From Methanocella paludicola SANAE (GTDB taxonomy: Archaea > Halobacteriota > Methanocellia > Methanocellales > Methanocellaceae), in the NCBI RefSeq assembly GCF_000011005.1, contig NC_013665.1, forward strand, positions 620,001-684,000: a stretch of 64,000 bases of DNA. The letters are read 5' to 3'. Made by a program: the position numbers and the translations under genes. Below, piece after piece: positions 1 through 64,000 of this stretch; position 1 is the first letter of the stretch; every line of letters begins with the position of its first letter. The notes beneath the pieces are model-generated. The model was not told where the DNA came from and did no database searches. It was given only the letters and a program-made list of their open reading frames with translations.

Positions 1-271
1 CATACGATCGGACATCGGGGATAACGCTACGCAATTGCGGGATCGTGTCAGGGTTCGTGCCATTCGTCACGTTGACCGTCGTAAGGATGATCGGCAGGCC
101 AAAATTCTTCGCGATCTTCGTGAGCGCGACCACGTTGTTGATCATCTGCTGCCTGTCCATCGATTTCGTAGTGAAAATTTGTGGCGGCTGATAGTCGATG
201 ATGACCAGCACAGAATTCTTAGGCGTAAGGAGGTGATCCTCCTCCTGGTTTCGTATAGGTAAAGACGTCAT
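1..271 (-). CDS. Isochorismatase-like cysteine hydrolase, N-terminal part (cut by window edge)
   Basis: The 90 visible residues show the first core strand VLVIIDYQPPQ, whose Asp matches the conserved Asp of the cysteine-hydrolase triad, followed by the strand LPIILTTVN typical of the isochorismatase-like fold. The catalytic Lys and Cys would lie beyond the left edge, so activity and substrate cannot be judged. The start at 271 is chosen because GGAGG lies five bases before the ATG. Codons 13-19 carry a stretch matching the anti-Shine-Dalgarno end of 16S rRNA (see findings). It could equally be a nicotinamidase-like or unassigned family member. Confidence 0.8.
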   Translation of the reverse strand, partial: MTSLPIRNQEEDHLLTPKNSVLVIIDYQPPQIFTTKSMDRQQMINNVVALTKIAKNFGLPIILTTVNVTNGTNPDTIPQLRSVIPDVRSY

Positions 272-428
272 GGTATCCTCCATTAGGTGATTGACCGTGT
301 AAAATTACACGCCCATTTACGTCTATTTAGCATTTTTAAATAACAAATTGCGTAAAGCAGCGTAAGGCCGATATTGAGCTTTAAAGAAATCGAAAAATAA
401 AAAAGATGAGGAATGTAAGGTCGTAACC

Positions 429-2084
429 TTACATGCCCATGTCGCCCATGTCGCCCATGCCGGGAGGCATGCCGCCGGGGCCGCCACGGCCGCCAGACAG
501 CTTGCTCGCGGCGATGACGTCGTCGATCCTCAGGATCATGACGGCCGCCTCGGAGGCGCCGCTGATTGCCTGGGTCTTGACGCGGAGAGGCTCGACAACT
601 CCTTCCTTCTTCATGTCCACGGCTTCGCCGGTGAACACGTTGATGCCGAAGTTCTTGCCGTCCTTGTTCTTGCCCTCGTGCTTGCTCCTCAGGTCGACCA
701 GCGTGTCGATCGGGTCCAGGCCCGCGTTCTCGGCGAGAGTCCTGGGGATGATCTCCATGGATTCAGCGAATGCCTCGATGGCAAGCTGTTCCCTGCCGCC
801 GACGGTGGACGCGAACTCCTTAAGGCGCAGTGCCAGCTCGACTTCAGTGGAGCCGCCGCCAGCGACGTACTTCTTGTCCTCGACGACGACGCCGACAACC
901 CTAAGCGCATCGTGCACGGCCCTCTCGAGCTCGTCGACGACGTGCTCAGTTCCGCCCTTGAGTATCAGGCTGACCGCCTTCGGGTCCTTGCACTGCTCGA
1001 CGAAGATCATGTTCTCGTCGCCGATCTTGCGTTCCTCTACGAGGCCCGCGACGCCGAGGTCGTCCTTCGCTAATTCGTCGATGCTGTTGCTGACCTTGGC
1101 GCCCGTCGCCTTGGCGAGCTTCTTGAGATCGGACTCTTTTACTCTCCGGGCTGCCATGATGCCGTTCTTGGCCAGGTAGTGCTGGACGAGGTCGTCAACG
1201 CCCTTCTGGCAGAACACGACGTTCGCGCCGGTGGCCTTGATCTTGTCGACCATGGTCTTCAGCATCTTCTCTTCCTGGTCCAGGAAGCTCTGGAGCTGGT
1301 CCGGGCTGGTGATCTCGATCTTTGCGTCGATCTCGGTCTTCTCGATCTCTAATGGCGTATCAAGTAACGCGATCTTCGCGTTCTTTACAGTCTTCGGCAT
1401 GTTCGGGTGGATCCTTTCCTTGTCGATGACCAGGCCCTGGATAAGCTCGGAGTCGCCGATGGTGCCGCCGACCTTCTTCTCGACCTTGATATCGTCGACG
1501 TCGACCTTGCCGTCCTCGTCAACGACTGCCTTGATAGACCTGACGCACAGGTCCGCGAGCTTCTCGCCCGCGGCCTCGGCGCCCTTGCCGGACATCGCCG
1601 TGATGGCGAACTTCTTGAGCAGGCCCTCGTCCTTGAGGGTGACCGGGTAAGCCAGCGAGTCGAGGATCTCCCTCGCCTTTGACGCCGCTTCCCTGTAGCC
1701 CGCCGCGATGACGGTCGGGTGGACGTCCTGGTCGAGCAGGTTCTCGGACCTCTTCAGTAATTCGCCGGCTAATACGACCGCGGTCGTCGTGCCGTCGCCC
1801 ACTTCATCGTCCTGGGTCTTGGCGATCTCGACGATCATCTTCGCCGCCGGGTGCTCGATGTCCATTTCCTTTAATATAGTGACTCCATCGTTCGTTATGA
1901 CGACGTCGCCGAGCGAGTCTACGAGCATCTTGTCCATGCCCTTCGGACCCAGAGTGGTCCTGACCGCCTCAGCCACGGCCCTCGCGGCCATGAGGTTCAT
2001 GCCCTGAGCGTCGCGGCCCCTTGTCCTGCTGGAGCCTTCCTTCAGAATTATAATCGGTTGGCCTCCTTGAGTTTGCTGTGCCAA
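429..2084 (-). CDS. Thermosome subunit (group II chaperonin), copy 1
   Basis: This is a 551-residue ATP-dependent protein-folding chaperonin subunit that assembles into the two-ring cytosolic thermosome. The N-terminus has [12 protein letters not shown] and the ATP-binding GDGTTTAVV motif, the equatorial and apical domains follow in normal order, and the tail is the Gly/Met-rich end usual for thermosomes. The start is a TTG seven bases after a strong AAGGAGGT site. A TATA-like element lies about 60 bases upstream. It is transcribed alone. A second subunit gene with very similar sequence lies at 28625-30292, so mixed rings are likely. Confidence 0.97.
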
Positions 2085-2143
2085 TTCAAAACCTCCTTAC
2101 TAATAGTACAATTGGGAATTTCAGGTATTATGTGGTTACACTT

Positions 2144-2153
2144 CTATATATAT
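2144..2153 (-). promoter_or_regulatory. TATA box of thermosome gene 1
   Basis: On the minus strand an A/T-only TATA element lies about 60 bases upstream of the TTG start at 2084. That leaves a leader of roughly 35 bases containing the AAGGAGGT ribosome-binding site. Confidence 0.6.
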
Positions 2154-2233
2154 TTTGCGTTTTTTGCCCAAATATTGCATATCATTTTATTTTTATAATC
2201 ACCTTATGCATGGCTCGTTTTTCGTACCGGCCG

Positions 2234-2539
2234 CTATTCGACCGTTACGTGGAGAATAAATTCCGGAGAAGGCTTTGACCAGGGCCTTATGAGATTGAAA
2301 ATAAGCTCGCATTCGCCCGTTCCCGCCGCAGTGAATAGCCAGTACCGCTCCCCGAGGCCGTTATACTTTGCCGGCCCCTTCTCGACATAGATGTCCTCGA
2401 TGAAGCGCAGGCAGGGGCAGCTTCCCTCCACGAGACTCCACATGTAGCCCGAGACCTGGCTCTCGGGCAGGCGGACTTCCAGCACGTCCCTTAAACTGAG
2501 CCCGATATGCTTACCATTATCCGTAAAAGTCGCGCGCAT
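2234..2539 (-). CDS. Chagasin-like (I42 family) cysteine protease inhibitor
   Basis: This 101-residue protein has the three loop signatures of chagasin-type inhibitors in order: a degenerate NPTTG.W loop (VSGYMW), a Gly-rich loop (AAGTGECEL), and the RPW loop (NLIRPW). Known members block papain-like cysteine proteases by inserting these loops into the active site. No signal peptide is visible, so an intracellular target is possible. The ATG at 2539 is preferred over upstream in-frame codons because those would overlap the divergent promoter it shares with the gene at 2595. The target protease is unknown. Confidence 0.72.
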   Translation of the reverse strand: MRATFTDNGKHIGLSLRDVLEVRLPESQVSGYMWSLVEGSCPCLRFIEDIYVEKGPAKYNGLGERYWLFTAAGTGECELIFNLIRPWSKPSPEFILHVTVE

Positions 2540-2594
2540 CCATAATACAGTAGCATAAAAGTTCTTATAATAAGTCGCTCCATTTCTGCACGTC
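2540..2594. promoter_or_regulatory. Divergent promoter region, inhibitor gene / PAPS-reductase-like gene
   Basis: This 55-base A/T-rich gap separates two divergent starts. It contains overlapping TATA-like stretches (CATAAAAG, TTATAATAAG) readable on either strand at distances that would give short or no leaders. Confidence 0.45.
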
Positions 2595-4493
2595 ATGAGC
2601 CGCCAGGTGTATCTCGGGAAGCTGACGCTTTACTGGTGCGATACGTGCAACGTGCCCGTGCTCGGGAAGAAGTGTGCCCGGTGCGGGGCGCCGACCCGTT
2701 ACGTCGACTGCACGCCGCCCGGCGATATCCGCCCCGCCTTCCCGTTCGACGTCGAGCTGATAAACAAGACGATCGAGGAGAGCTTCGGCCATCCTGATCT
2801 GATCCCGGCGGACAAATTAGTCGTGCTCAACAAGGCGCCCTACGAGGACCGGCTCGACGAGATTTTCGTCGACGGCCGCATGTTCGGCGCACTACGTTTT
2901 GACCCTTATCGATTACGATGGATGTTCATGCCCCGGGCCTTTGCGGCGAAGCAGATGAACCTGGCCAGGGGCCATGCCACGAAGGGCTTCGTTATCGCCG
3001 ATAAGGGCGCGGAAAAGCCCCTTCTGGGCAGCTCCAATATGCTCGGCCCGGGCGTGGTCGACTGCGATGAGAACATCCAGGTCGACGACGAGGTCGTCGT
3101 TTTCCTGGAGGGCAGGCCCATCGCCGTGGGCCGTGCCAAGATGACCGGCGCCGACATGAAGGAGCGCAAAAAGGGCGTCGCCGTTAAAGTGAGGTGGAAC
3201 GGCTACGACGACCACCCCGTGCTCAATGGCGGCCAGACGTGGCAGGACGCCGTGGACGCCAATCGAGAGTACTTAATGAGCATCGAGGGCGAGGCCATCG
3301 GGTTCGCTAAAAAGGTGGCCGGCCAGTACAGATTACCCGTCACAGTATCATACTCGGGCGGCAAGGACAGCCTGGCAACGCTCCTCCTCGTGAGGAAGGC
3401 GCTGCCGGACTTCGACGTGTTGTACATCAACACGGGGCTCGAGTTCCCCGAGACCACGCAGAACGTCCACGACGTCGTAGCGCAATACGGCCTCAGGCTC
3501 AAGACGGCTAAGGCCGGTTCCTTCTGGGACGCGGCGCCGAGCTTAGGGCCGCCCTCCGTGGAAGCCCGCTGGTGCTGCAAGGTCTGCAAGCTCGGGCCCA
3601 TCACCGATCTTATTGAAAATAATTATTCAGACGGGTGCCTGACTTTTATCGGCCAGCGGCGCTACGAGTCCGAAGTACGTGCTAAAAGCCAGCGCATCTG
3701 GCAGAACCCGTGGGTGGGCAACCAGGTGAGCGCCTCGCCCATCCAGCACTGGACCGCCCTGCATATCTGGCTTTACTTATTCAGGGAAAAAGCGCCATAT
3801 AACCCGCTTTACGGGCGCGGCTTCGACCGCATCGGCTGCTGGCTCTGCCCGAGCGCGAGCCTGGCGGACTACGAGTTCGTCAAGTCCCAGTACCCCGAGA
3901 TGTGGGCTCGCTGGGAAGCGTTCCTTATCGATTATGGTAAAAAGGTCGGCTACCCGGCCGAGTACGTGAAGTACGGCCTGTGGCGCTGGAGGCGCCTGCC
4001 CAGACAATGGGAAGAGCTCCGGAAGGCGCTGGGCATCGAGCTCACGGCGCCCGCGGAGGCCTCTGGCGACCTGAGCTTCACTATGGTCGCCGGATACCGG
4101 CCCTGTAAAGACGGCTCGGCCACGGCGGAGGGCAATTTTAACATGCCCCTCGACATGGGGCGCATCGAAGGATACTTGCGCCCCATCGGCGAAGTCAGGG
4201 ATGCCGAAGGCATGCTCTTCGTCACGAGGGACGGCGCAAGCCTCCAGGTATATGCCACCGGCACTGTCGTCGCCCGGGCAAAAGATAAAGAGGCCGCAGC
4301 AGCCCTCATGAGCCTGGCCGAGAAGTCCATTCGCCGGGGCATGCTCTGCGTCGGATGCGGGGTCTGCGTGGGCGCCTGCCCCATAAATGCTATAACCAAA
4401 GAGAGCCAGAGAGTAACGGTCAGCGAGGCCTGCACCGCGTGCGGCGAATGCGTCGACAGGTGCCCGCTCGTCAAGTTCAAGAGGGAAGCATGA
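2595..4493 (+). CDS. PAPS-reductase-like protein with Zn ribbon, PUA-like and ferredoxin domains
   Basis: This 632-residue multidomain protein has, in order: a CxxC...CxxC zinc ribbon (residues 15-30), a PUA-like region (about 120-195), and an adenine-nucleotide alpha-hydrolase domain with the PP-loop SGGKDS (254-259) and a Cys cluster (C327, C328, C331, C415, C418). A two-cluster ferredoxin domain (CVGCGVCVGACP and CTACGECVDRCP) ends the protein. Archaeal members are annotated as phosphoadenylylsulfate reductases, but the PUA-like domain suggests RNA binding, so a role in sulfur transfer or tRNA thiolation is also plausible. It overlaps hisH by four bases (ATGA). Confidence 0.85.
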   Translation: MSRQVYLGKLTLYWCDTCNVPVLGKKCARCGAPTRYVDCTPPGDIRPAFPFDVELINKTIEESFGHPDLIPADKLVVLNKAPYEDRLDEIFVDGRMFGALRFDPYRLRWMFMPRAFAAKQMNLARGHATKGFVIADKGAEKPLLGSSNMLGPGVVDCDENIQVDDEVVVFLEGRPIAVGRAKMTGADMKERKKGVAVKVRWNGYDDHPVLNGGQTWQDAVDANREYLMSIEGEAIGFAKKVAGQYRLPVTVSYSGGKDSLATLLLVRKALPDFDVLYINTGLEFPETTQNVHDVVAQYGLRLKTAKAGSFWDAAPSLGPPSVEARWCCKVCKLGPITDLIENNYSDGCLTFIGQRRYESEVRAKSQRIWQNPWVGNQVSASPIQHWTALHIWLYLFREKAPYNPLYGRGFDRIGCWLCPSASLADYEFVKSQYPEMWARWEAFLIDYGKKVGYPAEYVKYGLWRWRRLPRQWEELRKALGIELTAPAEASGDLSFTMVAGYRPCKDGSATAEGNFNMPLDMGRIEGYLRPIGEVRDAEGMLFVTRDGASLQVYATGTVVARAKDKEAAAALMSLAEKSIRRGMLCVGCGVCVGACPINAITKESQRVTVSEACTACGECVDRCPLVKFKREA

Positions 4494-5092
4494 TCGCCAT
4501 TATTGACTACGGCGTTGGAAACCTGAGGAGCGTTGAGAAGGGGTTCGCCTACGTAGGAGTGACCGCGAAGGTCACGGGCGATCCTTCGGTTATTGATGCG
4601 GCCGACGCCATCGTGCTCCCCGGCGTGGGCGCGTTCGAGAGCGGGATGAGGCACTTCGAGCCGCTCAGGAAAGCCGTGCTTGGCCGGGTCGACGCCGGCG
4701 TGCCGCTGCTGGGCGTGTGCCTGGGGATGCAGATGCTGTATGAGGAAAGCGAGGAGAACGGCCTGCATAAGGGACTGGGCCTGGTAAAGGGCCGCATCAC
4801 GCGGTTCTCGAACGGCCTCAAAGTGCCCCACATGGGCTGGAACTCGCTCGATATAAAGAAACAGCACCCGCTGCTGGACGGCATAAAGAATAATTCGTTC
4901 GTCTATTTCGTGCACTCGTACAAGGCCCCGGCCGGCGAGAACACGGTCGCTTCAGCCGAATACGGCGGGGAGTTCACTGCCGTCGTGTCGGGGGACAGGC
5001 CCAACGTAGTGGGCACCCAGTTCCACCCGGAGAAGAGCGGGGACACGGGGCTGCGTATGTTAAAAAATTTTTCCGATTGCATAAAACGGTGA
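4490..5092 (+). CDS. hisH: Imidazole glycerol phosphate synthase, glutaminase subunit
   Basis: This 200-residue class I glutamine amidotransferase supplies ammonia to HisF for ring closure in histidine synthesis. The nucleophile elbow GVCLGMQML contains the catalytic Cys, and the C-terminal GTQFHPEKSG contains the catalytic His and Glu. The ATG at 4490 overlaps the stop of the upstream gene, which fits translational coupling. HisF is not in this window. hisD lies far away at 58199-59470, so the his genes are scattered. Confidence 0.95.
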   Translation: MIAIIDYGVGNLRSVEKGFAYVGVTAKVTGDPSVIDAADAIVLPGVGAFESGMRHFEPLRKAVLGRVDAGVPLLGVCLGMQMLYEESEENGLHKGLGLVKGRITRFSNGLKVPHMGWNSLDIKKQHPLLDGIKNNSFVYFVHSYKAPAGENTVASAEYGGEFTAVVSGDRPNVVGTQFHPEKSGDTGLRMLKNFSDCIKR

Positions 5093-5097
5093 GCTGA

Positions 5098-5544
5098 ATG
5101 GACTTTTTAAAGACGATCGACGGGCTGCTCTCAAGGGTATACGCCGACTACATGAAGCTGGGGAAATATTTTGCCGTCGGCGCCGTGGGGACCATTGCAG
5201 AATGGTCGCTGTACTCCGGCCTGATCGTCTTCACGCTGCTCGACTACCGGGTGGCGACGGCCGCGGCCTACTTCCTGGGAATGATCATCAACTACACGCT
5301 GAACCGCTATTTCACGTTCAACAGCACCTATAAGAAGATACACGTCCAGTTCGCCTCCTTCGCCGCCATCGCGCTCATCGGCCTCGGCATCCAGGAGCTC
5401 GTCATGATCGGCGTGATCGGCTATCTGTTCAATAACACGACTTCCGATTCGATACAGATAATCTCGAAGGTCATAGCGACCTTCGTCGGCTTCGTATGGA
5501 CCTTCATCGCGAATAAAAAGATCACTTTCAAGGTCTTCCAGTAA
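5098..5544 (+). CDS. GtrA family membrane protein
   Basis: This 148-residue protein has four predicted transmembrane helices and the family signatures KYFAVGAVGT near the N-terminus and FLGMIINYTLNRYFTF in the middle. GtrA-type proteins are linked to transfer of lipid-bound sugars across the membrane for surface glycosylation. It starts five bases after hisH, preceded by GGTGAGCTGA, so it probably shares that transcript. Its own substrate is unknown. Confidence 0.85.
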   Translation: MDFLKTIDGLLSRVYADYMKLGKYFAVGAVGTIAEWSLYSGLIVFTLLDYRVATAAAYFLGMIINYTLNRYFTFNSTYKKIHVQFASFAAIALIGLGIQELVMIGVIGYLFNNTTSDSIQIISKVIATFVGFVWTFIANKKITFKVFQ

Positions 5545-5549
5545 GGCGC

Positions 5550-6200
5550 TCAGGCCTTATCTTTTTCTGTCGAGCCCATGAGGACGGAGGATGCGACCTC
5601 GAAGATGGCTTTTACTATGAGGTAGGAGCCGCCAACGAGAAAAATGTAATAATAGGGCACCTGAACGGCCAGCGACAGGCCCGTCGCGACGATGAGCGCC
5701 ATGTCATTCCTGGTGAGGAAGGCGATGACCTTCTCCATGGCGTTCGGGTTGACCTCCGCCGAGTCCATCTCGATGACGATGTTGCCCTTCTGGAATATCT
5801 TGATGAGGCTGGACTCCTCGGATATGAGAATGGCTGTAGCTTGAGGGAGGCTGCTGGTGATCCCCGCTGCCGCCGCGTGGCGGGTACCGTAGCCCGGGAG
5901 CGTGGTCGACTTCAGCACGCGTGCGCCGAACGCGACAAGCTCGCCCGTCGGGGTAATGATGACGGAGCCGTCGATCGTGGCCAGCTTTTCCACGACAACG
6001 TTCATACCCTGCTCCGTGAGCACCGAATTCGAGGTGATCTGGGGATAGTGAGTCTCGTACAGGCCGTCGACGTCACGGCGCTCGGCGATGATGATCAGGC
6101 TGCCCTCGCCGCTCCTCGATATGCTCTTCGCTATGCTGAGGACGGCGTTCATGACCATCTCTTCCTGGCCCCGCAATTCAATCGGCGTCTGCGAACTCAC
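5550..6200 (-). CDS. DisA_N/DacZ-like diadenylate cyclase homologue, motif-deviant
   Basis: This 216-residue protein matches the diadenylate cyclase (DAC) domain, which makes cyclic di-AMP from two ATP. The recognisable elements are DGSVIITPTGELVAFGARV (residues 77-95), GTRHAAAAG (105-113) and ISEESSLIKIF (126-136). Two hydrophobic segments near residues 168-205 suggest C-terminal membrane anchoring. In active DAC enzymes the motifs read DGA and RHR. Here they read DGS (77-79) and RHA (107-109), so catalysis is not certain. It is transcribed divergently from the glycosyltransferase at 6400. Confidence 0.78.
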   Translation of the reverse strand: MSSQTPIELRGQEEMVMNAVLSIAKSISRSGEGSLIIIAERRDVDGLYETHYPQITSNSVLTEQGMNVVVEKLATIDGSVIITPTGELVAFGARVLKSTTLPGYGTRHAAAAGITSSLPQATAILISEESSLIKIFQKGNIVIEMDSAEVNPNAMEKVIAFLTRNDMALIVATGLSLAVQVPYYYIFLVGGSYLIVKAIFEVASSVLMGSTEKDKA

Positions 6201-6399
6201 TTTTCAGGCCTCTGCGGCTCAAAGCCGCTTTTCTTATTTTAGCATTTATGCTAGAAATACTTGTATACCGGACAGTATATGAATGTCCTGCAAGCCCCCG
6301 CCAGTAAGACCATATGATTACTAGGGTATATAACTTATGATTTAGCGGCTTATATAGCAAGTCAAATTAAATAGTATAAGAGCGTTGACGGTCGATAAT

Positions 6400-7719
6400 A
6401 TGAAAAACAAGCTGGTATTCGCAGGCGTAGTACTGGTGCTCTTCATGATGGGAGCTGCTGCGGGGAGCGTGGTCTATTATGCCCTTTTCCTGGCATCCTG
6501 GCTTAACCGGACGGTCATTTACGAATGGATGCCGTCCCTGCTCTTATTAATATTGATCGTACTGGCGGGAGTTACCGGCTATTTCACCTGGCGGTTCATC
6601 CGGCAGTGCCGCTACCAGGAGATGCCCGAGATCCAAAGCGATCAGATACTCCCGCTCACGATCATCGTGCCGGCGCTCAACGAGGCACGGGACATCGAGC
6701 AGTGCGTGGAAAGCCTGATGGCGGCCGAGTACCCGACGGAAAAGCTGGAGGTCATCATCGCCCACGAGGTGCCGCCGAAATGTACCGACACCACGCCCGA
6801 GATCGCAAAAAAGCTTGCGGAGCGGTATAGGAACGTTAAAGCCGTCCCGAACCGGGACGGCCACCGTGGCTCGAAGGCGGGAGCTATCAATAATTGCCTG
6901 AGCCAGGCGAAGGGCGAGATCATAGGCATCTACGATGCCGACCATATCGTTGCGAAGGACGCCCTGCTGCGGGCTTCCGCACAGTTCGCGACCAGCCCCG
7001 GCCTGGCCTGCCTGGGCGGCAAGGTCATCGTCCGGAACGTGAACTATAACTGGTTCACGGCCCTCGTGGGGAACGAGTCCGCCGTCATCAATAATTTTTC
7101 CAGGTACGTCTCCCAGCTTTTCACAGGCCAGCACATGGTCTACGGCTCGAACCTTTTCATAAGGAAGGACGTGCTCGAGAAGATCGGCGGCTTCGACGAG
7201 TCCAGCCTCACGGAGGACTGCGACCTGGGCATGAAGCTCATGCAGAGTAACTACGGCATGAGTATGGACTACTCGATCAAAAGCTATGAGCAGCCGGCCA
7301 TCACGTTCATGGACTGGTGGAACCAGCGCGTGCGCTGGACGTGGGGGGGCATCAGCGTGCTGAAGAAGTACGCGAAGGGCGGCAGCAGCTGGAGCAAGGT
7401 CCGCACGTTCCTCATGTACTCGCTGGGCACGACCGGCATCCTGTTCAGCATCGTTCTCCTGGGGTTCGTGGCCTTCATGCTCTTTATGGGCGTGCTCACG
7501 CCGGTCATCCTGCTGATCATCGTCGTCCCGCTGTCGGTCCTTTTTGCCGCCGAATCGATCGTGGACTTTTGCGAGGGCCACGGCAGCGTCATCGACATGG
7601 TCATATCCATATTCATCCGCCCGTTCATCATCTACGTCTACTCGCTCGTGGGCGTGTACGCGCTCGTCATGGACGCGCTGAGCCGTGAGCGTGTATGGTA
7701 CACTAGCCAGCGTATATAA
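6400..7719 (+). CDS. Membrane-bound family 2 glycosyltransferase
   Basis: About 439 residues. Two N-terminal transmembrane helices are followed by a GT-A catalytic domain with PLTIIVPALNEARD, the DxD-type IYDADH, the TED motif (SSLTEDCDLG) and the QxxRW motif (NQRVRWTWGG). Further membrane helices follow. This is the architecture of processive or polyprenol-linked GT2 enzymes such as BcsA-like synthases. ATG 6400 is preferred to the in-frame TTG at 6385, and neither has a clear ribosome-binding site. The sugar and acceptor are unknown. Confidence 0.88.
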   Translation: MKNKLVFAGVVLVLFMMGAAAGSVVYYALFLASWLNRTVIYEWMPSLLLLILIVLAGVTGYFTWRFIRQCRYQEMPEIQSDQILPLTIIVPALNEARDIEQCVESLMAAEYPTEKLEVIIAHEVPPKCTDTTPEIAKKLAERYRNVKAVPNRDGHRGSKAGAINNCLSQAKGEIIGIYDADHIVAKDALLRASAQFATSPGLACLGGKVIVRNVNYNWFTALVGNESAVINNFSRYVSQLFTGQHMVYGSNLFIRKDVLEKIGGFDESSLTEDCDLGMKLMQSNYGMSMDYSIKSYEQPAITFMDWWNQRVRWTWGGISVLKKYAKGGSSWSKVRTFLMYSLGTTGILFSIVLLGFVAFMLFMGVLTPVILLIIVVPLSVLFAAESIVDFCEGHGSVIDMVISIFIRPFIIYVYSLVGVYALVMDALSRERVWYTSQRI

Positions 7720-7722
7720 AAG

Positions 7723-7851
7723 TCATTTCTTCTCTTTAGCGCCGGGCTTTTTCTTTTGCCCTCCTTCGGCTTCCCGCTTTTCCCTGCGGGTGCACTTGCG
7801 CTCTCCGCATGGTCCTATGCCCAGCGGCCCGGTCCCGTCACGTCCCGGCAT
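7723..7851 (-). CDS. Small basic protein with DUF5320-like N-terminus
   Basis: A 42-residue open frame starts MPGRDGTGPLGIGPCGERKC and ends in a Lys/Arg-rich tail. The opening resembles the MPxGDGTGPxGxGP start of small DUF5320-type proteins. AGAGG lies a few bases before the ATG, and a TATA-like GGTATAAGTG lies about 25 bases upstream. The two Cys could bind metal. The frame is convergent with the glycosyltransferase gene, whose stop is three bases away. No function is known. Confidence 0.6.
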   Translation of the reverse strand: MPGRDGTGPLGIGPCGERKCTRREKREAEGGQKKKPGAKEKK

Positions 7852-7947
7852 AAATGCCTCTGATCACACTTATACCTGCAATGATTTCTGCTTTATCCCC
7901 GGAGTATACTTTTTGCCTGAAATACTGCTATCTTTATTGGTGGACTC

Positions 7948-8433
7948 ATGTACAGGTCGATGCTGGGTAACGTGCGTCAGGGCAGTAAGGCCCCGATGTT
8001 CAGCGCCCTGGACGTGCGGGGCGACATGTTCGATACGCGGGCGTATCTGGGTAGGAGCAACCTCGTTCTGTTCTTCTACCGGGGCTACTGGTGTGCCACT
8101 TGCAGAGAGGAGCTTTTGGGCCTGAAGGGCGAGTATCAGCGCATCTCCACGCAGGACTCGGAGGTAGTTGCCATTTCAAAGGACAGCATAGACGAGGCCA
8201 AGAACATGGCAGTGAATCTCCAGTTGCCATACAAGGTGATAAGCGACCCCGATCACCATATCATCGACATGTACGATGTCTATGACAGTGAGAACGAGAC
8301 GGCTTTCATCACGCTGTTCCTCATCGATAAGGCCGGAGTCGTGCGTTATAAGCGCTCCATCGCAGGGCTCGAGGACGTCATGCCCGCCACCGAGATCGTT
8401 AATAAATTAAAAAATCTGGGTTCTGCGTTCTAG
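7948..8433 (+). CDS. Peroxiredoxin-like (AhpC/TSA) protein
   Basis: This 161-residue protein has the thioredoxin fold of the AhpC/TSA and PrxQ group: APMFSALDVRG, then FFYRGYWCATCREEL with C49 and C52, then VVAISKDS and SDPDHHIIDMY. The CxxC spacing suits a thiol peroxidase or thioredoxin-like reductant that detoxifies peroxides in an anaerobe. GGTGG lies just before the ATG. It converges with dut, overlapping its end by four bases. Confidence 0.85.
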   Translation: MYRSMLGNVRQGSKAPMFSALDVRGDMFDTRAYLGRSNLVLFFYRGYWCATCREELLGLKGEYQRISTQDSEVVAISKDSIDEAKNMAVNLQLPYKVISDPDHHIIDMYDVYDSENETAFITLFLIDKAGVVRYKRSIAGLEDVMPATEIVNKLKNLGSAF

Positions 8434-8927
8434 ACGTTCTCGTTCATGTACCGCCCGCTGTAGCCTTCCTGGCCGGACTCGAGCCTCATGAAGAGCAACT
8501 GTATTATCCGGGCGCTTTTTTTAATGCGGAAGCCGCCCTGGTTGTATACGACGAGAAGCGCCTCGCTGCGGCCCCGGTATCCGGCGTCCCAGACGGCCGT
8601 GTGCACGCTCACGCCCATCCTCAGGAGGCTGGACCTCGGGAGGCCTATGGCACAGACATCCTTCGGGATGGACACGACCTCGTTGAAGACCACTTTATAA
8701 CATCCGGGCGCCAGTAATAGCCACCCGTCCCTGCCCCACTCCAGGGGCTTTGTCGAGGGCAAAGCCCGGTCGTCGTTGGAAAAGCCGATGCCGCCGGCGC
8801 CTTCGAAGGCCTCGATCTTTCCGGCGGTGAGCTCAAAGCCGTTCGGCTGTACCTGCGCCTGCGCGTCGACGGCGCCCTCGACCAGCGAGTCAAGGAGTTT
8901 TATAAGTTCTGTCTTTCCGAGGATCAT
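8430..8927 (-). CDS. dut: dUTPase / dCTP deaminase family enzyme
   Basis: This 165-residue protein matches archaeal dUTP diphosphatase, which hydrolyses dUTP to dUMP and keeps uracil out of DNA. The conserved segments are GLPRSSLLRMGV, WDAGYRGRSE, and the C-terminal ARIIQLLF...GYSGRY substrate-closing tail. The related dCTP deaminases share these motifs, so bifunctionality is not excluded. Its start overlaps the end of trmO by 38 bases in another frame, which implies coupled translation. Confidence 0.85.
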   Translation of the reverse strand: MILGKTELIKLLDSLVEGAVDAQAQVQPNGFELTAGKIEAFEGAGGIGFSNDDRALPSTKPLEWGRDGWLLLAPGCYKVVFNEVVSIPKDVCAIGLPRSSLLRMGVSVHTAVWDAGYRGRSEALLVVYNQGGFRIKKSARIIQLLFMRLESGQEGYSGRYMNENV

Positions 8928-9333
8928 CGGTCTTTATCCCCTCGTCGAAGGTCAGCACGTGCGGCTTGATGTCCAGGACGGGCGTTCCGTCAATGGCATC
9001 CAGGCCCTCGACTACCAGCCTGTTGCCCTCAACGGACTTGAGCCTTGCGACCGTAACGCCGATCGGGTTGGGCCGGAACTGGCTCCTGGTGTTGAACACG
9101 CCGGTGATGGGTCTCGCCTGGTCGCCCCTCGGGTGAAGGCGGAGCCTGTAGCCGTCGACCTCGTGGAAATAAAAAATTATGGTGATGAGGTCGTTCTTAT
9201 CGAGGTCCATCAGGCCATCCTCGTACTTTTTATCCAGGATGATCTCTGACGTCTGCGTCTGGAGGACTTCCGTGTGCGTGTCCAGGCTGGATCTATTGTG
9301 CACGTAGCCTATAGGCGTAAAATTGATGCTCAT
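8890..9333 (-). CDS. trmO: TrmO-like tRNA N6-threonylcarbamoyladenosine methyltransferase
   Basis: This 147-residue TsaA/TrmO family protein opens with FTPIGYVHNRS and carries HPRGD and the family hallmark TRSQFRPNPIGVT. TrmO uses S-adenosylmethionine to methylate t6A37 in tRNAs reading ACN codons. The length covers the catalytic beta-barrel domain only, as in many archaeal homologues. It is the first gene of a two-gene unit with dut. Confidence 0.85.
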   Translation of the reverse strand: MSINFTPIGYVHNRSSLDTHTEVLQTQTSEIILDKKYEDGLMDLDKNDLITIIFYFHEVDGYRLRLHPRGDQARPITGVFNTRSQFRPNPIGVTVARLKSVEGNRLVVEGLDAIDGTPVLDIKPHVLTFDEGIKTDDPRKDRTYKTP

Positions 9334-9386
9334 GTCATCTCCCGGCCATATTGCCCAATATCCAATTGTCGCTTAAAAAATATAAT

Positions 9387-10067
9387 TTATTGGTGCGACT
9401 GAGGCTTAGGCAGAAGCGGGTAGAGCCACCCTGCAAATGAGGCGGGCGATCGTGTCTGTATGTATATTTTGCCGGGCCCTCTCATGCGTAGCACCAGGCC
9501 CTCGCCGCTCAGCACGGTGGACTTAATGCCGCCGACCCTTTCCACGCTGTAGGTGATCCCCTGCTGGAATGCGACCAGGTTGCCCGTGTCCACCTTGATC
9601 TCCTCGCCGGGCTGCAGGTCGACGGGGTGGATGGCCCCGAAGGAGGATATGAACAGGTCACCCTGGCCAAAGATGCGTAAGAAGAACAGGCTCTCGCCGG
9701 AGAACAGGCCCTTTGCGCCCTGAAACTTCGTGTCAATGCTCAGGCCTGGCGTGGAGCATAGGTACGACCCGCCCTGGACGAGCCATTCCCCGCTCATCGG
9801 GATGTGCTCGACGTCGCCCGTGTAAGCGGGGCCGAACGTGATGACGCCCTTCCCCTGCTGGCAAATAAAGGTGTTCTGGAAGAAGGACTCGCCGCCGAGG
9901 ACGGTCCTCTTCAGGGAAGATAGCAGGCCGCCCTTTGCGGTGGTCTGGATCTCGATGTTCGGGGTCATGCTGACCATGGCCCCGGCCTCGGAGCTCATCG
10001 ACTCGCCGGCGTCCATCTCGACTTTCAGGAGCGAGTACACCGGCCTGTATAGTATCTCGTACTTCAT
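9387..10067 (-). CDS. AIM24 / TIGR00266 family protein
   Basis: This 226-residue protein belongs to the AIM24-like beta-sandwich family. It shows MKYEILYRPVYSLLKVEM, SEAGAMVSM, GPAYTGDVEHI, and a second half with repeated beta segments (GLFSGESLFFLRIFGQGDLF). No signal peptide or membrane helix is visible. The biochemical role of the family in prokaryotes is not established. It lies 17 bases downstream of the gene at 10085-10804 and probably shares its transcript. Confidence 0.82.
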   Translation of the reverse strand: MKYEILYRPVYSLLKVEMDAGESMSSEAGAMVSMTPNIEIQTTAKGGLLSSLKRTVLGGESFFQNTFICQQGKGVITFGPAYTGDVEHIPMSGEWLVQGGSYLCSTPGLSIDTKFQGAKGLFSGESLFFLRIFGQGDLFISSFGAIHPVDLQPGEEIKVDTGNLVAFQQGITYSVERVGGIKSTVLSGEGLVLRMRGPGKIYIQTRSPASFAGWLYPLLPKPQSHQ

Positions 10068-10084
10068 AGTGATTCCTCAGATCC

Positions 10085-10804
10085 TTATCTTGCGGGTATA
10101 GCCAGGATGTTCAGGCCTGCCTCGAAGCTGCAGCCTTTCCCTGCCCAGGTATCGTTACCGTAAGGGTCGGTATAGACGTCCACGCGGAGCAGGTATTTGC
10201 CGGGCGGCGCATCGGGCTTTACCTTGAAGCCCACTGTGCGGAATATCTTGTCTCCCGGGTCGAGCAGCACGACGTCGACGCGCTCGCTCTCGTATAGCAT
10301 GTATCCGGTCCCGCTATCGTTCCGGCATATCGCGCGTATCTTGATGCGGTCGACGGACGCGTTCGATATGTCGACGACCGTCAGGTGAGTGACGTACGTA
10401 TCGTTGATGTAGGCGTACTGGCCGCCGAGGTCGCTATAAACAAGATCGACGCTGAGCGAGTCCGCGGTCATGCTCTTTTCGACGTGAACCATGTAGTTAG
10501 GGGCATACTGGTCGAGGGGAGAAATGGACGACTGTATGTCCAGGTCCGGTGTGACCGTAGGCGCAGGAGCAGGCGTGGGCACGGGCGTGGGCTCCGGGGT
10601 GGGCGTCGGAGTTGACGTAGGCATAGGAGTAGGCGTGATCACTACGGAAGGCACTGCTGTGGGCGTGTTAGTGGGCACGGCGGCGCCCGATGACAGGACA
10701 AGATATACCAGTATGGCGCCGATGTCCAGTAGCGCGAATAACGCGATGGCGGCTAGAACGGCGGTCCGGTGTTCCTCGATAAAGTTCAGTATTTCAGGGA
10801 TCAT
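10085..10804 (-). CDS. Membrane-anchored protein with Thr/Pro linker, function unknown
   Basis: This 239-residue protein has one N-terminal transmembrane helix (about residues 15-37), a Thr/Pro/Glu-rich linker made of PTPxPTP-type repeats (about 45-90), and a beta-rich outer domain. The outer domain has CARDB-like features such as YVTHLTVVDISNAS and PPGKYLLRVDVYTDPYGND. This is a typical design for an archaeal surface protein whose domain is held away from the membrane. The same linker style occurs in the protein at 60982-62286. No enzyme motif is visible. Confidence 0.75.
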   Translation of the reverse strand: MIPEILNFIEEHRTAVLAAIALFALLDIGAILVYLVLSSGAAVPTNTPTAVPSVVITPTPMPTSTPTPTPEPTPVPTPAPAPTVTPDLDIQSSISPLDQYAPNYMVHVEKSMTADSLSVDLVYSDLGGQYAYINDTYVTHLTVVDISNASVDRIKIRAICRNDSGTGYMLYESERVDVVLLDPGDKIFRTVGFKVKPDAPPGKYLLRVDVYTDPYGNDTWAGKGCSFEAGLNILAIPAR

Positions 10805-10913
10805 GTGAAGGCCTCACGCTCGCTCAAAGCGCCTATCGACCATTAGCCCTTACACATAATAAACGTTCGCAGCCCATAAAATTTTTAAAAAGGCAGGGCG
10901 CATTGTCTCACAT

Positions 10914-11741
10914 ATGACACTGCGCGATACGCTGGTCGGCCTGGGTTATGCTATAGCGTATCGTGCGGCTCTACTCTTCTTCAGCCTCTCGAAGCTGCCC
11001 GTCGCGGGCAGGCTTTTCGAGGCCCCGGTCGCCGCCCGGCGGTTCACGGTCGTGACGGTGCCCATGAACGCGAAGCTCCGGGAGACGTCGGCCATACTAC
11101 CCTTCGACATGATAAGGCAGCTGGTCGATTCAGCAGCTTACGTGGCGATCGCCGATAACTGCGTCTGCAGGGAGGCGCACAACTGCAAGGACTACCCGGC
11201 CAGCCCCGGCTGCGTGTACCTGGGCGATGGGGCCCGGTCCATTAAATACCGGACAAGGCAGGCGACGAAACAGGAGGCCCTGGAGTGGCTCGAAAGGGCC
11301 CGGTCCCTGGGTCTCGTCACCAACGTGGTCTGGTCGTCCGTCGAGTTCGAGGCCATCGGCGCGAACCCGTCCCGCACGGTGGAGATATGCTCCTGCTGCC
11401 CGTGCTGCTGCCTGATGTTCAAGACGAGGGACGCCTCTAAGGCGTACCTGGACAATATCCTGGGTTTCGGCACGGCCCGCGTCACGAGCGCCGACTCCTG
11501 CACCCGCTGCACGAACTGCGAGGCCGCCTGTCCCTTCAAGGCGATAAAGGTGGATATGCACGAGGGCCCGGCGGTCGATATGACACGCTGCAAAGGATGC
11601 GGCCGGTGCGTGGACGCCTGCCGTGCCGGAGTGTTGAAAGTATTTCCGGATGAAGATCCCGCCGCCATTACCGATACATGCGACCATAGCACGCCGAATG
11701 CCCGCGATCTTGTGGAGCGCTTCCTCGGCATGGTCAAATAA
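10914..11741 (+). CDS. Iron-sulfur protein with Cys-rich core and 2[4Fe-4S] ferredoxin domain
   Basis: This 275-residue protein has a Cys-rich N-terminal region (C83, C85, C91, C100 in NCVCREAHNCKDYPASPGC), a second Cys cluster ICSCCPCCCLMF, and a C-terminal ferredoxin pair (CTRCTNCEAACPFKAI and CKGCGRCVDACRAGV). It could bind three or more clusters and act in low-potential electron transfer. Homologues are common in methanogens but unassigned. The ATG follows an A/T-rich TATA region at about 10875-10892, so the mRNA is probably nearly leaderless. Confidence 0.8.
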   Translation: MTLRDTLVGLGYAIAYRAALLFFSLSKLPVAGRLFEAPVAARRFTVVTVPMNAKLRETSAILPFDMIRQLVDSAAYVAIADNCVCREAHNCKDYPASPGCVYLGDGARSIKYRTRQATKQEALEWLERARSLGLVTNVVWSSVEFEAIGANPSRTVEICSCCPCCCLMFKTRDASKAYLDNILGFGTARVTSADSCTRCTNCEAACPFKAIKVDMHEGPAVDMTRCKGCGRCVDACRAGVLKVFPDEDPAAITDTCDHSTPNARDLVERFLGMVK

Positions 11742-11761
11742 TATTTTCAGAGCGCTTTCCA

Positions 11762-11817
11762 CATAGTATATTAACATGTACACACATGGTATCACTGGAG
11801 TGAAAGTTTGCATTAAT
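11762..11817. promoter_or_regulatory. Inverted repeats upstream of cdc6
   Basis: Two short dyads lie just before the cdc6 start: CATGT-ACAC-ACATG and the 12-bp TCACTGGAGTGA. They could be sites for autoregulation by Orc1/Cdc6 or another regulator. No canonical long ORB repeats or large A/T-rich unwinding region are visible, so I do not call an origin here. Confidence 0.35.
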
Positions 11818-12945
11818 ATGACCAAAGACCTTCTCCTGTGGGACCAGACGATATTCAAAGAACAGGAATACTTCGAGCTGGACTTTTTGCCTGAGAACCT
11901 GCTGCACCGGGACGCCCAGATGCGCTCCCTCAAGTTCAGCGTATCGCCCGCTCTCCGGGGCTCGACACCCCTGAACGCCTACTGCAGAGGCGCCCCCGGC
12001 ACGGGCAAAACGTCTGCCGTGCTGAAAGTATTCTCCGAGCTTGAAAACGCCACCCAGAAGGTCGTGCCGGTCTACATCAACTGCCAGGTGGACTCCACGC
12101 GGTACGCCATCTTCGCCCAGATATTTAAAAAATTGTTCGGCTACCCGCCCCCGTCCTCGGGCATCTCCTTTAAAAAATTGTTCTCCCAGATCGCGAAGCA
12201 TCTCGTAGAAAAGAAGCGCGTCTTAATTGTAGCGCTGGACGATTTTAACTACCTGATGGCGAGCAAGGAGGCCGACGAAGTGCTATACTCGCTGCTGCGC
12301 ATGCACGAGGTGCAGCCGGGCGCCAAGGTGGGCGTGATCACCATCCTCAGCGACCTGACCCTGGACATGGTGAGGGACCTGACGCCCCAGGTACAGTCGG
12401 TGTTCCTTCCCGAGGAGATCGCCTTCCCCCAGTACTCGCCCGAAGAGATCAAGGACATCCTGAAGTACCGCGTCAGGTACGGCTTCATGCAGGGCGTCAT
12501 CTCCGACGAGCTGATCGACATCGTCACGGGCTATACCGCGGACACCGGCGACCTGCGCGTGGGCATCAACATGCTCAAGCGCGCCGGCCTGAACGCCGAG
12601 CGCCGGGCCAGCCGCGCCATATCGAAGGAGGATATCGAGAAGGCTTACGAGGGCTCCCGGTACATACACCTGAACTATACGATCAGGAACCTCAAGAAGG
12701 AGGAAAAGGTCCTTTTAAAGTGCATCGTGGCCTCGGGCAAGGAAGAGATGATGTCCGGGGAGCTGTACGAGTGTTTCAAGGAGAAGACCGACCTCGGGTA
12801 CACGTCGTTCTACGAGATGGTGAACCGGCTCGAGGGCCTGAAGATACTCTCCCTGAATACGACGGGCAAGGGCACTCGCGGGCAGAGCCGGCTGGTGTCG
12901 CTCATGTACGACCCCGGCGAGGTCGAGAAGCGCATCGACGTCTGA
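11818..12945 (+). CDS. cdc6: Orc1/Cdc6 family replication initiator ATPase
   Basis: About 375 residues: an AAA+ ATPase with Walker A GAPGTGKTS, Walker B IVALDDFNYL, and a sensor segment (GVITILSDL). A winged-helix DNA-binding domain follows (LLKCIVASGKEEMMSGELYECF onwards). It binds replication origins and recruits MCM. The ATG at 11818 gives the usual N-terminus (TKDLLLWDQTIFKEQEYFE). In-frame ATG 11776 and GTG 11800 would add residues without family support. The stop codon lies inside a perfect palindrome (12936-12955). Confidence 0.92.
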   Translation: MTKDLLLWDQTIFKEQEYFELDFLPENLLHRDAQMRSLKFSVSPALRGSTPLNAYCRGAPGTGKTSAVLKVFSELENATQKVVPVYINCQVDSTRYAIFAQIFKKLFGYPPPSSGISFKKLFSQIAKHLVEKKRVLIVALDDFNYLMASKEADEVLYSLLRMHEVQPGAKVGVITILSDLTLDMVRDLTPQVQSVFLPEEIAFPQYSPEEIKDILKYRVRYGFMQGVISDELIDIVTGYTADTGDLRVGINMLKRAGLNAERRASRAISKEDIEKAYEGSRYIHLNYTIRNLKKEEKVLLKCIVASGKEEMMSGELYECFKEKTDLGYTSFYEMVNRLEGLKILSLNTTGKGTRGQSRLVSLMYDPGEVEKRIDV

Positions 12946-12969
12946 TCAGACGTCGTCTAATTAGACGAC
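12936..12969. terminator. Two abutting perfect palindromes between convergent genes
   Basis: CGACGTCTGATCAGACGTCG (12936-12955) and GTCGTCTAATTAGACGAC (12952-12969) are each perfect palindromes and share three to four bases. The first is centred on the TGA stop of cdc6, and the second contains the TAA stop of the opposing membrane-protein gene. They may act as a bidirectional terminator or mRNA 3' hairpins for both genes, or be a protein-binding site. The function is inferred from position. Confidence 0.6.
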
Positions 12970-14133
12970 ATAATAGCCCCACGTCGCCCATAGCGCCATG
13001 AGCAGGCCCTGGAGAAGCGCCATTGCGATAGTGGCCGTATCGTCGAAGTCCCTGTTCTCTCCCAGTTTTGCGAAGACGATGAACAGCGGAAAGGCGAGTA
13101 CGACGTACCGGGCCATGCTCCAGGCGGACGAGGGCGTCGACAGGGGTATTAAAATTAAAAGCAGCCCGTAGAGCCATAAGGAAAAGCCCACTTTTTTATA
13201 AGACAGTAGCATGACGATGAGCGCTATGAGCGTGAAGCACGCGCCGAACAGCACTTCCGTGCTGGCGGGCGTTATGAGCCTGTACCCCAGCTCCATAATG
13301 GGGTTCACGAGATGGCCTCCCCAGGCTGACTGCACGTGGACAAAGGCCAGAGGGTCGCCCATCAGGTAATAGCAATACAGGGCGTAGGCCGATATGCCCG
13401 CCGGGATGAGGAGCATGTACAGGGCGTCCGCCCTGATGTTTTGCAGCTTAAACTCCTTAGACCTGAGGTACTCATAGAGGACAGGCAGGATGATGATGAC
13501 CCCGTAGGGGCGGGTGAGCGCCGTGAAGAATCCCAGGGCGCCGGTGAATATCCAGTTACCTTTTTTCGCGTAGTAGAGGCAGGCCAGGCTCAGCGCCAGG
13601 AACAGCGACTCAGTGAGTATGCCCGACAGGACGAACGCCGTAGGGAACAGGAAGAGGTACTTGATCGAGCGCATCGCCGTCCGCTCGTCGCTGTCAAGGC
13701 CGACAATCCTGTAGAGGTAAAAGCAGGCGATGAGCAGGCACACGCTGGAAATGATGAAGCCAGAGAGCGCGGGGTCATTGAGGACCGTATCGAGGATGCG
13801 CATCAGCAGCGGGTAGAGGGGGAAAAAGGCGTAATTGGCCATCTTCGTCCTGTCGACGGGTATGAAGTACCCGTACTGGGCGATGTCGATGTAGTTGACG
13901 GAATCCCACACTTTCCAGATACGCAGGAACTCGGAAGGCATGCTGAGCTTCACGTGCGCGATATGCTGGTAGGCGATGAACCCTATGACCGTGAGCACGG
14001 CCCTGGTGGTCACGAAAAGGGTCAGCGTATAGGCGAGCCATGCCGGCACCTGTTTAAATCGGGCAGGGCGCTCCGGCTTTTCTGCTATCCGTGTTGTCAC
14101 TAGCTCCTGCCGATGACCCGACGATGCCGCCAT
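12961..14133 (-). CDS. PIG-V-like multipass mannosyltransferase
   Basis: This 390-residue protein has about nine or ten transmembrane helices. The first outer loop contains the acidic WDSVNYIDIAQYGY motif, followed by FFPLYPLLMR and TRPYG, as in the PIG-V / GT-C group of dolichol-phosphate-mannose-dependent enzymes. Archaeal members probably glycosylate lipids or surface glycans from a polyprenol-phosphate sugar. Its stop lies in the shared palindrome with cdc6. Donor and acceptor are unknown. Confidence 0.75.
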   Translation of the reverse strand: MAASSGHRQELVTTRIAEKPERPARFKQVPAWLAYTLTLFVTTRAVLTVIGFIAYQHIAHVKLSMPSEFLRIWKVWDSVNYIDIAQYGYFIPVDRTKMANYAFFPLYPLLMRILDTVLNDPALSGFIISSVCLLIACFYLYRIVGLDSDERTAMRSIKYLFLFPTAFVLSGILTESLFLALSLACLYYAKKGNWIFTGALGFFTALTRPYGVIIILPVLYEYLRSKEFKLQNIRADALYMLLIPAGISAYALYCYYLMGDPLAFVHVQSAWGGHLVNPIMELGYRLITPASTEVLFGACFTLIALIVMLLSYKKVGFSLWLYGLLLILIPLSTPSSAWSMARYVVLAFPLFIVFAKLGENRDFDDTATIAMALLQGLLMALWATWGYYVV

Positions 14134-14181
14134 GCTTATACACCCGATATCAGGGCGCTTAAGCGTGCATCATATAAAACG

Positions 14182-14523
14182 TTAATGTACTGACTTCCTG
14201 TCCTTTGATATGATATCGGTGTACCACTCCTCCACCCTCTCGTACTCGCCCGTGGCGTTCGCGATACGGACGGCGATGGAGTGATAGCATACGCCGCCCT
14301 TGACGGAGAGGCGGTACAAATAATCGTTACAGGTGCAGAAATCTTCCTCGACGATGTAGTCGCCCGTGGACCCCTGTACGACGAAGAAGTCCTTATATTT
14401 CTTTATCTTTCCGGACCTCACGGTCTCTATTGCCTTTTTTCCCCGGGCGCCGAACTCCAGGGCGAGGCGCTTTTCGTTCTCGGGCGTGAGGCCATCTTTT
14501 TCAATGTCATCGAATATGCTCAA
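14182..14523 (-). CDS. Small SWIM zinc-finger protein
   Basis: This 113-residue protein carries a SWIM-type zinc motif, C63-T-C65 then 13 residues then C79-Y-H81. SWIM domains bind DNA or proteins, and in archaea they occur in small proteins linked to recombination and repair. The start is a TTG that overlaps the TGA of the Nif3-like gene (TTGA), so the two are translationally coupled. The partner is unknown. Confidence 0.75.
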   Translation of the reverse strand: MSIFDDIEKDGLTPENEKRLALEFGARGKKAIETVRSGKIKKYKDFFVVQGSTGDYIVEEDFCTCNDYLYRLSVKGGVCYHSIAVRIANATGEYERVEEWYTDIISKDRKSVH

Positions 14524-15275
14524 CTTCGCTTTCCATCCTTTTGTATCGTTTTTATTCCGGGCGGGTCGTCGATGAAGACCGCCGGGACCGTGCGGCTCAG
14601 CCGTTCCGCCAGCGCTTTCATCGCGGGCGCTTCCGTAAAATAGTGTGGGGCGCTTACCAGCGCCACATCGCCGCGGCCCAGTATGACGTCGTGCTTCAGC
14701 TCGGAAGAGAGGAGCACGTCCACGTCCGCCTTTCTCGCCTCGTCCAGCGCCAGCCTGAACCCGCTGCCCGAGACGACCACGGCTCGCCTCACGCTTCGCT
14801 CGTCATCGCCGACGTACTCGACGTCACACCCCAGCCTCTCCGACGCCAGCGAGGCGAACCGGCCCAGGCTCATTTCCGGCACGTTCCCGGCCCTTCCGCC
14901 GTAAAATACCACTGTGTCAGACAGGCCCAGGAGCTCCGCGAGCGCATCGTTCACGCCGCCCGGAGCGTTATCGTAGTTCGTATGCATGGAGTACAGGGAC
15001 ATGCCGCTATCCAGAAGCAGCTTAAGACGTACGGCCAGATCTTCGTTAATGACGTTCACCGGGTCCCATATGAGCGTATGGTGCGTGACCAGCGCCTGCG
15101 CTCCCTCCTCCACGGCCCGCCGGATCACGTATGGCGTGGGGTCCAGCGCCGTCGCTACCATATCAACATCCTCCGCGCCCTTCACGATCAGGCCGATCCG
15201 GCCCGCGTCGAACTCTTCCGCCAGGGCAGGCGGGGCGATCTCCTCCAGCCTGGAAACGAGGTCACTGAGCTTCAT
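14520..15275 (-). CDS. Nif3-like dinuclear metal-centre protein
   Basis: This 251-residue protein matches the NIF3/YbgI family (GTP cyclohydrolase I type 2 homologue). The probable metal ligands are visible: VTHHTLIWDP, SMHTNYDNAPGGVNDALAE, and a C-terminal APHYFTEAP. The family binds two metal ions, but its physiological reaction is unsettled. It lacks the long insertion found in larger bacterial members. It is the first gene of a two-gene unit with the SWIM protein. Confidence 0.88.
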   Translation of the reverse strand: MKLSDLVSRLEEIAPPALAEEFDAGRIGLIVKGAEDVDMVATALDPTPYVIRRAVEEGAQALVTHHTLIWDPVNVINEDLAVRLKLLLDSGMSLYSMHTNYDNAPGGVNDALAELLGLSDTVVFYGGRAGNVPEMSLGRFASLASERLGCDVEYVGDDERSVRRAVVVSGSGFRLALDEARKADVDVLLSSELKHDVILGRGDVALVSAPHYFTEAPAMKALAERLSRTVPAVFIDDPPGIKTIQKDGKRS

Positions 15276-15405
15276 TCACACACAAGTAACACTCCTCCGG
15301 ATAAAAATATAGCCTTTTAGTGAGCGCGGCAAAAATATTTGGCGTAATCACATTTGATTAACACCGGGCACAAAGTTAATATTGCCAAAAGCCTACTCAT
15401 CCTAG

Positions 15406-16344
15406 ATGCAAGAAAGCCTGGTGGACAATTACGGCAGAAGGGTGACGAGCCTCAGGATGTCGCTCACCAACAGGTGCAACCTTCAGTGCATCTACTGCCA
15501 CAACGAGGGCGAGTCGGGCTCGGGCGGGGAGATCACCGTGGACGAGATCGCCCGCCTGGTGCGCATAGCCACGAAGTACGGCGTCGACCGGGTAAAGTTC
15601 TCCGGCGGAGAGCCGCTCCTTAGAACGGACCTCGAGGACATCCTGAGGGCGCTGCCGCCGCTGAAGGACATTTCGCTTACGACGAACGGCACGCTTCTGG
15701 CCCCGCGGGCTAAGGGCCTCAAGGAGGCCGGGCTCGACCGGGTCAACATCAGCCTCGATACGATGGACAGCGGCCGTTTCGACCTCATCACCCAGCGTAA
15801 AGGCCAGTTCAGCAGGGTCATGGACGGCATCAACGCCGCCATCGATGCCGGGCTGACGCCCGTGAAGCTCAACATGGTCTACCTGAAAGGCATTAACGAG
15901 GACGAGATCGAGCGCATGATCGAGTTCATCCGCGGCAGGCCTCTCGTTCTTCAGGTCATCGAGCTCATGAATTTCAAGGGCGCCTTCAAGTATCATGCGG
16001 ACATCTCCGCTCTGGAGCATTCTCTAAAGGCCAGGGCGGACGACTATAAATGCAGGGAGATGCACCGCCGCACCAAGTATTACCTGAACGGCGCCGAAGT
16101 GGAGATCGTGCGCCCCATCGATAATTCCGAGTTCTGCATGAACTGTAACCGGCTCCGTGTCACTTCCGACTTCAAGCTTAAGCCCTGTCTGCTTCGCAAC
16201 GATAATCTCGTTAGTCTGCGGGGGCTTGACGATGAGGGCCTCGAAAAGGCACTGCGGTATACTGTGGGCATCCGGGAGCCGTTCTTCAAGGCTGCGCCCG
16301 TCGCCATGCCTAAAAAATCCGAAAAAGTCCCCTCGGAAAATTGA
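15406..16344 (+). CDS. moaA: GTP 3',8-cyclase (molybdopterin synthesis, radical SAM)
   Basis: This 312-residue radical SAM enzyme catalyses the first step of molybdenum/tungsten cofactor synthesis. The N-terminal cluster motif is CNLQCIYC, followed by KFSGGEPLLR. The C-terminal second-cluster Cys residues lie in FCMNCNRLRVTSDFKLKPCL. The product is needed for tungsten or molybdenum enzymes such as the oxidoreductase at 21466. A TATA-like stretch lies within the A/T-rich 130 bases before the start. Confidence 0.93.
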   Translation: MQESLVDNYGRRVTSLRMSLTNRCNLQCIYCHNEGESGSGGEITVDEIARLVRIATKYGVDRVKFSGGEPLLRTDLEDILRALPPLKDISLTTNGTLLAPRAKGLKEAGLDRVNISLDTMDSGRFDLITQRKGQFSRVMDGINAAIDAGLTPVKLNMVYLKGINEDEIERMIEFIRGRPLVLQVIELMNFKGAFKYHADISALEHSLKARADDYKCREMHRRTKYYLNGAEVEIVRPIDNSEFCMNCNRLRVTSDFKLKPCLLRNDNLVSLRGLDDEGLEKALRYTVGIREPFFKAAPVAMPKKSEKVPSEN

Positions 16345-16352
16345 ATATTTTT

Positions 16353-18428
16353 TTACAGGTGCTCAACCCGAATATTCCCTGTCTTACCGATCGTCTCAAA
16401 GGTCGTCTTCTCGCCCACGCGCTTGAACTCGATACTGATCTTCTCGTTGCCAACGACCATGTTCTTGATCGTCACCAGGCCCAGCCAGTCGGGCAGCGTG
16501 GGGTTCACGTAAAGGACATTATTGGGCGCGTCCGGGTAGAGGCCCAGCATGGTCTGAATGAACAGGACGATGCTCCCCGAGGCCCAGGCCTGGGGGCTGC
16601 AGGTCGAATGATAGATGACCGGAGCCTTATCCTCCTCCCTCGGGTAGCCGCTAAATAGCTCGGGCAGCCTGTAGTCGAAGTGCTTGCTGGCTTCGATGAG
16701 GGACGTGATGACGTGGTTCGCCTCCTTCGCGTAGCCGTACTTCTTCAGTCCCCACGCGATGAGCGAATTATCGTGCGGCCAGATGGAGCCGTTATGGTAG
16801 CTTTCCGGATCGTAAGCCGCCTCCTTCGAGGACAGCGTACGTATGCCCCAGCCGGAGAACATCTCGGGCTGCATGAACCGCTTTACAATAGTGTCCGCCC
16901 GGCTCTCCGGGATGATGCCCGACCAGAAGCCGTGGCCAGGGTTGCTGGTGATCGAGTTCACCTGGCGCTTATCCTTGTCCAGCGCCTCGGCATAAAAGTC
17001 GTTCTCGCGCATCCAGAATATATCCTCGAACCGGTCCCTGAGCGGGGCGCTCTCCGAGAGCATTTTCCGCGCGAGGTCGCCGTCCGGGTACAGGCCTGCG
17101 AAGCGCTTTTTCGCGTCGTACGCGTAGCCCTGCACCTCCGAGAGGGCGATGGGCGGCGCTGCCAGCCGGCCGTCGGCGAACACGATGGAGTTGTGCGAGT
17201 CTTTCCAGCCCTGGTTCACCAGGCCCAGCCGCTCCGACATGCGGATATACTCCACGAAGCCGTCCCGGTCGATGTCCCCATAATCGTCGATCCAGCTCAC
17301 CGCCGCCTCGGCGCCCGCCTTCAGGTCCGAGAGAATGCCCGGGTCGGCTGTCCAGTGATAGTACTCCGACAGCAGGACCAGGTACAGCAGCGTCGCGTCG
17401 ATCGTGCCGTAGTACGGCGTGTGCGGGATGTGATGCAGGTTCGCCAGCTCGCCCTCCCGGATCTCGTGCAGGATCTTGCCGGGCTGTTCGTCGGTCCACG
17501 GGTCCACCTTTGTACCCTGGTACAGCGTAAGGAATCTCAGCGTCGACGCTGACAGGGACGGGTTGAGCATCAGCGTCTGAAAACAGGTGATCAGGCTGTC
17601 CCGGCCGAAGATGGTGTCATACCACGGTATGCCGGCGGCAGGGACCAGCAGGTCCTTTTTCGTGTTGATGATGAGCGACCGCAGGTCCAGTATGCACGTC
17701 TCGATGACGTTGTTCATGACCTCGCTGTCGGTGGAGATCTGCGTCAGTCCGCGCTGCCAGCGGTCGTAGGACTCCTCGATCTCCTTCTTGGCTTCCACGA
17801 ACTCCTGGCGAATGACGGGCACTCCGCCCATCGTCATGACCACCTCGACGTCGATCTCCCGCGTTTCGTATGGCGCTATCTCGATGTCGAAGATGGCCGT
17901 GTCCCAGAAGATCTCGGGCGAGGGCTTGAAGTAAAATTCGGTGCGCCGGATAACGTTATCGAGACCCTCGTAGCGCAGGATGATGTTCTTCCCCTCGTCG
18001 CCCTCGATGATGGCCCTCAGTCCCTTACGGTGGAGGTTCACGCCCTTCACTTCGAAGATGTCTCGAAAATCAGTGTCGTAAGAAAGCGAGAGCTTCAATT
18101 TTACGGGGAAGCCATTCGTATTTTTGATGAACATCTTCTCGTAAAAGTTCGTGCTGATGAACATCGTGCGGAGAATATGAAGCGTGCCCTCGGGTATGGC
18201 CTCTCCGTTGGACTTGAGCTCCGGGTTCGTGAGGGAGATGTTGGCGATATAGCCCTTACGGGTAAAGCTCAGCGGTATGAGGGGCTTGCCGTCGAGCTGC
18301 AGCCAGTACAGGTTCAGGTACCGCGTGTCCGACCTGAACAGGCCCAGCGGCGTGCCTCGCGGCACGTTCCCGCTACTATCGGTGACCATGAAGGTCGTGC
18401 CCTCGTTGATGACGATAGTCGCTTCCAT
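16353..18428 (-). CDS. Glycogen debranching enzyme (amylo-alpha-1,6-glucosidase)
   Basis: This 691-residue protein has an N-terminal glycogen-debranching domain (MVTDSSGNVPRGTPLGLFRSD) and a C-terminal alpha/alpha-toroid glucosidase domain with GIPWYDTIFGRDSLI, DEQPGKILHE and SYHNGSIWPHDNSLIAWG. It removes alpha-1,6 branches from glycogen-like storage polysaccharide. In archaea it usually sits beside GT4 transferases and a GH57 amylase. The two GT4 genes are here, but no GH57 gene is in the window. The start lacks a clear ribosome-binding site. Confidence 0.93.
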   Translation of the reverse strand: MEATIVINEGTTFMVTDSSGNVPRGTPLGLFRSDTRYLNLYWLQLDGKPLIPLSFTRKGYIANISLTNPELKSNGEAIPEGTLHILRTMFISTNFYEKMFIKNTNGFPVKLKLSLSYDTDFRDIFEVKGVNLHRKGLRAIIEGDEGKNIILRYEGLDNVIRRTEFYFKPSPEIFWDTAIFDIEIAPYETREIDVEVVMTMGGVPVIRQEFVEAKKEIEESYDRWQRGLTQISTDSEVMNNVIETCILDLRSLIINTKKDLLVPAAGIPWYDTIFGRDSLITCFQTLMLNPSLSASTLRFLTLYQGTKVDPWTDEQPGKILHEIREGELANLHHIPHTPYYGTIDATLLYLVLLSEYYHWTADPGILSDLKAGAEAAVSWIDDYGDIDRDGFVEYIRMSERLGLVNQGWKDSHNSIVFADGRLAAPPIALSEVQGYAYDAKKRFAGLYPDGDLARKMLSESAPLRDRFEDIFWMRENDFYAEALDKDKRQVNSITSNPGHGFWSGIIPESRADTIVKRFMQPEMFSGWGIRTLSSKEAAYDPESYHNGSIWPHDNSLIAWGLKKYGYAKEANHVITSLIEASKHFDYRLPELFSGYPREEDKAPVIYHSTCSPQAWASGSIVLFIQTMLGLYPDAPNNVLYVNPTLPDWLGLVTIKNMVVGNEKISIEFKRVGEKTTFETIGKTGNIRVEHL

Positions 18429-18439
18429 AATGATCGGCG

Positions 18440-19702
18440 CTAGATCATCCGGGACGTCGTACAGCCTGCGCCGTTGATGCCCTGCCGGGGCCTCGCGGCC
18501 TTATTCCCTGCCCGCTGCATGACGCTGTCGCTGATCAGCCGGTCGTACAGATGTTCCATCCGCAGTGCCATTTTTCTCGAATCGAACCGCTCGAGGGCGA
18601 CTTCCCTGCCGTTCTTCCCCAGGTATTCGGCGAGTTCCCTGTCTCCCATGATGCGATCGATGCTTTTTGCAAGCTCTTCAGCAAGCGTTTCCGGATTTTT
18701 ATCCACGATGAGCCCGTTGATGCCCGGATAGGTGCTCTCCACAAGCCCTCCGCTGTTGGTGACGACGACCGGCTTGCTGCAGGCCATGGCCTCCACCGGT
18801 GCGATGCCGAACGCCTCTCCCTTATGGAAGATGGTCGGATAGACGACCACGTCGGCGGCGTTCATATAAAGGGGCATCTCGTCGCCGCTGGCGCTGACGA
18901 AAAGGACGTTCTTCTCCATGTCGTACTTCCTCAGCAACTCCCCTACCCGGGCCTTGAACGGGTCTCTCTCCGCGTCGAAGTCGACGGAGTCCCCATTTCC
19001 GCTCAATACGAGGCAGATATCGGGATACTTATCCTTGAGCAGGGCCGCGGCCATGATGCTATGGAGCGAGCCCTTCGATTCGCAGGCCCTCGCCGGGTGG
19101 AACACGACCTTACGCCCCGCGAGGCCAAGCCGTTCCTTAATGGCATCGCAATCCATTGCGCAGTACCGGTCCAGGTCTATGCCGTGATAGTGGACTTCCA
19201 CCCTGCCGGGGTCCAGCTTCGCATCGAAGATGCACGGGCTCTTCATGTAATAGCTGACGGCCACGATCCTGTCCCACCCGATATCGCTCAACAGGTGCCT
19301 GCAGAGGTCGTCCTCCCAGTAGTTGTGGATGGTGAGCACAATGGGGAGCCCGTATTTTTTCGATAGCCCGTCGAGGCACTCCGCGTGGTCGGGCACGAAA
19401 TAGTGAAAGTTATGGGCGTGGATGATGTCGGGCTCTTCCTGCTCGATGAACCGCTCCATCATCTCGTGGACTCGCAGGTACCTGTCCTCTCCCGCGTCGT
19501 TCAGGCAATAGCGGATGGACATGAGGTCGTTGTCCACGATCCTGCACCACGGGTAAGCTGAGGGGTCCCTGTCCGGATGGGGGGCCGTCAGTAGCGAGAC
19601 CTCGTGCCCCATACGGGCAAGCTCCTCGTAGAGGTACACGAGATGCGACTCCACGCCGCCGACCACAGGAGGGAACGCCCAGTGCATAACGCCTATCTTC
19701 AT
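18440..19702 (-). CDS. Family 4 glycosyltransferase, paralogue A
   Basis: This 420-residue GT-B fold transferase opens with the Gly-rich loop HWAFPPVVGGVESH. The C-terminal donor-binding half has ASDVVVYPTI-type and GEAFGIAPVEAMACSKPVVVTNSGG motifs, where the conserved Glu pair of the EX7E motif contacts the nucleotide sugar. It is a tandem duplicate of the next gene upstream (19805-21070). Next to a debranching enzyme, roles in alpha-glucan synthesis or trehalose-like sugar transfer are likely but not proven. Confidence 0.9.
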   Translation of the reverse strand: MKIGVMHWAFPPVVGGVESHLVYLYEELARMGHEVSLLTAPHPDRDPSAYPWCRIVDNDLMSIRYCLNDAGEDRYLRVHEMMERFIEQEEPDIIHAHNFHYFVPDHAECLDGLSKKYGLPIVLTIHNYWEDDLCRHLLSDIGWDRIVAVSYYMKSPCIFDAKLDPGRVEVHYHGIDLDRYCAMDCDAIKERLGLAGRKVVFHPARACESKGSLHSIMAAALLKDKYPDICLVLSGNGDSVDFDAERDPFKARVGELLRKYDMEKNVLFVSASGDEMPLYMNAADVVVYPTIFHKGEAFGIAPVEAMACSKPVVVTNSGGLVESTYPGINGLIVDKNPETLAEELAKSIDRIMGDRELAEYLGKNGREVALERFDSRKMALRMEHLYDRLISDSVMQRAGNKAARPRQGINGAGCTTSRMI

Positions 19703-19804
19703 AGCATCAACCTAAACCAATTTTCTATTGAAGTTTATTATAGGTACCCTGCGTTAATAGCAACAATGCAGTATGTCGACCTCGTTTTTTCACAGGGCCA
19801 TGCA

Positions 19805-21070
19805 CTAGTGCTCCAGGGTCTTTTTATGGGTGGCAGGCGCGCCGGCCTCGACAGGCGTCTGGATCCCCGGCGGGCTTTCGGCAATCCTGGCCAGTATAAG
19901 CCGATTATACAGGTCCTCCATTCTCAGCCCCATCCGTCCTGCATCGAAACGCTCGATGGCCACCTCCCGGCCGTTCATGCCCAGGTATTCTGAAAGCCCC
20001 GGGCGCTCCAGCAGGCGCTCGATGTTAAGCGCGAGCGTATCGGTCAGCGTCTCCGGGTCGTCGTCCACGACGAGGCCGTTGATGCCGTGCGACGTGCTCT
20101 CCGAGAGGCCGCCGCTGTTCGTTACGATCACCGGGCGGCAGCACGCCATCGCCTCTACGGGCGCGATGCCGAACGCCTCGCCCTGGGGCAGGATCGTCGG
20201 ATAGATGACGATGTCGGCGGCGTTCATGTACACGGGCATCTCGTCCGCCGGAATGCTCACGAACTGGATGTGGTCGGACACCTTCAGGTCATTCAGCATT
20301 TGCTGTACCTTCGCCCTGAAGGCAGGGCGCTCGTTCTCGAAGTCCACCGTATCCCCGTTGCCGCTCAGGACCAGCCTGATGTCAGGGTATTTTCCCTTCA
20401 GCCTGGAGACCGCCTCGATGCTGTGGAGCGTGCCCTTCATCTCGCACATCCGGGCCGGGTGGAAGATCACTTTCCGCCCCGACAGGCCGAGCCTTTCCTT
20501 GAGCGCCTCCCGGTCTCCGCTGGCCCTGTATTTCCCGAGGTCTATGCCATGATAGTGCACTTCCACTTTATCCGGGGGAAGCCCCGCGTCGAACAGGCAG
20601 GACCTTTTCAGGTGATAGCTGACGGATACGATCATGTTCCAGCCGATATCGGCCAGCAGATGCCGGCACAGGTCGTCCTCCCAGTAGTTATGGATGGTCA
20701 GCACGATCGGTATGCCGTACTTTTTTGCGAGTATCCCCAGCGCCTCCGCGTGATCGGGGAAAAAGTAGTGCAGGTTGTGGGCGTGTATGACGTCGGGCGA
20801 AAAGTCCCGTATGTAGCTCTCCATCATCGTGTACACGCGGTCCCATCTTTCAGGGCCTGCCGGGACCTTAAGCAGGCCGGCGATGCTCATCAGCTCGTTC
20901 GAGGCGACCTTGCACCAGCCGATGTCGCCATCATCCCTCAGGGGGTGAGGCGCCGTCAGGAACGATATGTCATGGCCCATGCGGGCAAGCTCAGTATAAA
21001 GATAGATAAGATGCGACTCAACCCCTCCTACGACAGGTGGAAAAGCCCAGTGTACAACCCCAATTCTCAT
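19805..21070 (-). CDS. Family 4 glycosyltransferase, paralogue B
   Basis: This 421-residue GT-B transferase is closely similar in length and sequence to the neighbour at 18440. It shares HWAFPPVVGGVESHL at the N-terminus, the HNYWEDDLCRHLL segment, the VEVHYHGIDL segment, and GEAFGIAPVEAMACCRPVIV. The two start regions also resemble each other (GATGCTATGA). Duplication followed by divergence is the simplest explanation. It is probably co-transcribed with paralogue A and the debranching enzyme, although a 102-base gap separates the paralogues. Confidence 0.9.
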   Translation of the reverse strand: MRIGVVHWAFPPVVGGVESHLIYLYTELARMGHDISFLTAPHPLRDDGDIGWCKVASNELMSIAGLLKVPAGPERWDRVYTMMESYIRDFSPDVIHAHNLHYFFPDHAEALGILAKKYGIPIVLTIHNYWEDDLCRHLLADIGWNMIVSVSYHLKRSCLFDAGLPPDKVEVHYHGIDLGKYRASGDREALKERLGLSGRKVIFHPARMCEMKGTLHSIEAVSRLKGKYPDIRLVLSGNGDTVDFENERPAFRAKVQQMLNDLKVSDHIQFVSIPADEMPVYMNAADIVIYPTILPQGEAFGIAPVEAMACCRPVIVTNSGGLSESTSHGINGLVVDDDPETLTDTLALNIERLLERPGLSEYLGMNGREVAIERFDAGRMGLRMEDLYNRLILARIAESPPGIQTPVEAGAPATHKKTLEH

Positions 21071-21175
21071 AGCATCATCCCACTTTCAGTAAGCAGCGGA
21101 TTTAATTATAGGTACGCAGCTTAAAATACAGTAATTGTGCCTCGATGGATTTTTTTTCACATCGCGAGCAGGAGC

Positions 21176-21463
21176 TCAGCCTCCCGCCATCGGCGGCAGG
21201 ATGGTGACCACGTCGCCGTCCTTGAGCTCGGTATCCAGCCCCCGGAGGGAGCGGGCCTCCCTGGAATTAATAAATACTGCGATGTGCTCGTTCATTTTAC
21301 CAGTGGCCGCATCGTAGATGCGCTTCCGGAAATCGGGCCTCGCAAGCTTCGAAAGCTCCTCCATCAGGCCTTTTAAGGTAAATCCCCGCCTGGCTTCGAA
21401 AGAATATCGTGGGCGGTCGAACAGGCTCCGGGCATATCCCACGATATCCACGCAGACAGCCAT
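21176..21463 (-). CDS. MoaD/ThiS family ubiquitin-like sulfur carrier
   Basis: About 95 residues: a beta-grasp protein ending in the activated Gly-Gly tail (ILPPMAGG). It can serve as the small subunit of molybdopterin synthase or as an archaeal small modifier protein. ATG 21463 follows the stop of the tungsten oxidoreductase gene. A GTG at 21469 that overlaps that stop is an alternative start. Its place directly after an AOR-type gene suggests it is dedicated to the tungsten cofactor of that enzyme. Confidence 0.85.
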   Translation of the reverse strand: MAVCVDIVGYARSLFDRPRYSFEARRGFTLKGLMEELSKLARPDFRKRIYDAATGKMNEHIAVFINSREARSLRGLDTELKDGDVVTILPPMAGG

Positions 21464-21465
21464 GA

Positions 21466-23358
21466 TCACGCTGCCCTGGCCTCCTCCGGGCCGATGCCCG
21501 CGGCCCTGAGCTCGTCGGCGACGAAATCCAGGCCGAGCTCGCGCAGCTTTTGCGGACCTGGCACGCCGTTCTCATCCCACCCGCAGAGCTCGTAGTACTT
21601 CGAGAGCATTTTCTCGACGTGGGCCATGCCGCCTTTCGCCATGCCTTCCTTTAGGGGCTCTGTGGAGAACTTTTTCGGCAGCGAGTCCTGCGCCCGGCCC
21701 AGGCCTTCCCGCGCGCCGAACGCCCGGGCAATGTTAATAGACCGCTCCCCCGTCTCCCAGAACTCATGCCACTGGTAGTTGAAGCCCGTGGCCGCGTTCG
21801 CCAGCAGGATGAAATCGCCCTCCAGGCTTAGCTCGTTGCCCGCGAACCGGCATACGCACAAACAGTCCAGGACTGCCGAGCCTTCGTTCTCCCTCTTGAT
21901 CAGCGACGGCTTATCCTCGGTCGTGAACGGGTCAGTGCGCTCAGCCGAGGACAGCCACTCTTTGTTAAATACCCATGGTTTCAGGTGGTCTGCGCCCCGC
22001 TCGCATCTCGCGTATGACAGCGCAGTGCCCTCTCCGCTCCGGGGGTCATATGATGGGATCTCCATGCCCTTGACCTGCGGGGCAAAGTCCATGGAGCCTT
22101 TGCCTATTTCCTCCGTCGCCCTGAGACAGCCGTTCGCCACTAGCCTGCCCAGCGTGCCCTCGCCCCTGCCGGCCGCGTTGATTGCGGCCATCCAGGCGTC
22201 CACGCTCCCGAACCTCAGGTCGACATCGTTGGTCATGTCCTTCCCGATGAGGCCTTTCTCGTAGCAGTCCATTAAAAACGCGATGGTGTCGCCCACGGAC
22301 ATGGTATCGAGCCCGTACCCGTCAAGTATGTAGTCGGCCAGCGATATGGCCTTCGGGTCATTAATGCCGCAGTTCGACCCGAGGAGGCCGACGGTCTCGT
22401 ACTCCGGGCCGTCGTCGATCTTCCCCTCGAATCCCGGCTGCTCAAGAACGTGGAAGTGGGTGCACTTCACCGTGCAGTTCCAGCACGGGTGCCAGTTTTT
22501 TCCGTCGTTCCACAGGACGGTTTTCAGGGCGTCTCCATCGATCCTGTCGGCCTCCGGGTTCATTTCTCCCGAGAAGTCGTTATACGGCAGCGCCCCCGCC
22601 GCGTTGACGCCTAACAGGATGTTGGGCGTGCCGCGGAGACGGAGCGCATCAGAGGTCACGGGATTCTTATTCAGCCGGGCGTTCTGCTCTTTCACCAGGC
22701 CCATCATGGTCTTAGGATCGTGTAGCTGGGGACGCTTGCTCCCGAGGACGGATACTGCTTTCAGGTTCTTGCTGCCCATGACGGCCCCCACGCCGCCCCT
22801 GGCAGCCGCCCGGGCGTCGGCGATGATGGCCGCGAGCAGATCTTTTCTCTCGCCCGCAGGGCCGATACTCAAGACCTTTATAGGCTTCTTCGTAGGCCCG
22901 TGGAGCTTCTTGATCTCGGCCTCCGTCTGCCACGTGTCCATGCCCCACAGGTTCCTGGCGCTCAATAATCGTATGTCATCGTCCTGTATGTGGATCCTGA
23001 CAGGCTCTGCGGAGGCGCCCTCCAGGATGACGCCGTCGTATCCGGCGAACCTCAGCTCCGGGCCCCAGAATCCGCCCATGTACGAGTCGGTGAACGTCCC
23101 GGTCGACGGCGACTTCGTCGCCGCCACCGTGCGGTTTCCAAGCGGGGCCGGTGTGCCCGTAAGGGTGCCCGTGAACAAGTATAGCTTATTATCCGGCCCT
23201 AGCGGGTCCGTGCCTCTTTTAATTTCTTTAAAAGCATAATACGCTGCCAGCCCCTTGCCGCCCAGGTACTTCCTGGCATCGCCCTCGTCGTAGTCCTCGA
23301 TATTGACGCTGCCGTCGGTCAGGTTAACACGGATCAGCCTGCCGCTAAGTCCCTTCAC
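21466..23358 (-). CDS. Aldehyde:ferredoxin oxidoreductase family tungsten enzyme
   Basis: This 630-residue protein follows the AOR family from end to end: GLSGRLIRVNLTDG at the start, PAPLGNRTVAATKSP, the central Cys cluster CWNCTVKC and the late Cys in LDCLCVCRFAG that complete a [4Fe-4S] site. Such enzymes oxidise aldehydes to acids and reduce ferredoxin, using a tungsten bis-pyranopterin. The start is a GTG overlapping the aldolase stop (GTGA). With an aldolase before it and MoaD after it, glyceraldehyde or another aldolase product is a plausible substrate. Confidence 0.92.
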   Translation of the reverse strand: MKGLSGRLIRVNLTDGSVNIEDYDEGDARKYLGGKGLAAYYAFKEIKRGTDPLGPDNKLYLFTGTLTGTPAPLGNRTVAATKSPSTGTFTDSYMGGFWGPELRFAGYDGVILEGASAEPVRIHIQDDDIRLLSARNLWGMDTWQTEAEIKKLHGPTKKPIKVLSIGPAGERKDLLAAIIADARAAARGGVGAVMGSKNLKAVSVLGSKRPQLHDPKTMMGLVKEQNARLNKNPVTSDALRLRGTPNILLGVNAAGALPYNDFSGEMNPEADRIDGDALKTVLWNDGKNWHPCWNCTVKCTHFHVLEQPGFEGKIDDGPEYETVGLLGSNCGINDPKAISLADYILDGYGLDTMSVGDTIAFLMDCYEKGLIGKDMTNDVDLRFGSVDAWMAAINAAGRGEGTLGRLVANGCLRATEEIGKGSMDFAPQVKGMEIPSYDPRSGEGTALSYARCERGADHLKPWVFNKEWLSSAERTDPFTTEDKPSLIKRENEGSAVLDCLCVCRFAGNELSLEGDFILLANAATGFNYQWHEFWETGERSINIARAFGAREGLGRAQDSLPKKFSTEPLKEGMAKGGMAHVEKMLSKYYELCGWDENGVPGPQKLRELGLDFVADELRAAGIGPEEARAA

Positions 23359-24248
23359 ACGACCACCTCACTCATGGCCTTCGCCCCCTTCATATAATCG
23401 TCAACAATTAGTTTTTCAGCGTCCGACAGGCCCTCCAGGGGCGGCCTGACGTGCCCTCCGGGAAGCCCCTGCCCGGATAGCATGTACTTGACCGCCGCGG
23501 GAAACGTTCCCACGCTCATCGCCCTGATGATGTCGTTCAGCCTGCCCTGCATGGCGAACGTCTTATCCATGTCGCCGTCGATCGCGGCCCGGTACATCTC
23601 GACGCACGCCCGGGGCGCGACCGAAGCGCTGCCGATCAGCATGCCCTTAGCGCCCATACATATCCCGTAGCTGACCAGGGGATCGGCGCCTACCATGACT
23701 GAAAAGCCCTCTGGAGCCCTGCGAATGAACTCCATCAGCTTCACCGGGTCGCCCTCGCTGTCCTTAAGCCCCACGATACGCCCGTCCCCCGCGAACGCGT
23801 CCATGATGTCCGGAGTCAGCCGGTTCCCGGAGAACTGCGGGATGTTATATGCCATGACGGGCATGTCGGCCTTTTCCGCTATGTCGAGATAGTGCCGGGC
23901 CATGCCTTTGGCCGTCGGATGATAAAAATAGGGCTCGACCGCGATGACGGCGTCGACGCCGATGTCCTTCAGGAACAGCGCCATCCGTATGGTCTCCCTC
24001 GTCGATGGGCAGCCCGCGTTGGCGATGATCTCCAGCTTATCGGCCGCTCCCACGATGATCTCCGCCGCCCGCCTGCGCTCCTGCCCGCTCATCATGGCGA
24101 ACTCGCCGATGGTGCCCAGCACGAGCAGGCCGTTCACCCCTGTGTTATTAAAGTATGACACGAGGTCCCTCAGACCGGTCTCGTCCAGGTCCCCGTTTCG
24201 CATGAAGGGCGTGGGCATTGCCGGATAGACTCCTGCCGGATGATACAA
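23355..24248 (-). CDS. DapA-family Schiff-base aldolase/lyase
   Basis: This roughly 297-residue TIM-barrel enzyme of the dihydrodipicolinate synthase / N-acetylneuraminate lyase / keto-deoxy-gluconate aldolase group carries GTIGEFAMMS, the Tyr-containing MAYNIPQFSG and the Schiff-base Lys in VGLKDSEGD. The start is taken as the TTG at 24248, ten bases after a strong GGAGG. A longer TTG start would include that site. Because it is coupled to an AOR-type enzyme rather than to lysine genes, a sugar-acid aldolase role seems more likely than DapA. Confidence 0.85.
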   Translation of the reverse strand: MYHPAGVYPAMPTPFMRNGDLDETGLRDLVSYFNNTGVNGLLVLGTIGEFAMMSGQERRRAAEIIVGAADKLEIIANAGCPSTRETIRMALFLKDIGVDAVIAVEPYFYHPTAKGMARHYLDIAEKADMPVMAYNIPQFSGNRLTPDIMDAFAGDGRIVGLKDSEGDPVKLMEFIRRAPEGFSVMVGADPLVSYGICMGAKGMLIGSASVAPRACVEMYRAAIDGDMDKTFAMQGRLNDIIRAMSVGTFPAAVKYMLSGQGLPGGHVRPPLEGLSDAEKLIVDDYMKGAKAMSEVVV

Positions 24249-24333
24249 GAAAAGATTTCCTCCTCTCAATGTGTATTTTTCAATTTTAATTAGAGGAGTT
24301 TAATGGTTGGCTGGATTTAACGCGGGGGCTCAA

Positions 24334-25163
24334 CACGGCGGGCACGGAGGGCACGGTTGCCTTAGAATTATAGTGCTGTTGGATTAGCCTTATTTGTCTC
24401 AACCACCCCGCTTTAAGCCCGCTAAGAGGCATAAGTCCGCGAAGACTGCTTCGAGCCCAAAGACCGCGAAGCTTACGCGAAGACCGCGAAGCCATATTGA
24501 AAAATCATATAATTTAAAATGAATAATGACTTATCCGCGTTTTTGGGATAAACATTTTCTATCCTTTTCTCGTTATGCCGTCGTTGAGTGTCCTTAACCA
24601 CAGGGGCGCAGAGCGCACGGGAGTTTCACAGAATTTTTTTATAATTTGAGTCACAGAGAACTCAGAGCCCGGTTTATTTGCTTACCCGGGACACAGAGTT
24701 TATCGAGGCACGGTTGACCAATAAACAATTTAGCAGGTTTATCCTCGCCAGTGCCTCTAACAACTCCGTGCCTCAGGTTAGTTATAAACCCGTCCCCTGT
24801 GCCCTCTGAGCCTCCATCTATAAGAAAACTCTGTGTAACTCTGCGCTCTCTCTGCCCCTGTGGTTGGACCACTCCGAGATGGCATAGCGGAAAAACGAGT
24901 ATAGGCATTGGCTAAAGCAATTTATCATCCCAAAAATTCACAAGAACCTGAATAATTGAAAGTAATAATTAATTCTTTAAGAAAGTCTTCGCGGTCTTTG
25001 CGTAAGCTTCGCGGTCTTCGGGCTCGAAACAGTCTTCGCGGGCTTATGCCTCTGAGCAGGCTTTGATGGCATGAGCGGATAATTATTCAACGCTAAAAAA
25101 CGGGGGTCTCCTAAGGGGTATCAACCCCCTTCTGGATAGAAAAAGTCCTCCGTGCCCGCCGTG
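24334..25163. repeat. Long nested inverted-repeat element, family 1, copy 1
   Basis: This gene-free 830-bp stretch folds on itself at several levels. The outer arms CACGGCGGGCACGGAGG (24334-24350) and their exact complement (25147-25163) enclose a second pair of about 70-bp arms rich in GCGAAG words (24421-24492 and 24985-25056). These enclose a third pair rich in CACAGAG words (about 24590-24690 and 24830-24877), with a 53-bp centre at 24705-24757. The centre recurs inverted at 36833-36885 with one mismatch. No transposase or credible coding frame is present. This covers the whole gap between the aldolase and Nudix genes. Confidence 0.85.
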
Positions 25164-25170
25164 GCTGACC

Positions 25171-25536
25171 TCAGTGTGCACTGTGGTATTTGCGGGCAGC
25201 GTCCAGCATGCGCGTGTATTCAACGAGCGGGAACGAGAGATTATCCGGTAATTCCTTAAAGAGCTTCACTTCCGCTATCTCGCGGGCATCGGGCGTGGTG
25301 GACAGCTTCTTACCAACGTCGCCCATGTAGACGAGCCCTCCGTCCTCGATCTCGATCACATTCAGGCCGCCTACATCGTAGCCGGTCTCCTCCCGGAACT
25401 CACGGACAGCAGCTTCCCCGGGGGACTCTCCGGCATTCACCTTACCCCCGGGCATTTCCCAGGAGCGGCGGGCGTGCCGGACCATCAAGAACTCGTCACC
25501 ATGAAAGGCGATGACATAAACGTAGCTAATGCTCAT
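25171..25536 (-). CDS. Nudix hydrolase (MutT-like)
   Basis: This 121-residue protein has a complete Nudix box, from GGKVNAGESPGEAAVREF to REETGYDV, which binds Mg2+ and hydrolyses a nucleoside diphosphate linked to another moiety. The short length and MPGGK element resemble MutT-type 8-oxo-dGTP or ADP-ribose hydrolases. The substrate cannot be assigned. Its stop is only eight bases from the end of the family 1 repeat element. Confidence 0.9.
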   Translation of the reverse strand: MSISYVYVIAFHGDEFLMVRHARRSWEMPGGKVNAGESPGEAAVREFREETGYDVGGLNVIEIEDGGLVYMGDVGKKLSTTPDAREIAEVKLFKELPDNLSFPLVEYTRMLDAARKYHSAH

Positions 25537-25613
25537 TCATTCACGACAAAAAAGTGCATACTCTATGCGAAGGTAAAACGTTTTCCGTCGCATAGAGCCT
25601 GAACTTTAAGATC

Positions 25614-25922
25614 TCAGATAGACAGGAGAGCTGTCTGAACGATGCCCTCGTACTTCTCCTTAAGGCTGTACTCGTACTTAGCATCGTACGAGTTCTTGTG
25701 GGCGTGCAGGATGCCGAGCTTGGAGTGGATGACTCCCAGCATGGCGGTCACCTGTTTCAGCGTGATGCTGAAGCCGCGCTCCATCAAGATCCGGTGCAGC
25801 GTGTCGGCGGTCAGGCTCTTCATCTTAACGAATGCCTGAAGTACGATCCTCCTTATACCCTGGACATCGGTCGCCAGATAGTCGTGCAACCTTTTGGTTA
25901 TCTCGTTTACGACAAAATCCAT
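25614..25922 (-). CDS. Small winged-helix-like archaeal protein (DUF2551-like)
   Basis: This 102-residue protein has a helical, HTH-like organisation (AFVKMKSLTADTLHRILMERGFSITLKQV) followed by a beta-hairpin-like segment (KNSYDAKYEYSLKEKYEG). It resembles the DUF2551 group of methanogen proteins, probably DNA-binding but unassigned. GGGGAT lies just before the ATG, and the 250 bases upstream are A/T-rich and promoter-like. The family name is given from memory of its pattern. Confidence 0.65.
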   Translation of the reverse strand: MDFVVNEITKRLHDYLATDVQGIRRIVLQAFVKMKSLTADTLHRILMERGFSITLKQVTAMLGVIHSKLGILHAHKNSYDAKYEYSLKEKYEGIVQTALLSI

Positions 25923-26175
25923 ATTATCCCCATCCCTTGATTTACCTTTTAACCCCTTATTGGTTTATTACTTTATGCTAAAGGTATAACATATTAATAT
26001 TTAACACTTTCTTAAATGATTATGCTACATCCGATAGTAATTTTAAAAGTGAATTTAACGGCCGGCGCTTGCCGTTCATGAAAAATTATTTTTGTATAAA
26101 CATTATATTACCGCTATTTTATGAGGCGATATAAAAGCAAGGGGCAATAGTGCGGGGAAAAAATCAGAAAGCGAG

Positions 26176-26247
26176 TGCGGCTACCGGGAATTGAACCCGG
26201 ACTTCGAGCTTGGGAAGCTCACGTCATAGCCACTAGACCATAGCCGC
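26176..26247 (-). tRNA. tRNA-Gly (anticodon CCC)
   Basis: The minus strand folds into a full 72-nt cloverleaf. It has acceptor arms GCGGCTA/TAGCCGC, a D arm with GTCTAGTGGCTATGAC, an anticodon loop TTCCCAA (anticodon CCC, reading GGG), a T stem CCGGG/CCCGG with loop TTCAATT, and discriminator A. The CCA end is not encoded. A TATA-like element at about 26271-26281 is correctly spaced upstream. There is no intron. Confidence 0.97.
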
Positions 26248-26293
26248 GCTTCGTACAAATGATAAGGTTATTCGTATATGTATTTTTTGATTT

Positions 26294-27124
26294 CTAGCCG
26301 AGGAACTTGATGGCGTCGTCGCAGAACCGCAGGGCGTCCTTCCTCATGGGCAGCTCCCCTGACCTCTGGAAGACGATGAGCCTGGAATTCCTGAGAATGC
26401 GGAAGTCATCCATCTCGCCCACGATGCGCCTCGACTTCCGGATCATTTTCGAGAGCCTCATGGGCGCCTGCATCAGTGACCGGCTCCAGGAGTATTCCAT
26501 GAACCTGCGCTCCGAGAGCGTCGAAAGCGGCGGATATTTTTGCCTCATGCGGCTCTCTATGAGCGGCCGGGCCTTTTTCTCCTCGAGCCGCCCATAGACC
26601 TTCCTTAAGAAAATGAGCATGCTCCGCTTAGAGGATATATTGCCGTACATGACGCTCTCGATCTTGGGTATGCGAAGTATGCGATATGTGACGGAGCGGC
26701 CAATCGTGTCGTGGGTGGCGATACGCCTCACCCCGTCCGGGCTGACGATGAGGATCTTCTCGACGAGGCTCGTGTGCTCGAATGCCGCCTTCAGCGCGTA
26801 CTGCGCGTCGATGGGCCCCGATATGATGGACATCCTCTCGCCGACTACGGACTCCATGAAGCCCTCGACCAGTTTCTGATAATGGCCCGTCCCATAGCTG
26901 AGCCGGGGTCTTTCGTCCTCCAGCCCGAGGACGTCGAGCGCATATACCTTGAATGTGCCCGCCAGGCAGTCGAAGATAAAGCGCCAGTCATAAGAGCCTC
27001 CTCTGGCCGATAGTCCCATGGTCATGAGCACCGGCCTGCCTTCGCCTTCCACGTGATAGGCGATCTTTTCCCCGTCGTGCTCGTATATGCCCATATAGCC
27101 GCCGAGAGGGTCCCTTTTCAGCAT
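26294..27124 (-). CDS. Alpha/beta-hydrolase-fold protein lacking the nucleophile elbow
   Basis: About 276 residues. The order of segments follows alpha/beta hydrolases: a start strand (KIAYHVEGEGRPVLMTMG), the oxyanion region, FKVYALDVLG, and the elbow position MSIISGPIDAQYALKAA. Where G-x-S-x-G is expected, the sequence reads S-G-P-I-D-A, so the catalytic Ser is missing. It may be a binding or scaffold protein, or use another chemistry. The ATG at 27124 is chosen because earlier codons overlap the PHP gene. It lies 44 bases after that gene and is probably co-transcribed. Confidence 0.7.
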   Translation of the reverse strand: MLKRDPLGGYMGIYEHDGEKIAYHVEGEGRPVLMTMGLSARGGSYDWRFIFDCLAGTFKVYALDVLGLEDERPRLSYGTGHYQKLVEGFMESVVGERMSIISGPIDAQYALKAAFEHTSLVEKILIVSPDGVRRIATHDTIGRSVTYRILRIPKIESVMYGNISSKRSMLIFLRKVYGRLEEKKARPLIESRMRQKYPPLSTLSERRFMEYSWSRSLMQAPMRLSKMIRKSRRIVGEMDDFRILRNSRLIVFQRSGELPMRKDALRFCDDAIKFLG

Positions 27125-27168
27125 CACGCCAAGGTCGCCGTGCAGAGGAATAAATGTTGAGAACAGGT

Positions 27169-27828
27169 TTAGCGGCTCTTTTTCGGCTTCACGACGCGCC
27201 TCTCCACCAGGAGCGCCGTGGTAAATACGTGGAACAGCGGCATGGAGCACCTGCCGAACGCCGTCGTGCGGCCGCCGCTGATCGCTTTCGCGATATCTTC
27301 GCTCTCGGGCACCAGCGTGCCGGCATTGGCGATCTCGGCCCCGAAGTGAGCGTCGCTTCCTCCGACCTTCCCGACTTTATAGTCATCCGCGTATATGCCG
27401 GCCATCCGGTTGGACCGCTTGAGCACGCACCTTGCGTTGATGACCTCGATAGCGTCCATTTTCCCGGAGTCCTTATCCGTGAGCCAGAACGCCGAGCCCC
27501 TCATGCTGTCGAACGGGTGGGGCACGACCGCCACTCCGCCCTGACTGCGGATGGCATCGATGACCTCCATGTGGTCCCGCTCCCGGATCTCCTCGTTTAA
27601 AAATAATCCTATGACGTCGCCCCGGTCGGTCTTGATCTCGGCGCCCACGATAATATCGAGGCCTTCGGTTTTTAGCTTCAGCGCCTCCAATCCGCCCCGG
27701 ATGGTGTCGTGGTCAGTAATAGCTATGCCGTCCAGCCCGCGCTTCTTCGCGATGCGGATGGCGTCCGCGGGCTTGATGGCCCCGTCGCGGGAGTATATCG
27801 TGTGCATGTGTAAGTCGTATTTTAGCAT
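27169..27828 (-). CDS. PHP-domain metal-dependent phosphoesterase
   Basis: This 219-residue protein has the PHP signatures in order: DLHMHTIYS (first HxH), AITDHDT, VGAEIKT, VVPHPFD and the C-terminal SDAHFGAEI. These build a di- or trinuclear metal site that hydrolyses phosphoesters. Standalone archaeal PHP proteins may act on nucleotides or 3'-phosphorylated ends. The ATG before LKYDLHMHT is preferred, because upstream codons add a low-complexity extension. The short unassigned stretch before it runs into the next repeat element. Confidence 0.88.
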   Translation of the reverse strand: MLKYDLHMHTIYSRDGAIKPADAIRIAKKRGLDGIAITDHDTIRGGLEALKLKTEGLDIIVGAEIKTDRGDVIGLFLNEEIRERDHMEVIDAIRSQGGVAVVPHPFDSMRGSAFWLTDKDSGKMDAIEVINARCVLKRSNRMAGIYADDYKVGKVGGSDAHFGAEIANAGTLVPESEDIAKAISGGRTTAFGRCSMPLFHVFTTALLVERRVVKPKKSR

Positions 27829-27936
27829 TTGTTGACCACATCGCTGTGTGCGGTTATGAGCATGATTGCGGCGAGCGGCTAAATATTTTTCCATTTTCGA
27901 TATTGTGTTGAATTATTGTCATTTCGTCCGTACTGT

Positions 27937-28563
27937 TAAGCCCGCTAAGCTGGTCAAGTCCGCGAAGACTGTTCGAGCCCGAAGACCGCGAAGCTTACGC
28001 GAAGACCGCGAAGGCATTATTAAAAATTTATTAAAGGACAATGTCTCGAATGTTTTGTAATTATTCTTACTGTCTTTTTCTATCCCGTCTTTGAGTGTAT
28101 AATACACAGGGCCAAGGGAACACGGAGTAAGCACGAAGACATTTTAAAATGGGAGACACTGAGGGGACGGAGACGAATTTATACTTAATTGAGAGATAGA
28201 GTTTATTAAGGCTAAGGCAACGATAAACCGGTCACATTACAACGATAAACCGGTCACATTAATACGTTCCCGGTCCAGTTTTATCCTCAACCGAGTCTTA
28301 ACCGTCTCTGTATATCAGGCCTGTTATAAACCCTTCTTCGTGTACTATGGGCCTTGCATATAAAAAGTGCTTTGTGAGCCCTCCGTGGCCCCCTGGCCGT
28401 ATGTATTGGACACTCCACGACGGAATAGGTAAAAGGGCGGAGAAACTGAATACAGCTAAAAACTAATAATAAATTTATCAGATAGTCTTCGCGGTCTTCG
28501 CGCATACTTCGCGGTCTTCGGGCTCGAACAGTCTTCGCGGACTTAATTAGTTCAGCGGGCTTA
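27937..28563. repeat. Long inverted-repeat element, family 1, copy 2
   Basis: The outer arms of about 78 bp (27937-28014 and 28484-28563) have the same GCGAAG-rich sequence as the second arms of copy 1 and are near-perfect complements of each other. The interior is diverged and keeps only traces of the CACAGAG arms. It also holds an exact 22-bp tandem duplication (28218-28239 and 28240-28261). No gene is visible between the PHP gene and thermosome 2. Confidence 0.82.
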
Positions 28564-28624
28564 TAACGGGAATAGCTCCGATAATATGCGATTAGAAAAA
28601 GAACAAAAGAGGGGGCAGGGAACC

Positions 28625-30292
28625 TTACATTCCCATGCCGGGGGGCATGCCGCCCATGCCGCCGCGCATGCCCTGTAACTGGCGTGCCGCCGCGGCCCTT
28701 GCCTGGGCCACTTCCTGGTCGCTGGGGCCGCCGGATGCGATGACGTCGTCGATGCGAAGGATCATCGTGGCGGCCTCGGTGGCCGAGCCGATGGCCTGCG
28801 TCTTCACGCGCAGGGGCTCGAGGACGTTGGCCTCGAGCATGTCGACGGGCTTGCCCTGGAACACGTCCAGGCCGAAATTCTTGCCGCCCTTGTTCTCGTG
28901 CTTGCTCCTCAGTTCGACGAGCATGTCGATGGGGTCCAGGCCGGCGTTCTCCGCAAGCGTCCTCGGGATGATGTCCAGCGCGGCCGCGAAGGCCTCGATG
29001 GCAAGCTGTTCCCTGCCGCCGACGGTCGACGCGTAATCCCTCAGCCTGAGGCCGAGCTCGATCTCGGGGGCGCCTCCGCCGGGCACCACTTTCTTGTCCT
29101 CGATGACGACGCCGACAACGCGAAGCGCATCATGAAGGGCGCGCTCGTACTCGTCGATGGACGTGTAGCCGCTGCCCCTGAGCAGAATAGTCAGGGCCTT
29201 CGGGTTCTTGCAGCCCTCGATGAACAGTAAGTCGTCCTCGCCGGTGATGAGCCTCTCCTCGACCACGCCCGCAAAGCCCAGGTCCTTCGGGTCGATGTCG
29301 TCCAGCTTGGTGACCACGCGGCCGCCGGTCGCCTTCGACAGTTTGGCCATGTCCGACTCGGACATGCTCTTGAATGCCATTATGCCGGCCTTGCCCATGT
29401 AATGGGCGGCCAGGTCCGCGATGGCCTTCTGGCAGAACACCACAGTGGCGCCGGACTTCTTGATGGAGTCCACCTTGCGGCGTATGATGCTCTCTTCCTG
29501 CTCGAGGAAGGACTGCATCTGCATGGGGGACCTGATCTTAATGCTCGCGTCGACCTCTGTCTTCTTGATGTCCAGGGCGACGTTCAGCAATAGGACCTTC
29601 GCGTTCTCCGCCTTCCTGGGCATGCTGGAGGTTTCCCTGTGCTTGTTCAGCACCAGGCCCCTCACGACCCGGGAGTTCTCGACGTTCGCCCCGGTCTTCT
29701 TCTCGACCTTGATGTTATCGACGTCTACCTTGCCATTCTCTTCGACCGCCAGCACGGCATCGACCGCAAGCCCGGCGAGCACCTCGCCCACGGCGCCGGC
29801 GCTCTTGCCGGTCATGGCGGTGTATGCGACCTTCTTCAGTATGTCCTTGCCCTTCGCCGGTATGGCGATCTCGGACAGCAGCTCGTTCGCCTTAGCGGCC
29901 GCGAGCCTGTACCCGGAGGTGACGATCGTCGGGTGGATGCCCTGGTCCATGAGCTCCTGGGCCTTCTTTAACAGCGCGCCCGCGAAGATCACCGCGGTCG
30001 TGGTCCCGTCGCCGACCTGCTGGTCCTGCGTCTTCGCGACCTCGACCACCATCTTCGCTGCGGGATGTTCGATGTCAATTTCCTTTAAAATAGTGACGCC
30101 GTCGTTCGTGACGGTCGTGTTGCCCGTGGAGTCGACGAGCATCTTGTCCATGCCCTTCGGCCCGAGGGTGCTCCGGACCGCATCGGCGACCGCAAGCGCG
30201 GCCATGATGTTGTTATTTTGGGCTTCTCTGCCGTTCGAGCGGGACGTGCCCTCTCTTAAGATGTATATCGGTTGGCCACTGTTTTCAGCCAA
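28625..30292 (-). CDS. Thermosome subunit (group II chaperonin), copy 2
   Basis: This 555-residue chaperonin subunit is paralogous to copy 1, with [17 protein letters not shown], the [10 protein letters not shown] nucleotide motif, and a Gly/Met-rich tail. Compared with copy 1 it has extra QxAxARAAAARQLQ residues before the tail. The start is a TTG nine bases after GGAGGT, which mirrors the start of copy 1. An upstream ATG at 30385 would add a non-conserved leader and is rejected. Two subunit types usually co-assemble in archaeal thermosomes. Confidence 0.96.
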   Translation of the reverse strand: MAENSGQPIYILREGTSRSNGREAQNNNIMAALAVADAVRSTLGPKGMDKMLVDSTGNTTVTNDGVTILKEIDIEHPAAKMVVEVAKTQDQQVGDGTTTAVIFAGALLKKAQELMDQGIHPTIVTSGYRLAAAKANELLSEIAIPAKGKDILKKVAYTAMTGKSAGAVGEVLAGLAVDAVLAVEENGKVDVDNIKVEKKTGANVENSRVVRGLVLNKHRETSSMPRKAENAKVLLLNVALDIKKTEVDASIKIRSPMQMQSFLEQEESIIRRKVDSIKKSGATVVFCQKAIADLAAHYMGKAGIMAFKSMSESDMAKLSKATGGRVVTKLDDIDPKDLGFAGVVEERLITGEDDLLFIEGCKNPKALTILLRGSGYTSIDEYERALHDALRVVGVVIEDKKVVPGGGAPEIELGLRLRDYASTVGGREQLAIEAFAAALDIIPRTLAENAGLDPIDMLVELRSKHENKGGKNFGLDVFQGKPVDMLEANVLEPLRVKTQAIGSATEAATMILRIDDVIASGGPSDQEVAQARAAAARQLQGMRGGMGGMPPGMGM

Positions 30293-30341
30293 GTTTAACA
30301 ACCTCCATAAATGTGATACGGGGTATGATAGGATTGTGATT

Positions 30342-30351
30342 CTATAAATAA
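30342..30351 (-). promoter_or_regulatory. TATA box of thermosome gene 2
   Basis: On the minus strand TTTATTTATAGA lies about 50 bases before the TTG start. It leaves a short leader that contains the GGAGGT site. The spacing is close to that of the thermosome 1 promoter. Confidence 0.55.
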
Positions 30352-30477
30352 ATTGCCATCCTGAAGGCCGGCATTTGTACCGCATTTAGGCGAAGGCCGG
30401 GCGTGTTGCGGTAATATGAAATTTACCCGGGAAGCCAGCTAATTATAAATATTACGAGGCACATTTTACTTCCCGTT

Positions 30478-30780
30478 ATGGACGGGATGGTCACTTACAT
30501 AGGGCTGCTTGTTATTTCGCTTGCCGCGGGCGTAGCTGCCGGCCTGGTCCGGGGCAAGTTCTCCGATAGCCAGAAAAAGTACGTATCGGCGGCAATAACG
30601 TGCCTCGTGTTCCTGCTCATCCTCCTCATGGGCCTGAAGACGGGCTCGAACGAGGCCGTCATCTCGAACCTGGGCCTTTACGGCCTACAGGCGCTGCTCA
30701 TCACGGTGGGCGCCGTCCTTGGCAGCATCGCCTTCGCGATCCTCTTCGAGAGGCTGTTTTTCAGGGACGGTGTCCGGTAA
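30478..30780 (+). CDS. LysO-type exporter, N-terminal half subunit
   Basis: This 100-residue membrane protein has three predicted helices (YIGLLVISLAAGVAAGLV, AAITCLVFLLILLMGLKTG, LLITVGAVLGSIAFAILF). It corresponds to the first part of the DUF340/LysO lysine exporter, which is a single protein in Escherichia coli. Its TAA overlaps the ATG of the next gene (TAATG), so the two halves are translated together. The substrate, lysine or a related amino acid, is inferred from the family. Confidence 0.72.
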   Translation: MDGMVTYIGLLVISLAAGVAAGLVRGKFSDSQKKYVSAAITCLVFLLILLMGLKTGSNEAVISNLGLYGLQALLITVGAVLGSIAFAILFERLFFRDGVR

Positions 30781-31385
30781 TGTCCATCATCCTGATAATA
30801 TTATCCGCCCTCGTCATAGGCATCGTGGCCGGGGTACTGGGCATCGTGCCCCCGTCCGTGGACTCGAACGTTGACACGCTCATCACGATTATGCTGTGCC
30901 TGCTGTTATTCGTCATCGGGCTGGACATGAGCCAGAATAAGTCGGTAATTAAGGAGATCAGGCGTATCGGTTGGAAGATTTTATTGTTGCCCGCCTTTAT
31001 TGCTGCCGGCAGTATACTGGGGGCTCTGGTCGCTGGCGTGGTCTCCGGAATGGACCCACGGTATGCCATGGCCATAGGCGCCGGCTTCGGCTGGTACAGC
31101 CTCTCGAGCGTCATACTTACCGGCATCGTGGGGGCGCAGATCGGCACGATGGCGCTGCTCTCGAACATCTTCAGGGAAATGCTCTCCATCGTCATCATGC
31201 CCCTGGTGGTCCGCTACTGCGGCAAGACCGCCGCCGTCGCACCGGGAGGGGCCACGACCATGGACACGACGCTACCCGTAGTGGTCAAATATGCCGGCAG
31301 CGAGATGGGCATCATCTCCTTCGTGAGCGGCATCACGCTGTCCCTGCTGGTCGTCGTGCTGGTGCCCTTCTTCGCCGGCCTATAA
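30780..31385 (+). CDS. LysO-type exporter, main subunit (DUF340)
   Basis: This 201-residue protein has about six membrane helices. It carries the conserved VIGLDMSQNK element, FGWYSLSSVILTGI, and a C-terminal SEMGIISFVSGI segment of the LysO/YbjE family. Together with the preceding 100-residue protein it makes a two-gene version of the exporter. It is followed by a short A/T-rich promoter region for the small secreted peptide. Confidence 0.8.
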   Translation: MSIILIILSALVIGIVAGVLGIVPPSVDSNVDTLITIMLCLLLFVIGLDMSQNKSVIKEIRRIGWKILLLPAFIAAGSILGALVAGVVSGMDPRYAMAIGAGFGWYSLSSVILTGIVGAQIGTMALLSNIFREMLSIVIMPLVVRYCGKTAAVAPGGATTMDTTLPVVVKYAGSEMGIISFVSGITLSLLVVVLVPFFAGL

Positions 31386-31452
31386 AAGTACGCCGGGCGC
31401 GCCGCCAATCTATATATCCCTATTTTCGCTGATATTATTGGGGGATGTCGTA

Positions 31453-31659
31453 TTGAATGCTAAATTCGTTTTACTGTTCCTGCTACTGGCCTTCTGTGTC
31501 ACAGTATCGCCGGCTGCAGCGAGCTATGCCCAGGCCTATGCCGCATCCGGCTATGGGTACCCGGGCCTGTGCGGCTACTCGTTCGGGCTGCCTGGATGGG
31601 GCTGGAGCTTCCCGTCGTTCGACTGGGGCTGGGCGACCTCGGCGATCTTTCCGCATTAG
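31453..31659 (+). CDS. Small secreted peptide rich in Gly, Tyr and Trp
   Basis: This 68-residue protein has a clear signal peptide (MNAKFVLLFLLLAFCV..., likely cleavage after SPAAA). It is followed by a mature part of about 40 residues full of aromatic and Gly residues (GYGYPG, LPGWGWSF, FDWGWATS) with one Cys. The TTG at 31453 is preferred, with GGGGAT eight bases before it. A TATA element (CTATATAT, about 31409-31416) supports expression. I do not recognise the family. Confidence 0.55.
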   Translation: MNAKFVLLFLLLAFCVTVSPAAASYAQAYAASGYGYPGLCGYSFGLPGWGWSFPSFDWGWATSAIFPH

Positions 31660-31914
31660 GGAACGGTCGGAATTACCCTGTCGGCGGCGGCAGTATGTCA
31701 GGAGATTTTTTACATACGCCAGCCTCACAGTGCCGTTAAATGACAATAAGAGGCGCATTATCGGCGAGAGCCCCGGCAAAGCTCCGTTAGCAGGAGGACT
31801 GGTAGGTTTCTGGGTAAGCGGCTGCTTTTGAAAAGATGCGCGCATAGATTATTCTCTATGTTTTTATTTACCATATTGATTTGACTGAATTTAACTATCC
31901 ATTGCGCAAATCAG
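31660..31914. other. Non-coding gap before repeat element
   Basis: About 250 bases without a credible gene. A hairpin with arms GTATGT/ACATAC, extended by GGC/GCC, lies just after the small secreted peptide gene at about 31691-31723 and may help end its transcript. I see nothing else. Confidence 0.4.
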
Positions 31915-32429
31915 TTTGGTCTGTATCACGAACATCTCCAAAGGAATTAAACCACTAATTTTTCTTTTTAGATTTTACTCACGAAGCCTCTAAGCCTCGA
32001 ACTCACCGTCAACGCACGAACTCTCTAATACACAGGGCAGTGCTCTAAGCCTCTAACGCGCTAACCCGAAAAGAATGCTCTAAAGCTCGAATGCACGTTC
32101 GAAACGCTAAACGACATAGCACTAACTCTCCAAAGCTCGGCTAAAACGCCAACGACCCTAAACACCCAAAATGCGGGGGAACGACCGGGCTTTTAGAGTG
32201 TTTTGCTTCGCAATTCGAGCAGTGCTTCACCGTTTAGCGTTTCAAACGTGCTTTAGAGACTTAGAGCCTTATTTTCGGGTTAGCGCGTTAGAGACTTAGA
32301 GCACTGCCCTGTGGATTAGAGAGTTCGGGCATTGACGGTGAGTTCGAGGCTCAGGGATTTAGTGAGTAAAAATTATAAAAGAAAATTAGTGGTTTAATTC
32401 CTTTGGAGAGGTTCGTGATACCGACCAAA
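31915..32429. repeat. Long inverted-repeat element, family 2, copy A
   Basis: This 515-bp element has left and right halves that are imperfect complements over almost their whole length, with a short centre near 32160-32190. The ends read TTTGGTC...ATCACGAAC and the complement. The arms are built from recurring words such as CTCTAA, GCCTCTAA and GCTAACCCGAAAA. An RNA copy would form one hairpin of about 250 bp. A second copy in opposite orientation lies at 48662-49163. No open frame or transposase is present. Confidence 0.88.
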
Positions 32430-32539
32430 CAAATCAGCGTTTCACCTTTTGATTATGTTGAAAAGAGTTTGCCCGTTAAGCCATTAATTTCGCCCCGCTA
32501 CCAAAACCGGTATTAATGTCCTCCTGCAATGGTGATACG

Positions 32540-33925
32540 ATGCAGCGATTCCGCAAGGCCGCCGAACTGTGCGCGGAAAGAATAAAAAAGTGCGACGAGG
32601 CAGTTGTAGTCTCACATATCGACGCGGACGGCCTCACGGCCGCGGGCATCATGTGCAAGGCGCTGGACAGGCTTGGCAGGCCACACGAGGAAAAGTTCGT
32701 TAAAAAGCTGGATGATGCTGCGCTCAAGGGCATTGCAGACTTCAGCGCGGGGAAGCTCGTCATTTTCACGGACCTGGGCAGCGGGGCGCTCGCCTCCATA
32801 AAGGCGCTCGGGATTGACGCGGTGGTCACGGACCACCACAGGCCTGCGCCAGTAGAGTACGAGTACCACATGAACCCCCATCTGTACGGGCTCAACGGCT
32901 CTACGGAGATAAGCGGCGCCGGGGTATCGTTCTTACTTTCATTGTGCCTCGGGGATAATGTCGACCTGGGCTCGCTGGCCATCGTCGGAGCCGTGGGCGA
33001 CCTCCAGGACATGCGGACCAACGCGCTCGTAGGCGTGAACCGCCAGATACTGGACCTGGCAACGTCTAAGGGCTACATCGCTTACGAGAAGGACATCAAG
33101 CTCTTCGGCCGGCAGACCCGGCCGGTCTATAAGCTATTACAGTATAGCTCGGACCCGTTCATCCCGGGCTTGAGCGGTTGCGAGGACGCCTGCATCGCCT
33201 TCATCGAGGGCGCGGGCATACCGATAAAGAAGGACAACTGGCGCCGGTGGATCGACCTGGGCCAGGGCGAGAAAAAGTCGCTCACCTCCAGATTATTCCA
33301 GTACTGCATGGCCTGCGGCATGCCTTCCCACAAGATACAGCGCCTTGTCGGCGAAGTGTACACATTATTAAAGGAGGAGCCTGGCACGGAATTGAGGGAT
33401 GCGTCGGAGTACTCTACGCTGCTGAACGCCACGGCCCGCTACGATTATGCGGACGTGGGCCTGGCGGTCTGCATGGGCGACCGGGGCGAGGCGTTCCACT
33501 ATGCAAGGGACCTTTTAGAGTCGCACAGGCACAACCTCGTGAACGGCCTCAACCTCGTGGCAGATAAGGGCGTATGCAGGATGAATAATTTACAATACTT
33601 CCACGCCCACGGCGAGATCAGGGAGACAATCGTGGGCATCATCGCCGGCATGAGCACGAGCCTGGACTGCGTGAGCCGGGACATGCCCATCATCGGCATG
33701 GCGAAGTCCGAGGGCGGCACCAAAGTATCGGCCCGGGGTAACCATGACCTCATCCTCAGGGGCCTTAACCTGGCCCTGGCGCTGGGCGAGGCGGCCTCCG
33801 CCGTAGGCGGGGTCGGGGGCGGGCACGACATCGCGGCGGGCGCGACCATACCCGAAGGTAAGGAGCACGAGTTCCTGGAAACGCTGGACGCAGTCATCGG
33901 GGCACAGTTAAAGAAAAGTATATAG
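32540..33925 (+). CDS. RecJ-like DHH-family nuclease/phosphoesterase
   Basis: About 461 residues. The DHH motifs appear in order: SHIDADGLTAAGI, IFTDLGSG, VVTDHHRP, and AIVGAVGDLQDM. A C-terminal DHHA1-type GGVGGGHDIAAGATI follows. Archaeal RecJ homologues degrade single-stranded nucleic acid 5' to 3' or 3' to 5', and some associate with the CMG helicase as GAN. ATG 32540 with GGTGAT just upstream is preferred. In-frame ATG 32516 would add eight poorly conserved residues. Confidence 0.88.
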   Translation: MQRFRKAAELCAERIKKCDEAVVVSHIDADGLTAAGIMCKALDRLGRPHEEKFVKKLDDAALKGIADFSAGKLVIFTDLGSGALASIKALGIDAVVTDHHRPAPVEYEYHMNPHLYGLNGSTEISGAGVSFLLSLCLGDNVDLGSLAIVGAVGDLQDMRTNALVGVNRQILDLATSKGYIAYEKDIKLFGRQTRPVYKLLQYSSDPFIPGLSGCEDACIAFIEGAGIPIKKDNWRRWIDLGQGEKKSLTSRLFQYCMACGMPSHKIQRLVGEVYTLLKEEPGTELRDASEYSTLLNATARYDYADVGLAVCMGDRGEAFHYARDLLESHRHNLVNGLNLVADKGVCRMNNLQYFHAHGEIRETIVGIIAGMSTSLDCVSRDMPIIGMAKSEGGTKVSARGNHDLILRGLNLALALGEAASAVGGVGGGHDIAAGATIPEGKEHEFLETLDAVIGAQLKKSI

Positions 33926-33985
33926 GCACCATAGAGCGAAAACTTTTATAATCAGCCCATGCATCATAAAAATTAGATAGAGGAA

Positions 33986-34594
33986 ATGAGGATGCTTACA
34001 TTCTACTCGCAAGAAAGGTGGAACAACTGGATCAACCAGGTAAAGGAGAGCAAGTTCAAGATCGACCCGACCGCCGAAGGTCTCGGGAGAGAGGGCATCG
34101 TGTTCCTCGACATGGAAGAGGACGTTATCCTTGCGCTCTGTAAGGTCACGGGCAAGCTCCAGCTTGGCACTCTTGCGAAGGAAGATGCGGCGAACAGCAT
34201 CCAGGGAATGAAGGAGATCGTGCTCGCAAAGATCGAGCCCATGGACGAGGACAAGGACGCGATGATCGAGTCGGTGCAGTCCTCCCTGGTGGGCGCCTTT
34301 GCCGCGGCCGAGGCTTTCGTGGGCGGCGATTTCGACCCAAAGCAGAAGGTAGAGGAGCTCGTGCTGCAGGCCTCTAAGGCTGAGGAAGGCGGCGACATGG
34401 ATAAAGCCTTCGAGATGATGGGCAAGGCCGGGGCCCTTGTGCTGGCGGGCAAGAAGTTCGACAGCGACAAAGTCTACGAAAAGATCCCCCCGGAGAGCTT
34501 CGTCGCCGAGGGCGTCGACGGCCTGGATACGATACTGGCGGTTCTCGCCGGCGGTATCGACTACACCGACGAGGCCGACGACGAGGGCGATTAA
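33986..34594 (+). CDS. DUF2150 family protein
   Basis: This 202-residue acidic protein has the family start FYSQERWNNWINQVKE and an alpha-helical C-terminal region with KAEEGGDMDKAFEMMGKAG and a DEADDEGD tail. It is conserved in methanogens and related euryarchaea, and its role is unknown. No membrane segment or metal-binding motif is visible. GAGGAA precedes the ATG. It lies downstream of the RecJ-like gene in the same orientation with a 60-base gap containing a TATA-like TTTTATAATC. Confidence 0.8.
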   Translation: MRMLTFYSQERWNNWINQVKESKFKIDPTAEGLGREGIVFLDMEEDVILALCKVTGKLQLGTLAKEDAANSIQGMKEIVLAKIEPMDEDKDAMIESVQSSLVGAFAAAEAFVGGDFDPKQKVEELVLQASKAEEGGDMDKAFEMMGKAGALVLAGKKFDSDKVYEKIPPESFVAEGVDGLDTILAVLAGGIDYTDEADDEGD

Positions 34595-34603
34595 AAACCT
34601 TTA

Positions 34604-35209
34604 CTATTTTCCCCTTATTTTTGTGCCTTTTACTGTTTTTCCTTTTAGTGCGTCCTCGAGCCTTCCCTCGACGGTACCGTTTATAATAAGGGCGTCCATG
34701 CCGTGCTCGACGAGAAATCCGGGCATCGCCCGGTCGACGCACGTCTCCCTGCCCTTAAGCGTAGAGGCGTCGACGGTCTCCTGTAACTGACCCTCGAGCA
34801 TCACGCCGTCCACGTCCGTGGCTTTAATAAAATCCGATGCGGTCTTATAGGCCATCCAGGCGGCGATGGTATCCGAGGTCACGTCCCAGGAGTGGGGTAG
34901 CTCGTCCTGCCGCCTCAGTACCTCGTACGGCAGGATGATGCGGACTCCTTTCTTCCTTACGAGCAGAGGCGTTAATTCGATGCCCGTCTTATCGTGCAAA
35001 TAATAGGCATACTGGTCCATCGCCAGCACGGCCATCCAGTGGGCGGCATTGGCCGAGAGGCCGCGTTCAAGATCGATTTCACGGATAAGGTCCGCAAAAG
35101 GGCCCCCGCCTGGAACTACGAGCACATCGGAGCCCGAATCCGCAACACGCCTAAGAATATCGGGAGCATGGCCAAAAAGACTCCCGCCAAGCTTCAAAAC
35201 GAACAACAT
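34604..35209 (-). CDS. mfnE: Amino-acid-kinase family enzyme, predicted methanofuran-pathway kinase
   Basis: This 201-residue small kinase has the fold start FVLKLGGSLFG, the nucleotide-site VVPGGGPFAD and the DVTSDTIAAWMA and KATDVDGVM segments. Archaeal enzymes of this size include MfnE, which phosphorylates (aminomethyl)furanmethyl phosphate during methanofuran synthesis. The match is by family and size, so another small-molecule kinase role is possible. ATG 35209 overlaps the stop of the TauE-type gene (TGATG), which implies coupling. Confidence 0.62.
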   Translation of the reverse strand: MLFVLKLGGSLFGHAPDILRRVADSGSDVLVVPGGGPFADLIREIDLERGLSANAAHWMAVLAMDQYAYYLHDKTGIELTPLLVRKKGVRIILPYEVLRRQDELPHSWDVTSDTIAAWMAYKTASDFIKATDVDGVMLEGQLQETVDASTLKGRETCVDRAMPGFLVEHGMDALIINGTVEGRLEDALKGKTVKGTKIRGK

Positions 35210-36000
35210 CACCACCCCAGGCCGCTCTTGATCATGTTATAGGCGATGTACAGTAGCATGGCGTAAAAGATATATTTAATGTATTTCGTGTCGATGCGCT
35301 CCGAGATCCGGGCGCCTAAAGAGGCACCTATGATAGAGCCAGGGACGATGGTGAACGCGGTCAACAGGGCCTCCTCTGCGGAGAACAGGGCGCCCGCGCT
35401 GAGGTAAAAATAGATGACGGCGCCGAGGGCCGAGGCCAGGATGACGGTGGCGAGCGAGTTGGCGATGGCCTGCTTCAGCGGCATTTTGAAAACATTGTTA
35501 AGCGTGGGCACTGCCACGGTGCCTCCGCCCAGCCCCAGGAGCGCGCCGAGGAGCCCCATGACGAAGCCAAGCCCCGAGAGGCCCACCTCGGTCTTCGGCG
35601 TGAGCTCCACCATCCCGACGGAGTCGACGGCATTTCTTCGCAGCAGCCCGTTCGCTACCATGAACAGCAGAAAGGCGCCGAAAAAGACTTTGATCGCCGC
35701 CTCCGGGCTTCTCGTGGCGATGAACGTGCCGATGATAATGCCCAGTATGGAGCCCAGGTTCATGACCAGGATGACCCTCCGGTTGAGCAGGCCCCGCTTC
35801 TTGTAGCGCATCGTTGCAGAAGTGGAAACGGCCACGTTGTTCAGGAGCGATACGCCGATGGCCAGGTACACGGGGAGGCCGAAGATGAGCGTGAGGGCGG
35901 GCACGAGAATGGTCGCGCCGCCGATGCCCAGCATGCCGCCGAAGAGGCCGGAGATAATGCCCGTGATAAAGAACAATGCCAGGCTGAGCCCTAGTTCCAT
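35209..36000 (-). CDS. TauE/SafE family membrane exporter
   Basis: This 263-residue protein has about eight transmembrane helices in two repeats. Each repeat carries the family signature: GLFGGMLGIGGATILVPAL near the N-terminus and GALLGLGGGTVAVPTL in the middle. These proteins move sulfite, organosulfonates or other anions across the membrane. Its partner downstream is the predicted MfnE kinase, but a functional link is not evident. Confidence 0.88.
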   Translation of the reverse strand: MELGLSLALFFITGIISGLFGGMLGIGGATILVPALTLIFGLPVYLAIGVSLLNNVAVSTSATMRYKKRGLLNRRVILVMNLGSILGIIIGTFIATRSPEAAIKVFFGAFLLFMVANGLLRRNAVDSVGMVELTPKTEVGLSGLGFVMGLLGALLGLGGGTVAVPTLNNVFKMPLKQAIANSLATVILASALGAVIYFYLSAGALFSAEEALLTAFTIVPGSIIGASLGARISERIDTKYIKYIFYAMLLYIAYNMIKSGLGW

Positions 36001-36170
36001 GTTAATCCCCTGCCTCTCGAGCCCGATGCGCTATCACGTTCATTCTTTTATCCCGGTTCATACTTTAATTTAACCTGCTGTAAATAACATCTTTAGCGAA
36101 ATTATGCCAGAGTAAGCTCTTTTATAAATATTATAAGGCCATGCGGGCTGAGGCATTATATTTTGACGGC

Positions 36171-36300
36171 ACATGTGCTGAAAAATCATATGTAAATGAT
36201 AACATGTTTTGAAAAATCATATTTTATTGGCACACGTTTCGATAAAATATATCGTGCAAAAGCATAGTGGCGATAAAATGTGTATCGGCATACATGGGCC
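36171..36300. repeat. Degenerate 30-31 bp tandem repeat
   Basis: Units beginning ACATGT or ACACGT followed by TGAAAAATCATAT-like sequence start at about 36171, 36202 and 36232. A weaker fourth unit lies near 36269. The first two share TGAAAAATCATAT exactly. The spacing of about three DNA turns could suit repeated protein binding. The stretch 36001-36170 upstream holds only promoter-like A/T-rich DNA for the TauE gene. Confidence 0.55.
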
Positions 36301-36355
36301 TATTCATGCATTATATGCGGCTACTCAAAGAAAATATATAATAATTAGACGATAA

Positions 36356-36364
36356 TTTATAAAA
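36356..36364 (+). promoter_or_regulatory. TATA box of candidate RNA at 36390
   Basis: TTTATAAAA lies about 30 bases before the first hairpin of the candidate RNA. By archaeal spacing it predicts a transcript start near 36386-36390 on the plus strand. Confidence 0.5.
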
Positions 36365-36389
36365 GCATCCATACGATAATTGCTATTGT

Positions 36390-36620
36390 AGGGATGGAAT
36401 AGATTGTGGCAAATCGACCACGATGCGACGGACCCTCGTGTCCGTCGGTATCTATTACCCTCACCTTATCCATTACCCTCCCCATCACCCTGGTCGGTGA
36501 TGGCTACTCTTGCGGCGGTGTCACACACCGCCGCACTACCCTCAAATAATATACCCTCAGATAAAATACCCTCAAGTAAAAACGTACTACCCTCAAATTA
36601 AAAACGAGTACCCTCCTCAT
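36390..36620 (+). ncRNA. Candidate structured RNA with ACCCUC motifs
   Basis: Four hairpins stand in a row: GTGG/CCAC (about 36406-36419), a perfect 7-bp stem with CCTCGT loop (36427-36446), a perfect 8-bp stem with CTGGTC loop (36482-36503), and an 11-bp stem with CAC loop (36511-36535). ACCCTC occurs eight times (36432, 36457, 36475, 36538, 36553, 36568, 36589, 36610) plus one ACCCTG at 36487, mainly in loops or unpaired linkers. T-rich sequence follows. A 65-codon open frame exists but looks like a by-product of the repeat. Strand and function are inferred. Confidence 0.5.
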
Positions 36621-36713
36621 TTTAACATTATTAAATATTGGTTCTTGTGCGTTTTAGGATGCTAAATTGCTTTAGTTGATACGGATTTTCGCTTTTCCAT
36701 GTTATACTGTCTC

Positions 36714-37006
36714 GGCGTGTCCTTAACCACAGAGGCACCGAGAACACGGGAGACGCACAGAGATTTTTTAAATATGGGGACTCAGAGGCCACAGAGACGG
36801 GTTTATTACTATCCTGAGGCACGGAGTCATTAGAGGCACTGGCGAGGATAAACCTGCTATATTGTTTATTGGTCAACCGTGCCTCAATTATCTCTGTGCC
36901 TCAGGTAAGTCAATAAACCGGGCTCCGCGGCCTCTGTGTCTCAAATTATTAATAAAAACTCTGTGAAACCCAGTGCGCTCTGCGTCTCTGTGGTTAAGGA
37001 CACGCC
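36714..37006. repeat. Inverted-repeat element, family 1, copy 3 (inner part only)
   Basis: Perfect 21-bp arms (36714-36734 and 36986-37006, containing CCTTAACCACAGAG) enclose further CACAGAG-type arms and a 53-bp centre at 36833-36885. The centre matches that of copy 1 at 52 of 53 positions but in opposite orientation. The outer GCGAAG arms of copies 1 and 2 are absent. The remaining 70 bases to the ArsG gene hold nothing recognisable. Confidence 0.85.
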
Positions 37007-37078
37007 AAGACGACATAACGTGGAAAGGACAGAAAAAAATGTTCAACCCAAAACCGCAGAAGAGTCTAAATATTAAAA

Positions 37079-37798
37079 TTAGAATATTGTTGCAGCATAA
37101 GCGACCAGCAAGTATCCGCCATAAAGGATGAACCCGATACCCAGCGCTTTTCTCACGTAGGGCTCGACCTTGACGACCTTTGAGACGTAGCTTTTTGCGA
37201 ACGACGAGCTGATGCCCAGGAAGAGCGCGAAAACGAGGACAGGGAGCCCGGTGCCTATGCCGAACAATAATGGGTAGCTGATGCCCAGCACGTTAGAGCT
37301 CAAGGTCAGCGGTATGAGCAGCCCGAAGAACATTACGGCCGTATAGGGGCAGAACGCGAGCGCGAATATGGCGCCAAGGCCGAAAGCGCCGAGTGCGCCC
37401 ATGCTGGAAAGCTTCAGGCCGTATTTGGCCTTGAGGCCGTCGCCCACGGAGATGTTCGGCTTTACGATCTCGAGCATGACAAGCCCGACGACAAGCAGCA
37501 GAGGCCCCAGGATGACCTTATCGTAGTCCTGCAGCAGCGGGGCGCTATCCAGGATGGCCGAGCTGAACATGAGCGCCAGCAATCCCAGGATAGTATAGGT
37601 GAGAGCCCTTCCAGCCGTATACAGGATGCCGGCTGACACGGTACCCCGGGCGTCGGTGAACTTCGAAGATACGTAGGCTATGGCCGCGATGTTCGCCGAT
37701 AGCGGGCACGGGCCGATGGCCGTGACCAGCCCTATGGCGAACGCATAAAGTAGCGGGATCTCCTTAAAAGAGGCGAGGATGGATAAGTCCATGGTCAC
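37079..37798 (-). CDS. ArsG-like (CcdA/DsbD-fold) efflux permease
   Basis: This 239-residue membrane protein has about six helices in two repeats. Each repeat carries a Cys-Pro element, IGPCPLSANIAAI and AFCPYTAVMFFG, as in the CcdA/DsbD group. The pairing with an ArsF-like thioredoxin-fold protein immediately upstream (ATGA overlap) matches the ArsEFG type that handles trivalent aromatic arsenicals. A role as transmembrane thiol-redox carrier is the alternative. Its gene closes the left end of the metalloid island. Confidence 0.75.
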   Translation of the reverse strand: MTMDLSILASFKEIPLLYAFAIGLVTAIGPCPLSANIAAIAYVSSKFTDARGTVSAGILYTAGRALTYTILGLLALMFSSAILDSAPLLQDYDKVILGPLLLVVGLVMLEIVKPNISVGDGLKAKYGLKLSSMGALGAFGLGAIFALAFCPYTAVMFFGLLIPLTLSSNVLGISYPLLFGIGTGLPVLVFALFLGISSSFAKSYVSKVVKVEPYVRKALGIGFILYGGYLLVAYAATIF

Positions 37799-38247
37799 CT
37801 GCCCAGTTCCTTGTTGAGGACGTCCCGGAGGTAGTTCATGTAGGCGTTCTTGTCCCTCACGTACGCCCAGATCTCGGGTAAGTCCTTTACAGTCTCCTGC
37901 CCGCCGCGATACTCCACGAGCTTCAGGCCCTGCATATTGGCGTTATACTTTTTTGCCATCTCGGTGTCTTTCTGATAGTCGATGCTCCGGATGGATAGCA
38001 CTCCGGACTTCACTTCGTCCGGGAAGTACGCGTTCAGCGTGTCGCGGGCATACTGCTCGGCGTTATTGCAGGATATGCATCGCTCGCTCCTGTGGAAATA
38101 TAAAAGCGCTATCTTATCCGGCGCACCTGATGCGGCCGATGTCCCGGATACCGTGTCGCTGCTGATCGCCGGCAGAACGGACGCGAGGAGCAGCAGGGCC
38201 AGTACGGGTACTAATGCAAGTAATGATAGTTTTTTAAGTGTAATCAT
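37795..38247 (-). CDS. ArsF-like thioredoxin-fold protein, secreted or membrane-tethered
   Basis: This 150-residue protein has an N-terminal signal/anchor helix (residues 8-28) and a thioredoxin-like domain with the active-site-like segment FHRSERCISCNNAEQYA, where C58 and C61 form a CxxC. It resembles ArsF-family subunits described next to ArsG permeases. The partner permease overlaps its stop. An AGGGGATGAG site precedes the ATG. An A/T dyad TTTAT-N6-ATAAA at about 38268-38283 lies in the promoter and resembles the other island operators in geometry. Confidence 0.72.
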   Translation of the reverse strand: MITLKKLSLLALVPVLALLLLASVLPAISSDTVSGTSAASGAPDKIALLYFHRSERCISCNNAEQYARDTLNAYFPDEVKSGVLSIRSIDYQKDTEMAKKYNANMQGLKLVEYRGGQETVKDLPEIWAYVRDKNAYMNYLRDVLNKELGR

Positions 38248-38363
38248 CTCATCCCCTGATGAGCTTTTTATTTATGAATTAATAAATAGTTTCTAGCAAA
38301 AATACGATTAGCCAGCTATAATTCAGGGCAATCAGCAACGCCGATAGCCTGACTATCCTGCGA

Positions 38364-38714
38364 TTAGAGCTTTTGGGACTTATTGATGAAGTCGTGGACG
38401 GCCTTACCTTTCGGCGTCAATGAGTAAATTAAAAAATTACCGTCTTTACGATAGGAGATTATGTCATTATCCTTCAGGTTCTTCAGGTGGTACGACAGGG
38501 CGGAGTACTGCAGGCCGGTCATGTCCACAAGCACGCAGACACAGAGCTCCTTGACGCCCAGCGCCTCGATGATCCTGACCCGGGTCGGGTCGGCCAGCGC
38601 TTTGAACAGGTCCGATGTGGGCCTGTAATCATTTGTTTTAATGCTTTTAAGCCCTTTTTTTGTTTTTTCGCTTAGCGGGTATGGGCTGATCTCGAGCTCC
38701 TGCAGTTCGTTCAT
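38364..38714 (-). CDS. ArsR family regulator 1
   Basis: This 116-residue winged-helix repressor has SDLFKALADPTRVRIIEAL, the metalloid-sensing ELCVCVL (C58, C60) on the alpha-3 helix, and the recognition helix QYSALSYHLKNLK. In ArsR proteins arsenite binding to these Cys releases DNA. It follows the redox and Zn-ribbon genes and precedes arsF/arsG in the direction of transcription, so it could control them. Its own TATA (TTTTTATAAC) lies about 50 bases upstream. Confidence 0.9.
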   Translation of the reverse strand: MNELQELEISPYPLSEKTKKGLKSIKTNDYRPTSDLFKALADPTRVRIIEALGVKELCVCVLVDMTGLQYSALSYHLKNLKDNDIISYRKDGNFLIYSLTPKGKAVHDFINKSQKL

Positions 38715-38768
38715 ATTGCCACCATTCTCCTCAAGGTTTTTCTTATGTCCGTAAAGTTATAAAAAGTT

Positions 38769-38936
38769 TCAAGGGCACTTCTCACACTCGAAGCACATGG
38801 TCTTGCCCTTGATGTCCGTGAAGAATTCCTTGCCGCACTTCGCGCATACGACCTTCCTGAAGCCCAGGTCCTTATACGGGGTGCCCATCGCAAGGTCGGA
38901 CATGTTAATTCCGCATGAACATCCTTCTTTTGCCAT
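38769..38936 (-). CDS. Small Cys-rich zinc-ribbon protein
   Basis: This 55-residue protein has eight Cys: an N-terminal CSC, then CAKCGKEFF and a terminal CFECEKC. The arrangement fits a zinc ribbon or metal-binding chaperone. It sits five bases after the small redox protein gene and upstream of arsR1, so it is part of the same island transcript. ATG 38936 is chosen over an upstream in-frame codon that would overlap the neighbour. No family name is assigned. Confidence 0.65.
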   Translation of the reverse strand: MAKEGCSCGINMSDLAMGTPYKDLGFRKVVCAKCGKEFFTDIKGKTMCFECEKCP

Positions 38937-38941
38937 GGTGA

Positions 38942-39181
38942 TCACATTTTTGCCTTTATCCACTTCTTGATCTCGTCGTTGGAGGGCACGCGCCCCATGG
39001 ACTTGACCTCGCCTTCAACGGCGAATCCGGGAGTGGCGAGGATGCCCGCCTCGACGATCTGGTTGATGTCATTGACTTTTACGACTTCGGCGTTGACGCC
39101 CATCTCTTTGATGGCCTGCTTTGCGGCCTTCTCCAGCATGTTGCACTTGGCACATCCAGTTCCGTATATCTGGACCTTCAT
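38942..39181 (-). CDS. Small redox-active disulfide (thioredoxin-like) protein
   Basis: This 79-residue glutaredoxin-like mini-thioredoxin has active site TGCAKC (C10, C13) and the cis-Pro loop LATPGFAV. Such proteins are common in methanogens as thiol reductants. It lies directly after the ArsP-like permease gene and may reduce arsenicals or keep island proteins reduced. A likely electron donor is the reductase at 41431. AAAGGTGAACAC precedes the start. Confidence 0.88.
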   Translation of the reverse strand: MKVQIYGTGCAKCNMLEKAAKQAIKEMGVNAEVVKVNDINQIVEAGILATPGFAVEGEVKSMGRVPSNDEIKKWIKAKM

Positions 39182-39217
39182 GTGTTCACCTTTCCATAAA
39201 TCTGTTTCAATCTTTAT

Positions 39218-40297
39218 TTAAACTATTGCTCCGAATACCAGGCCGCAGATGACGGCCATCAGGATGACCAGGCCTATGTACGTGAGCCCCTTTTTCTTTC
39301 CCAAGATGTTGAGTATGACCAGCATGCTCGGCAGGCTGAGCGCCGGGCCGGACAGGAGCATGGCAAGCGCCGGGCCCTTGCCCATTCCCTGAGCCATGAG
39401 TAATCCTACGATGGGGACTTCCGTCAGGGTGGAGAAGTACATGAATGCGGCAAATACGGACGCCACGCTGACCGATAAAAGGCTATTGCCCCCCAGGAAG
39501 GCCTGGACATAGCTCACAGGGATCAAGTAAATGATGATCGACCCGAAGAACACGCCTCCAATGAGCAGCGGAAAGATCTTTTTCGTGAGGAACCAGGTCT
39601 CGTTCATCCACTGCGTCAGCTCGTCCTTGTTATACCATCTGTATGAGGTATACGCGGCCAGCAGCACCAGCAGGGCCAGCACCGGCCCCTTGACCAGCCA
39701 GTCCAGCGCCCAGCCCCCGAACACCAGGATGACAACGAGGAGCAGGAACGTGATCGGCGTGCGGTATTTGTATCCCGTTTCGCCCCCGTCCTGGGAGGTA
39801 ACGATGAACGGCGCGGCCTTCTGGTTCTTCCTTTCCTCGTTCATGGACTTCTGGTACAGGAAAGCCATGATAGCTCCGATGACGATGGAAAGGGCGACCG
39901 CGCAGAATGCACGGGCAGCGCCGATGTCGAGTCCCAGCTTCTGGGCCGAATAGACGATGGCCAGCACATTGATGGCCGGCGCCGAGAAGAGGAACGCCGT
40001 GGCGGGTCCTATGCCCGCGCCCCGCTTGTATATGCCCGTGAACAGCGGCAGCACCGTGCAGCTGCAAACGGCCAGAAGTACGCCGCTCACCGCCGCGACG
40101 CCGTAGGACATGACCTTGTTGGCGTCGGGGCCGAGGAACTTCAGGACTGATTCCTTTGAGAATAGGGCGGCGATGGCGCCCGCGAGGAAGAACGCGGGGA
40201 TCAGGCAGAAGAGCACATGTAATGAGATGTACTCGAAGACCGCATCGATCCCCACGTTCACGAGTGTAATACCTAGATCCGTCAGGCTCTCGATCAT
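39218..40297 (-). CDS. ArsP-type permease (DUF318), copy 1
   Basis: This 359-residue protein has two blocks of about four helices separated by a cytoplasmic loop near residues 165-190. The family Cys motif AVCSCTVLPLFTGI lies in the first block, with SAPAINVLAIVY after it and a matching SGPALSLPSMLVI in the second. Characterised members export methylarsenite, roxarsone(III), or Cu/Zn. ATG 40297 with GTGGTAAG upstream is preferred over an in-frame TTG at 40312. Its promoter region contains the island palindromes. Confidence 0.82.
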   Translation of the reverse strand: MIESLTDLGITLVNVGIDAVFEYISLHVLFCLIPAFFLAGAIAALFSKESVLKFLGPDANKVMSYGVAAVSGVLLAVCSCTVLPLFTGIYKRGAGIGPATAFLFSAPAINVLAIVYSAQKLGLDIGAARAFCAVALSIVIGAIMAFLYQKSMNEERKNQKAAPFIVTSQDGGETGYKYRTPITFLLLVVILVFGGWALDWLVKGPVLALLVLLAAYTSYRWYNKDELTQWMNETWFLTKKIFPLLIGGVFFGSIIIYLIPVSYVQAFLGGNSLLSVSVASVFAAFMYFSTLTEVPIVGLLMAQGMGKGPALAMLLSGPALSLPSMLVILNILGKKKGLTYIGLVILMAVICGLVFGAIV

Positions 40298-40305
40298 CTT
40301 ACCAC

Positions 40306-40325
40306 ATTTCAATTATCATTGAAAT
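40306..40325. promoter_or_regulatory. Island operator 1 (ATTTCAA-N6-TTGAAAT)
   Basis: A 7-bp inverted repeat with six-base spacer (TTATCA) lies at the expected transcript start of the ArsP-like permease gene. The TATA element TTATATAC is at about 40331-40338 on the minus strand. ArsR-type repressors bind dyads of this size. Confidence 0.65.
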
Positions 40326-40342
40326 ATGATGTATATAAGCTT

Positions 40343-40360
40343 TTTCAAATATAGTTGAAA
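40343..40360. promoter_or_regulatory. Island operator 2 (TTTCAA-N6-TTGAAA)
   Basis: This second dyad has the same half-sites and spacer length (ATATAG), placed between the divergent permease and MtrA-like genes. A TATA-like AAATGATAAATATTATG follows for the plus-strand gene, so one repressor could control both directions. Confidence 0.65.
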
Positions 40361-40447
40361 TAGAAAATGATAAATATTATGCCACTACTTATCACTCTTA
40401 TGACTTGGCCGCCGTATCGTCGTCCTGGCCATTGACATAAGCCGGTA

Positions 40448-41023
40448 ATGACAATGATACCGATCGGAGACAAAATAGAAAAGACCTATAAGTATGGCGA
40501 TGCCTCGTCGCCCGTGGCGGTCGCCACCCTGGCCAGCGACTATGAGAAGTTCGACTTAAAGGGCTATGCCATCCTGGGCAGTGTCTTTACGGAGAACTTC
40601 GGCGTCCAGATGGCCATCGCGAACATGCTGAAGGACCAGAACATCGGATACCTGATCCTGTGCGGGCAGGAGAGTGCCCACCTGTCGGGCCATGCGTTCG
40701 TAACCCTGCACGAGAACGGCGTCGTCCAAATAGGCACCAGCCGGCGTATCATCGGGTGTAAAAGCCCGCTGCCGTTCATCGACGAGATACCAATGGGGGC
40801 TATCGATGAGTACCAGGAGAACATTAAGCTCATAGACATGATAGGCATTGAGGACACGAAGCTCATTCAGGCGAAGATCGACGAGTGTACTGAAGAATCT
40901 AAAAAGAGGTCATATCGAAGGAAACCATTCGACGCTGGCATGCCGGAGATCGGCGCCTATTCCTGGAAGAAGTACTCAGCCATCGTCGAGATCGAGATGA
41001 AGAACCGGCTTAATCGAAAATGA
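40448..41023 (+). CDS. Soluble MtrA-like corrinoid-binding protein
   Basis: This 191-residue protein matches the cobamide-binding domain of subunit A of the methyl-tetrahydromethanopterin:coenzyme M methyltransferase. It shows AILGSVFTENFGVQMAIANML, LILCGQESAHLSGHAF with a His at the position of the cobalt ligand, and RRIIGCKSPLPFI. The C-terminal membrane helix of true MtrA is missing, as in MtxA-type homologues. No other mtr genes are nearby. It lies first in a plus-strand run of island genes, divergent from the ArsP-like permease. Confidence 0.85.
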   Translation: MTMIPIGDKIEKTYKYGDASSPVAVATLASDYEKFDLKGYAILGSVFTENFGVQMAIANMLKDQNIGYLILCGQESAHLSGHAFVTLHENGVVQIGTSRRIIGCKSPLPFIDEIPMGAIDEYQENIKLIDMIGIEDTKLIQAKIDECTEESKKRSYRRKPFDAGMPEIGAYSWKKYSAIVEIEMKNRLNRK

Positions 41024-41042
41024 TACTGGTAGATGAGATAAC

Positions 41043-41399
41043 ATGGGAACTAATTCGAGTGATGGCACTATCGCTCTGTTGACGTGCTCCAGCCCTTCCA
41101 ATGCCGGCCGGATCGCCATCCGGGCCGCTGTTACGCTGTTACAATTTAACCCGGGCCGCATGGAATGGGCCCAGTTGAAGCAGCCCATTGAGGACATAGA
41201 GGAGGTGGCAAGGTCGGCCGATAAGATCCTTATCATCGATGGCTGCCCTACGTGCTGTGTCGAGAAAAAGCTGGGTGAAATGGGCATGAAGGCCGACGGC
41301 CACGTCATCGTTACCGACCTGCTCGGGATCACCAAGAGCATGGCCGATATTAAGGGCGAAGAGGTCCGGAAAGTCATCGAGGCGATAGACAGGCTATAG
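41043..41399 (+). CDS. DGC-domain putative zinc-binding protein
   Basis: This 118-residue protein carries TCSSPSNAGRIAIRAA and the DGC motif IIDGCPTCCVEKKL (D66-G67-C68, C71, C72). DGC proteins are predicted to bind zinc or another soft metal and are often found beside redox and metal genes. It starts 20 bases after the MtrA-like gene, and GGTAGATGAG precedes it. A metallochaperone or sensor function in the island is plausible but unproven. Confidence 0.78.
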   Translation: MGTNSSDGTIALLTCSSPSNAGRIAIRAAVTLLQFNPGRMEWAQLKQPIEDIEEVARSADKILIIDGCPTCCVEKKLGEMGMKADGHVIVTDLLGITKSMADIKGEEVRKVIEAIDRL

Positions 41400-41430
41400 G
41401 ATTAGCCGAAATGCATGTGGAGACGGGCTC

Positions 41431-42363
41431 ATGAGTGATAAAATATACGACATAGCGATCATAGGTGCCGGCCCTGCGGGCCTGACGAGCGCCCTGTACT
41501 GTGGCAGGGCGAACCTCTCGACGATCGTATTCGGGAATGTTTATGAATCGCAGATCGCTAAAGCAGGCGATATAAGGAACTATCCCGGCATCGACTCCAT
41601 ACAGGGCGTAGACCTCATTGAAAAGTTCGAGATCCAGGCCGAACACTACAATATCACTCATGTACCCTCAAACGTGACCCGGGCTATACTCGGCGAGCTT
41701 TTTACGCTGTATTCTGAACTCGACGAATTTAAGTGCAGGAGCATAATAGTCGCTACAGGCTCGAAGCACCGGGAGCTCAACATACCGGGCGAGAAAGAGC
41801 TCGCATATAAGGGCGTATCATATTGCTCGATTTGTGACGGTAACCTGTACAAGGGTAAGGTCGTGGCGCTGGTGGGCAGCGGCGATCAGGCCGCGAAGGC
41901 GGCATTATACCTGGCGGGGCTCTGCAAGGAAGTCCTCGTCCTCACGGATAAGTCGGATATGGACAGCCCCCAGTACATGGAGCAGGTAAAGTCTAATACG
42001 GCCATCCGGGTAATGGGCAACGCTCGGGTGGTCGCCATCGAAGGCCACGAGGCCGTGGAACGCATAGGGTTCAGAATAAACGAAGGCCCCGAAGAAGTGG
42101 CGGGCGTGGAGGCCGTATTCATCGAGGGGGGCATACCGAACACGCTGCTTGCGCTCGAGCTGGGCCTGGAGCTGGACGATAAAGGCAACATAAGCGTCAG
42201 CCGGCCCGACCAGTCGACGAACGTGTCGGGCGTGTTCGCCGCGGGCGACGTTACGAGCGGCATACACCAGGTATCCAAGGCCGTGGGCGATGGCGCCAGC
42301 GCCGCTATGAGCGCCATATTGTACGTGAAAAAGCAAAAGAAAGGCGATAGTAAATTAACCTGA
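41431..42363 (+). CDS. Thioredoxin-reductase-like flavoprotein
   Basis: This 310-residue protein has FAD-binding GAGPAGLTSALY, redox-active C132-SIC-C135 and the second FAD motif SGVFAAGDVTSG. The nucleotide domain has GSGDQAAKAALYL, but the basic HRRxxxR segment that binds the NADPH 2'-phosphate in classical enzymes is replaced by TDKSDMDSPQ. The electron donor may therefore be ferredoxin or F420H2, as known for methanogen homologues. It probably reduces the small redox protein at 38942. Confidence 0.88.
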   Translation: MSDKIYDIAIIGAGPAGLTSALYCGRANLSTIVFGNVYESQIAKAGDIRNYPGIDSIQGVDLIEKFEIQAEHYNITHVPSNVTRAILGELFTLYSELDEFKCRSIIVATGSKHRELNIPGEKELAYKGVSYCSICDGNLYKGKVVALVGSGDQAAKAALYLAGLCKEVLVLTDKSDMDSPQYMEQVKSNTAIRVMGNARVVAIEGHEAVERIGFRINEGPEEVAGVEAVFIEGGIPNTLLALELGLELDDKGNISVSRPDQSTNVSGVFAAGDVTSGIHQVSKAVGDGASAAMSAILYVKKQKKGDSKLT

Positions 42364-42388
42364 ATATCATCTCTTTTTATGTAATGTT

Positions 42389-42874
42389 ATGAAGGATGAG
42401 TATCGTTCATGCAATCCGGGCATTTCACTCGAGGGCCCCCTATCGGAAGAAGAACGTAAGACCCTGGAGCGTAAGCTGGTCAAGACCCTCAACTGGATCG
42501 GCGTGAAAATACCGCAGGAAGTTGAGCTCAAAGGCAAAAAGGTGCCACTTAAGGAAGTGATGTGGGACCTGATGAGCAAAAAAGAATGTTTTACTGAGGA
42601 AGAAAAGAAAATACTTTACGACCTGGAGTACGCCCTGGAAAGGAAGCTCAAAGAGGATATCAAGGACGTAGGCACCGACGAGGACAAGGCCGAGGTCCTC
42701 GGCCATTATTGCGAGGCGATGGGGCTCATGCGGGCCATCGTGTCGCTGAAGGCCATGGTCGAGACGGACAGGTGCCACGATGACAGGCAAAAATTGTCCA
42801 GGCGAATTACGGACAGAAGGAAGGTAGAGGCCGAGAACTGGCTTGGATTCCTGAAGAGGATAGACATTTACTGA
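42389..42874 (+). CDS. DUF5788-like archaeal protein
   Basis: This 161-residue charged, helical protein has SEEERKTLERKLVKTLNWIGVKIPQEVEL and FTEEEKKILYDLEYALERK, which resemble the DUF5788 family of archaea. There is no membrane helix and no obvious catalytic motif. It lies in the plus-strand island run between the reductase and the second ArsP-like permease. Its role is unknown, and it may be a bystander. Confidence 0.65.
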   Translation: MKDEYRSCNPGISLEGPLSEEERKTLERKLVKTLNWIGVKIPQEVELKGKKVPLKEVMWDLMSKKECFTEEEKKILYDLEYALERKLKEDIKDVGTDEDKAEVLGHYCEAMGLMRAIVSLKAMVETDRCHDDRQKLSRRITDRRKVEAENWLGFLKRIDIY

Positions 42875-42910
42875 TCACTTTTTGTACAAAAATTATTTCT
42901 AGTTAGCTAG

Positions 42911-42926
42911 TTCAAATATATTTGAA
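42911..42926. promoter_or_regulatory. Island operator 3 (perfect 16-bp palindrome)
   Basis: TTCAAATATATTTGAA is a perfect palindrome with the same half-sites and spacing as operators 1 and 2. It covers the TATA region of the second permease gene, whose ATG is 27 bases further on, so bound repressor would block promoter recognition. Confidence 0.68.
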
Positions 42927-42952
42927 ATATTAAATGTCACGAGAGCGTCATC

Positions 42953-43930
42953 ATGTTAAAAGAGCCCGTCGATTACTTTACCTACACGGTGCTTGGCCTG
43001 AGCCCCGGCTCCCAGATGGGCAGCGCGCTCAACTTCTTCATTTACGATACCATCAAAATATTTCTCTTATTGTCCTTCATGATCTTCGCCATCTCCTACA
43101 TACGGAGCTACATCCCTCCGCATAAAGTCAAGGAATGGCTGAGCCATATGAACGAGTACGTGGGGAACGTGCTCGCCGCTCTCTTCGGGATCGTCACGCC
43201 GTTCTGCTCGTGCTCTGCAGTGCCCCTTTTCATCGGGTTCGTGGAATCCGGCATACCACTGGGAGTCACGTTCTCGTTCCTGATCGCCTCGCCAATGATC
43301 AATGAGATCGCGGTGATCATGCTCCTGGGGCTGTTCGGCTGGGAGGTCATGGCGCTCTACATCGGCACAGGCCTCGCCATCGCCATCGTTGCCGGCATCG
43401 TCATCGGTCGGCTCAAGCTCGAAGGAGAGGTCGAAGGCTACGTCTATGACGTCCTGAATAAAAAGAAAGGCATGGCTGCCTGCGCGTGCGGGCCGGTGGA
43501 GATCGAAGAGCCCACACAAAAGGAGCGCCTGGTCTATGCGAAGGACTACGTCGTCGAGATACTGAAGAAGGTCTGGCTATACGTGGTCATCGCCATCGGC
43601 ATCGGCGCCTTCATCCACGGCTACGTGCCGACCGATTTCCTGGCCCAGTATGCGGGGAAGGATAACCCTCTGGGCGTGCTGATCGCAGTTCTCATCGGCG
43701 TGCCTCTCTATTCCAATGCCGCCGGTGTGCTGCCCCTGGTGGCCGTACTGATGGAGAAGGGCGTGCCCCTGGGCACGTCGCTGGCTTTCATGATGGCCGT
43801 CACGGCGCTATCATTACCCGAGATGATCATCCTGAGAAAGGTGCTCAAGCCGAAGCTGCTGGCGATATTCATCGGTATTCTCGCCACATCCATTATCACC
43901 GTGGGGTACCTCTTCAATGCTGTATTATAA
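42953..43930 (+). CDS. ArsP-type permease (DUF318), copy 2
   Basis: This 325-residue permease has the motif TPFCSCSAVPLFIGF, ASPMINEIAVIML in the first half, and GVPLYSNAAGVLPL with TALSLPEMIIL in the second. A cytoplasmic loop contains a CACG element. It is only distantly similar to copy 1 and carries the ArsP-like Cys cluster more clearly, so methylarsenite export is a good candidate role. Its short leader and operator 3 suggest control by metalloid-responsive repression. Confidence 0.85.
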   Translation: MLKEPVDYFTYTVLGLSPGSQMGSALNFFIYDTIKIFLLLSFMIFAISYIRSYIPPHKVKEWLSHMNEYVGNVLAALFGIVTPFCSCSAVPLFIGFVESGIPLGVTFSFLIASPMINEIAVIMLLGLFGWEVMALYIGTGLAIAIVAGIVIGRLKLEGEVEGYVYDVLNKKKGMAACACGPVEIEEPTQKERLVYAKDYVVEILKKVWLYVVIAIGIGAFIHGYVPTDFLAQYAGKDNPLGVLIAVLIGVPLYSNAAGVLPLVAVLMEKGVPLGTSLAFMMAVTALSLPEMIILRKVLKPKLLAIFIGILATSIITVGYLFNAVL

Positions 43931-44001
43931 AAAAAATTGAAATAGTGATAACAGCATAAATAACTAGCGCATAAGAGCCCGTATACAGGGAGCACGATTG
44001 C

Positions 44002-45066
44002 ATGGCAGAAACTGCAAAAGCGAGACTGTCTTTCCTTGATAAGTATCTGACATTATGGATATTCCTGGCGATGGCGCTGGGCGTCGGCCTGGGGTACTTT
44101 TACCCTGCGCTCGCCAACTTCATCAATAGCCTGTCTATTGGTACGACATCGATCCCGATAGCCCTCGGCCTGATTGTCATGATGTACCCGCCCCTCGCCC
44201 GGGTCAGGTACGAGGAGATCGGCAAGGTGTTCAGGAATGTGAAGGTCATGGCCCTGTCATTACTCCAGAATTGGATCATAGGGCCCATACTCATGTTCAT
44301 CCTGGCAATATTGCTCCTTAGAAATTACCCGGAGTACGCGGCCGGGCTCATTCTCATCGGTATCGCAAGGTGTATCGCCATGGTCATCGTCTGGAACCGT
44401 CTCGCCTGTGGCGATTCCGAGTATGCCGCCGCCCTGGTGGCCCTGAATTCTATCTTCCAGGTGATTTTCTACTCCATATATGCGTACATATTCATCACCG
44501 TATTGCCGTCCTGGCTCGGCATGCAAAGCATGGTCGTGAATATCACGATATGGCAAGTGGCGGAATCGGTGTTGATATATCTGGGCTTACCCTTTGCCGC
44601 AGCGGTCCTGACGAGGTTCGTCCTGCGCCCGCGCCTGGGCAGCGACTGGTATGACAACAAGTTCATACCCGCGATCAGCCCCGTCACGCTGCTCGCGCTG
44701 CTGTTCACCATCGTGGTGATGTTCTCCCTGAAGGGCCAGTATATCGTATCGCAGCCCTTCGACGTGGTCATTATCGCCATACCGCTGATCATCTACTTCG
44801 TCATCATGTTCGTGGTCTCGTTCTTCATATCCCGGTACATGGAAGTGAACTACGAGCAGTCGTGCACGCTGTCGTTCACGGCGGCTAGTAATAATTTCGA
44901 GCTGGCCATCGCCGTTGCAGTGGGCGTGTTCGGCATCGACTCCGGCCAGGCTTTCGCGGCCGTGATCGGGCCGCTTATCGAGGTGCCAGTGATGATCGCG
45001 CTGGTGAACATCGCCCTGAGGTGGAGAGAGAAATACTTCACCCCGAAGACGTGGAAAGGGTCATAA
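44002..45066 (+). CDS. acr3: ACR3-type arsenite efflux transporter
   Basis: This 354-residue protein has ten predicted transmembrane helices. The ACR3 hallmark [17 protein letters not shown] contains the essential Cys (C124), and the later helix GPLIEVPVM contains the conserved Glu. It exports arsenite driven by the proton gradient. It is separated from the second permease by 71 bases with a TTGAAATAG half-site, so it may be read from operator 3 or its own promoter. Confidence 0.94.
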
Positions 45067-45088
45067 AAAATAAGGCCGGGCGATAAGC

Positions 45089-45850
45089 TCAGGTCAGTCT
45101 CTGCGTCAGCACTTTTTCGTGGATCTTTATAGCGGCGACTATGAAGATGAGCGTAAAGACCGCTATCGCCGTGAAATCCACCAGGATCGGGAAGTAGCTG
45201 ATGCCGTCGGTCGTGTACCTCACCAGATCCGTGTAGTATGTTAGTGGCGAAAAATACGCGACCAGCCGGCCCCATTCCGGCATTTGCCCGATCGGCAGGA
45301 ATACGCCGCTGATGAACACCAGCGGGAACTTGATCATCGAGGCCAGCATCATCGTGTTGCCCGGCGTGTCCGTCGGCGGATATGCGGAGAGCAGGACGCT
45401 CAACGCGGCAAAGCACAGGGTCGCGAGCAGGAGGGCGAGCCCGAACACCATGACGTGCAGTATGGAGACTCCTATAAGGGGGGCGATCATCGCCGTCAGC
45501 AGGGATATCACCAGGCCGAAGTAGAACGATGCCTGTATATCCCCGAAAAGCATTGCCCACAATGCGACAGGCATGGACACCAATCGCTCGAAGGTCTGGG
45601 AGCGCACCTCCCAGGGCATGATGGCCGGACCCACCGACGTTGCGGTGAAGAACACTGTCATGCCCATAATGCCAGGGTAAAGGTCTTTTATGGGAACGTT
45701 CCTCCCCAGCGTGTAGGCAACGATCAGGAAGAACGGGAATATCAGCCCGAAGGTGATCACGGGCCCTTTCAGGTAATAGATCTTTATGTCCTTCCGGGCT
45801 ATTGAGAAAGACCGCTTTAACTGTTCCACGAGCATTTGAAGGGAAAGCAT
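45089..45850 (-). CDS. ABC-2 type transporter permease
   Basis: This 253-residue membrane protein has six helices of the ABC-2 type (GLIFPFFLIVAYTLG, VISLLTAMIAPLIGV and others) and the conserved PLTYYTDLVRY segment before the last helix. It pairs with the ATPase immediately upstream, separated by two bases. The transported compound is not evident. The island position suggests a toxic compound, but drug or lipid export is equally possible. Confidence 0.88.
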   Translation of the reverse strand: MLSLQMLVEQLKRSFSIARKDIKIYYLKGPVITFGLIFPFFLIVAYTLGRNVPIKDLYPGIMGMTVFFTATSVGPAIMPWEVRSQTFERLVSMPVALWAMLFGDIQASFYFGLVISLLTAMIAPLIGVSILHVMVFGLALLLATLCFAALSVLLSAYPPTDTPGNTMMLASMIKFPLVFISGVFLPIGQMPEWGRLVAYFSPLTYYTDLVRYTTDGISYFPILVDFTAIAVFTLIFIVAAIKIHEKVLTQRLT

Positions 45851-45852
45851 GC

Positions 45853-46773
45853 TCAGGCCTCCTTTTTGGTCAATTCCACGAAAACGTCTTCCAGCGACGG
45901 CGAGAGCAGGCTTAAGGCCACGATCCTCAGCCGCTCGCTCTCGGCGTAATCGACAAGCTGCTTGATAACCGTATCGGGGTCCCCGGTATAGAGCCGGTAC
46001 TTATCGCCGGCCTTGACGGTCTTAGCAATGCCGCTCAAAGGCACGCCAGCTAGGTCGATCGGCCGGTCGAAGCTGACCTCGATCGACTGGAGCTCCTTGC
46101 TCCGGGCCTTAAGCTTCTCGGGGCTGTCGACGGCCACGATCCTGCCCGACCGGATGATGGCGATACGGTCGCAGAGCTGGTTCGCCTCCTCCATATTATG
46201 GGTCGTTAAAAAGACCGTAACTCCCCCTTTGTTCACCTCGCGGACGATGTCCTTGATCAGCCGGGAGCTCTCGACGTCCAGGCCCGATGTCGGCTCATCC
46301 AGGAACAATATTGGAGGCTCGCTGACCAGCGCCATGCAAAGGATGAGCCTTTGCTTCATTCCCTTAGAATAGCCTTTTACGACCTGATCCCTTTTTTCAT
46401 AAAGCCCGAACCGCCTGAGTAATTTTTCAGCCCTCTCCTCCGTTAGCCTTCTGGGCACGCCATAGAGGTCGCCCGTCAATAGCAGGTTCTGCCAGGCCGA
46501 GATATCGACGTAGGCGTTTGACGTATCGGGCACAACCCCGCGGGCCTGTTTCGCACGAATATTCTCCTTCACTACGTCGTATCCCATGATGGACCCAGTG
46601 CCTTCATCAGGCCTGATCACCCCGGTGAGCATCCTCATCGTAGTGGTCTTACCCGCCCCATTCGGGCCTAAAAAGCCAAAAATCTCGCCTTCATCCACGG
46701 TAAACGAGACTTGATCTACCGCTGCAAGGCTCCCATAATACTTCGTCAATCTGTTGGCCTCGATCGCATTCAT
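45853..46773 (-). CDS. ABC transporter ATP-binding protein
   Basis: This 306-residue ATPase has Walker A GPNGAGKTT, a Q-loop region, signature YSKGMKQRL, Walker B ILFLDEPTSGLD, and the H-loop TTHNMEE. A C-terminal DrrA-like extension follows. The ATG at 46773 has GGTGAGCG just upstream. Together with the ABC-2 permease it forms a two-gene exporter. The cupin gene starts the same minus-strand run. Confidence 0.92.
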   Translation of the reverse strand: MNAIEANRLTKYYGSLAAVDQVSFTVDEGEIFGFLGPNGAGKTTTMRMLTGVIRPDEGTGSIMGYDVVKENIRAKQARGVVPDTSNAYVDISAWQNLLLTGDLYGVPRRLTEERAEKLLRRFGLYEKRDQVVKGYSKGMKQRLILCMALVSEPPILFLDEPTSGLDVESSRLIKDIVREVNKGGVTVFLTTHNMEEANQLCDRIAIIRSGRIVAVDSPEKLKARSKELQSIEVSFDRPIDLAGVPLSGIAKTVKAGDKYRLYTGDPDTVIKQLVDYAESERLRIVALSLLSPSLEDVFVELTKKEA

Positions 46774-46786
46774 TCGCTCACCACCC

Positions 46787-47092
46787 TTAATGGGCTTCCT
46801 GTATGCCCACGATGGCCATCCTTTTATCACATCTGATACCCCGGATCTCGCCGTTTTTCACATAGACGGCGTTCCCCGGCTTGACACTGTATCGGCCATC
46901 GCCACCTGTTATTGTCCCTTCGCCTTCTATGACGATGAATAGCACTTCATAGGGCTCAGGGTGGGGAGGTATCTCCTGCCCGGCATCCAGGCATACAAGG
47001 ACAGCGTTAAATCCCTTCGTTTTCAACAGGTCCTTTTTTATCCTGCCTTCGATCGAATATTCGGATAGGGCAAGCAGGTCGATAAGGCTCAT
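46787..47092 (-). CDS. Small cupin-domain protein
   Basis: This 101-residue single-domain cupin has motif 1 reduced to PPHPEPYEVLFIVIEGEGTI and motif 2 PGNAVYVKNGEIRG. Only one or two of the usual metal-ligand His and Glu are kept, so it may sense or bind a ligand rather than act as an enzyme. It lies just upstream of the ABC exporter genes and may be co-transcribed with them. A dyad in its promoter has the same geometry as the island operators. Confidence 0.8.
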   Translation of the reverse strand: MSLIDLLALSEYSIEGRIKKDLLKTKGFNAVLVCLDAGQEIPPHPEPYEVLFIVIEGEGTITGGDGRYSVKPGNAVYVKNGEIRGIRCDKRMAIVGIQEAH

Positions 47093-47107
47093 TTCAATCA
47101 ATTATAT

Positions 47108-47127
47108 ATTTTAATAAACGTTAAAAT
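47108..47127. promoter_or_regulatory. Dyad ATTTTAA-N6-TTAAAAT upstream of the cupin gene
   Basis: This 7-6-7 inverted repeat overlaps the TATA-like region of the cupin/ABC transcript. Its arms differ from operators 1-3 at one position (TTTTAA for TTTCAA), which may mark the site of the second ArsR. Confidence 0.5.
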
Positions 47128-47176
47128 AGTTGGCGTTACTTTAAAAAGGTGAAACGAGAGCTATCTTTTCGGGTCC

Positions 47177-47509
47177 CTACTCAATAGCCTTAAGTATGTC
47201 GAGTACTCGTCGGTCTGCCAGTGAATAGTTAACCCATTTCCCGGATTTCCTGTCCGATACGATATTAGCATATTTCAGGATCTTGAGGTGATGGGAGACG
47301 ACGGTCTGCTGCATGCCCATGATCAGCATGAGCTCGCATACGCACAACTCGCCGTTCGCCAGGGCATATATGATCCTGACCCGCGCGGGATCGGAAATAG
47401 CCTTGAAATACTCTGCCTGTCTTTTCGTATCCTCGTTCGAAGGCATTTTTTTCATGAGCTTATCCAGCACCGGCTTCAGGTTCTCGCAGCACTTTTCCCC
47501 GTTCGCCAT
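47177..47509 (-). CDS. ArsR family regulator 2
   Basis: This 110-residue repressor has EYFKAISDPARVRIIYAL, the sensor ELCVCEL (C56, C58), and the recognition helix QQTVVSHHLKIL. It also has an N-terminal Cys pair (C7, C8) that could complete a three-coordinate arsenite site. It is clearly distinct from ArsR 1. It follows arsM and the 54-residue gene on the same strand and probably belongs to that transcript. Confidence 0.92.
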   Translation of the reverse strand: MANGEKCCENLKPVLDKLMKKMPSNEDTKRQAEYFKAISDPARVRIIYALANGELCVCELMLIMGMQQTVVSHHLKILKYANIVSDRKSGKWVNYSLADRRVLDILKAIE

Positions 47510-47556
47510 ATCATCGACCCGCTATTGTCTTTGTCCTCATTAAAATATAAAATGTT

Positions 47557-47721
47557 TTAGAAGCCGCGGCGTGCCATGGACTCCAGCTCTGATACGTGCG
47601 GTATCGCGACGCGCCTCTTCCCCATGGTTACCTCGACGTCTTCCTGTACGAGGCGCATGCCTGCGAATGGGGCGCTTCTCTCGCACGTCAGGCCTTCGAT
47701 GCAGATGATCTTTTCAAGCAT
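47557..47721 (-). CDS. 54-residue protein in the arsM operon, unknown
   Basis: A 54-codon frame begins MLEKIICIEGLTCERSAPFAG and ends LESMARRGF, with two Cys (C7, C13). It has a strong AAGGAGGACAGAAC site before the ATG and starts 16 bases after the arsM stop. The strong ribosome-binding site and tight spacing argue that it is real. It could be a metalloid-binding peptide. I recognise no family. Confidence 0.65.
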   Translation of the reverse strand: MLEKIICIEGLTCERSAPFAGMRLVQEDVEVTMGKRRVAIPHVSELESMARRGF

Positions 47722-47737
47722 GTTCTGTCCTCCTTAA

Positions 47738-48553
47738 TTACTCCTTCCTCGCGGTTATTTTGACGGTCGCCACCTTCGACAGGGCCTTGCTGCCGGTAAG
47801 GGTCGTGATGCCGGTGCCGCATCCGCAGCCGCTGCCGCAGCAGCCCGTATCGCCGAGCATGAGGGCAAGCTCCTCGCTGGTATAGGTGTGCCTGCTGTTT
47901 ATCTCTATGTCCTTGAACCCTGCAGCCTTCATCTTCCCTACGTACTCATCCAGCGGTATGGCGCCGCCGATACAGCTCGCCCAGGACTTGAACATCTCCT
48001 GCTCATCCGCTTTCACGTCTTCTGTCAGCACCATGTCCGATACGGCCAGCTTACCGCCCGGCCTGAGCACCCTGAATGCCTCCATGAACGCCTTTTCCTT
48101 ATCCGGGCTCAGGTTGATAACGCAGTTGCTGATGACCACGTCCACGGTATTCGACTCGACGGGCATGCACTCGATCTCGCCCAGCCGGAACTCTACATTG
48201 GTGGCATTCATCTCTTTCGCGGCCTTTCGGGCCCTCCATATCATCTCGGGCGTCGCATCGACCCCTATGGCCTTGCCCTTCGAACCTACGGCCTGCGCCG
48301 ACAGGAAGACGTCGATGCCCCCGCCGCTGCCCAGGTCGAGCACGGTCTGGCCAGGCTTCAGGTCGGCGATAGCCGTCGGGTTGCCGCAGCCGGCGCTGAC
48401 CTCTAATACCTGGTCCGGTAATTTTTCTACAGCCTCGCCCGAATAACCTATCCGGGACGCATAGTCCTTCCCGCTGCTCCCGGACGTTGCCAGTCCCGAG
48501 TACCTCTCCTTCACGGCCTTCCTGACCGATAGCTCGTCAATCTTACTGCTCAT
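47738..48553 (-). CDS. arsM: Arsenite S-adenosylmethionine methyltransferase
   Basis: This 271-residue class I methyltransferase has the SAM motif VLDLGSGGGIDV. The three Cys that bind trivalent arsenic in ArsM enzymes are C56 (VSAGCGNPTA), C144 (ISNCVINLSPD) and C194 (ASCIGGAIP). The C-terminus adds a Cys-rich GCCGSGCGCG segment typical of prokaryotic forms. It makes mono- to trimethylated arsenicals, which the ArsP-type permeases could export. The region before the start has overlapping A/T palindromes around ATATCGATAT. Confidence 0.93.
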   Translation of the reverse strand: MSSKIDELSVRKAVKERYSGLATSGSSGKDYASRIGYSGEAVEKLPDQVLEVSAGCGNPTAIADLKPGQTVLDLGSGGGIDVFLSAQAVGSKGKAIGVDATPEMIWRARKAAKEMNATNVEFRLGEIECMPVESNTVDVVISNCVINLSPDKEKAFMEAFRVLRPGGKLAVSDMVLTEDVKADEQEMFKSWASCIGGAIPLDEYVGKMKAAGFKDIEINSRHTYTSEELALMLGDTGCCGSGCGCGTGITTLTGSKALSKVATVKITARKE

Positions 48554-48661
48554 TGTATCATCGCCAACATATACACATCATAACATATTTAAATATATCG
48601 ATATGTTCAAAGATAAAATTACTTCTTCACTTTTATGTAGTATGCAGTGAACGCTGGATTG

Positions 48662-49163
48662 CTCGGTCGGTATCACGAACCTCTCCAAAGGAATTAAACC
48701 ACGAATTTTTCTTTTAGATTTTACTCACAAAGCCTCTAAGCCTCGAATACTCTAGCACACCGTCAACGCACGAACTCTCTAATCCACAGGGCAGTGCTCT
48801 AAGCCTCTAACGCGCTAACCCGAAAAGAAAGCTCTAAGTCTCTAAATCACGTTTGAAACGCTAAACGGTGGAGCACGAACACTCCAAGAGCCCGGTTGTT
48901 ACCCCGCATTTTGGGTGTTTGGGTCGTTGGCGTTTTAGCCGAGCCTTAGAGAGTTAGTGCTATGTCGTTTAGCGTTTCGAACGTGTATTCGAGTTTTCGA
49001 GCCTTCTTTTCGGGTTTGAGGCTTCGAGCGTTCGTGCAATGCCCCGAGTATTCGTGAGTTCGTGCGTTGACGGTGTTTTAGAGGCTTAGGGGTTTAGTGA
49101 GTAAAATCTTAAAGAAGAATTCGTGGTTTATTTCCTTTGGAGAGGTTCGAGATACCGACCAAA
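48662..49163. repeat. Long inverted-repeat element, family 2, copy B
   Basis: This roughly 500-bp self-complementary element is closely similar to copy A but in opposite orientation. Its left half matches the complement of the right half of copy A, and the central CCCGCATTTTGGGTGTTT stretch reads as the complement of the copy A centre. The ends carry GGTCGGTATCACGAAC and its complement. It fills the gap between arsM and the PspA-associated gene. The flanking 100 bases on each side show no gene. Confidence 0.88.
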
Positions 49164-49288
49164 CTGATTTGATCAGCGCATAACTGATAAAGAATTAAAC
49201 CATAAATACGAACTACTGGTCTCTGTGGTGAAAAACCAAGTAACTGTGCCCATAAATCCTAATTAAGGAGAAAAAACTAAAAAGAAGT

Positions 49289-49567
49289 TCAGCCGGGGAT
49301 GAGCCCCTCGCCAACGAAGATCCGCCGGGCCTCCTCGAACGTGAGGTCCGCCGGCGGGATGATGAGGTCCGACTCCTTGATGGCCTTAACATCCATCGGA
49401 ACGCCATTCTTGCGCACGATCTCGATGAGCTTAGCGTACGTATTCTTAAAGCCCTTCTCGTCGCCCTTCGCGATGAGGTGCACGATCTCGTTGTCCAGCT
49501 TATTGATGTCGTCATAGTACAGCGAAGGCACCACGTACTGGTTCTCATTCAAGATGCGCACGATCAT
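49289..49567 (-). CDS. PspA-associated protein (PspAA domain)
   Basis: This 92-residue protein has the PspAA pattern: MIVRILNENQYVVP, LDNEIVHLIAKGDEKGF and ADLTFEEARRIFVGEGLIPG at the end. It is always found next to PspA-type genes and probably modulates PspA assembly. It overlaps the pspA stop by four bases (ATGA), so the pair is coupled. Confidence 0.88.
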   Translation of the reverse strand: MIVRILNENQYVVPSLYYDDINKLDNEIVHLIAKGDEKGFKNTYAKLIEIVRKNGVPMDVKAIKESDLIIPPADLTFEEARRIFVGEGLIPG

Positions 49568-50265
49568 CGCTTGACCTCCTGCTTCAGCGTCTCGAGCTCC
49601 CGCTTGACGGCGGCGTCGCTCTTGATCTTCTCCAGCTCCTTCTCGACGAGGTCCTTGTTGCCGAGGACGTCCTCGAGCGTGCCCTGCTCGACCATGGTGT
49701 CGATGGCCTCGCTCCGGGCCTGCATCTCCTCGGTCTTATCCCTCGCACGCTGGACCGCATATCCGACATCGGCCATCTCTTCGCCAATTCCAGTCGTCGC
49801 CTCCTGGATCTTGACCTTGGCCTCGGCCGCGGAGTACTGGGCCTTGATGGTCTCCTTCTCGGTGCGGAACTGCTCGATCTTGACGTCCAGCTTCCTCGCA
49901 GTATCGGTGAGCTTGTCCTCCTGCCGCTGCAGGTCCTGGATCTGCGCCGTGATCGAGTCCGCCTGCGTCATCATGTCCATCTTGCGCTGGAGCGCGATGG
50001 CGGCCAGGTCGTCCCTGCCGGCGGCCACGGCCTCACGGGCCTGCTCGTTGAGCCTCGTGATGTTCGCCTCGAGCTTGCTCTTCTGGAGCTCCAGCCTTTT
50101 GCGCGCCGTTATAACGTTAGCAACGCCTTTCTTCACGTCCGTCTGCAATTCAAGCTGCCGCTTGTATGAATAGTCGAGCGTTTCCCTCGGGTCCTCGAAC
50201 ATGTCGAGGAGGCTGCTAAGCTTCGCCTTTATGGTGGCGGTGAGCCTGCTTAAGAGTCCTGGCAT
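49564..50265 (-). CDS. pspA: PspA/IM30 (ESCRT-III-like) membrane-maintenance protein
   Basis: This 233-residue protein is almost entirely alpha-helical and coiled-coil. It has the family start LLSRLTATIKAKLSSLLDMFEDPRETLDYSY and an acidic C-terminal part. PspA proteins polymerise on stressed membranes and limit ion leakage. It stands with PspAA and a DUF4013 membrane protein, so a small envelope-stress module is likely. The site before the ATG is weak. Confidence 0.92.
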   Translation of the reverse strand: MPGLLSRLTATIKAKLSSLLDMFEDPRETLDYSYKRQLELQTDVKKGVANVITARKRLELQKSKLEANITRLNEQAREAVAAGRDDLAAIALQRKMDMMTQADSITAQIQDLQRQEDKLTDTARKLDVKIEQFRTEKETIKAQYSAAEAKVKIQEATTGIGEEMADVGYAVQRARDKTEEMQARSEAIDTMVEQGTLEDVLGNKDLVEKELEKIKSDAAVKRELETLKQEVKR

Positions 50266-50333
50266 GAAAAATCACTATTGTATACATATGCCATATTCCT
50301 ATAAGCTTTTTTGCAGGAAAAAGGATTTGAATA

Positions 50334-51110
50334 TCATCCCGCGGCCGGCAGCTTGCCCTTCGCATGCTGGTAGAACCGGGCGAGGATGTAGATGAGCGCA
50401 AAGTAGAATGGCATGATTGCGAACGGCAGCGCCAGGAGTGTAATGACCAGCAGGGTCAGTACCGTGCTGACGACCGATAGGATGAGATATAATATCAAGG
50501 CGGCTATACCCGCTACGGCGACATACCGGAGGTCGCCCGCGATGAGCCGGGCGGCTTTCACCGGATTGAGGCCGCTCATCAGGCTGCCCGTGTCGGCGAA
50601 TATCGCCCACTGGACCACGTTCAGGCCCAGGACGAGTATCATGAGGATCAGCTCGATCGGGTAGAGCAGGCAATATCCGATGATCGCCTCCTCGTATCGG
50701 TACGATAACAGGATAAATACGATAGACGGGATGAAGACGATGAACATGAGCACGACGGCTTCAATGTATATGGCCGACAGCTTGAGGCCGTCCACGGCCA
50801 TGCCGGCGAGGTCCGATATATCCGGGACCGTATCGTTGCCTGCGAACAACCCGGAGAGGCAGCGGCGCACGTAGCCTGCGAGGAACACACTCAGTATGAG
50901 GACCGGGATAAAGGATATCAGGATTAAAACCCAGGCGATCATGCTCTTTTCATCCATTATCAGGAGGAAAATTCCGCCAATATATCCCGCGAAGAACAAC
51001 AGCATCGTCACGAGGTACACGGCGCCCCAGATCAGGATGGAGCGCTTATTTGACAATCCGTACTTGATCGAGTTCGATAGTAGATCGCTTAAGCCTTCAT
51101 AGCCTTCCAT
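50334..51110 (-). CDS. DUF4013-like multipass membrane protein
   Basis: This 258-residue protein has about six transmembrane helices and the DUF4013-type features SIKYGLSNKRSILIWG, LAGYVRRCLSGLFAG, and NPVKAARLIAGDLRYV. It is transcribed 68 bases before pspA on the same strand and may be the membrane partner of that module. The biochemical role of the family is unknown. Confidence 0.78.
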   Translation of the reverse strand: MEGYEGLSDLLSNSIKYGLSNKRSILIWGAVYLVTMLLFFAGYIGGIFLLIMDEKSMIAWVLILISFIPVLILSVFLAGYVRRCLSGLFAGNDTVPDISDLAGMAVDGLKLSAIYIEAVVLMFIVFIPSIVFILLSYRYEEAIIGYCLLYPIELILMILVLGLNVVQWAIFADTGSLMSGLNPVKAARLIAGDLRYVAVAGIAALILYLILSVVSTVLTLLVITLLALPFAIMPFYFALIYILARFYQHAKGKLPAAG

Positions 51111-51183
51111 ATGCCCACCATACGGCTGCTTTACACAGAAAACGCTTGAACGGATATATATAAATTCTCTAACGATCCGCCAA

Positions 51184-52158
51184 CTATTTTTTAAGGCTTT
51201 TCAGGCATTCGTAAGCTTTTCTGGCCAGCCTGCGCTTGTATTCCGGGCTGAAGAACGGGTGCCGGGCGATGCGGAGTAACGAGTTGGCCATGTAGATCGG
51301 GTTGCGTCCCGTCAGGCGGATGAAGGTGCCCAACTGGTCTTTGAAGTTTCCCGCATAGGTCCAGTATAGATGGCCGATAAATGGGTCGGCCTTATACTCG
51401 TTGCCTCCATACTTCATGGCGTAGTGGCAGAGCTCTCCGGCCAACATTCCGAGGTCGTATACGGGGTCCCTGTACCCGGAGCGTTCCATGTCGATGACGT
51501 TCAGGCGTTTTTTATCGTATAAAAAGTTGGAAGGGTTGGCGTCGCCGTGTACGAGTCCCCTTCTTGTCTGGCTTATGAGATCATTTGAGGTCACATTATC
51601 GACCAGACTTTCAATGCGCTTCAATTCGTGGGGAGCAAAGGCCCCTCCCTTACTGGCCTGTCGGGCATGTTTTTTGAGTTCGTCCCTGATATTCGACGGC
51701 TTTACATGTGATGGCCGCTCCGTTTTCTTATGCAGCAGGGCAAGAAACCCGGCAAGCATAGTGAGTTTCTCGTAGAGTTCGCTGTCCCGGCCATTTGCCA
51801 TGGCATCCCTCATATAGTCGCCCAGCGCCTTACCGGAGACTAACTCTTCTGCGAAAAAGCCTTCGCCATTGCTCTTACACAGAGGCCTTGCGACATGCAC
51901 CCAGCGCCTGTCATCGACCAGCCGCCCAGCCTGCCGCAGCCTTTTATACTCCTTCTCCATGTGCTGGACAGACTTCGGGCCGCTGCCGGCAAAGGACTTC
52001 ACTATGCATTTTTTGTGACTACGATGGTCGGAGACCAGGTATACGTTATGGGAGCCACCGAGCTGCTTGACGCGCAGATCGGGATACCTGTCAAAGCCAG
52101 CCTTCGCCGACAGTCTTCCACTTTTAAGATAGCGATAAAGCCTCGAACGGCCGTGCAT
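51184..52158 (-). CDS. APH-family (kinase-like) phosphotransferase
   Basis: This 324-residue protein-kinase-like enzyme has a small N-lobe with a basic KKCIVKSFAG strand, the catalytic loop HGDANPSNFLYD, and the metal-binding IDMERSGYRDPVYDLG. The substrate could be a small molecule such as an aminoglycoside-like sugar, choline or a nucleoside. Its ATG overlaps the stop of the HAD gene (TAATG), so the kinase and the HAD hydrolase are made together. Confidence 0.85.
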   Translation of the reverse strand: MHGRSRLYRYLKSGRLSAKAGFDRYPDLRVKQLGGSHNVYLVSDHRSHKKCIVKSFAGSGPKSVQHMEKEYKRLRQAGRLVDDRRWVHVARPLCKSNGEGFFAEELVSGKALGDYMRDAMANGRDSELYEKLTMLAGFLALLHKKTERPSHVKPSNIRDELKKHARQASKGGAFAPHELKRIESLVDNVTSNDLISQTRRGLVHGDANPSNFLYDKKRLNVIDMERSGYRDPVYDLGMLAGELCHYAMKYGGNEYKADPFIGHLYWTYAGNFKDQLGTFIRLTGRNPIYMANSLLRIARHPFFSPEYKRRLARKAYECLKSLKK

Positions 52159-52889
52159 TATTTTTTCTCCAGCTTCTTTAGAACTTCGTTTATCTCGTCG
52201 ATGTGCTCGATGGTAAAATCAGGAGCTGCAACTTTTCCGTCCTTACTGCCATGTTTGGTCATGATGAGGACCGTGGCCATGCCCGCGTCCCTTGCGCCCT
52301 TGATGTCCCGGAACGTGTCGTTACCGATGTAGACGGACTCATGCGGACTGACTTCCAGGCGTTTCAGGCACTCGGCAAAAAGGCGCACGTCCGGCTTGCG
52401 GAAACCGAACTCCGAGGAAACGACGACCGCGTCGAAGAAGCCGAAGATGCCCAGCATCCTCAACTCGGGGTACGCGTGGTCGACCTGCGAGTCCGAAACG
52501 ATGCCCAGCCTGTAGTTGTTGCCGCCCTTGAGCCCGGCAAGGGTCTCGAAGACGCCACGGTATAGCTTGATCTTCTCCACGGTAAGCGCCCGGTGCAGCT
52601 TAACGATTTCAGGCACGATGGCTACCACATCGGCGCCCGAGTACTGGTTCTCCCCGAGTATGTCCCCCCAGATGCGCCTATAATCCACTTCCGGATACGT
52701 TTCCTTACTCTGCTTCTTCTGGAGCGCCTTCTTCTCGAAAAAGAACCATTTCAGCTCATCTGCCGACAGGTAGACTCCCTGGTATTTCAAATAGGACGCA
52801 AGGCGCCTGTATGGGTCTTTATCGACCTCGTCCGTCTTGATGTCGATGAGCGTGGTATAGATATCTGACACAACGGCTTTGATCTTCAT
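52158..52889 (-). CDS. HAD-superfamily hydrolase with DxY motif
   Basis: This 243-residue protein has motif I VVSDIYTTLID, motif II GIVSDSQ, the Lys region FRKPD and motif III YIGNDTFRDIKGA. The second acid of the usual DxD is a Tyr, as in 2-haloacid dehalogenases. Combined with the kinase it may be a nucleotidase-like or dehalogenase-type enzyme. ATG 52889, four bases after the PhoU stop, is chosen. Longer starts add a Ser/Pro-rich leader. Confidence 0.85.
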   Translation of the reverse strand: MKIKAVVSDIYTTLIDIKTDEVDKDPYRRLASYLKYQGVYLSADELKWFFFEKKALQKKQSKETYPEVDYRRIWGDILGENQYSGADVVAIVPEIVKLHRALTVEKIKLYRGVFETLAGLKGGNNYRLGIVSDSQVDHAYPELRMLGIFGFFDAVVVSSEFGFRKPDVRLFAECLKRLEVSPHESVYIGNDTFRDIKGARDAGMATVLIMTKHGSKDGKVAAPDFTIEHIDEINEVLKKLEKK

Positions 52890-52893
52890 GGGA

Positions 52894-53571
52894 TCACTCG
52901 GGGAACTCGGGGACGTGCATGGGCTCGCTGCGCTCGACGATCTTTCCGGACCGGATGAAAATGATCCGCTCAGCAATATCGGTCAGGTGGTCTCCGATCC
53001 TCTCGAGCGCCCGGGAGGCCATCGTGAGATAGATGACATTCGTGATGGTGTTCGGCTCCCGCAAAATGGATGTGATAGAGCCGACAAAGGAATCGTTATA
53101 AAGGTTGTCTATCGACTTATCGAGGTCGAATACCTCTTCGACGTTTACTTCAGATCTCCCTTTGTAGGCCTCCATACAGATATTCAGCATCTGGAGCGCC
53201 GTCCTTCCCATTTTAATGATGTCCAGAGCTGTTGTCGTGACCGGCTTGTTCGCGACGGCCAGCGTCACGTTGGCGATGGCCGTACAATAGTCGCCGATCC
53301 GCTCGACGTCGCTCACCAGCTTGTACGATGCCGCGACGGTCCTGAGCTCCTCGCCCTCCAGCTTTTTCGCCAGCATGTCCAGGCATTCAGCCTCGATCCG
53401 CCTCAGGTACTCGTTAATCTGCCTGTCCCTGCCGATGACGCACTTGGCCGTGTCCACATCCCGGTCGTCCAGCGACCGCACGGCCTCATCGATCGACAGG
53501 CCGACGTAGCCCATCATGAGCAATACATCCGCCTTTATACCATCCACACGGCTGCTGACTACCGTAGCCAT
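52894..53571 (-). CDS. PhoU-domain protein
   Basis: This 225-residue all-helical protein has two PhoU repeats, each with an acidic metal-binding motif: EVRSL-like and KLVSDVERIGDYCTAI in the first, RALERIGDHLTDIAERI in the second. PhoU proteins regulate phosphate or other anion uptake. No Pst transporter is nearby. It is the first gene of a run with the HAD and kinase genes, spaced by only a few bases. Confidence 0.88.
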   Translation of the reverse strand: MATVVSSRVDGIKADVLLMMGYVGLSIDEAVRSLDDRDVDTAKCVIGRDRQINEYLRRIEAECLDMLAKKLEGEELRTVAASYKLVSDVERIGDYCTAIANVTLAVANKPVTTTALDIIKMGRTALQMLNICMEAYKGRSEVNVEEVFDLDKSIDNLYNDSFVGSITSILREPNTITNVIYLTMASRALERIGDHLTDIAERIIFIRSGKIVERSEPMHVPEFPE

Positions 53572-53663
53572 AACCCTCGACGCTTATTATCTAAATAAAA
53601 TTATATTCATTTTTGCTTATAATTACGCTTGTAAAAAAAGCTATAAAAAAATAAGAAAATAGG

Positions 53664-54080
53664 CTATTTCGTCGCCTTGGTGATCTCGTCGAACATCGAG
53701 TCCATGGCGGGCCTCATTTCCTGGGCAATGTCGGCCAGCGAAACTACGCCGACGAGCTGGTCGCGGTCATTCACGACCGGCAGCCGCCGCACCTTCATGT
53801 CGCCCATGGTCTTGACGGCCTCGAGGATGTCGTCGCTCTCCCGGCATCCCACCACCTGCTTCGTCATCACATTCCCAACGGGCACGTCCTTCGGGTTCTG
53901 CTGCTCCGCGACCACTTTGGTCACGATGGCCCTGTCCGTCACCAGCCCCTTCACCTGGTTCTCGTCTACGACGAGCACCGTGCCGACGTTCTGGTCCTTC
54001 ATCTTCTTCGCCGCATCCGCGGCGGACGATCTCGAGTCCACGCACGCTATTCCCGTCGTCATTACGTCCTTTACCTGCAT
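53664..54080 (-). CDS. Two-CBS-domain protein
   Basis: This 138-residue protein consists of a CBS pair: MQVKDVMTTGIACVDSRSSAADAAKKM and VPVGNVMTKQVVGCRESDDILEAVKTMGD, each followed by the RxxPVVND/VDEN and GVVS/GLVT elements. CBS pairs bind adenine nucleotides or SAM and report energy state. It is encoded alone. The candidate structured RNA at 54200 lies upstream on the same side. Confidence 0.9.
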   Translation of the reverse strand: MQVKDVMTTGIACVDSRSSAADAAKKMKDQNVGTVLVVDENQVKGLVTDRAIVTKVVAEQQNPKDVPVGNVMTKQVVGCRESDDILEAVKTMGDMKVRRLPVVNDRDQLVGVVSLADIAQEMRPAMDSMFDEITKATK

Positions 54081-54199
54081 GATACCAACTCCGTTTTTTA
54101 ATACCCTTGATATACGGGGATATCACATTGACCCATTTTTATGACGCGCCATATCGACGGGACAAAATAAATAGAATAATAAAGATGTTGTTGAGATGT

Positions 54200-54420
54200 T
54201 AAATCGCGTTCGGCGGAGTCTTTTCGGGCATCAGTCGGCCATCAGGCCGATGCGTAGGCGACGGGGTAATGGACGTTTTGCTCATCAGAGTAAAACGTCG
54301 CTTAGCGCTTGCGGAGGCACGGGCGAAGCCCGACGCCGAGGGTGCAAGCGCGGCCCCGGCGGCGAAGCACCCGAAAAGCCGGAGTAGCCCGGCCTGATGG
54401 CCGGGCGTCGAACCGCGAAG
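54200..54420. ncRNA. Candidate structured RNA or GC-rich hairpin repeat
   Basis: This GC-rich stretch in A/T-rich surroundings has several strong stems. CGGCC/GGCCG has loop AUCA (54236-54249). A 12-bp stem has loop AUCA (54272-54299). An outer stem GCGCTTGC/GCAAGCGC (54305-54351) encloses GGGC-GAA-GCCC. An 8-bp stem has loop UGAU (54377-54396). GGGTGC (54340) could instead pair with GCACCC (54367). It does not match RNase P or SRP RNA signatures. The strand is unresolved: it could precede the CBS gene or converge with queD. Confidence 0.45.
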
Positions 54421-54446
54421 TGATTGAAAAACAAAAAGTTTTATTT

Positions 54447-54785
54447 CTAGATGTCGCCCAACTCGCACCACTTGCCCCGCCCTTCCCAGATGCGGATCAT
54501 GAAGGGCAGCGTGATCTTGCCCTGCAATTTAGAGTAAACCGACTCGCAGATGTTCTCGACGCTCGGGTACTCGATTATATCATTTAACGGCCGGTGGTCG
54601 TACTCGCTCAGCACCTGCCGCAGGATCGACTTCATGTCGTAAAAATCCATGATCATGCCGGTCTCTTTCTTTTCGCCCTCGATGATCAGCTCCACTTTGT
54701 ACGTGTGGCCGTGCCACTGGCCGCAGGTCTTGTGCCCGGGCAGGTAGTGCGCGGCGTCAATGTATTCGATGACTCCCAGTCTCAT
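54447..54785 (-). CDS. queD: 6-carboxytetrahydropterin synthase
   Basis: This 112-residue PTPS-fold enzyme converts dihydroneopterin triphosphate to 6-carboxytetrahydropterin, the first dedicated preQ0 step. The zinc ligands are in DAAHYLPGHK and WHGHTYKVEL, and the active-site DHRPLND is present. The start ATG overlaps the queE stop (ATGA). It is the last gene of the preQ0 operon. PreQ0 feeds archaeosine in archaeal tRNA. Confidence 0.93.
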   Translation of the reverse strand: MRLGVIEYIDAAHYLPGHKTCGQWHGHTYKVELIIEGEKKETGMIMDFYDMKSILRQVLSEYDHRPLNDIIEYPSVENICESVYSKLQGKITLPFMIRIWEGRGKWCELGDI

Positions 54786-55513
54786 AGTGCACCCCACATC
54801 CTGTGTGTCTGAGGTATGATCCTCACGTTCTCGACTTTCTCTAACGCTTTATCCTGTAATTCGAGAAGCAGCTTCGACGAGGCGGCTTCCACGCCCCCGG
54901 TGGGCGTAACGGGCTGCAATATAAGCTCGGTGATACAGTCCTTGATCTGGTCCACGGCATGCATCATGTCCTCTCTGTCGATATCTTCCGAGACAATGAT
55001 CTTACAGAAGCAGTCCCGGAAGCTGGTCTGCCTTAAAATACTGAACGAGCGGGCCGTGTCGTTGAAGTACTTTTCATAATGCCCTTTAAAGTCGCACTGG
55101 TCCTTCAGCTTGAAGTCGCCCGAGACATATTTCACGACGTCCTTCACTTCCTTCGCGCCCTCGGGCAGCGTCATATTCGACTCCAGGTAGAGCGGGAACT
55201 TCGATGTTTTCAGTTCCTTAATGAATTTAGCATAAAGGAGAGGCTCCCCGCCAGTCAGCGATACCGAGTGTATGCGCTCATAAAGCTTGATGACGCTCAG
55301 GAGATGCTCCGAGGAGAACGGGTTATCGTACTCCACGAACTCTCCGGGCTTAGACTCCACACGGCACTTGCTCTCGGAACTCCAGTCCTTCGGGGTATCA
55401 CAGTACTGGCATTCTAAGTTACACTTCGGGAACCGGACGAACAATTGCCGGTATCCCACGTAGGGCCCTTCTCCCTGCGCGCTGACGAAAATCTCACGTA
55501 TCGGCGACTTCAT
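54782..55513 (-). CDS. queE: 7-carboxy-7-deazaguanine synthase (radical SAM)
   Basis: This 243-residue radical SAM enzyme carries FVSAQGEGPYVGYRQLFVRF, the cluster motif CNLECQYCD (CxxxCxxC), and SLTGGEPLLY. It rearranges 6-carboxytetrahydropterin to 7-carboxy-7-deazaguanine. Near residues 165-170 there is an extra Cys pair (DCFCKI) not required by the family. It overlaps the DUF366 gene by four bases. Confidence 0.93.
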   Translation of the reverse strand: MKSPIREIFVSAQGEGPYVGYRQLFVRFPKCNLECQYCDTPKDWSSESKCRVESKPGEFVEYDNPFSSEHLLSVIKLYERIHSVSLTGGEPLLYAKFIKELKTSKFPLYLESNMTLPEGAKEVKDVVKYVSGDFKLKDQCDFKGHYEKYFNDTARSFSILRQTSFRDCFCKIIVSEDIDREDMMHAVDQIKDCITELILQPVTPTGGVEAASSKLLLELQDKALEKVENVRIIPQTHRMWGAL

Positions 55514-56064
55514 TGGTAGGCCTCCAGGGGCCTCGACTTGCGTATGTCTCTTTCCATGTCTTCGTATTCGGCCGCATAGCGCTGGCCGATCTGCTTTTGT
55601 ACCGCATCAACGTCTTTTATGCCCATCTTTTCCAGGCTCATGTACTCATCGCACCGGACGTTGATGCCGAAATGAATTTTACAGCTCACGGGGCTCGTGG
55701 ACGCGATCGAGATGGATAGCTTCCCGTTATTATAGAACAGGTCGTCCCCCTTGCGGCTCACGCTATAGCCCATGTCCTTGAAGACCTCTCCGGCGATGCA
55801 GGCGAGCAGGCGCTGCCTTGCATAAGCCACCTTGAGCGAAGGCATATCAAAATGTTCCACGATGAAGTGCAGCATGTCGGGCGACTCAATTTTTTCGTTG
55901 TGTATCTTATCCTCGACGTCGATCATGTGCTTTAAAGGAATGGCACAGCTTCCCCGGAAGCATATGATATTGTCGTCCTGCACCTCGAACTTCGTATAAG
56001 CCCACAGCGAGCCGATCTGGCTGCCGTCGTAGCCGATGCGCTCTCCGGCGAAAATGCATTTCAC
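55510..56064 (-). CDS. DUF366 family protein in the preQ0 operon
   Basis: This 184-residue protein has FAGERIGYDGSQIGSLWAY, FRGSCAIPLKHMIDVED, and SISIASTSPVSCKIHFGINV, matching DUF366. The family is unassigned. Here it lies between queC and queE with GTGA and ATGA overlaps on both sides, which points to a role in preQ0 or archaeosine synthesis or in handling an intermediate. The start is a GTG overlapping the queC stop. Confidence 0.82.
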   Translation of the reverse strand: MKCIFAGERIGYDGSQIGSLWAYTKFEVQDDNIICFRGSCAIPLKHMIDVEDKIHNEKIESPDMLHFIVEHFDMPSLKVAYARQRLLACIAGEVFKDMGYSVSRKGDDLFYNNGKLSISIASTSPVSCKIHFGINVRCDEYMSLEKMGIKDVDAVQKQIGQRYAAEYEDMERDIRKSRPLEAYQ

Positions 56065-56744
56065 TTTACCACCAGCGATGGGTCGGCGACACCGGCCCGC
56101 TTGAAAGCTCGGGCCCGGCGCACGCAGCTCTCGCACTTTCCACAGGGCTTCTCGCCCGAAACGTAGCAGCTCCAGCTCAAGTCCAGCGGGGCGTCGATGC
56201 TCATGCCCTTTTTTATGATCTCGACCTTATCCATATCGATGACAGGAGCGATTACTTTTGCATGATTTTCCGTCGAATAATACAGGCTCTTATTGATGGC
56301 TTCCACGAAGGCCGGCGTGTTATCCGGGAAAGTGGCACCTTCCTCGGCGTTGAAGCCGCAGACGATATGATCCACCTTCAGGGCGTCGGCGAAGCAGGCG
56401 GCGATGTTGATGAACGCTCCGTTCCTGTTAGGCACCCAGACGGCATGCGCTGTCTCCCGCGCTTTCCCTTTTATCTCATCCAGCTCTGTCTCGCTAGGCG
56501 TGGGAACCGACTCGCCCCGGTTGACGAGCGCTGTCAAAGTCACATCTTCCAGCCAGGGCGCCTCGATGACTTCATGCCGGACCCCGAAACGCTCACAGAT
56601 CATTTTGGCGCTCTCTATTTCCATGTCAGCCGCCCTTTGCCCATAGTCAAAAGTCAGCGCAAGGTCGACGCCAAAGGCGTCCAGCGCCATCTTAAAGGCC
56701 ACGGCAGAGTCAAGTCCGCTCGACAAAAGCACGATGGAGCCCAT
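56061..56744 (-). CDS. queC: 7-cyano-7-deazaguanine synthase
   Basis: This 227-residue ATP-dependent enzyme makes preQ0 from 7-carboxy-7-deazaguanine and ammonia. The PP-loop is LLSSGLDSAVAF, and the zinc knuckle is CGKCESC near the C-terminus (SCYVSGEKPCGKCESCVRRA). ATG 56744 overlaps the TGA of the CopG gene (TGATG). It is the first enzyme gene of the operon. Confidence 0.94.
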   Translation of the reverse strand: MGSIVLLSSGLDSAVAFKMALDAFGVDLALTFDYGQRAADMEIESAKMICERFGVRHEVIEAPWLEDVTLTALVNRGESVPTPSETELDEIKGKARETAHAVWVPNRNGAFINIAACFADALKVDHIVCGFNAEEGATFPDNTPAFVEAINKSLYYSTENHAKVIAPVIDMDKVEIIKKGMSIDAPLDLSWSCYVSGEKPCGKCESCVRRARAFKRAGVADPSLVVK

Positions 56745-56941
56745 CACTTATCCCTCCCCGTCCGGCTATGCCGCCGGTCGACACGACCGTGGAGGCGGTC
56801 GACCTCGTCCAGCGAGTCGAGCATCTTACGTATAGCCGTGCGGACAGCGTCCGACTGGCTCACGAACTTCTTATCCTTCCCCACGTGGGTCATAAGGTCA
56901 TCCAGTAACTCCTGGGGGATATCGACGCTGATCTTCGGCAT
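56744..56941 (-). CDS. Ribbon-helix-helix (CopG-type) regulator
   Basis: This 65-residue protein has the RHH pattern: a DNA-contacting strand PKISVDIPQELLDD, followed by two helices (FVSQSDAVRTAIRKMLDSLD). It is the first gene of the preQ0 operon and is coupled to queC. A dyad directly before it (56955-56970) is its probable binding site, so it likely represses its own operon. A Gln or Arg-rich tail follows. Confidence 0.88.
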   Translation of the reverse strand: MPKISVDIPQELLDDLMTHVGKDKKFVSQSDAVRTAIRKMLDSLDEVDRLHGRVDRRHSRTGRDK

Positions 56942-56954
56942 GATAATATCACTG

Positions 56955-56970
56955 TATTACCGCAGTAATA
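56955..56970. promoter_or_regulatory. Operator of the preQ0 operon (TATTAC-CGCA-GTAATA)
   Basis: A 6-bp inverted repeat with four-base spacer lies 13 bases before the copG start, flanked by two direct ATATCAC copies. On the minus strand the TATA element TTTATATTA is at about 56976-56985, so the dyad covers the transcript start. Confidence 0.65.
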
Positions 56971-57039
56971 TCACAATAATATAAATAGATTATTCAATAA
57001 AATTTATCAAAACCTGCCAGTTTATAACATAACTTGCGC

Positions 57040-57609
57040 ATGGAATGCCACTGGAAGCGAAAAAATTTCCAGAGCAGGAAAAAGGATATAAAGCAAAATC
57101 GCAAGCTAACCGATATGCTTAAAAACGGCGCGCTCGGCATACTGGCACTTGCTTTGATCCTCTGGGCCGCCAACTTTTCCTACGGATTCTTACACGAGGC
57201 CGGCCACGCGCTCGTAATAAAAACGCTGGGCGGCCAGGTATTTGAAATATACGTGAATCCCCTGGGCACAGACGCATACACTCTGCATTCGTTCGTATCC
57301 GGCACGCCGGGCGTACTGTCCATGGAAATCGCAGGGCTGACAGTGACGACGCTCCTGGCGTTCTTCACGCTGCTATCTGACTACGCGCCCCTGCCCATCT
57401 TCATGGCAATGCGCACGGCGATCTACGCCCTCAACTATGCGCCGGGCACGGACATATTCGAAGTACAACGGCTCATCGGGAACTACTCGCTACTTATAAC
57501 GGCGGCCCTGGTCTTGCTGAACCTGGCGTGCGCTGCCATAGCGATACAGGCCACGATAAAAAACGTCAGCATCAGGGAGCCGGTACTACAGCGGCTTCTT
57601 CATCTTTAA
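57040..57609 (+). CDS. Small M50-like membrane metalloprotease candidate
   Basis: This roughly 189-residue membrane protein has about four helices. The first helix ends in GFLHEAGHALVIKTLGG, where H52-E53 and H56 form an HExxH zinc motif as in site-2 proteases. A second metal ligand (NPxxD type) may be NPLGTDAY. It is shorter than typical M50 enzymes. The ATG at 57115 (just before LKNGAL) is a credible alternative start. It is divergent from the preQ0 operon. Confidence 0.6.
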   Translation: MECHWKRKNFQSRKKDIKQNRKLTDMLKNGALGILALALILWAANFSYGFLHEAGHALVIKTLGGQVFEIYVNPLGTDAYTLHSFVSGTPGVLSMEIAGLTVTTLLAFFTLLSDYAPLPIFMAMRTAIYALNYAPGTDIFEVQRLIGNYSLLITAALVLLNLACAAIAIQATIKNVSIREPVLQRLLHL

Positions 57610-58062
57610 GGCGTGAACGCCGCTCGAATAATAGTTGGGCACGATGCGGGAGCGACGGAAACCCATCTTCTCATAAAGCGGGATAGCCTTGCTATTATCC
57701 ATCTTCACTTCAAGGAAACAGCTCGTGCAGCCAGCCCTGCGCAGGCTCTCCATCAGCGCATCCATGAGCGTCGTGGCGATGCCCATGCGCCGGAAACGGT
57801 CGTCCACGTCAAGGGTGTAGACGCGCCCGTACTTGCCGAAGCGGTTCCGGTTCGTGAGCCCGATGATGAAGCCCGCAAAATCCCCTTCGGCTTCGGCCAC
57901 GTAAGAAAAAGCCGTCTTCGTGTTAATGAGATACTGGAGCTGGTGCGTGGAGAAGGCCTCGATGTCGAAGCACATCTGCTCCAGCCGGTACATCTTCTCG
58001 ACGTCGTCTTCCTTGGCCGCCCGGATAAAAATGCAGGCGGAATGGCCGTCATTGCCGCTCAT
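57586..58062 (-). CDS. GNAT acetyltransferase (RimI-like)
   Basis: This 158-residue protein has the GNAT core VYTLDVDDRFRRMGIATTLMDAL, where RRMGIA is the acetyl-CoA pyrophosphate loop, and NSKAIPLYEKMGF. RimI-type enzymes acetylate N-termini of ribosomal or other proteins. Its last 24 bases overlap the end of the convergent HEAGH protein gene. Confidence 0.88.
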   Translation of the reverse strand: MSGNDGHSACIFIRAAKEDDVEKMYRLEQMCFDIEAFSTHQLQYLINTKTAFSYVAEAEGDFAGFIIGLTNRNRFGKYGRVYTLDVDDRFRRMGIATTLMDALMESLRRAGCTSCFLEVKMDNSKAIPLYEKMGFRRSRIVPNYYSSGVHALKMKKPL

Positions 58063-58198
58063 AAAGTTCCTTCAGGAATATTTTTCAGGATAATGATAGA
58101 GCGCCTTCCATAGAAAATAGTTTTTGGTATTTTAAAAGAAAGCTTAATGAATACCTAGCTATGTATAATGCAAAATAATGGTTGGATGAGGCGTTCCG

Positions 58199-59470
58199 AT
58201 GATAAAACAGCTATATGGGGTCGATGACGCGGCGCTCGACGAGGTCTTTAAGAGGAGGACCAGCATCTCGTCGGTCATGGACACGGCGAAAAAAGTCGCC
58301 GACGAGGTCAGGGAAGGAGGAGATGCTGCCGTACGAAAGTACACGAAGCAGTTCGACGGCGTCGACCTGCGGGACCTGGAGGTCACGGATGACGAGATGT
58401 ACAACGCCGTGGAGCTCATCGATTACGAGACCATCGGGCACCTGGAGAAGGCCATCGATAACATTGAGGCCTTTCACGCTTTGCAGAGGCCGTCCGGCGA
58501 CATGTGGCTCACCGAGATATCGCCCGGCATTCGCCTGGGCCAGAAGTTCACGCCCCTCGAGAGGATCGGGGCTTACGTGCCGGGAGGCACCGGCTCGTAT
58601 CCTTCGACCGCGCTCATGCTCATAGTGCCTGCCCAGGTGGCAGGCGTTTCAGAGATCATCGCCTGTACGCCCCCGCGCAAGGACGGTACCATCCATCCAC
58701 TAACGCTTACTGCGCTTGACATGGCCGGCGCCGACCGTATATTCAAGGTGGGCGGCGTGCAGGCCATCGCAGCCATGGCCTATGGCACCCAGAGCATCCC
58801 GAAGGTCGAGAAGATCGTCGGGCCGGGCAACATCTACGTGACGGCGGCCAAGATGTACGTGCGGGACGCCGCCGAGATCGACATGCCCGCGGGGCCAAGC
58901 GAGATCGTGGTCATCGCGGACGACACGGCCATCCCCTCTTTCATCGCATCCGACATGATCGCCCAGGCCGAGCACGACGTGAACGCCATGTCTATACTCC
59001 TGACGCCCTCCGAGATGCTGGCCGAGTCGGTGGAGCTCGAGATCGAGCGCCAAAAAGAGAATGCGCCGAGAAGGCAGATCATCGATAAGGCGGGCATGGG
59101 AATATACGTACTCGACGACCTCGACGCGGCCGTGGAAGTGTGCAACCGCATCGCCCCGGAGCACGTCGAGATCATGGTCCGGGACCCCATGAGCACGCTC
59201 AACAAAGTCCGGAACGCCGGGACCGTGTATGTGGGCGATTACGCCCCCGTCGCCGCGGGCGATTACGCGAGCGGCGCCAACCACGTGCTCCCCACGGGCG
59301 GCTATGCAAAAGTATTTTCAGGCATGAACACCATGCAGTTCATAAAAACGACCAGCGTCCAGGTCATCGAAAAGGGGGGCCTGGAAGGCATCAAGGACAC
59401 GATCACGGCCCTCGCGGAGATCGAGGGCTTCGACGCGCACGCAAGATCAGTATATAAGAGGTTCGAATAA
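58199..59470 (+). CDS. hisD: Histidinol dehydrogenase
   Basis: This 423-residue enzyme catalyses the last two oxidations of histidine synthesis. Visible signatures are [39 protein letters not shown], the zinc-binding region AQAEHD, and the C-terminal [18 protein letters not shown] precedes the ATG. Its TAA overlaps the ATG of aspS (TAATG), which couples an amino-acid gene to a tRNA synthetase. Confidence 0.96.
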
Positions 59471-60774
59471 TGCAGAGGACCCACTATTCAAGGGATATCA
59501 CGCCGGCCATGAACGGCTCGACCGTCACGGTCAACGGCTGGGTGCACGAGATCAGGGATTTCGGCGGCCTTGCCTTTCTCATATTGAGGGACCGGGAGGG
59601 CCTGGTACAGGTTACCATGCCCAAGAAAAAAGTCTCTAAGGAGATCGTCGATACGGTTAAGGGATTGAGCCGGGAATCCGTCGTCTCCGTTACGGGCGAC
59701 GTTAAGGCGATGGAGAAGGCTCCTAACGGTTATGAGCTGATCCCGACCGCCCTTGAGGTGCTCTCCCGGGCCGACGCCCCGCTGCCGCTGGACCCCACCG
59801 GTAAAGTGCCCGCAGAGCTGGACACCAGGCTGGACTCACGCTTTATGGACCTGCGCAGCCCCGAGGTCACCGCGGTCTTCTATGTAAGGGCCAACATGAT
59901 CAAGGCCATTCGCGATTATTTATCGTCCCAGGGGTGCCTGGAGATCGCCTCCCCCAAGATCGTGGCTACGGCCACCGAGGGCGGCACAGAGCTATTCCCC
60001 ATCTCATACTTCGAGCGCGAGGCGTTCCTCAACCAGAGCCCCCAGCTATATAAACAGATGATGATGGCGGGAGGAATGGATCGAGTGTACGAGATCGGCC
60101 CCATATTCAGGGCCGAGGAGCACGCCACCCGGAAGCACCTCAACGAGGCCACGTCCATCGACGTGGAGCTGTCATTCGCCACCGATGAGGACGCCATGCG
60201 GCTGCTGGAGAACACCATCGCTTACGCTTATGCCTATGTAAAGGAGCACTGCCAGGCACAGCTCAAAGTGCTGAACGTGGACCTGCAGGTCCCGAAGACG
60301 CCGTTCAGGCGCTTATGTTATAGGGACGCCATCGAGATCGCCAAAAAGGACCCGGAGTGCGCCGACATCGAGTACGGCGACGACCTGTCGACCCAGGCGG
60401 AGCACGCCGTCGGGCAGGCCATCGGCGAGCACTACTTCATCGTAAACTGGCCGACCAACATCCGGGCATTCTACACGCAGCCATGCGAGAACGATCCTTC
60501 TATATGCAAGGCCTTTGACCTCATGCACCCGCGCATGGAGCTCTCGTCGGGTGCCCAGCGCGAGTACCGCTATGCGGAGCTGGTCAAAAAGATGGAAGAG
60601 AAGGGCCTGAGCCCGGAGAGCTTTAAGTTCTATTTAGACTCGTTCAGGTACGGCATGCCTCCACATGCCGGCTGGGGCCTCGGCGCCGAGAGGCTGCTCC
60701 AGACGATGCTCAACCTGAATAACATCCGTGAGGCCGTCCTTTTCCCGCGAGACCGTGTGCGTCTCACGCCTTAA
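59470..60774 (+). CDS. aspS: Aspartyl-tRNA synthetase, archaeal type
   Basis: This 434-residue class IIb synthetase has an N-terminal OB-fold ([23 protein letters not shown]) and a catalytic domain with motif 2 ([16 protein letters not shown]) and motif 3 [13 protein letters not shown]. Archaeal enzymes of this type are often non-discriminating and also charge tRNA-Asn. I cannot decide that from sequence alone. The length matches the family. Confidence 0.95.
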
Positions 60775-60838
60775 CATGTACGCCTGACGCCTTAAACCTG
60801 TACTATTTTTTTAACCGTGAAGGCCAATCCGCGAACGT

Positions 60839-60979
60839 ATGGCCGAAGAGAAAAAAGGCATCGGGAAGATGACCGTGGAAGAGGCGGGACACCTGGGAGG
60901 CCATAAAGGCGGGCAAAAAGTGAAGCGTCTCATCGAAGAGGGCAAGCGGGCGGAAAAAGAGAAAGGGCCTCGCCGGTGA
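60839..60979 (+). CDS. Small KGG-type hydrophilic protein
   Basis: A 46-residue frame begins MAEEKKGIGKMTVEEAGHLG and continues GHKGGQKVKRLIEEGKR. The MTVEEAGxxGGxKGG pattern is shared by small stress-related hydrophilic proteins in archaea and bacteria. It is short, Lys/Glu-rich and lacks Cys or hydrophobic segments. It starts 64 bases after aspS and ends two bases before the convergent membrane protein gene. No function is known. Confidence 0.65.
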   Translation: MAEEKKGIGKMTVEEAGHLGGHKGGQKVKRLIEEGKRAEKEKGPRR

Positions 60980-60981
60980 GC

Positions 60982-62286
60982 CTAGACTCCGGTGATCTCG
61001 CTCTTCGAGTTCACGGTATATGCGAACTTCGTGTCCACATAGCCGCCAGGCGTATTGTTAAGGCTAAGGCTCAGCCAGTGGACGATGCCGTCCGCATGGC
61101 CGTAAGGGTTCTCTATGTCGTACCGGGCCTTGAGGTATACTAGCGCGTCGTTATAGTCGCTGTCGTTCGGGGCGACCTTGATCTCGGGATAGTAGACGTA
61201 GCTGCTCATGCCCTCGTTATAAACTGCCACGATGCGCGCGTCCATTCCCTCTGCCTCGGCCAGAGAGGCCATGAGGACGCTGTAGTCCATCATGGAGCCT
61301 TCCATCGTCTCCACGCTCTTGTTCAAGCTCTGGGGCGCCGTGTCGTTGCCGTTGACGAGCGACCATCTCTTGTTCACCGCGTCAAATAGGTCGCATACTT
61401 TAGCCAGCTGACCGTAGCTCGTGCCGGTCTGGTTGCTGTTATTCGCCACATAGCCCGTTACCGCCGGGTCGCTGGCGTTGATGGCCGGGGCGATCGTCAG
61501 GAGGTTCCTGTATATGTCGCCTCCGCCGGGCAGCGTAGTAGGGGAAGGAGTCGGAGTAGGCGTGACCGTGGGCTCGGGAGTAGGCGTCACTGTGGGCTCA
61601 GGAGTCGGAGTAGGGGTCGCCTGGCCAATGAACGGCAAGCCCGAAATGAGGCCGGGCCTGTAGACGGCGATGGCGGCTCCTGCTACTATTAATGCGATCA
61701 CAAGGAGCGCAAGTATGAGCGGGACCTTACTCTTTTTATGAGGCCTGTTCTCGCCGAGCGAGGCCATTGCCTTGACGGCAGCCTGGGCCTCCTCGGTTGT
61801 GGAAGGCTTCTCTTCGGGCGGCTGTTCCGGCGTTTCGAAACACGTTTCCTTCGGGACGCCCTTCGTGCCAGTATCCACGGGCATCGGAGCTATTGCGGGC
61901 GTGGGGGCGGCTTCGGGCTCTTTAGATACTTCAGGCTTTATAGCGGGCTCAGGCGAGGGCTCTGGCACAGGTGCCCCGGGAGCCTGCTCTTCGGGCGTCG
62001 TCTTCACCAGGTCAGAAATGCTCTTTTCCTTTTCCTTATGCACCGCAGGTATAGGCTTACCTACCGGCTCCACCTCGACGTAGTACTTCGACGGTCCGCC
62101 GATATCGGTGGTGACCAGGTAATAGGCCTTTCCCTGCTCATCGTTAAAGAGCTCAGCGTCGCTATAGTCGATCCTGCCCTCATACAGGAAGCTGCCGCCT
62201 TCATCGCTGATGAGATGATACGCTTCCAGGCCGTTACTTTTGAATACTCTAGGCTTAAACAAACCGCTTCCCCTTAAGACGTCCAA
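60982..62286 (-). CDS. Membrane-anchored protein with degenerate transglutaminase-like domain
   Basis: This 434-residue protein has an N-terminal soluble domain, an acidic Pro-rich spacer (about 95-180), and one transmembrane helix (about 195-217). A PTPxPTP-type linker follows, then an outer domain with DYSVLMASLAEAEGMDARIVAVY. That segment matches the transglutaminase-like core, but the catalytic Cys expected in G-x-C-x-D-Y-S is replaced (GSMMDYS). It is thus probably a binding domain. The start appears to be TTG 62286 behind a TATA-like region. Confidence 0.75.
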   Translation of the reverse strand: MDVLRGSGLFKPRVFKSNGLEAYHLISDEGGSFLYEGRIDYSDAELFNDEQGKAYYLVTTDIGGPSKYYVEVEPVGKPIPAVHKEKEKSISDLVKTTPEEQAPGAPVPEPSPEPAIKPEVSKEPEAAPTPAIAPMPVDTGTKGVPKETCFETPEQPPEEKPSTTEEAQAAVKAMASLGENRPHKKSKVPLILALLVIALIVAGAAIAVYRPGLISGLPFIGQATPTPTPEPTVTPTPEPTVTPTPTPSPTTLPGGGDIYRNLLTIAPAINASDPAVTGYVANNSNQTGTSYGQLAKVCDLFDAVNKRWSLVNGNDTAPQSLNKSVETMEGSMMDYSVLMASLAEAEGMDARIVAVYNEGMSSYVYYPEIKVAPNDSDYNDALVYLKARYDIENPYGHADGIVHWLSLSLNNTPGGYVDTKFAYTVNSKSEITGV

Positions 62287-62382
62287 TGTGTATATCTTTC
62301 AAATACTATTTTACTGTTGTTGTCTCATAAAAAAGGTTTATGCAGGGCTATATGACTCGATATGAGCCATGCCCCGGCCTTT

Positions 62383-62577
62383 TTAGCGAAGGTACGGTTG
62401 CCCACGGCGCCCGGCGAAGAGGCGGTAGACCACGTACAGCAATACCAGGAACAGCAGGGCTTTGATCACCCAGAGCAGGATACCGAAGCTAAAGCCCAGA
62501 AAAACGTCCAGCAGCCGCCATGCCACGATAAATGCGAGGACCGCTATGATCGCCGCAATTATTCTTCCCAGTACCAT
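62383..62577 (-). CDS. Small two-helix membrane protein
   Basis: This 64-residue protein has two predicted transmembrane helices (IIAAIIAVLAFIVAWRLL and ILLWVIKALLFLVLLYVVYRLF) and a short basic tail. The composition and start are clean, but no family is recognised. It lies between the degenerate transglutaminase-like gene and the glutamate synthase genes and is separated from both. Confidence 0.6.
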   Translation of the reverse strand: MVLGRIIAAIIAVLAFIVAWRLLDVFLGFSFGILLWVIKALLFLVLLYVVYRLFAGRRGQPYLR

Positions 62578-62651
62578 ATGTGATCAATAGGCCGGGATAA
62601 GTAAAGCCATATGGACGGTATATACCGGAAATAAAAAAAGAATTGTCGTTT

Positions 62652-63389
62652 TTACGATGTATAAAGGTTACCGTACGGCCTGTGCGACCGGGGGGCCAGC
62701 TTGATGAAGGGCTTGCGCATGATCTCGTCGAAATCGCAGCCGAAGGTGACGCAGTATTCGCCTACCAGCCGGCTGATGATGGCGATATCCTTCGCATCGG
62801 GCTCGGACTTGATGACCTCGCGGCCGAGGTAGTAGTCGTCGATGTCGCCCCGGACGTAGATGACGCCGCCGTGCATGCCCGTGCCCACGTAGTCGCCCGT
62901 AGGCTGCGGGTGGCTATTTTGCGTGAGGCCCAGGAGCACCATGACGCCGCCCGCCATGTACTCGCCCAGGAAGTCGCTCGCCGTGCCGCCGATGACGATG
63001 GTCGGCACCATGTCGCCGTACGCCTTCATGTGGATCCCCACGCGGTAGCCCACGTCGCCCTTGATGAAGACCTTGCCGCCGCGCATGGCGTAGCCGATGA
63101 CGTCGCCCGCGTTGCCGTGGACGACGACCTTGCCGGAGTTCATCGTGTTACCGATGCCGTCCTGGCCGTTGCCGTGGACGACGACTTCGGCGCCGTCCAT
63201 GAAGATGCCCAGATCATTACCCGGGATGCCCCGGACGTCGATCTTCATCTTACCCTTCAGGCCGCCGCCGATGTACTTCTGGCCGCAGACGTTGTCCAGC
63301 TCGACCGAGTACTCGCCTTCGGCGGCCAGCGCCCTTATCTTTTCATTCAATGCCCGGTAGGGCATTTCCTTTGCGTCGATGTGCACCAT
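62652..63389 (-). CDS. Glutamate synthase GXGXG-domain protein
   Basis: This 245-residue protein is the right-handed beta-helix (GXGXG) domain of glutamate synthase: GGLKGKMKIDVRG, GNGQDGIGNTMNSGKVVVHG, GDVIGYAMRGGKVFIKG. In bacteria it is the C-terminal part of GltB. In archaea the enzyme is split into several genes. It starts one base after the stop of the FMN-domain gene, so the pair is made together. Confidence 0.92.
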   Translation of the reverse strand: MVHIDAKEMPYRALNEKIRALAAEGEYSVELDNVCGQKYIGGGLKGKMKIDVRGIPGNDLGIFMDGAEVVVHGNGQDGIGNTMNSGKVVVHGNAGDVIGYAMRGGKVFIKGDVGYRVGIHMKAYGDMVPTIVIGGTASDFLGEYMAGGVMVLLGLTQNSHPQPTGDYVGTGMHGGVIYVRGDIDDYYLGREVIKSEPDAKDIAIISRLVGEYCVTFGCDFDEIMRKPFIKLAPRSHRPYGNLYTS

Positions 63390-63390
63390 G

Positions 63391-64000
63391 TTATCGCCCC
63401 GCCGGCTTCACGCCAAGTATTTCCAGGGTCTTCTCGTCCAGGCCGATGCCGCGCAGCCTCTCCCGGTTCCCGCGCAGGCTCTCGACGGAATTGATGCCCA
63501 GCGCGCCCAGCACTTCCTGGATCTCGTGGCTCCAGGCGCTCAGCAGGTTCGTGAGCCGCTGCGCCCCGATCTCGGGGTCCAGCCTCGCGGTGAGGTGCGG
63601 CTTCTGCGTGGCGATGCCCCAGGAGCAGTTGCCGGTGTTGCACTTCTGGCAAACGCGGCACCCCAGCGCTACTAAGGCGGCCGTGCCGATCATCACGGCA
63701 TCGGCACCGAGGGCGATGGCCTTGACGACGTCGGCGCTCTGCCGGATGCCGCCGCCCACGACGATGGACGCCTGGTTGCGGATGCCCTCGGCCCTCAGCC
63801 GATCGTCCACGGCGGCGAGCGCGAGCTCGATGGGTATGCCCACGTTGTCCCGCATGATGCGGGGAGCGGAGCCCGTGCCGCCCCGGAACCCGTCGATGGT
63901 GACGATGTCGGCGCCCGCGCGGACGATGCCGCTGCAGATGGCCGCGATGTTGTGGACGGCGGCCACTTTGACCGATACGGGCTTCTTGTACTCGGTCGCC
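63391..64000 (-). CDS. Glutamate synthase FMN/Fe-S domain, C-terminal part (cut by window edge)
   Basis: The visible 202 residues are the end of the FMN-binding synthase domain: GADIVTIDGFRGGTGSAP, IVVGGGIRQSADVVKAIALGADAV, and the 3Fe-4S motif CRVCQKCNTGNCSWGIATQ. It condenses 2-oxoglutarate with ammonia-derived nitrogen to form glutamate. The frame stays open to the right edge. The order FMN domain, then GXGXG domain, matches split archaeal glutamate synthases. Confidence 0.93.
   Translation of the reverse strand, partial: ATEYKKPVSVKVAAVHNIAAICSGIVRAGADIVTIDGFRGGTGSAPRIMRDNVGIPIELALAAVDDRLRAEGIRNQASIVVGGGIRQSADVVKAIALGADAVMIGTAALVALGCRVCQKCNTGNCSWGIATQKPHLTARLDPEIGAQRLTNLLSAWSHEIQEVLGALGINSVESLRGNRERLRGIGLDEKTLEILGVKPAGR

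Follow-up and report, generated by a model that had tools for sequence, protein, structure and literature searches.

A soluble MtrA-like protein with a putative corrinoid site recurs in arsenic islands of Methanocella and Methanosarcinaceae

We found that the rice-paddy methanogen Methanocella paludicola carries, at the head of an operon in an arsenic (ars) island, a gene for a soluble protein of the MtrA family, and that this protein belongs to a separate branch of the family which recurs in ars islands of Methanocella, Methanosarcina, Methanolobus and relatives. Judging from sequence and gene order, it is this recurring branch that appears to be new. Soluble MtrA homologues and the incidental methylation of metalloids with methylcobalamin were already known, and we found nothing in the open-access literature that links an MtrA relative or an MtrA-like protein to arsenic or to ars islands.

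Gene order and operators of the island

The window (the whole stretch of DNA that was analysed) comprises 64,000 nucleotides of M. paludicola SANAE, whose genome is a single contig of 2,957,635 bp. The following features of the island were identified, given in window coordinates:

37079-37798, minus strand: ArsG-family permease (NF040495, 239 bits, cut-off 200)
37795-38247, minus strand: ArsF-family protein (NF040494, 85 bits, cut-off 60)
38364-38714, minus strand: ArsR-type metalloregulator that may read the operators (HTH_5; NF033788, 80.6 bits)
38942-39181, minus strand: small thioredoxin of the MTH895/ArsE family (TIGR00412, 103 bits, cut-off 62)
39218-40312, minus strand: ArsP-type permease, first copy, divergent from the MtrA-like gene (Pfam ArsP_1, 255 bits)
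40308-40323, no strand: operator palindrome TTCAATTATCATTGAA, zero-mismatch site
40344-40359, no strand: operator palindrome TTCAAATATAGTTGAA, zero-mismatch site
40448-41023, plus strand: MtrA-like soluble protein with a putative corrinoid site (191 aa), encoded at the head of the rightward operon
41043-41399, plus strand: DGC-domain protein, 20 bp downstream of the MtrA-like gene (Pfam DGC, 77.6 bits)
41431-42363, plus strand: thioredoxin-reductase-like flavoprotein, 310 aa (TIGR01292, 260 bits, below the cut-off of 343)
42389-42874, plus strand: DUF5788 protein, 161 aa (Pfam PF19101, 38 bits)
42911-42926, no strand: operator palindrome TTCAAATATATTTGAA, before the second arsP, zero-mismatch site
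42953-43930, plus strand: ArsP-type permease, second copy (Pfam ArsP_1, 278 bits)
44002-45066, plus strand: Acr3 arsenite efflux protein (TIGR00832, 454 bits, cut-off 283)
47738-48553, minus strand: ArsM arsenite methyltransferase, in the same island, outside the operon (NF008823, 272 bits, cut-off 263)

The rightward operon runs from the MtrA-like gene through the genes for the DGC, thioredoxin-reductase-like and DUF5788 proteins, with gaps of about 20, 30 and 25 bp, to the second arsP and acr3. On the leftward side the order is arsP, the MTH895/ArsE thioredoxin, a small Cys-rich protein, arsR, arsF and arsG, so that homologues of ArsE, ArsF and ArsG (37079-39181) are found beside two ArsP paralogues; the arsEFG system acts on aromatic organoarsenicals. 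The DGC-domain protein (41043-41399) has a confidently predicted fold (pLDDT 93), and neither the sequence search nor the fold search gave an informative solved relative for it. PADLOC returned no match that would link the locus to phage defence.

The perfect palindrome TTCAANTATNNTTGAA occurs three times in the 2.96-Mb genome, always in the arsenic island. Two copies are located between the divergent arsP and the MtrA-like gene, in agreement with the sequence-only reading that the two genes share an operator, and the third precedes the second arsP. On these grounds co-regulation of the MtrA-like gene with the rest of the island is well supported, and the ArsR-type protein is the putative reader of the operators. 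The same spaced palindrome is present 26 bp upstream of the orthologue in Methanocella sp. PtaU1.Bin125, again with no mismatch. A TTCAA-N6-TTGAA site close upstream and free of mismatches was found only in these two Methanocella genomes, so regulation in the other genera would differ.

Family, fold and predicted cobalt site

The open reading frame at 40448-41023 is genuine and encodes 191 aa from ATG. MtrA (PF04208) is the only Pfam domain of the protein (122.3 bits, E = 2e-35, gathering cut-off 25), and the scan found no SAM-dependent methyltransferase domain. The protein scores 243 bits with the NCBIfam subfamily model NF002126, above its cut-off of 161, and 108 bits with the mtrA equivalog TIGR01111, well below the 249 required. 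Its nearest solved relatives are 5LAA (1.5e-29), 8Q3V and 5L8X, which represent a cytoplasmic MtrA homologue and canonical MtrA. Foldseek retrieved these structures again from the AlphaFold model (mean pLDDT 81), which shows the Rossmann-like MtrA fold when compared with 5LAA (E = 7e-12, TM 0.77-0.78 over the target).

The cobalt ligand of MtrA is His84; it forms a hydrogen bond with Glu54, and Asn55 touches the corrinoid (PMC4915002). His78 of the MtrA-like protein aligns with the cobalt ligand His84, and Glu49-Asn50 with Glu54-Asn55; both the MtrA-like identity and the retained cobalt-site histidine noted from the sequence alone were thereby borne out. The protein is predicted to bind a cobamide in the base-off/His-on state via His78 and Glu49. 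Additional cysteines that might bind arsenic were not seen in the alignments, where the conserved Cys positions are common to other MtrA proteins.

The protein has the Pfam domain and the cobalt ligand in common with the canonical MtrA of the Mtr complex but differs from it in several features. Canonical MtrA has a C-terminal linker and a membrane helix, whereas the MtrA-like protein has neither; its Kyte-Doolittle hydropathy, averaged over 19 residues, peaks at 1.05 and that of the canonical MtrA of the same genome at 2.70, which agrees with the missing helix reported earlier. Canonical mtrA belongs to the mtr operon, while the MtrA-like gene stands outside any mtr operon. The absence of Mtr partners, likewise claimed earlier, also held: the genome contains a single canonical mtrA (C1:528214) and a single mtrH (C1:529426), both at a distance of about 130 kb, and there is no mtr gene nearby. 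A recent duplication of the genome's own mtrA was ruled out, as the two proteins are only 38% identical and fall in separate clades.

Segments A79-A83 and A112-A116 of MtrA contact MtrH and MtrCDE in models of the Mtr complex (PMC10998594), and it is these docking segments that are altered. The xGH loop of canonical MtrA is replaced by QES-AH, with the Gly position missing throughout the clade, and the GAIPF(Y/F)xEN meander by KSPLPFIDE. The cobalt site is kept, but the docking face has probably changed. Because the one-residue deletion affects a segment by which MtrA touches MtrH and MtrCDE in these models, it is doubtful that the MtrA-like protein is charged by the only MtrH of the genome.

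A separate clade of the MtrA family

Relatives were sought in 394 genomes of the phylum and then in 112 Methanosarcinaceae and 4 Methanocellaceae. In the tree, the MtrA-like proteins of Methanocellaceae and Methanosarcinaceae form one side of a branch with 100/100 support and are separate from canonical MtrA as well as from other cytoplasmic MtrA proteins. A model of the clade separates them likewise: full-length or long members score at least about 240 bits and other MtrA homologues at most 156, with fragments of members in between. Carriers include Methanocella sp. PtaU1.Bin125, Methanosarcina sp. UBA5, Methanolobus halotolerans and Methanolobus sp. M17C-73-03.

In all full-length members compared, the loop before the histidine is one residue shorter (canonical xGH, clade xH) and there is an added C-terminal stretch, predicted to be helical, with a conserved W-x-K-Y. 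Across the clade the cobalt-ligand histidine is invariant in an alignment of 16 sequences, and the cobalt-site Glu is replaced by Ala in just three closely related intact members.

Cytoplasmic MtrA homologues of methanogens are reported to be 60-97% identical to methanogen MtrA (PMC4915002). With 191 aa and no membrane segment, the MtrA-like protein is soluble and shorter than 215 aa as these homologues are, but its identity of 38% to the genome's own MtrA is far below their range. The closest structural counterpart is the cytoplasmic homologue of Methanothermus fervidus (5LAA, with cobalamin), which is likewise soluble and unanchored, has the same fold and the same His-Glu-Asn set at the cobalt site (PMC4915002), and is about 35% identical over the aligned part. 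The MtrA-like protein differs from it in the residue missing before the histidine, in the extra conserved C-terminal helix and in its ars context. The clade also points to a possible task for some of the cytoplasmic MtrA homologues.

Recurrence in arsenic islands

The gene neighbourhoods of 38 clade members outside the window were read and labelled by hand as ars or non-ars. By these labels, about 20 of the 38 are housed in ars islands. In the Methanosarcinaceae an acr3 gene lies within 15 kb in 15/38 places (0.3 expected) and a DGC gene within 1.5 kb in 12/38 (0.06 expected), whereas the 62 further MtrA homologues from Methanosarcinaceae include none near acr3 and none near DGC. Chance placement in ars islands can thus be ruled out. 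The Fisher test for the clade versus other MtrA gave 6e-8 for acr3 and 3e-6 for DGC, values that are indicative only, as the genomes are related. On the tree, the label changes between ars and non-ars four to five times, fewer than in every shuffle, related genomes not being independent. ArsP, a small thioredoxin and DGC are the recurring neighbours, often together with a YfcE-like phosphoesterase.

The gene's suspected link to arsenic metabolism therefore stands as regards island membership, which is seen in the shared operators, the position at the operon head and the recurrence in several genera; it is strongly supported as guilt by association. The suggested comparison with islands elsewhere gave a mixed answer, with about 20 ars islands carrying the gene and two other Methanocellaceae islands possessing ArsR, thioredoxin, ArsP, phosphoesterase and Acr3 without it. 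In PtaU1.Bin125 the gene directly precedes the phosphoesterase-Acr3 pair. Broken or fragmentary copies were found in ars islands at four loci (L157, L158, L159, L166), and such copies carry in-frame stops in genome G437 and are split around an ORF of 537 aa in G330. Missing from two sister islands and damaged in several more, the MtrA-like gene is an optional, dispensable part of the island.

Since about 18 of the 38 other members are located outside ars islands, some of them near a Cu-type ATPase, arsenic may not be the sole role of the clade. At locus L071 (5914-9073) a heavy-metal (Cu-type) P-ATPase is encoded directly upstream of a non-ars member on the same strand, and non-ars members near such an ATPase were also seen at L063, L065 and L077. 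As a further observation, ars islands of Methanosarcinaceae repeatedly encode a hydantoinase_A-like protein of 642-659 aa and a DUF6951 protein (L074:11900-13879, L069, L072, L147, L151, L166).

Relation to ArsM

ArsM is a gene product of the same island and methylates arsenite, but it is a SAM-dependent methyltransferase unrelated to the MtrA-like protein. In some Methanosarcina the two genes adjoin: arsM ends 84 bp upstream of the MtrA-like gene on the same strand at locus L070, and this order is repeated at L143 and L072. At 1e-40 no arsM match was obtained in three genomes (G003, G176, G420) whose MtrA-like gene has an ars context, so ArsM cannot be the partner of the MtrA-like protein everywhere. 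Across genomes, arsM is present in 26/35 with and 25/45 without the MtrA-like gene (p = 0.10), which is no clear link, and dependence on ArsM is unsupported.

Possible function

The reading that we prefer, as possible rather than probable, is that of a soluble, cobamide-binding MtrA-family protein which carries methyl groups and has become an optional component of the metalloid island in Methanocellales and Methanosarcinales. A methyl-corrinoid account is the simplest because of the conserved cobalt site, the changed docking face and the home beside ArsP, ArsE/F/G and ArsM. A metalloid would release the ArsR-type repressor from the shared palindromes, and upon derepression the MtrA-like protein would be made together with ArsP, the ArsE-like thioredoxin, the DGC protein and the thioredoxin-reductase-like protein. 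The protein-bound corrinoid might then shuttle methyl groups between the C1 pool and a metalloid held by thiols, As(III) for example, with the DGC cysteines and the thioredoxin as candidates to present or reduce the metalloid and with ArsP exporting the product. The carrier would have lost those features of MtrA that tie it to the sodium pump, and its route would run alongside that of ArsM, given that arsM is missing from some genomes with the MtrA-like gene. Methyl transfer, its substrate and its direction are all putative here; we lean towards methylation, followed by reduction and export through ArsP, over demethylation of organoarsenicals. A dedicated methyltransferase partner was not found in the island.

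In a bolder form, which we consider unlikely, the ArsP-thioredoxin-DGC-MtrA module would be an ArsM-independent corrinoid system for the methylation or demethylation of arsenic, a metalloid counterpart of HgcA that is tied to the C1 pathway. HgcA, in mercury methylation, also passes a methyl group from a methyl-corrinoid to a thiophilic element, and is a membrane protein of a family other than that of the MtrA-like protein. The same kind of transfer is the chemistry proposed for the side reaction of MtaA, a protein unrelated to the MtrA-like protein and with a reaction described as incidental; metalloid methylation by methanogens runs through methylcobalamin (PMC13262295). In flooded rice soil methanogens contribute to both the methylation and the demethylation of arsenic, and the mechanism by which DMAs is demethylated has been described as unclear; one methanogen can partly demethylate DMAs(III), while M. 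mazei CZ1 does not demethylate DMAs (PMC10579292). The soluble MtrA clade in ars islands offers a concrete candidate for a corrinoid step in metalloid handling.

The kept MtrA fold and cobalt site together with the missing membrane anchor would also suit a protein that, under metalloid stress, accepts methyl groups from methyl-H4MPT and passes them on without the sodium-pumping Mtr complex, or that keeps the C1 pathway from losing methyl groups to arsenite. The occurrence of the gene without ArsM is in line with such a role, and the clade members near Cu-type ATPases would allow a general function in metal stress. Against it, the loop and meander that dock to MtrH and MtrCDE are altered clade-wide, and the island holds neither a second MtrH nor a CoM methyltransferase, the genome having one MtrH; we consider this explanation unlikely. 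Even with C1 protection as its only role, the clade would connect an MtrA relative to metal stress through its gene neighbourhood, and no precedent for this was found in the open-access literature. The changed loop and the new conserved C-terminal helix, suggestive of new protein contacts, the tight pairing with the DGC gene and the island's lack of a catalytic partner are what one would expect if no methyl chemistry took place at all and the protein stored or guarded cobamide, or bound a metalloid or a partner such as DGC as a sensor or chaperone. The set of cobalt ligands is nevertheless conserved throughout a divergent clade, which would be expected if the coordination of cobalt is important, and we hold this reading to be rather improbable.

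That the gene is a passenger, travelling with ars islands without any role in metalloid handling, would explain its absence from two sister islands and the broken copies in others. It is however the first gene of its operon, set among unique shared operators, and its association with the same partners is repeated in several genera, so that we hold a passenger to be quite improbable. Very unlikely in our estimation is a supply of methionine and SAM, by which the methyl group would be given to the core methionine synthase MesA/MesC and SAM would keep pace with ArsM and repair (PMC7857596, PMC11378808). MtrA is the predicted methyl donor of MesA in methanogens, including Methanocellales (PMC7857596), and arsM lies just upstream in some Methanosarcina; yet ars-context copies occur in genomes without arsM, the two genes show no clear link, and no methionine synthase was seen beside the MtrA-like gene. 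Our preferred reading remains that of a soluble methyl carrier.

MtrA domains beside other metal-stress genes

Spread of the MtrA-like gene on plasmids was not supported, the search having given only distant bacterial fusions. In these fusions of MtrA with PterinBD-DUF4346, from a Planococcus plasmid and from Paraburkholderia, an MtrA domain is likewise encoded beside metal-stress genes, and the Pfam scan for the DUF4346 part covered the Planococcus protein only. They differ from the MtrA-like protein in the fused pterin-binding domain, in their low identity to it (about 31-33%) and in a Cd/Zn-type instead of an ars setting. MtrA domains may have acquired roles in metal stress on more than one occasion. 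On Planococcus plasmid pA30H1 (L161:4345-8729) the fusion is found beside an ArsR/SmtB regulator, a cation transporter and a Cd/Zn-type P-ATPase, and on Paraburkholderia PPGU19_p2 (L162:6791-8819) it diverges from a CadR/PbrR-like MerR regulator that scores just under the cut-off.
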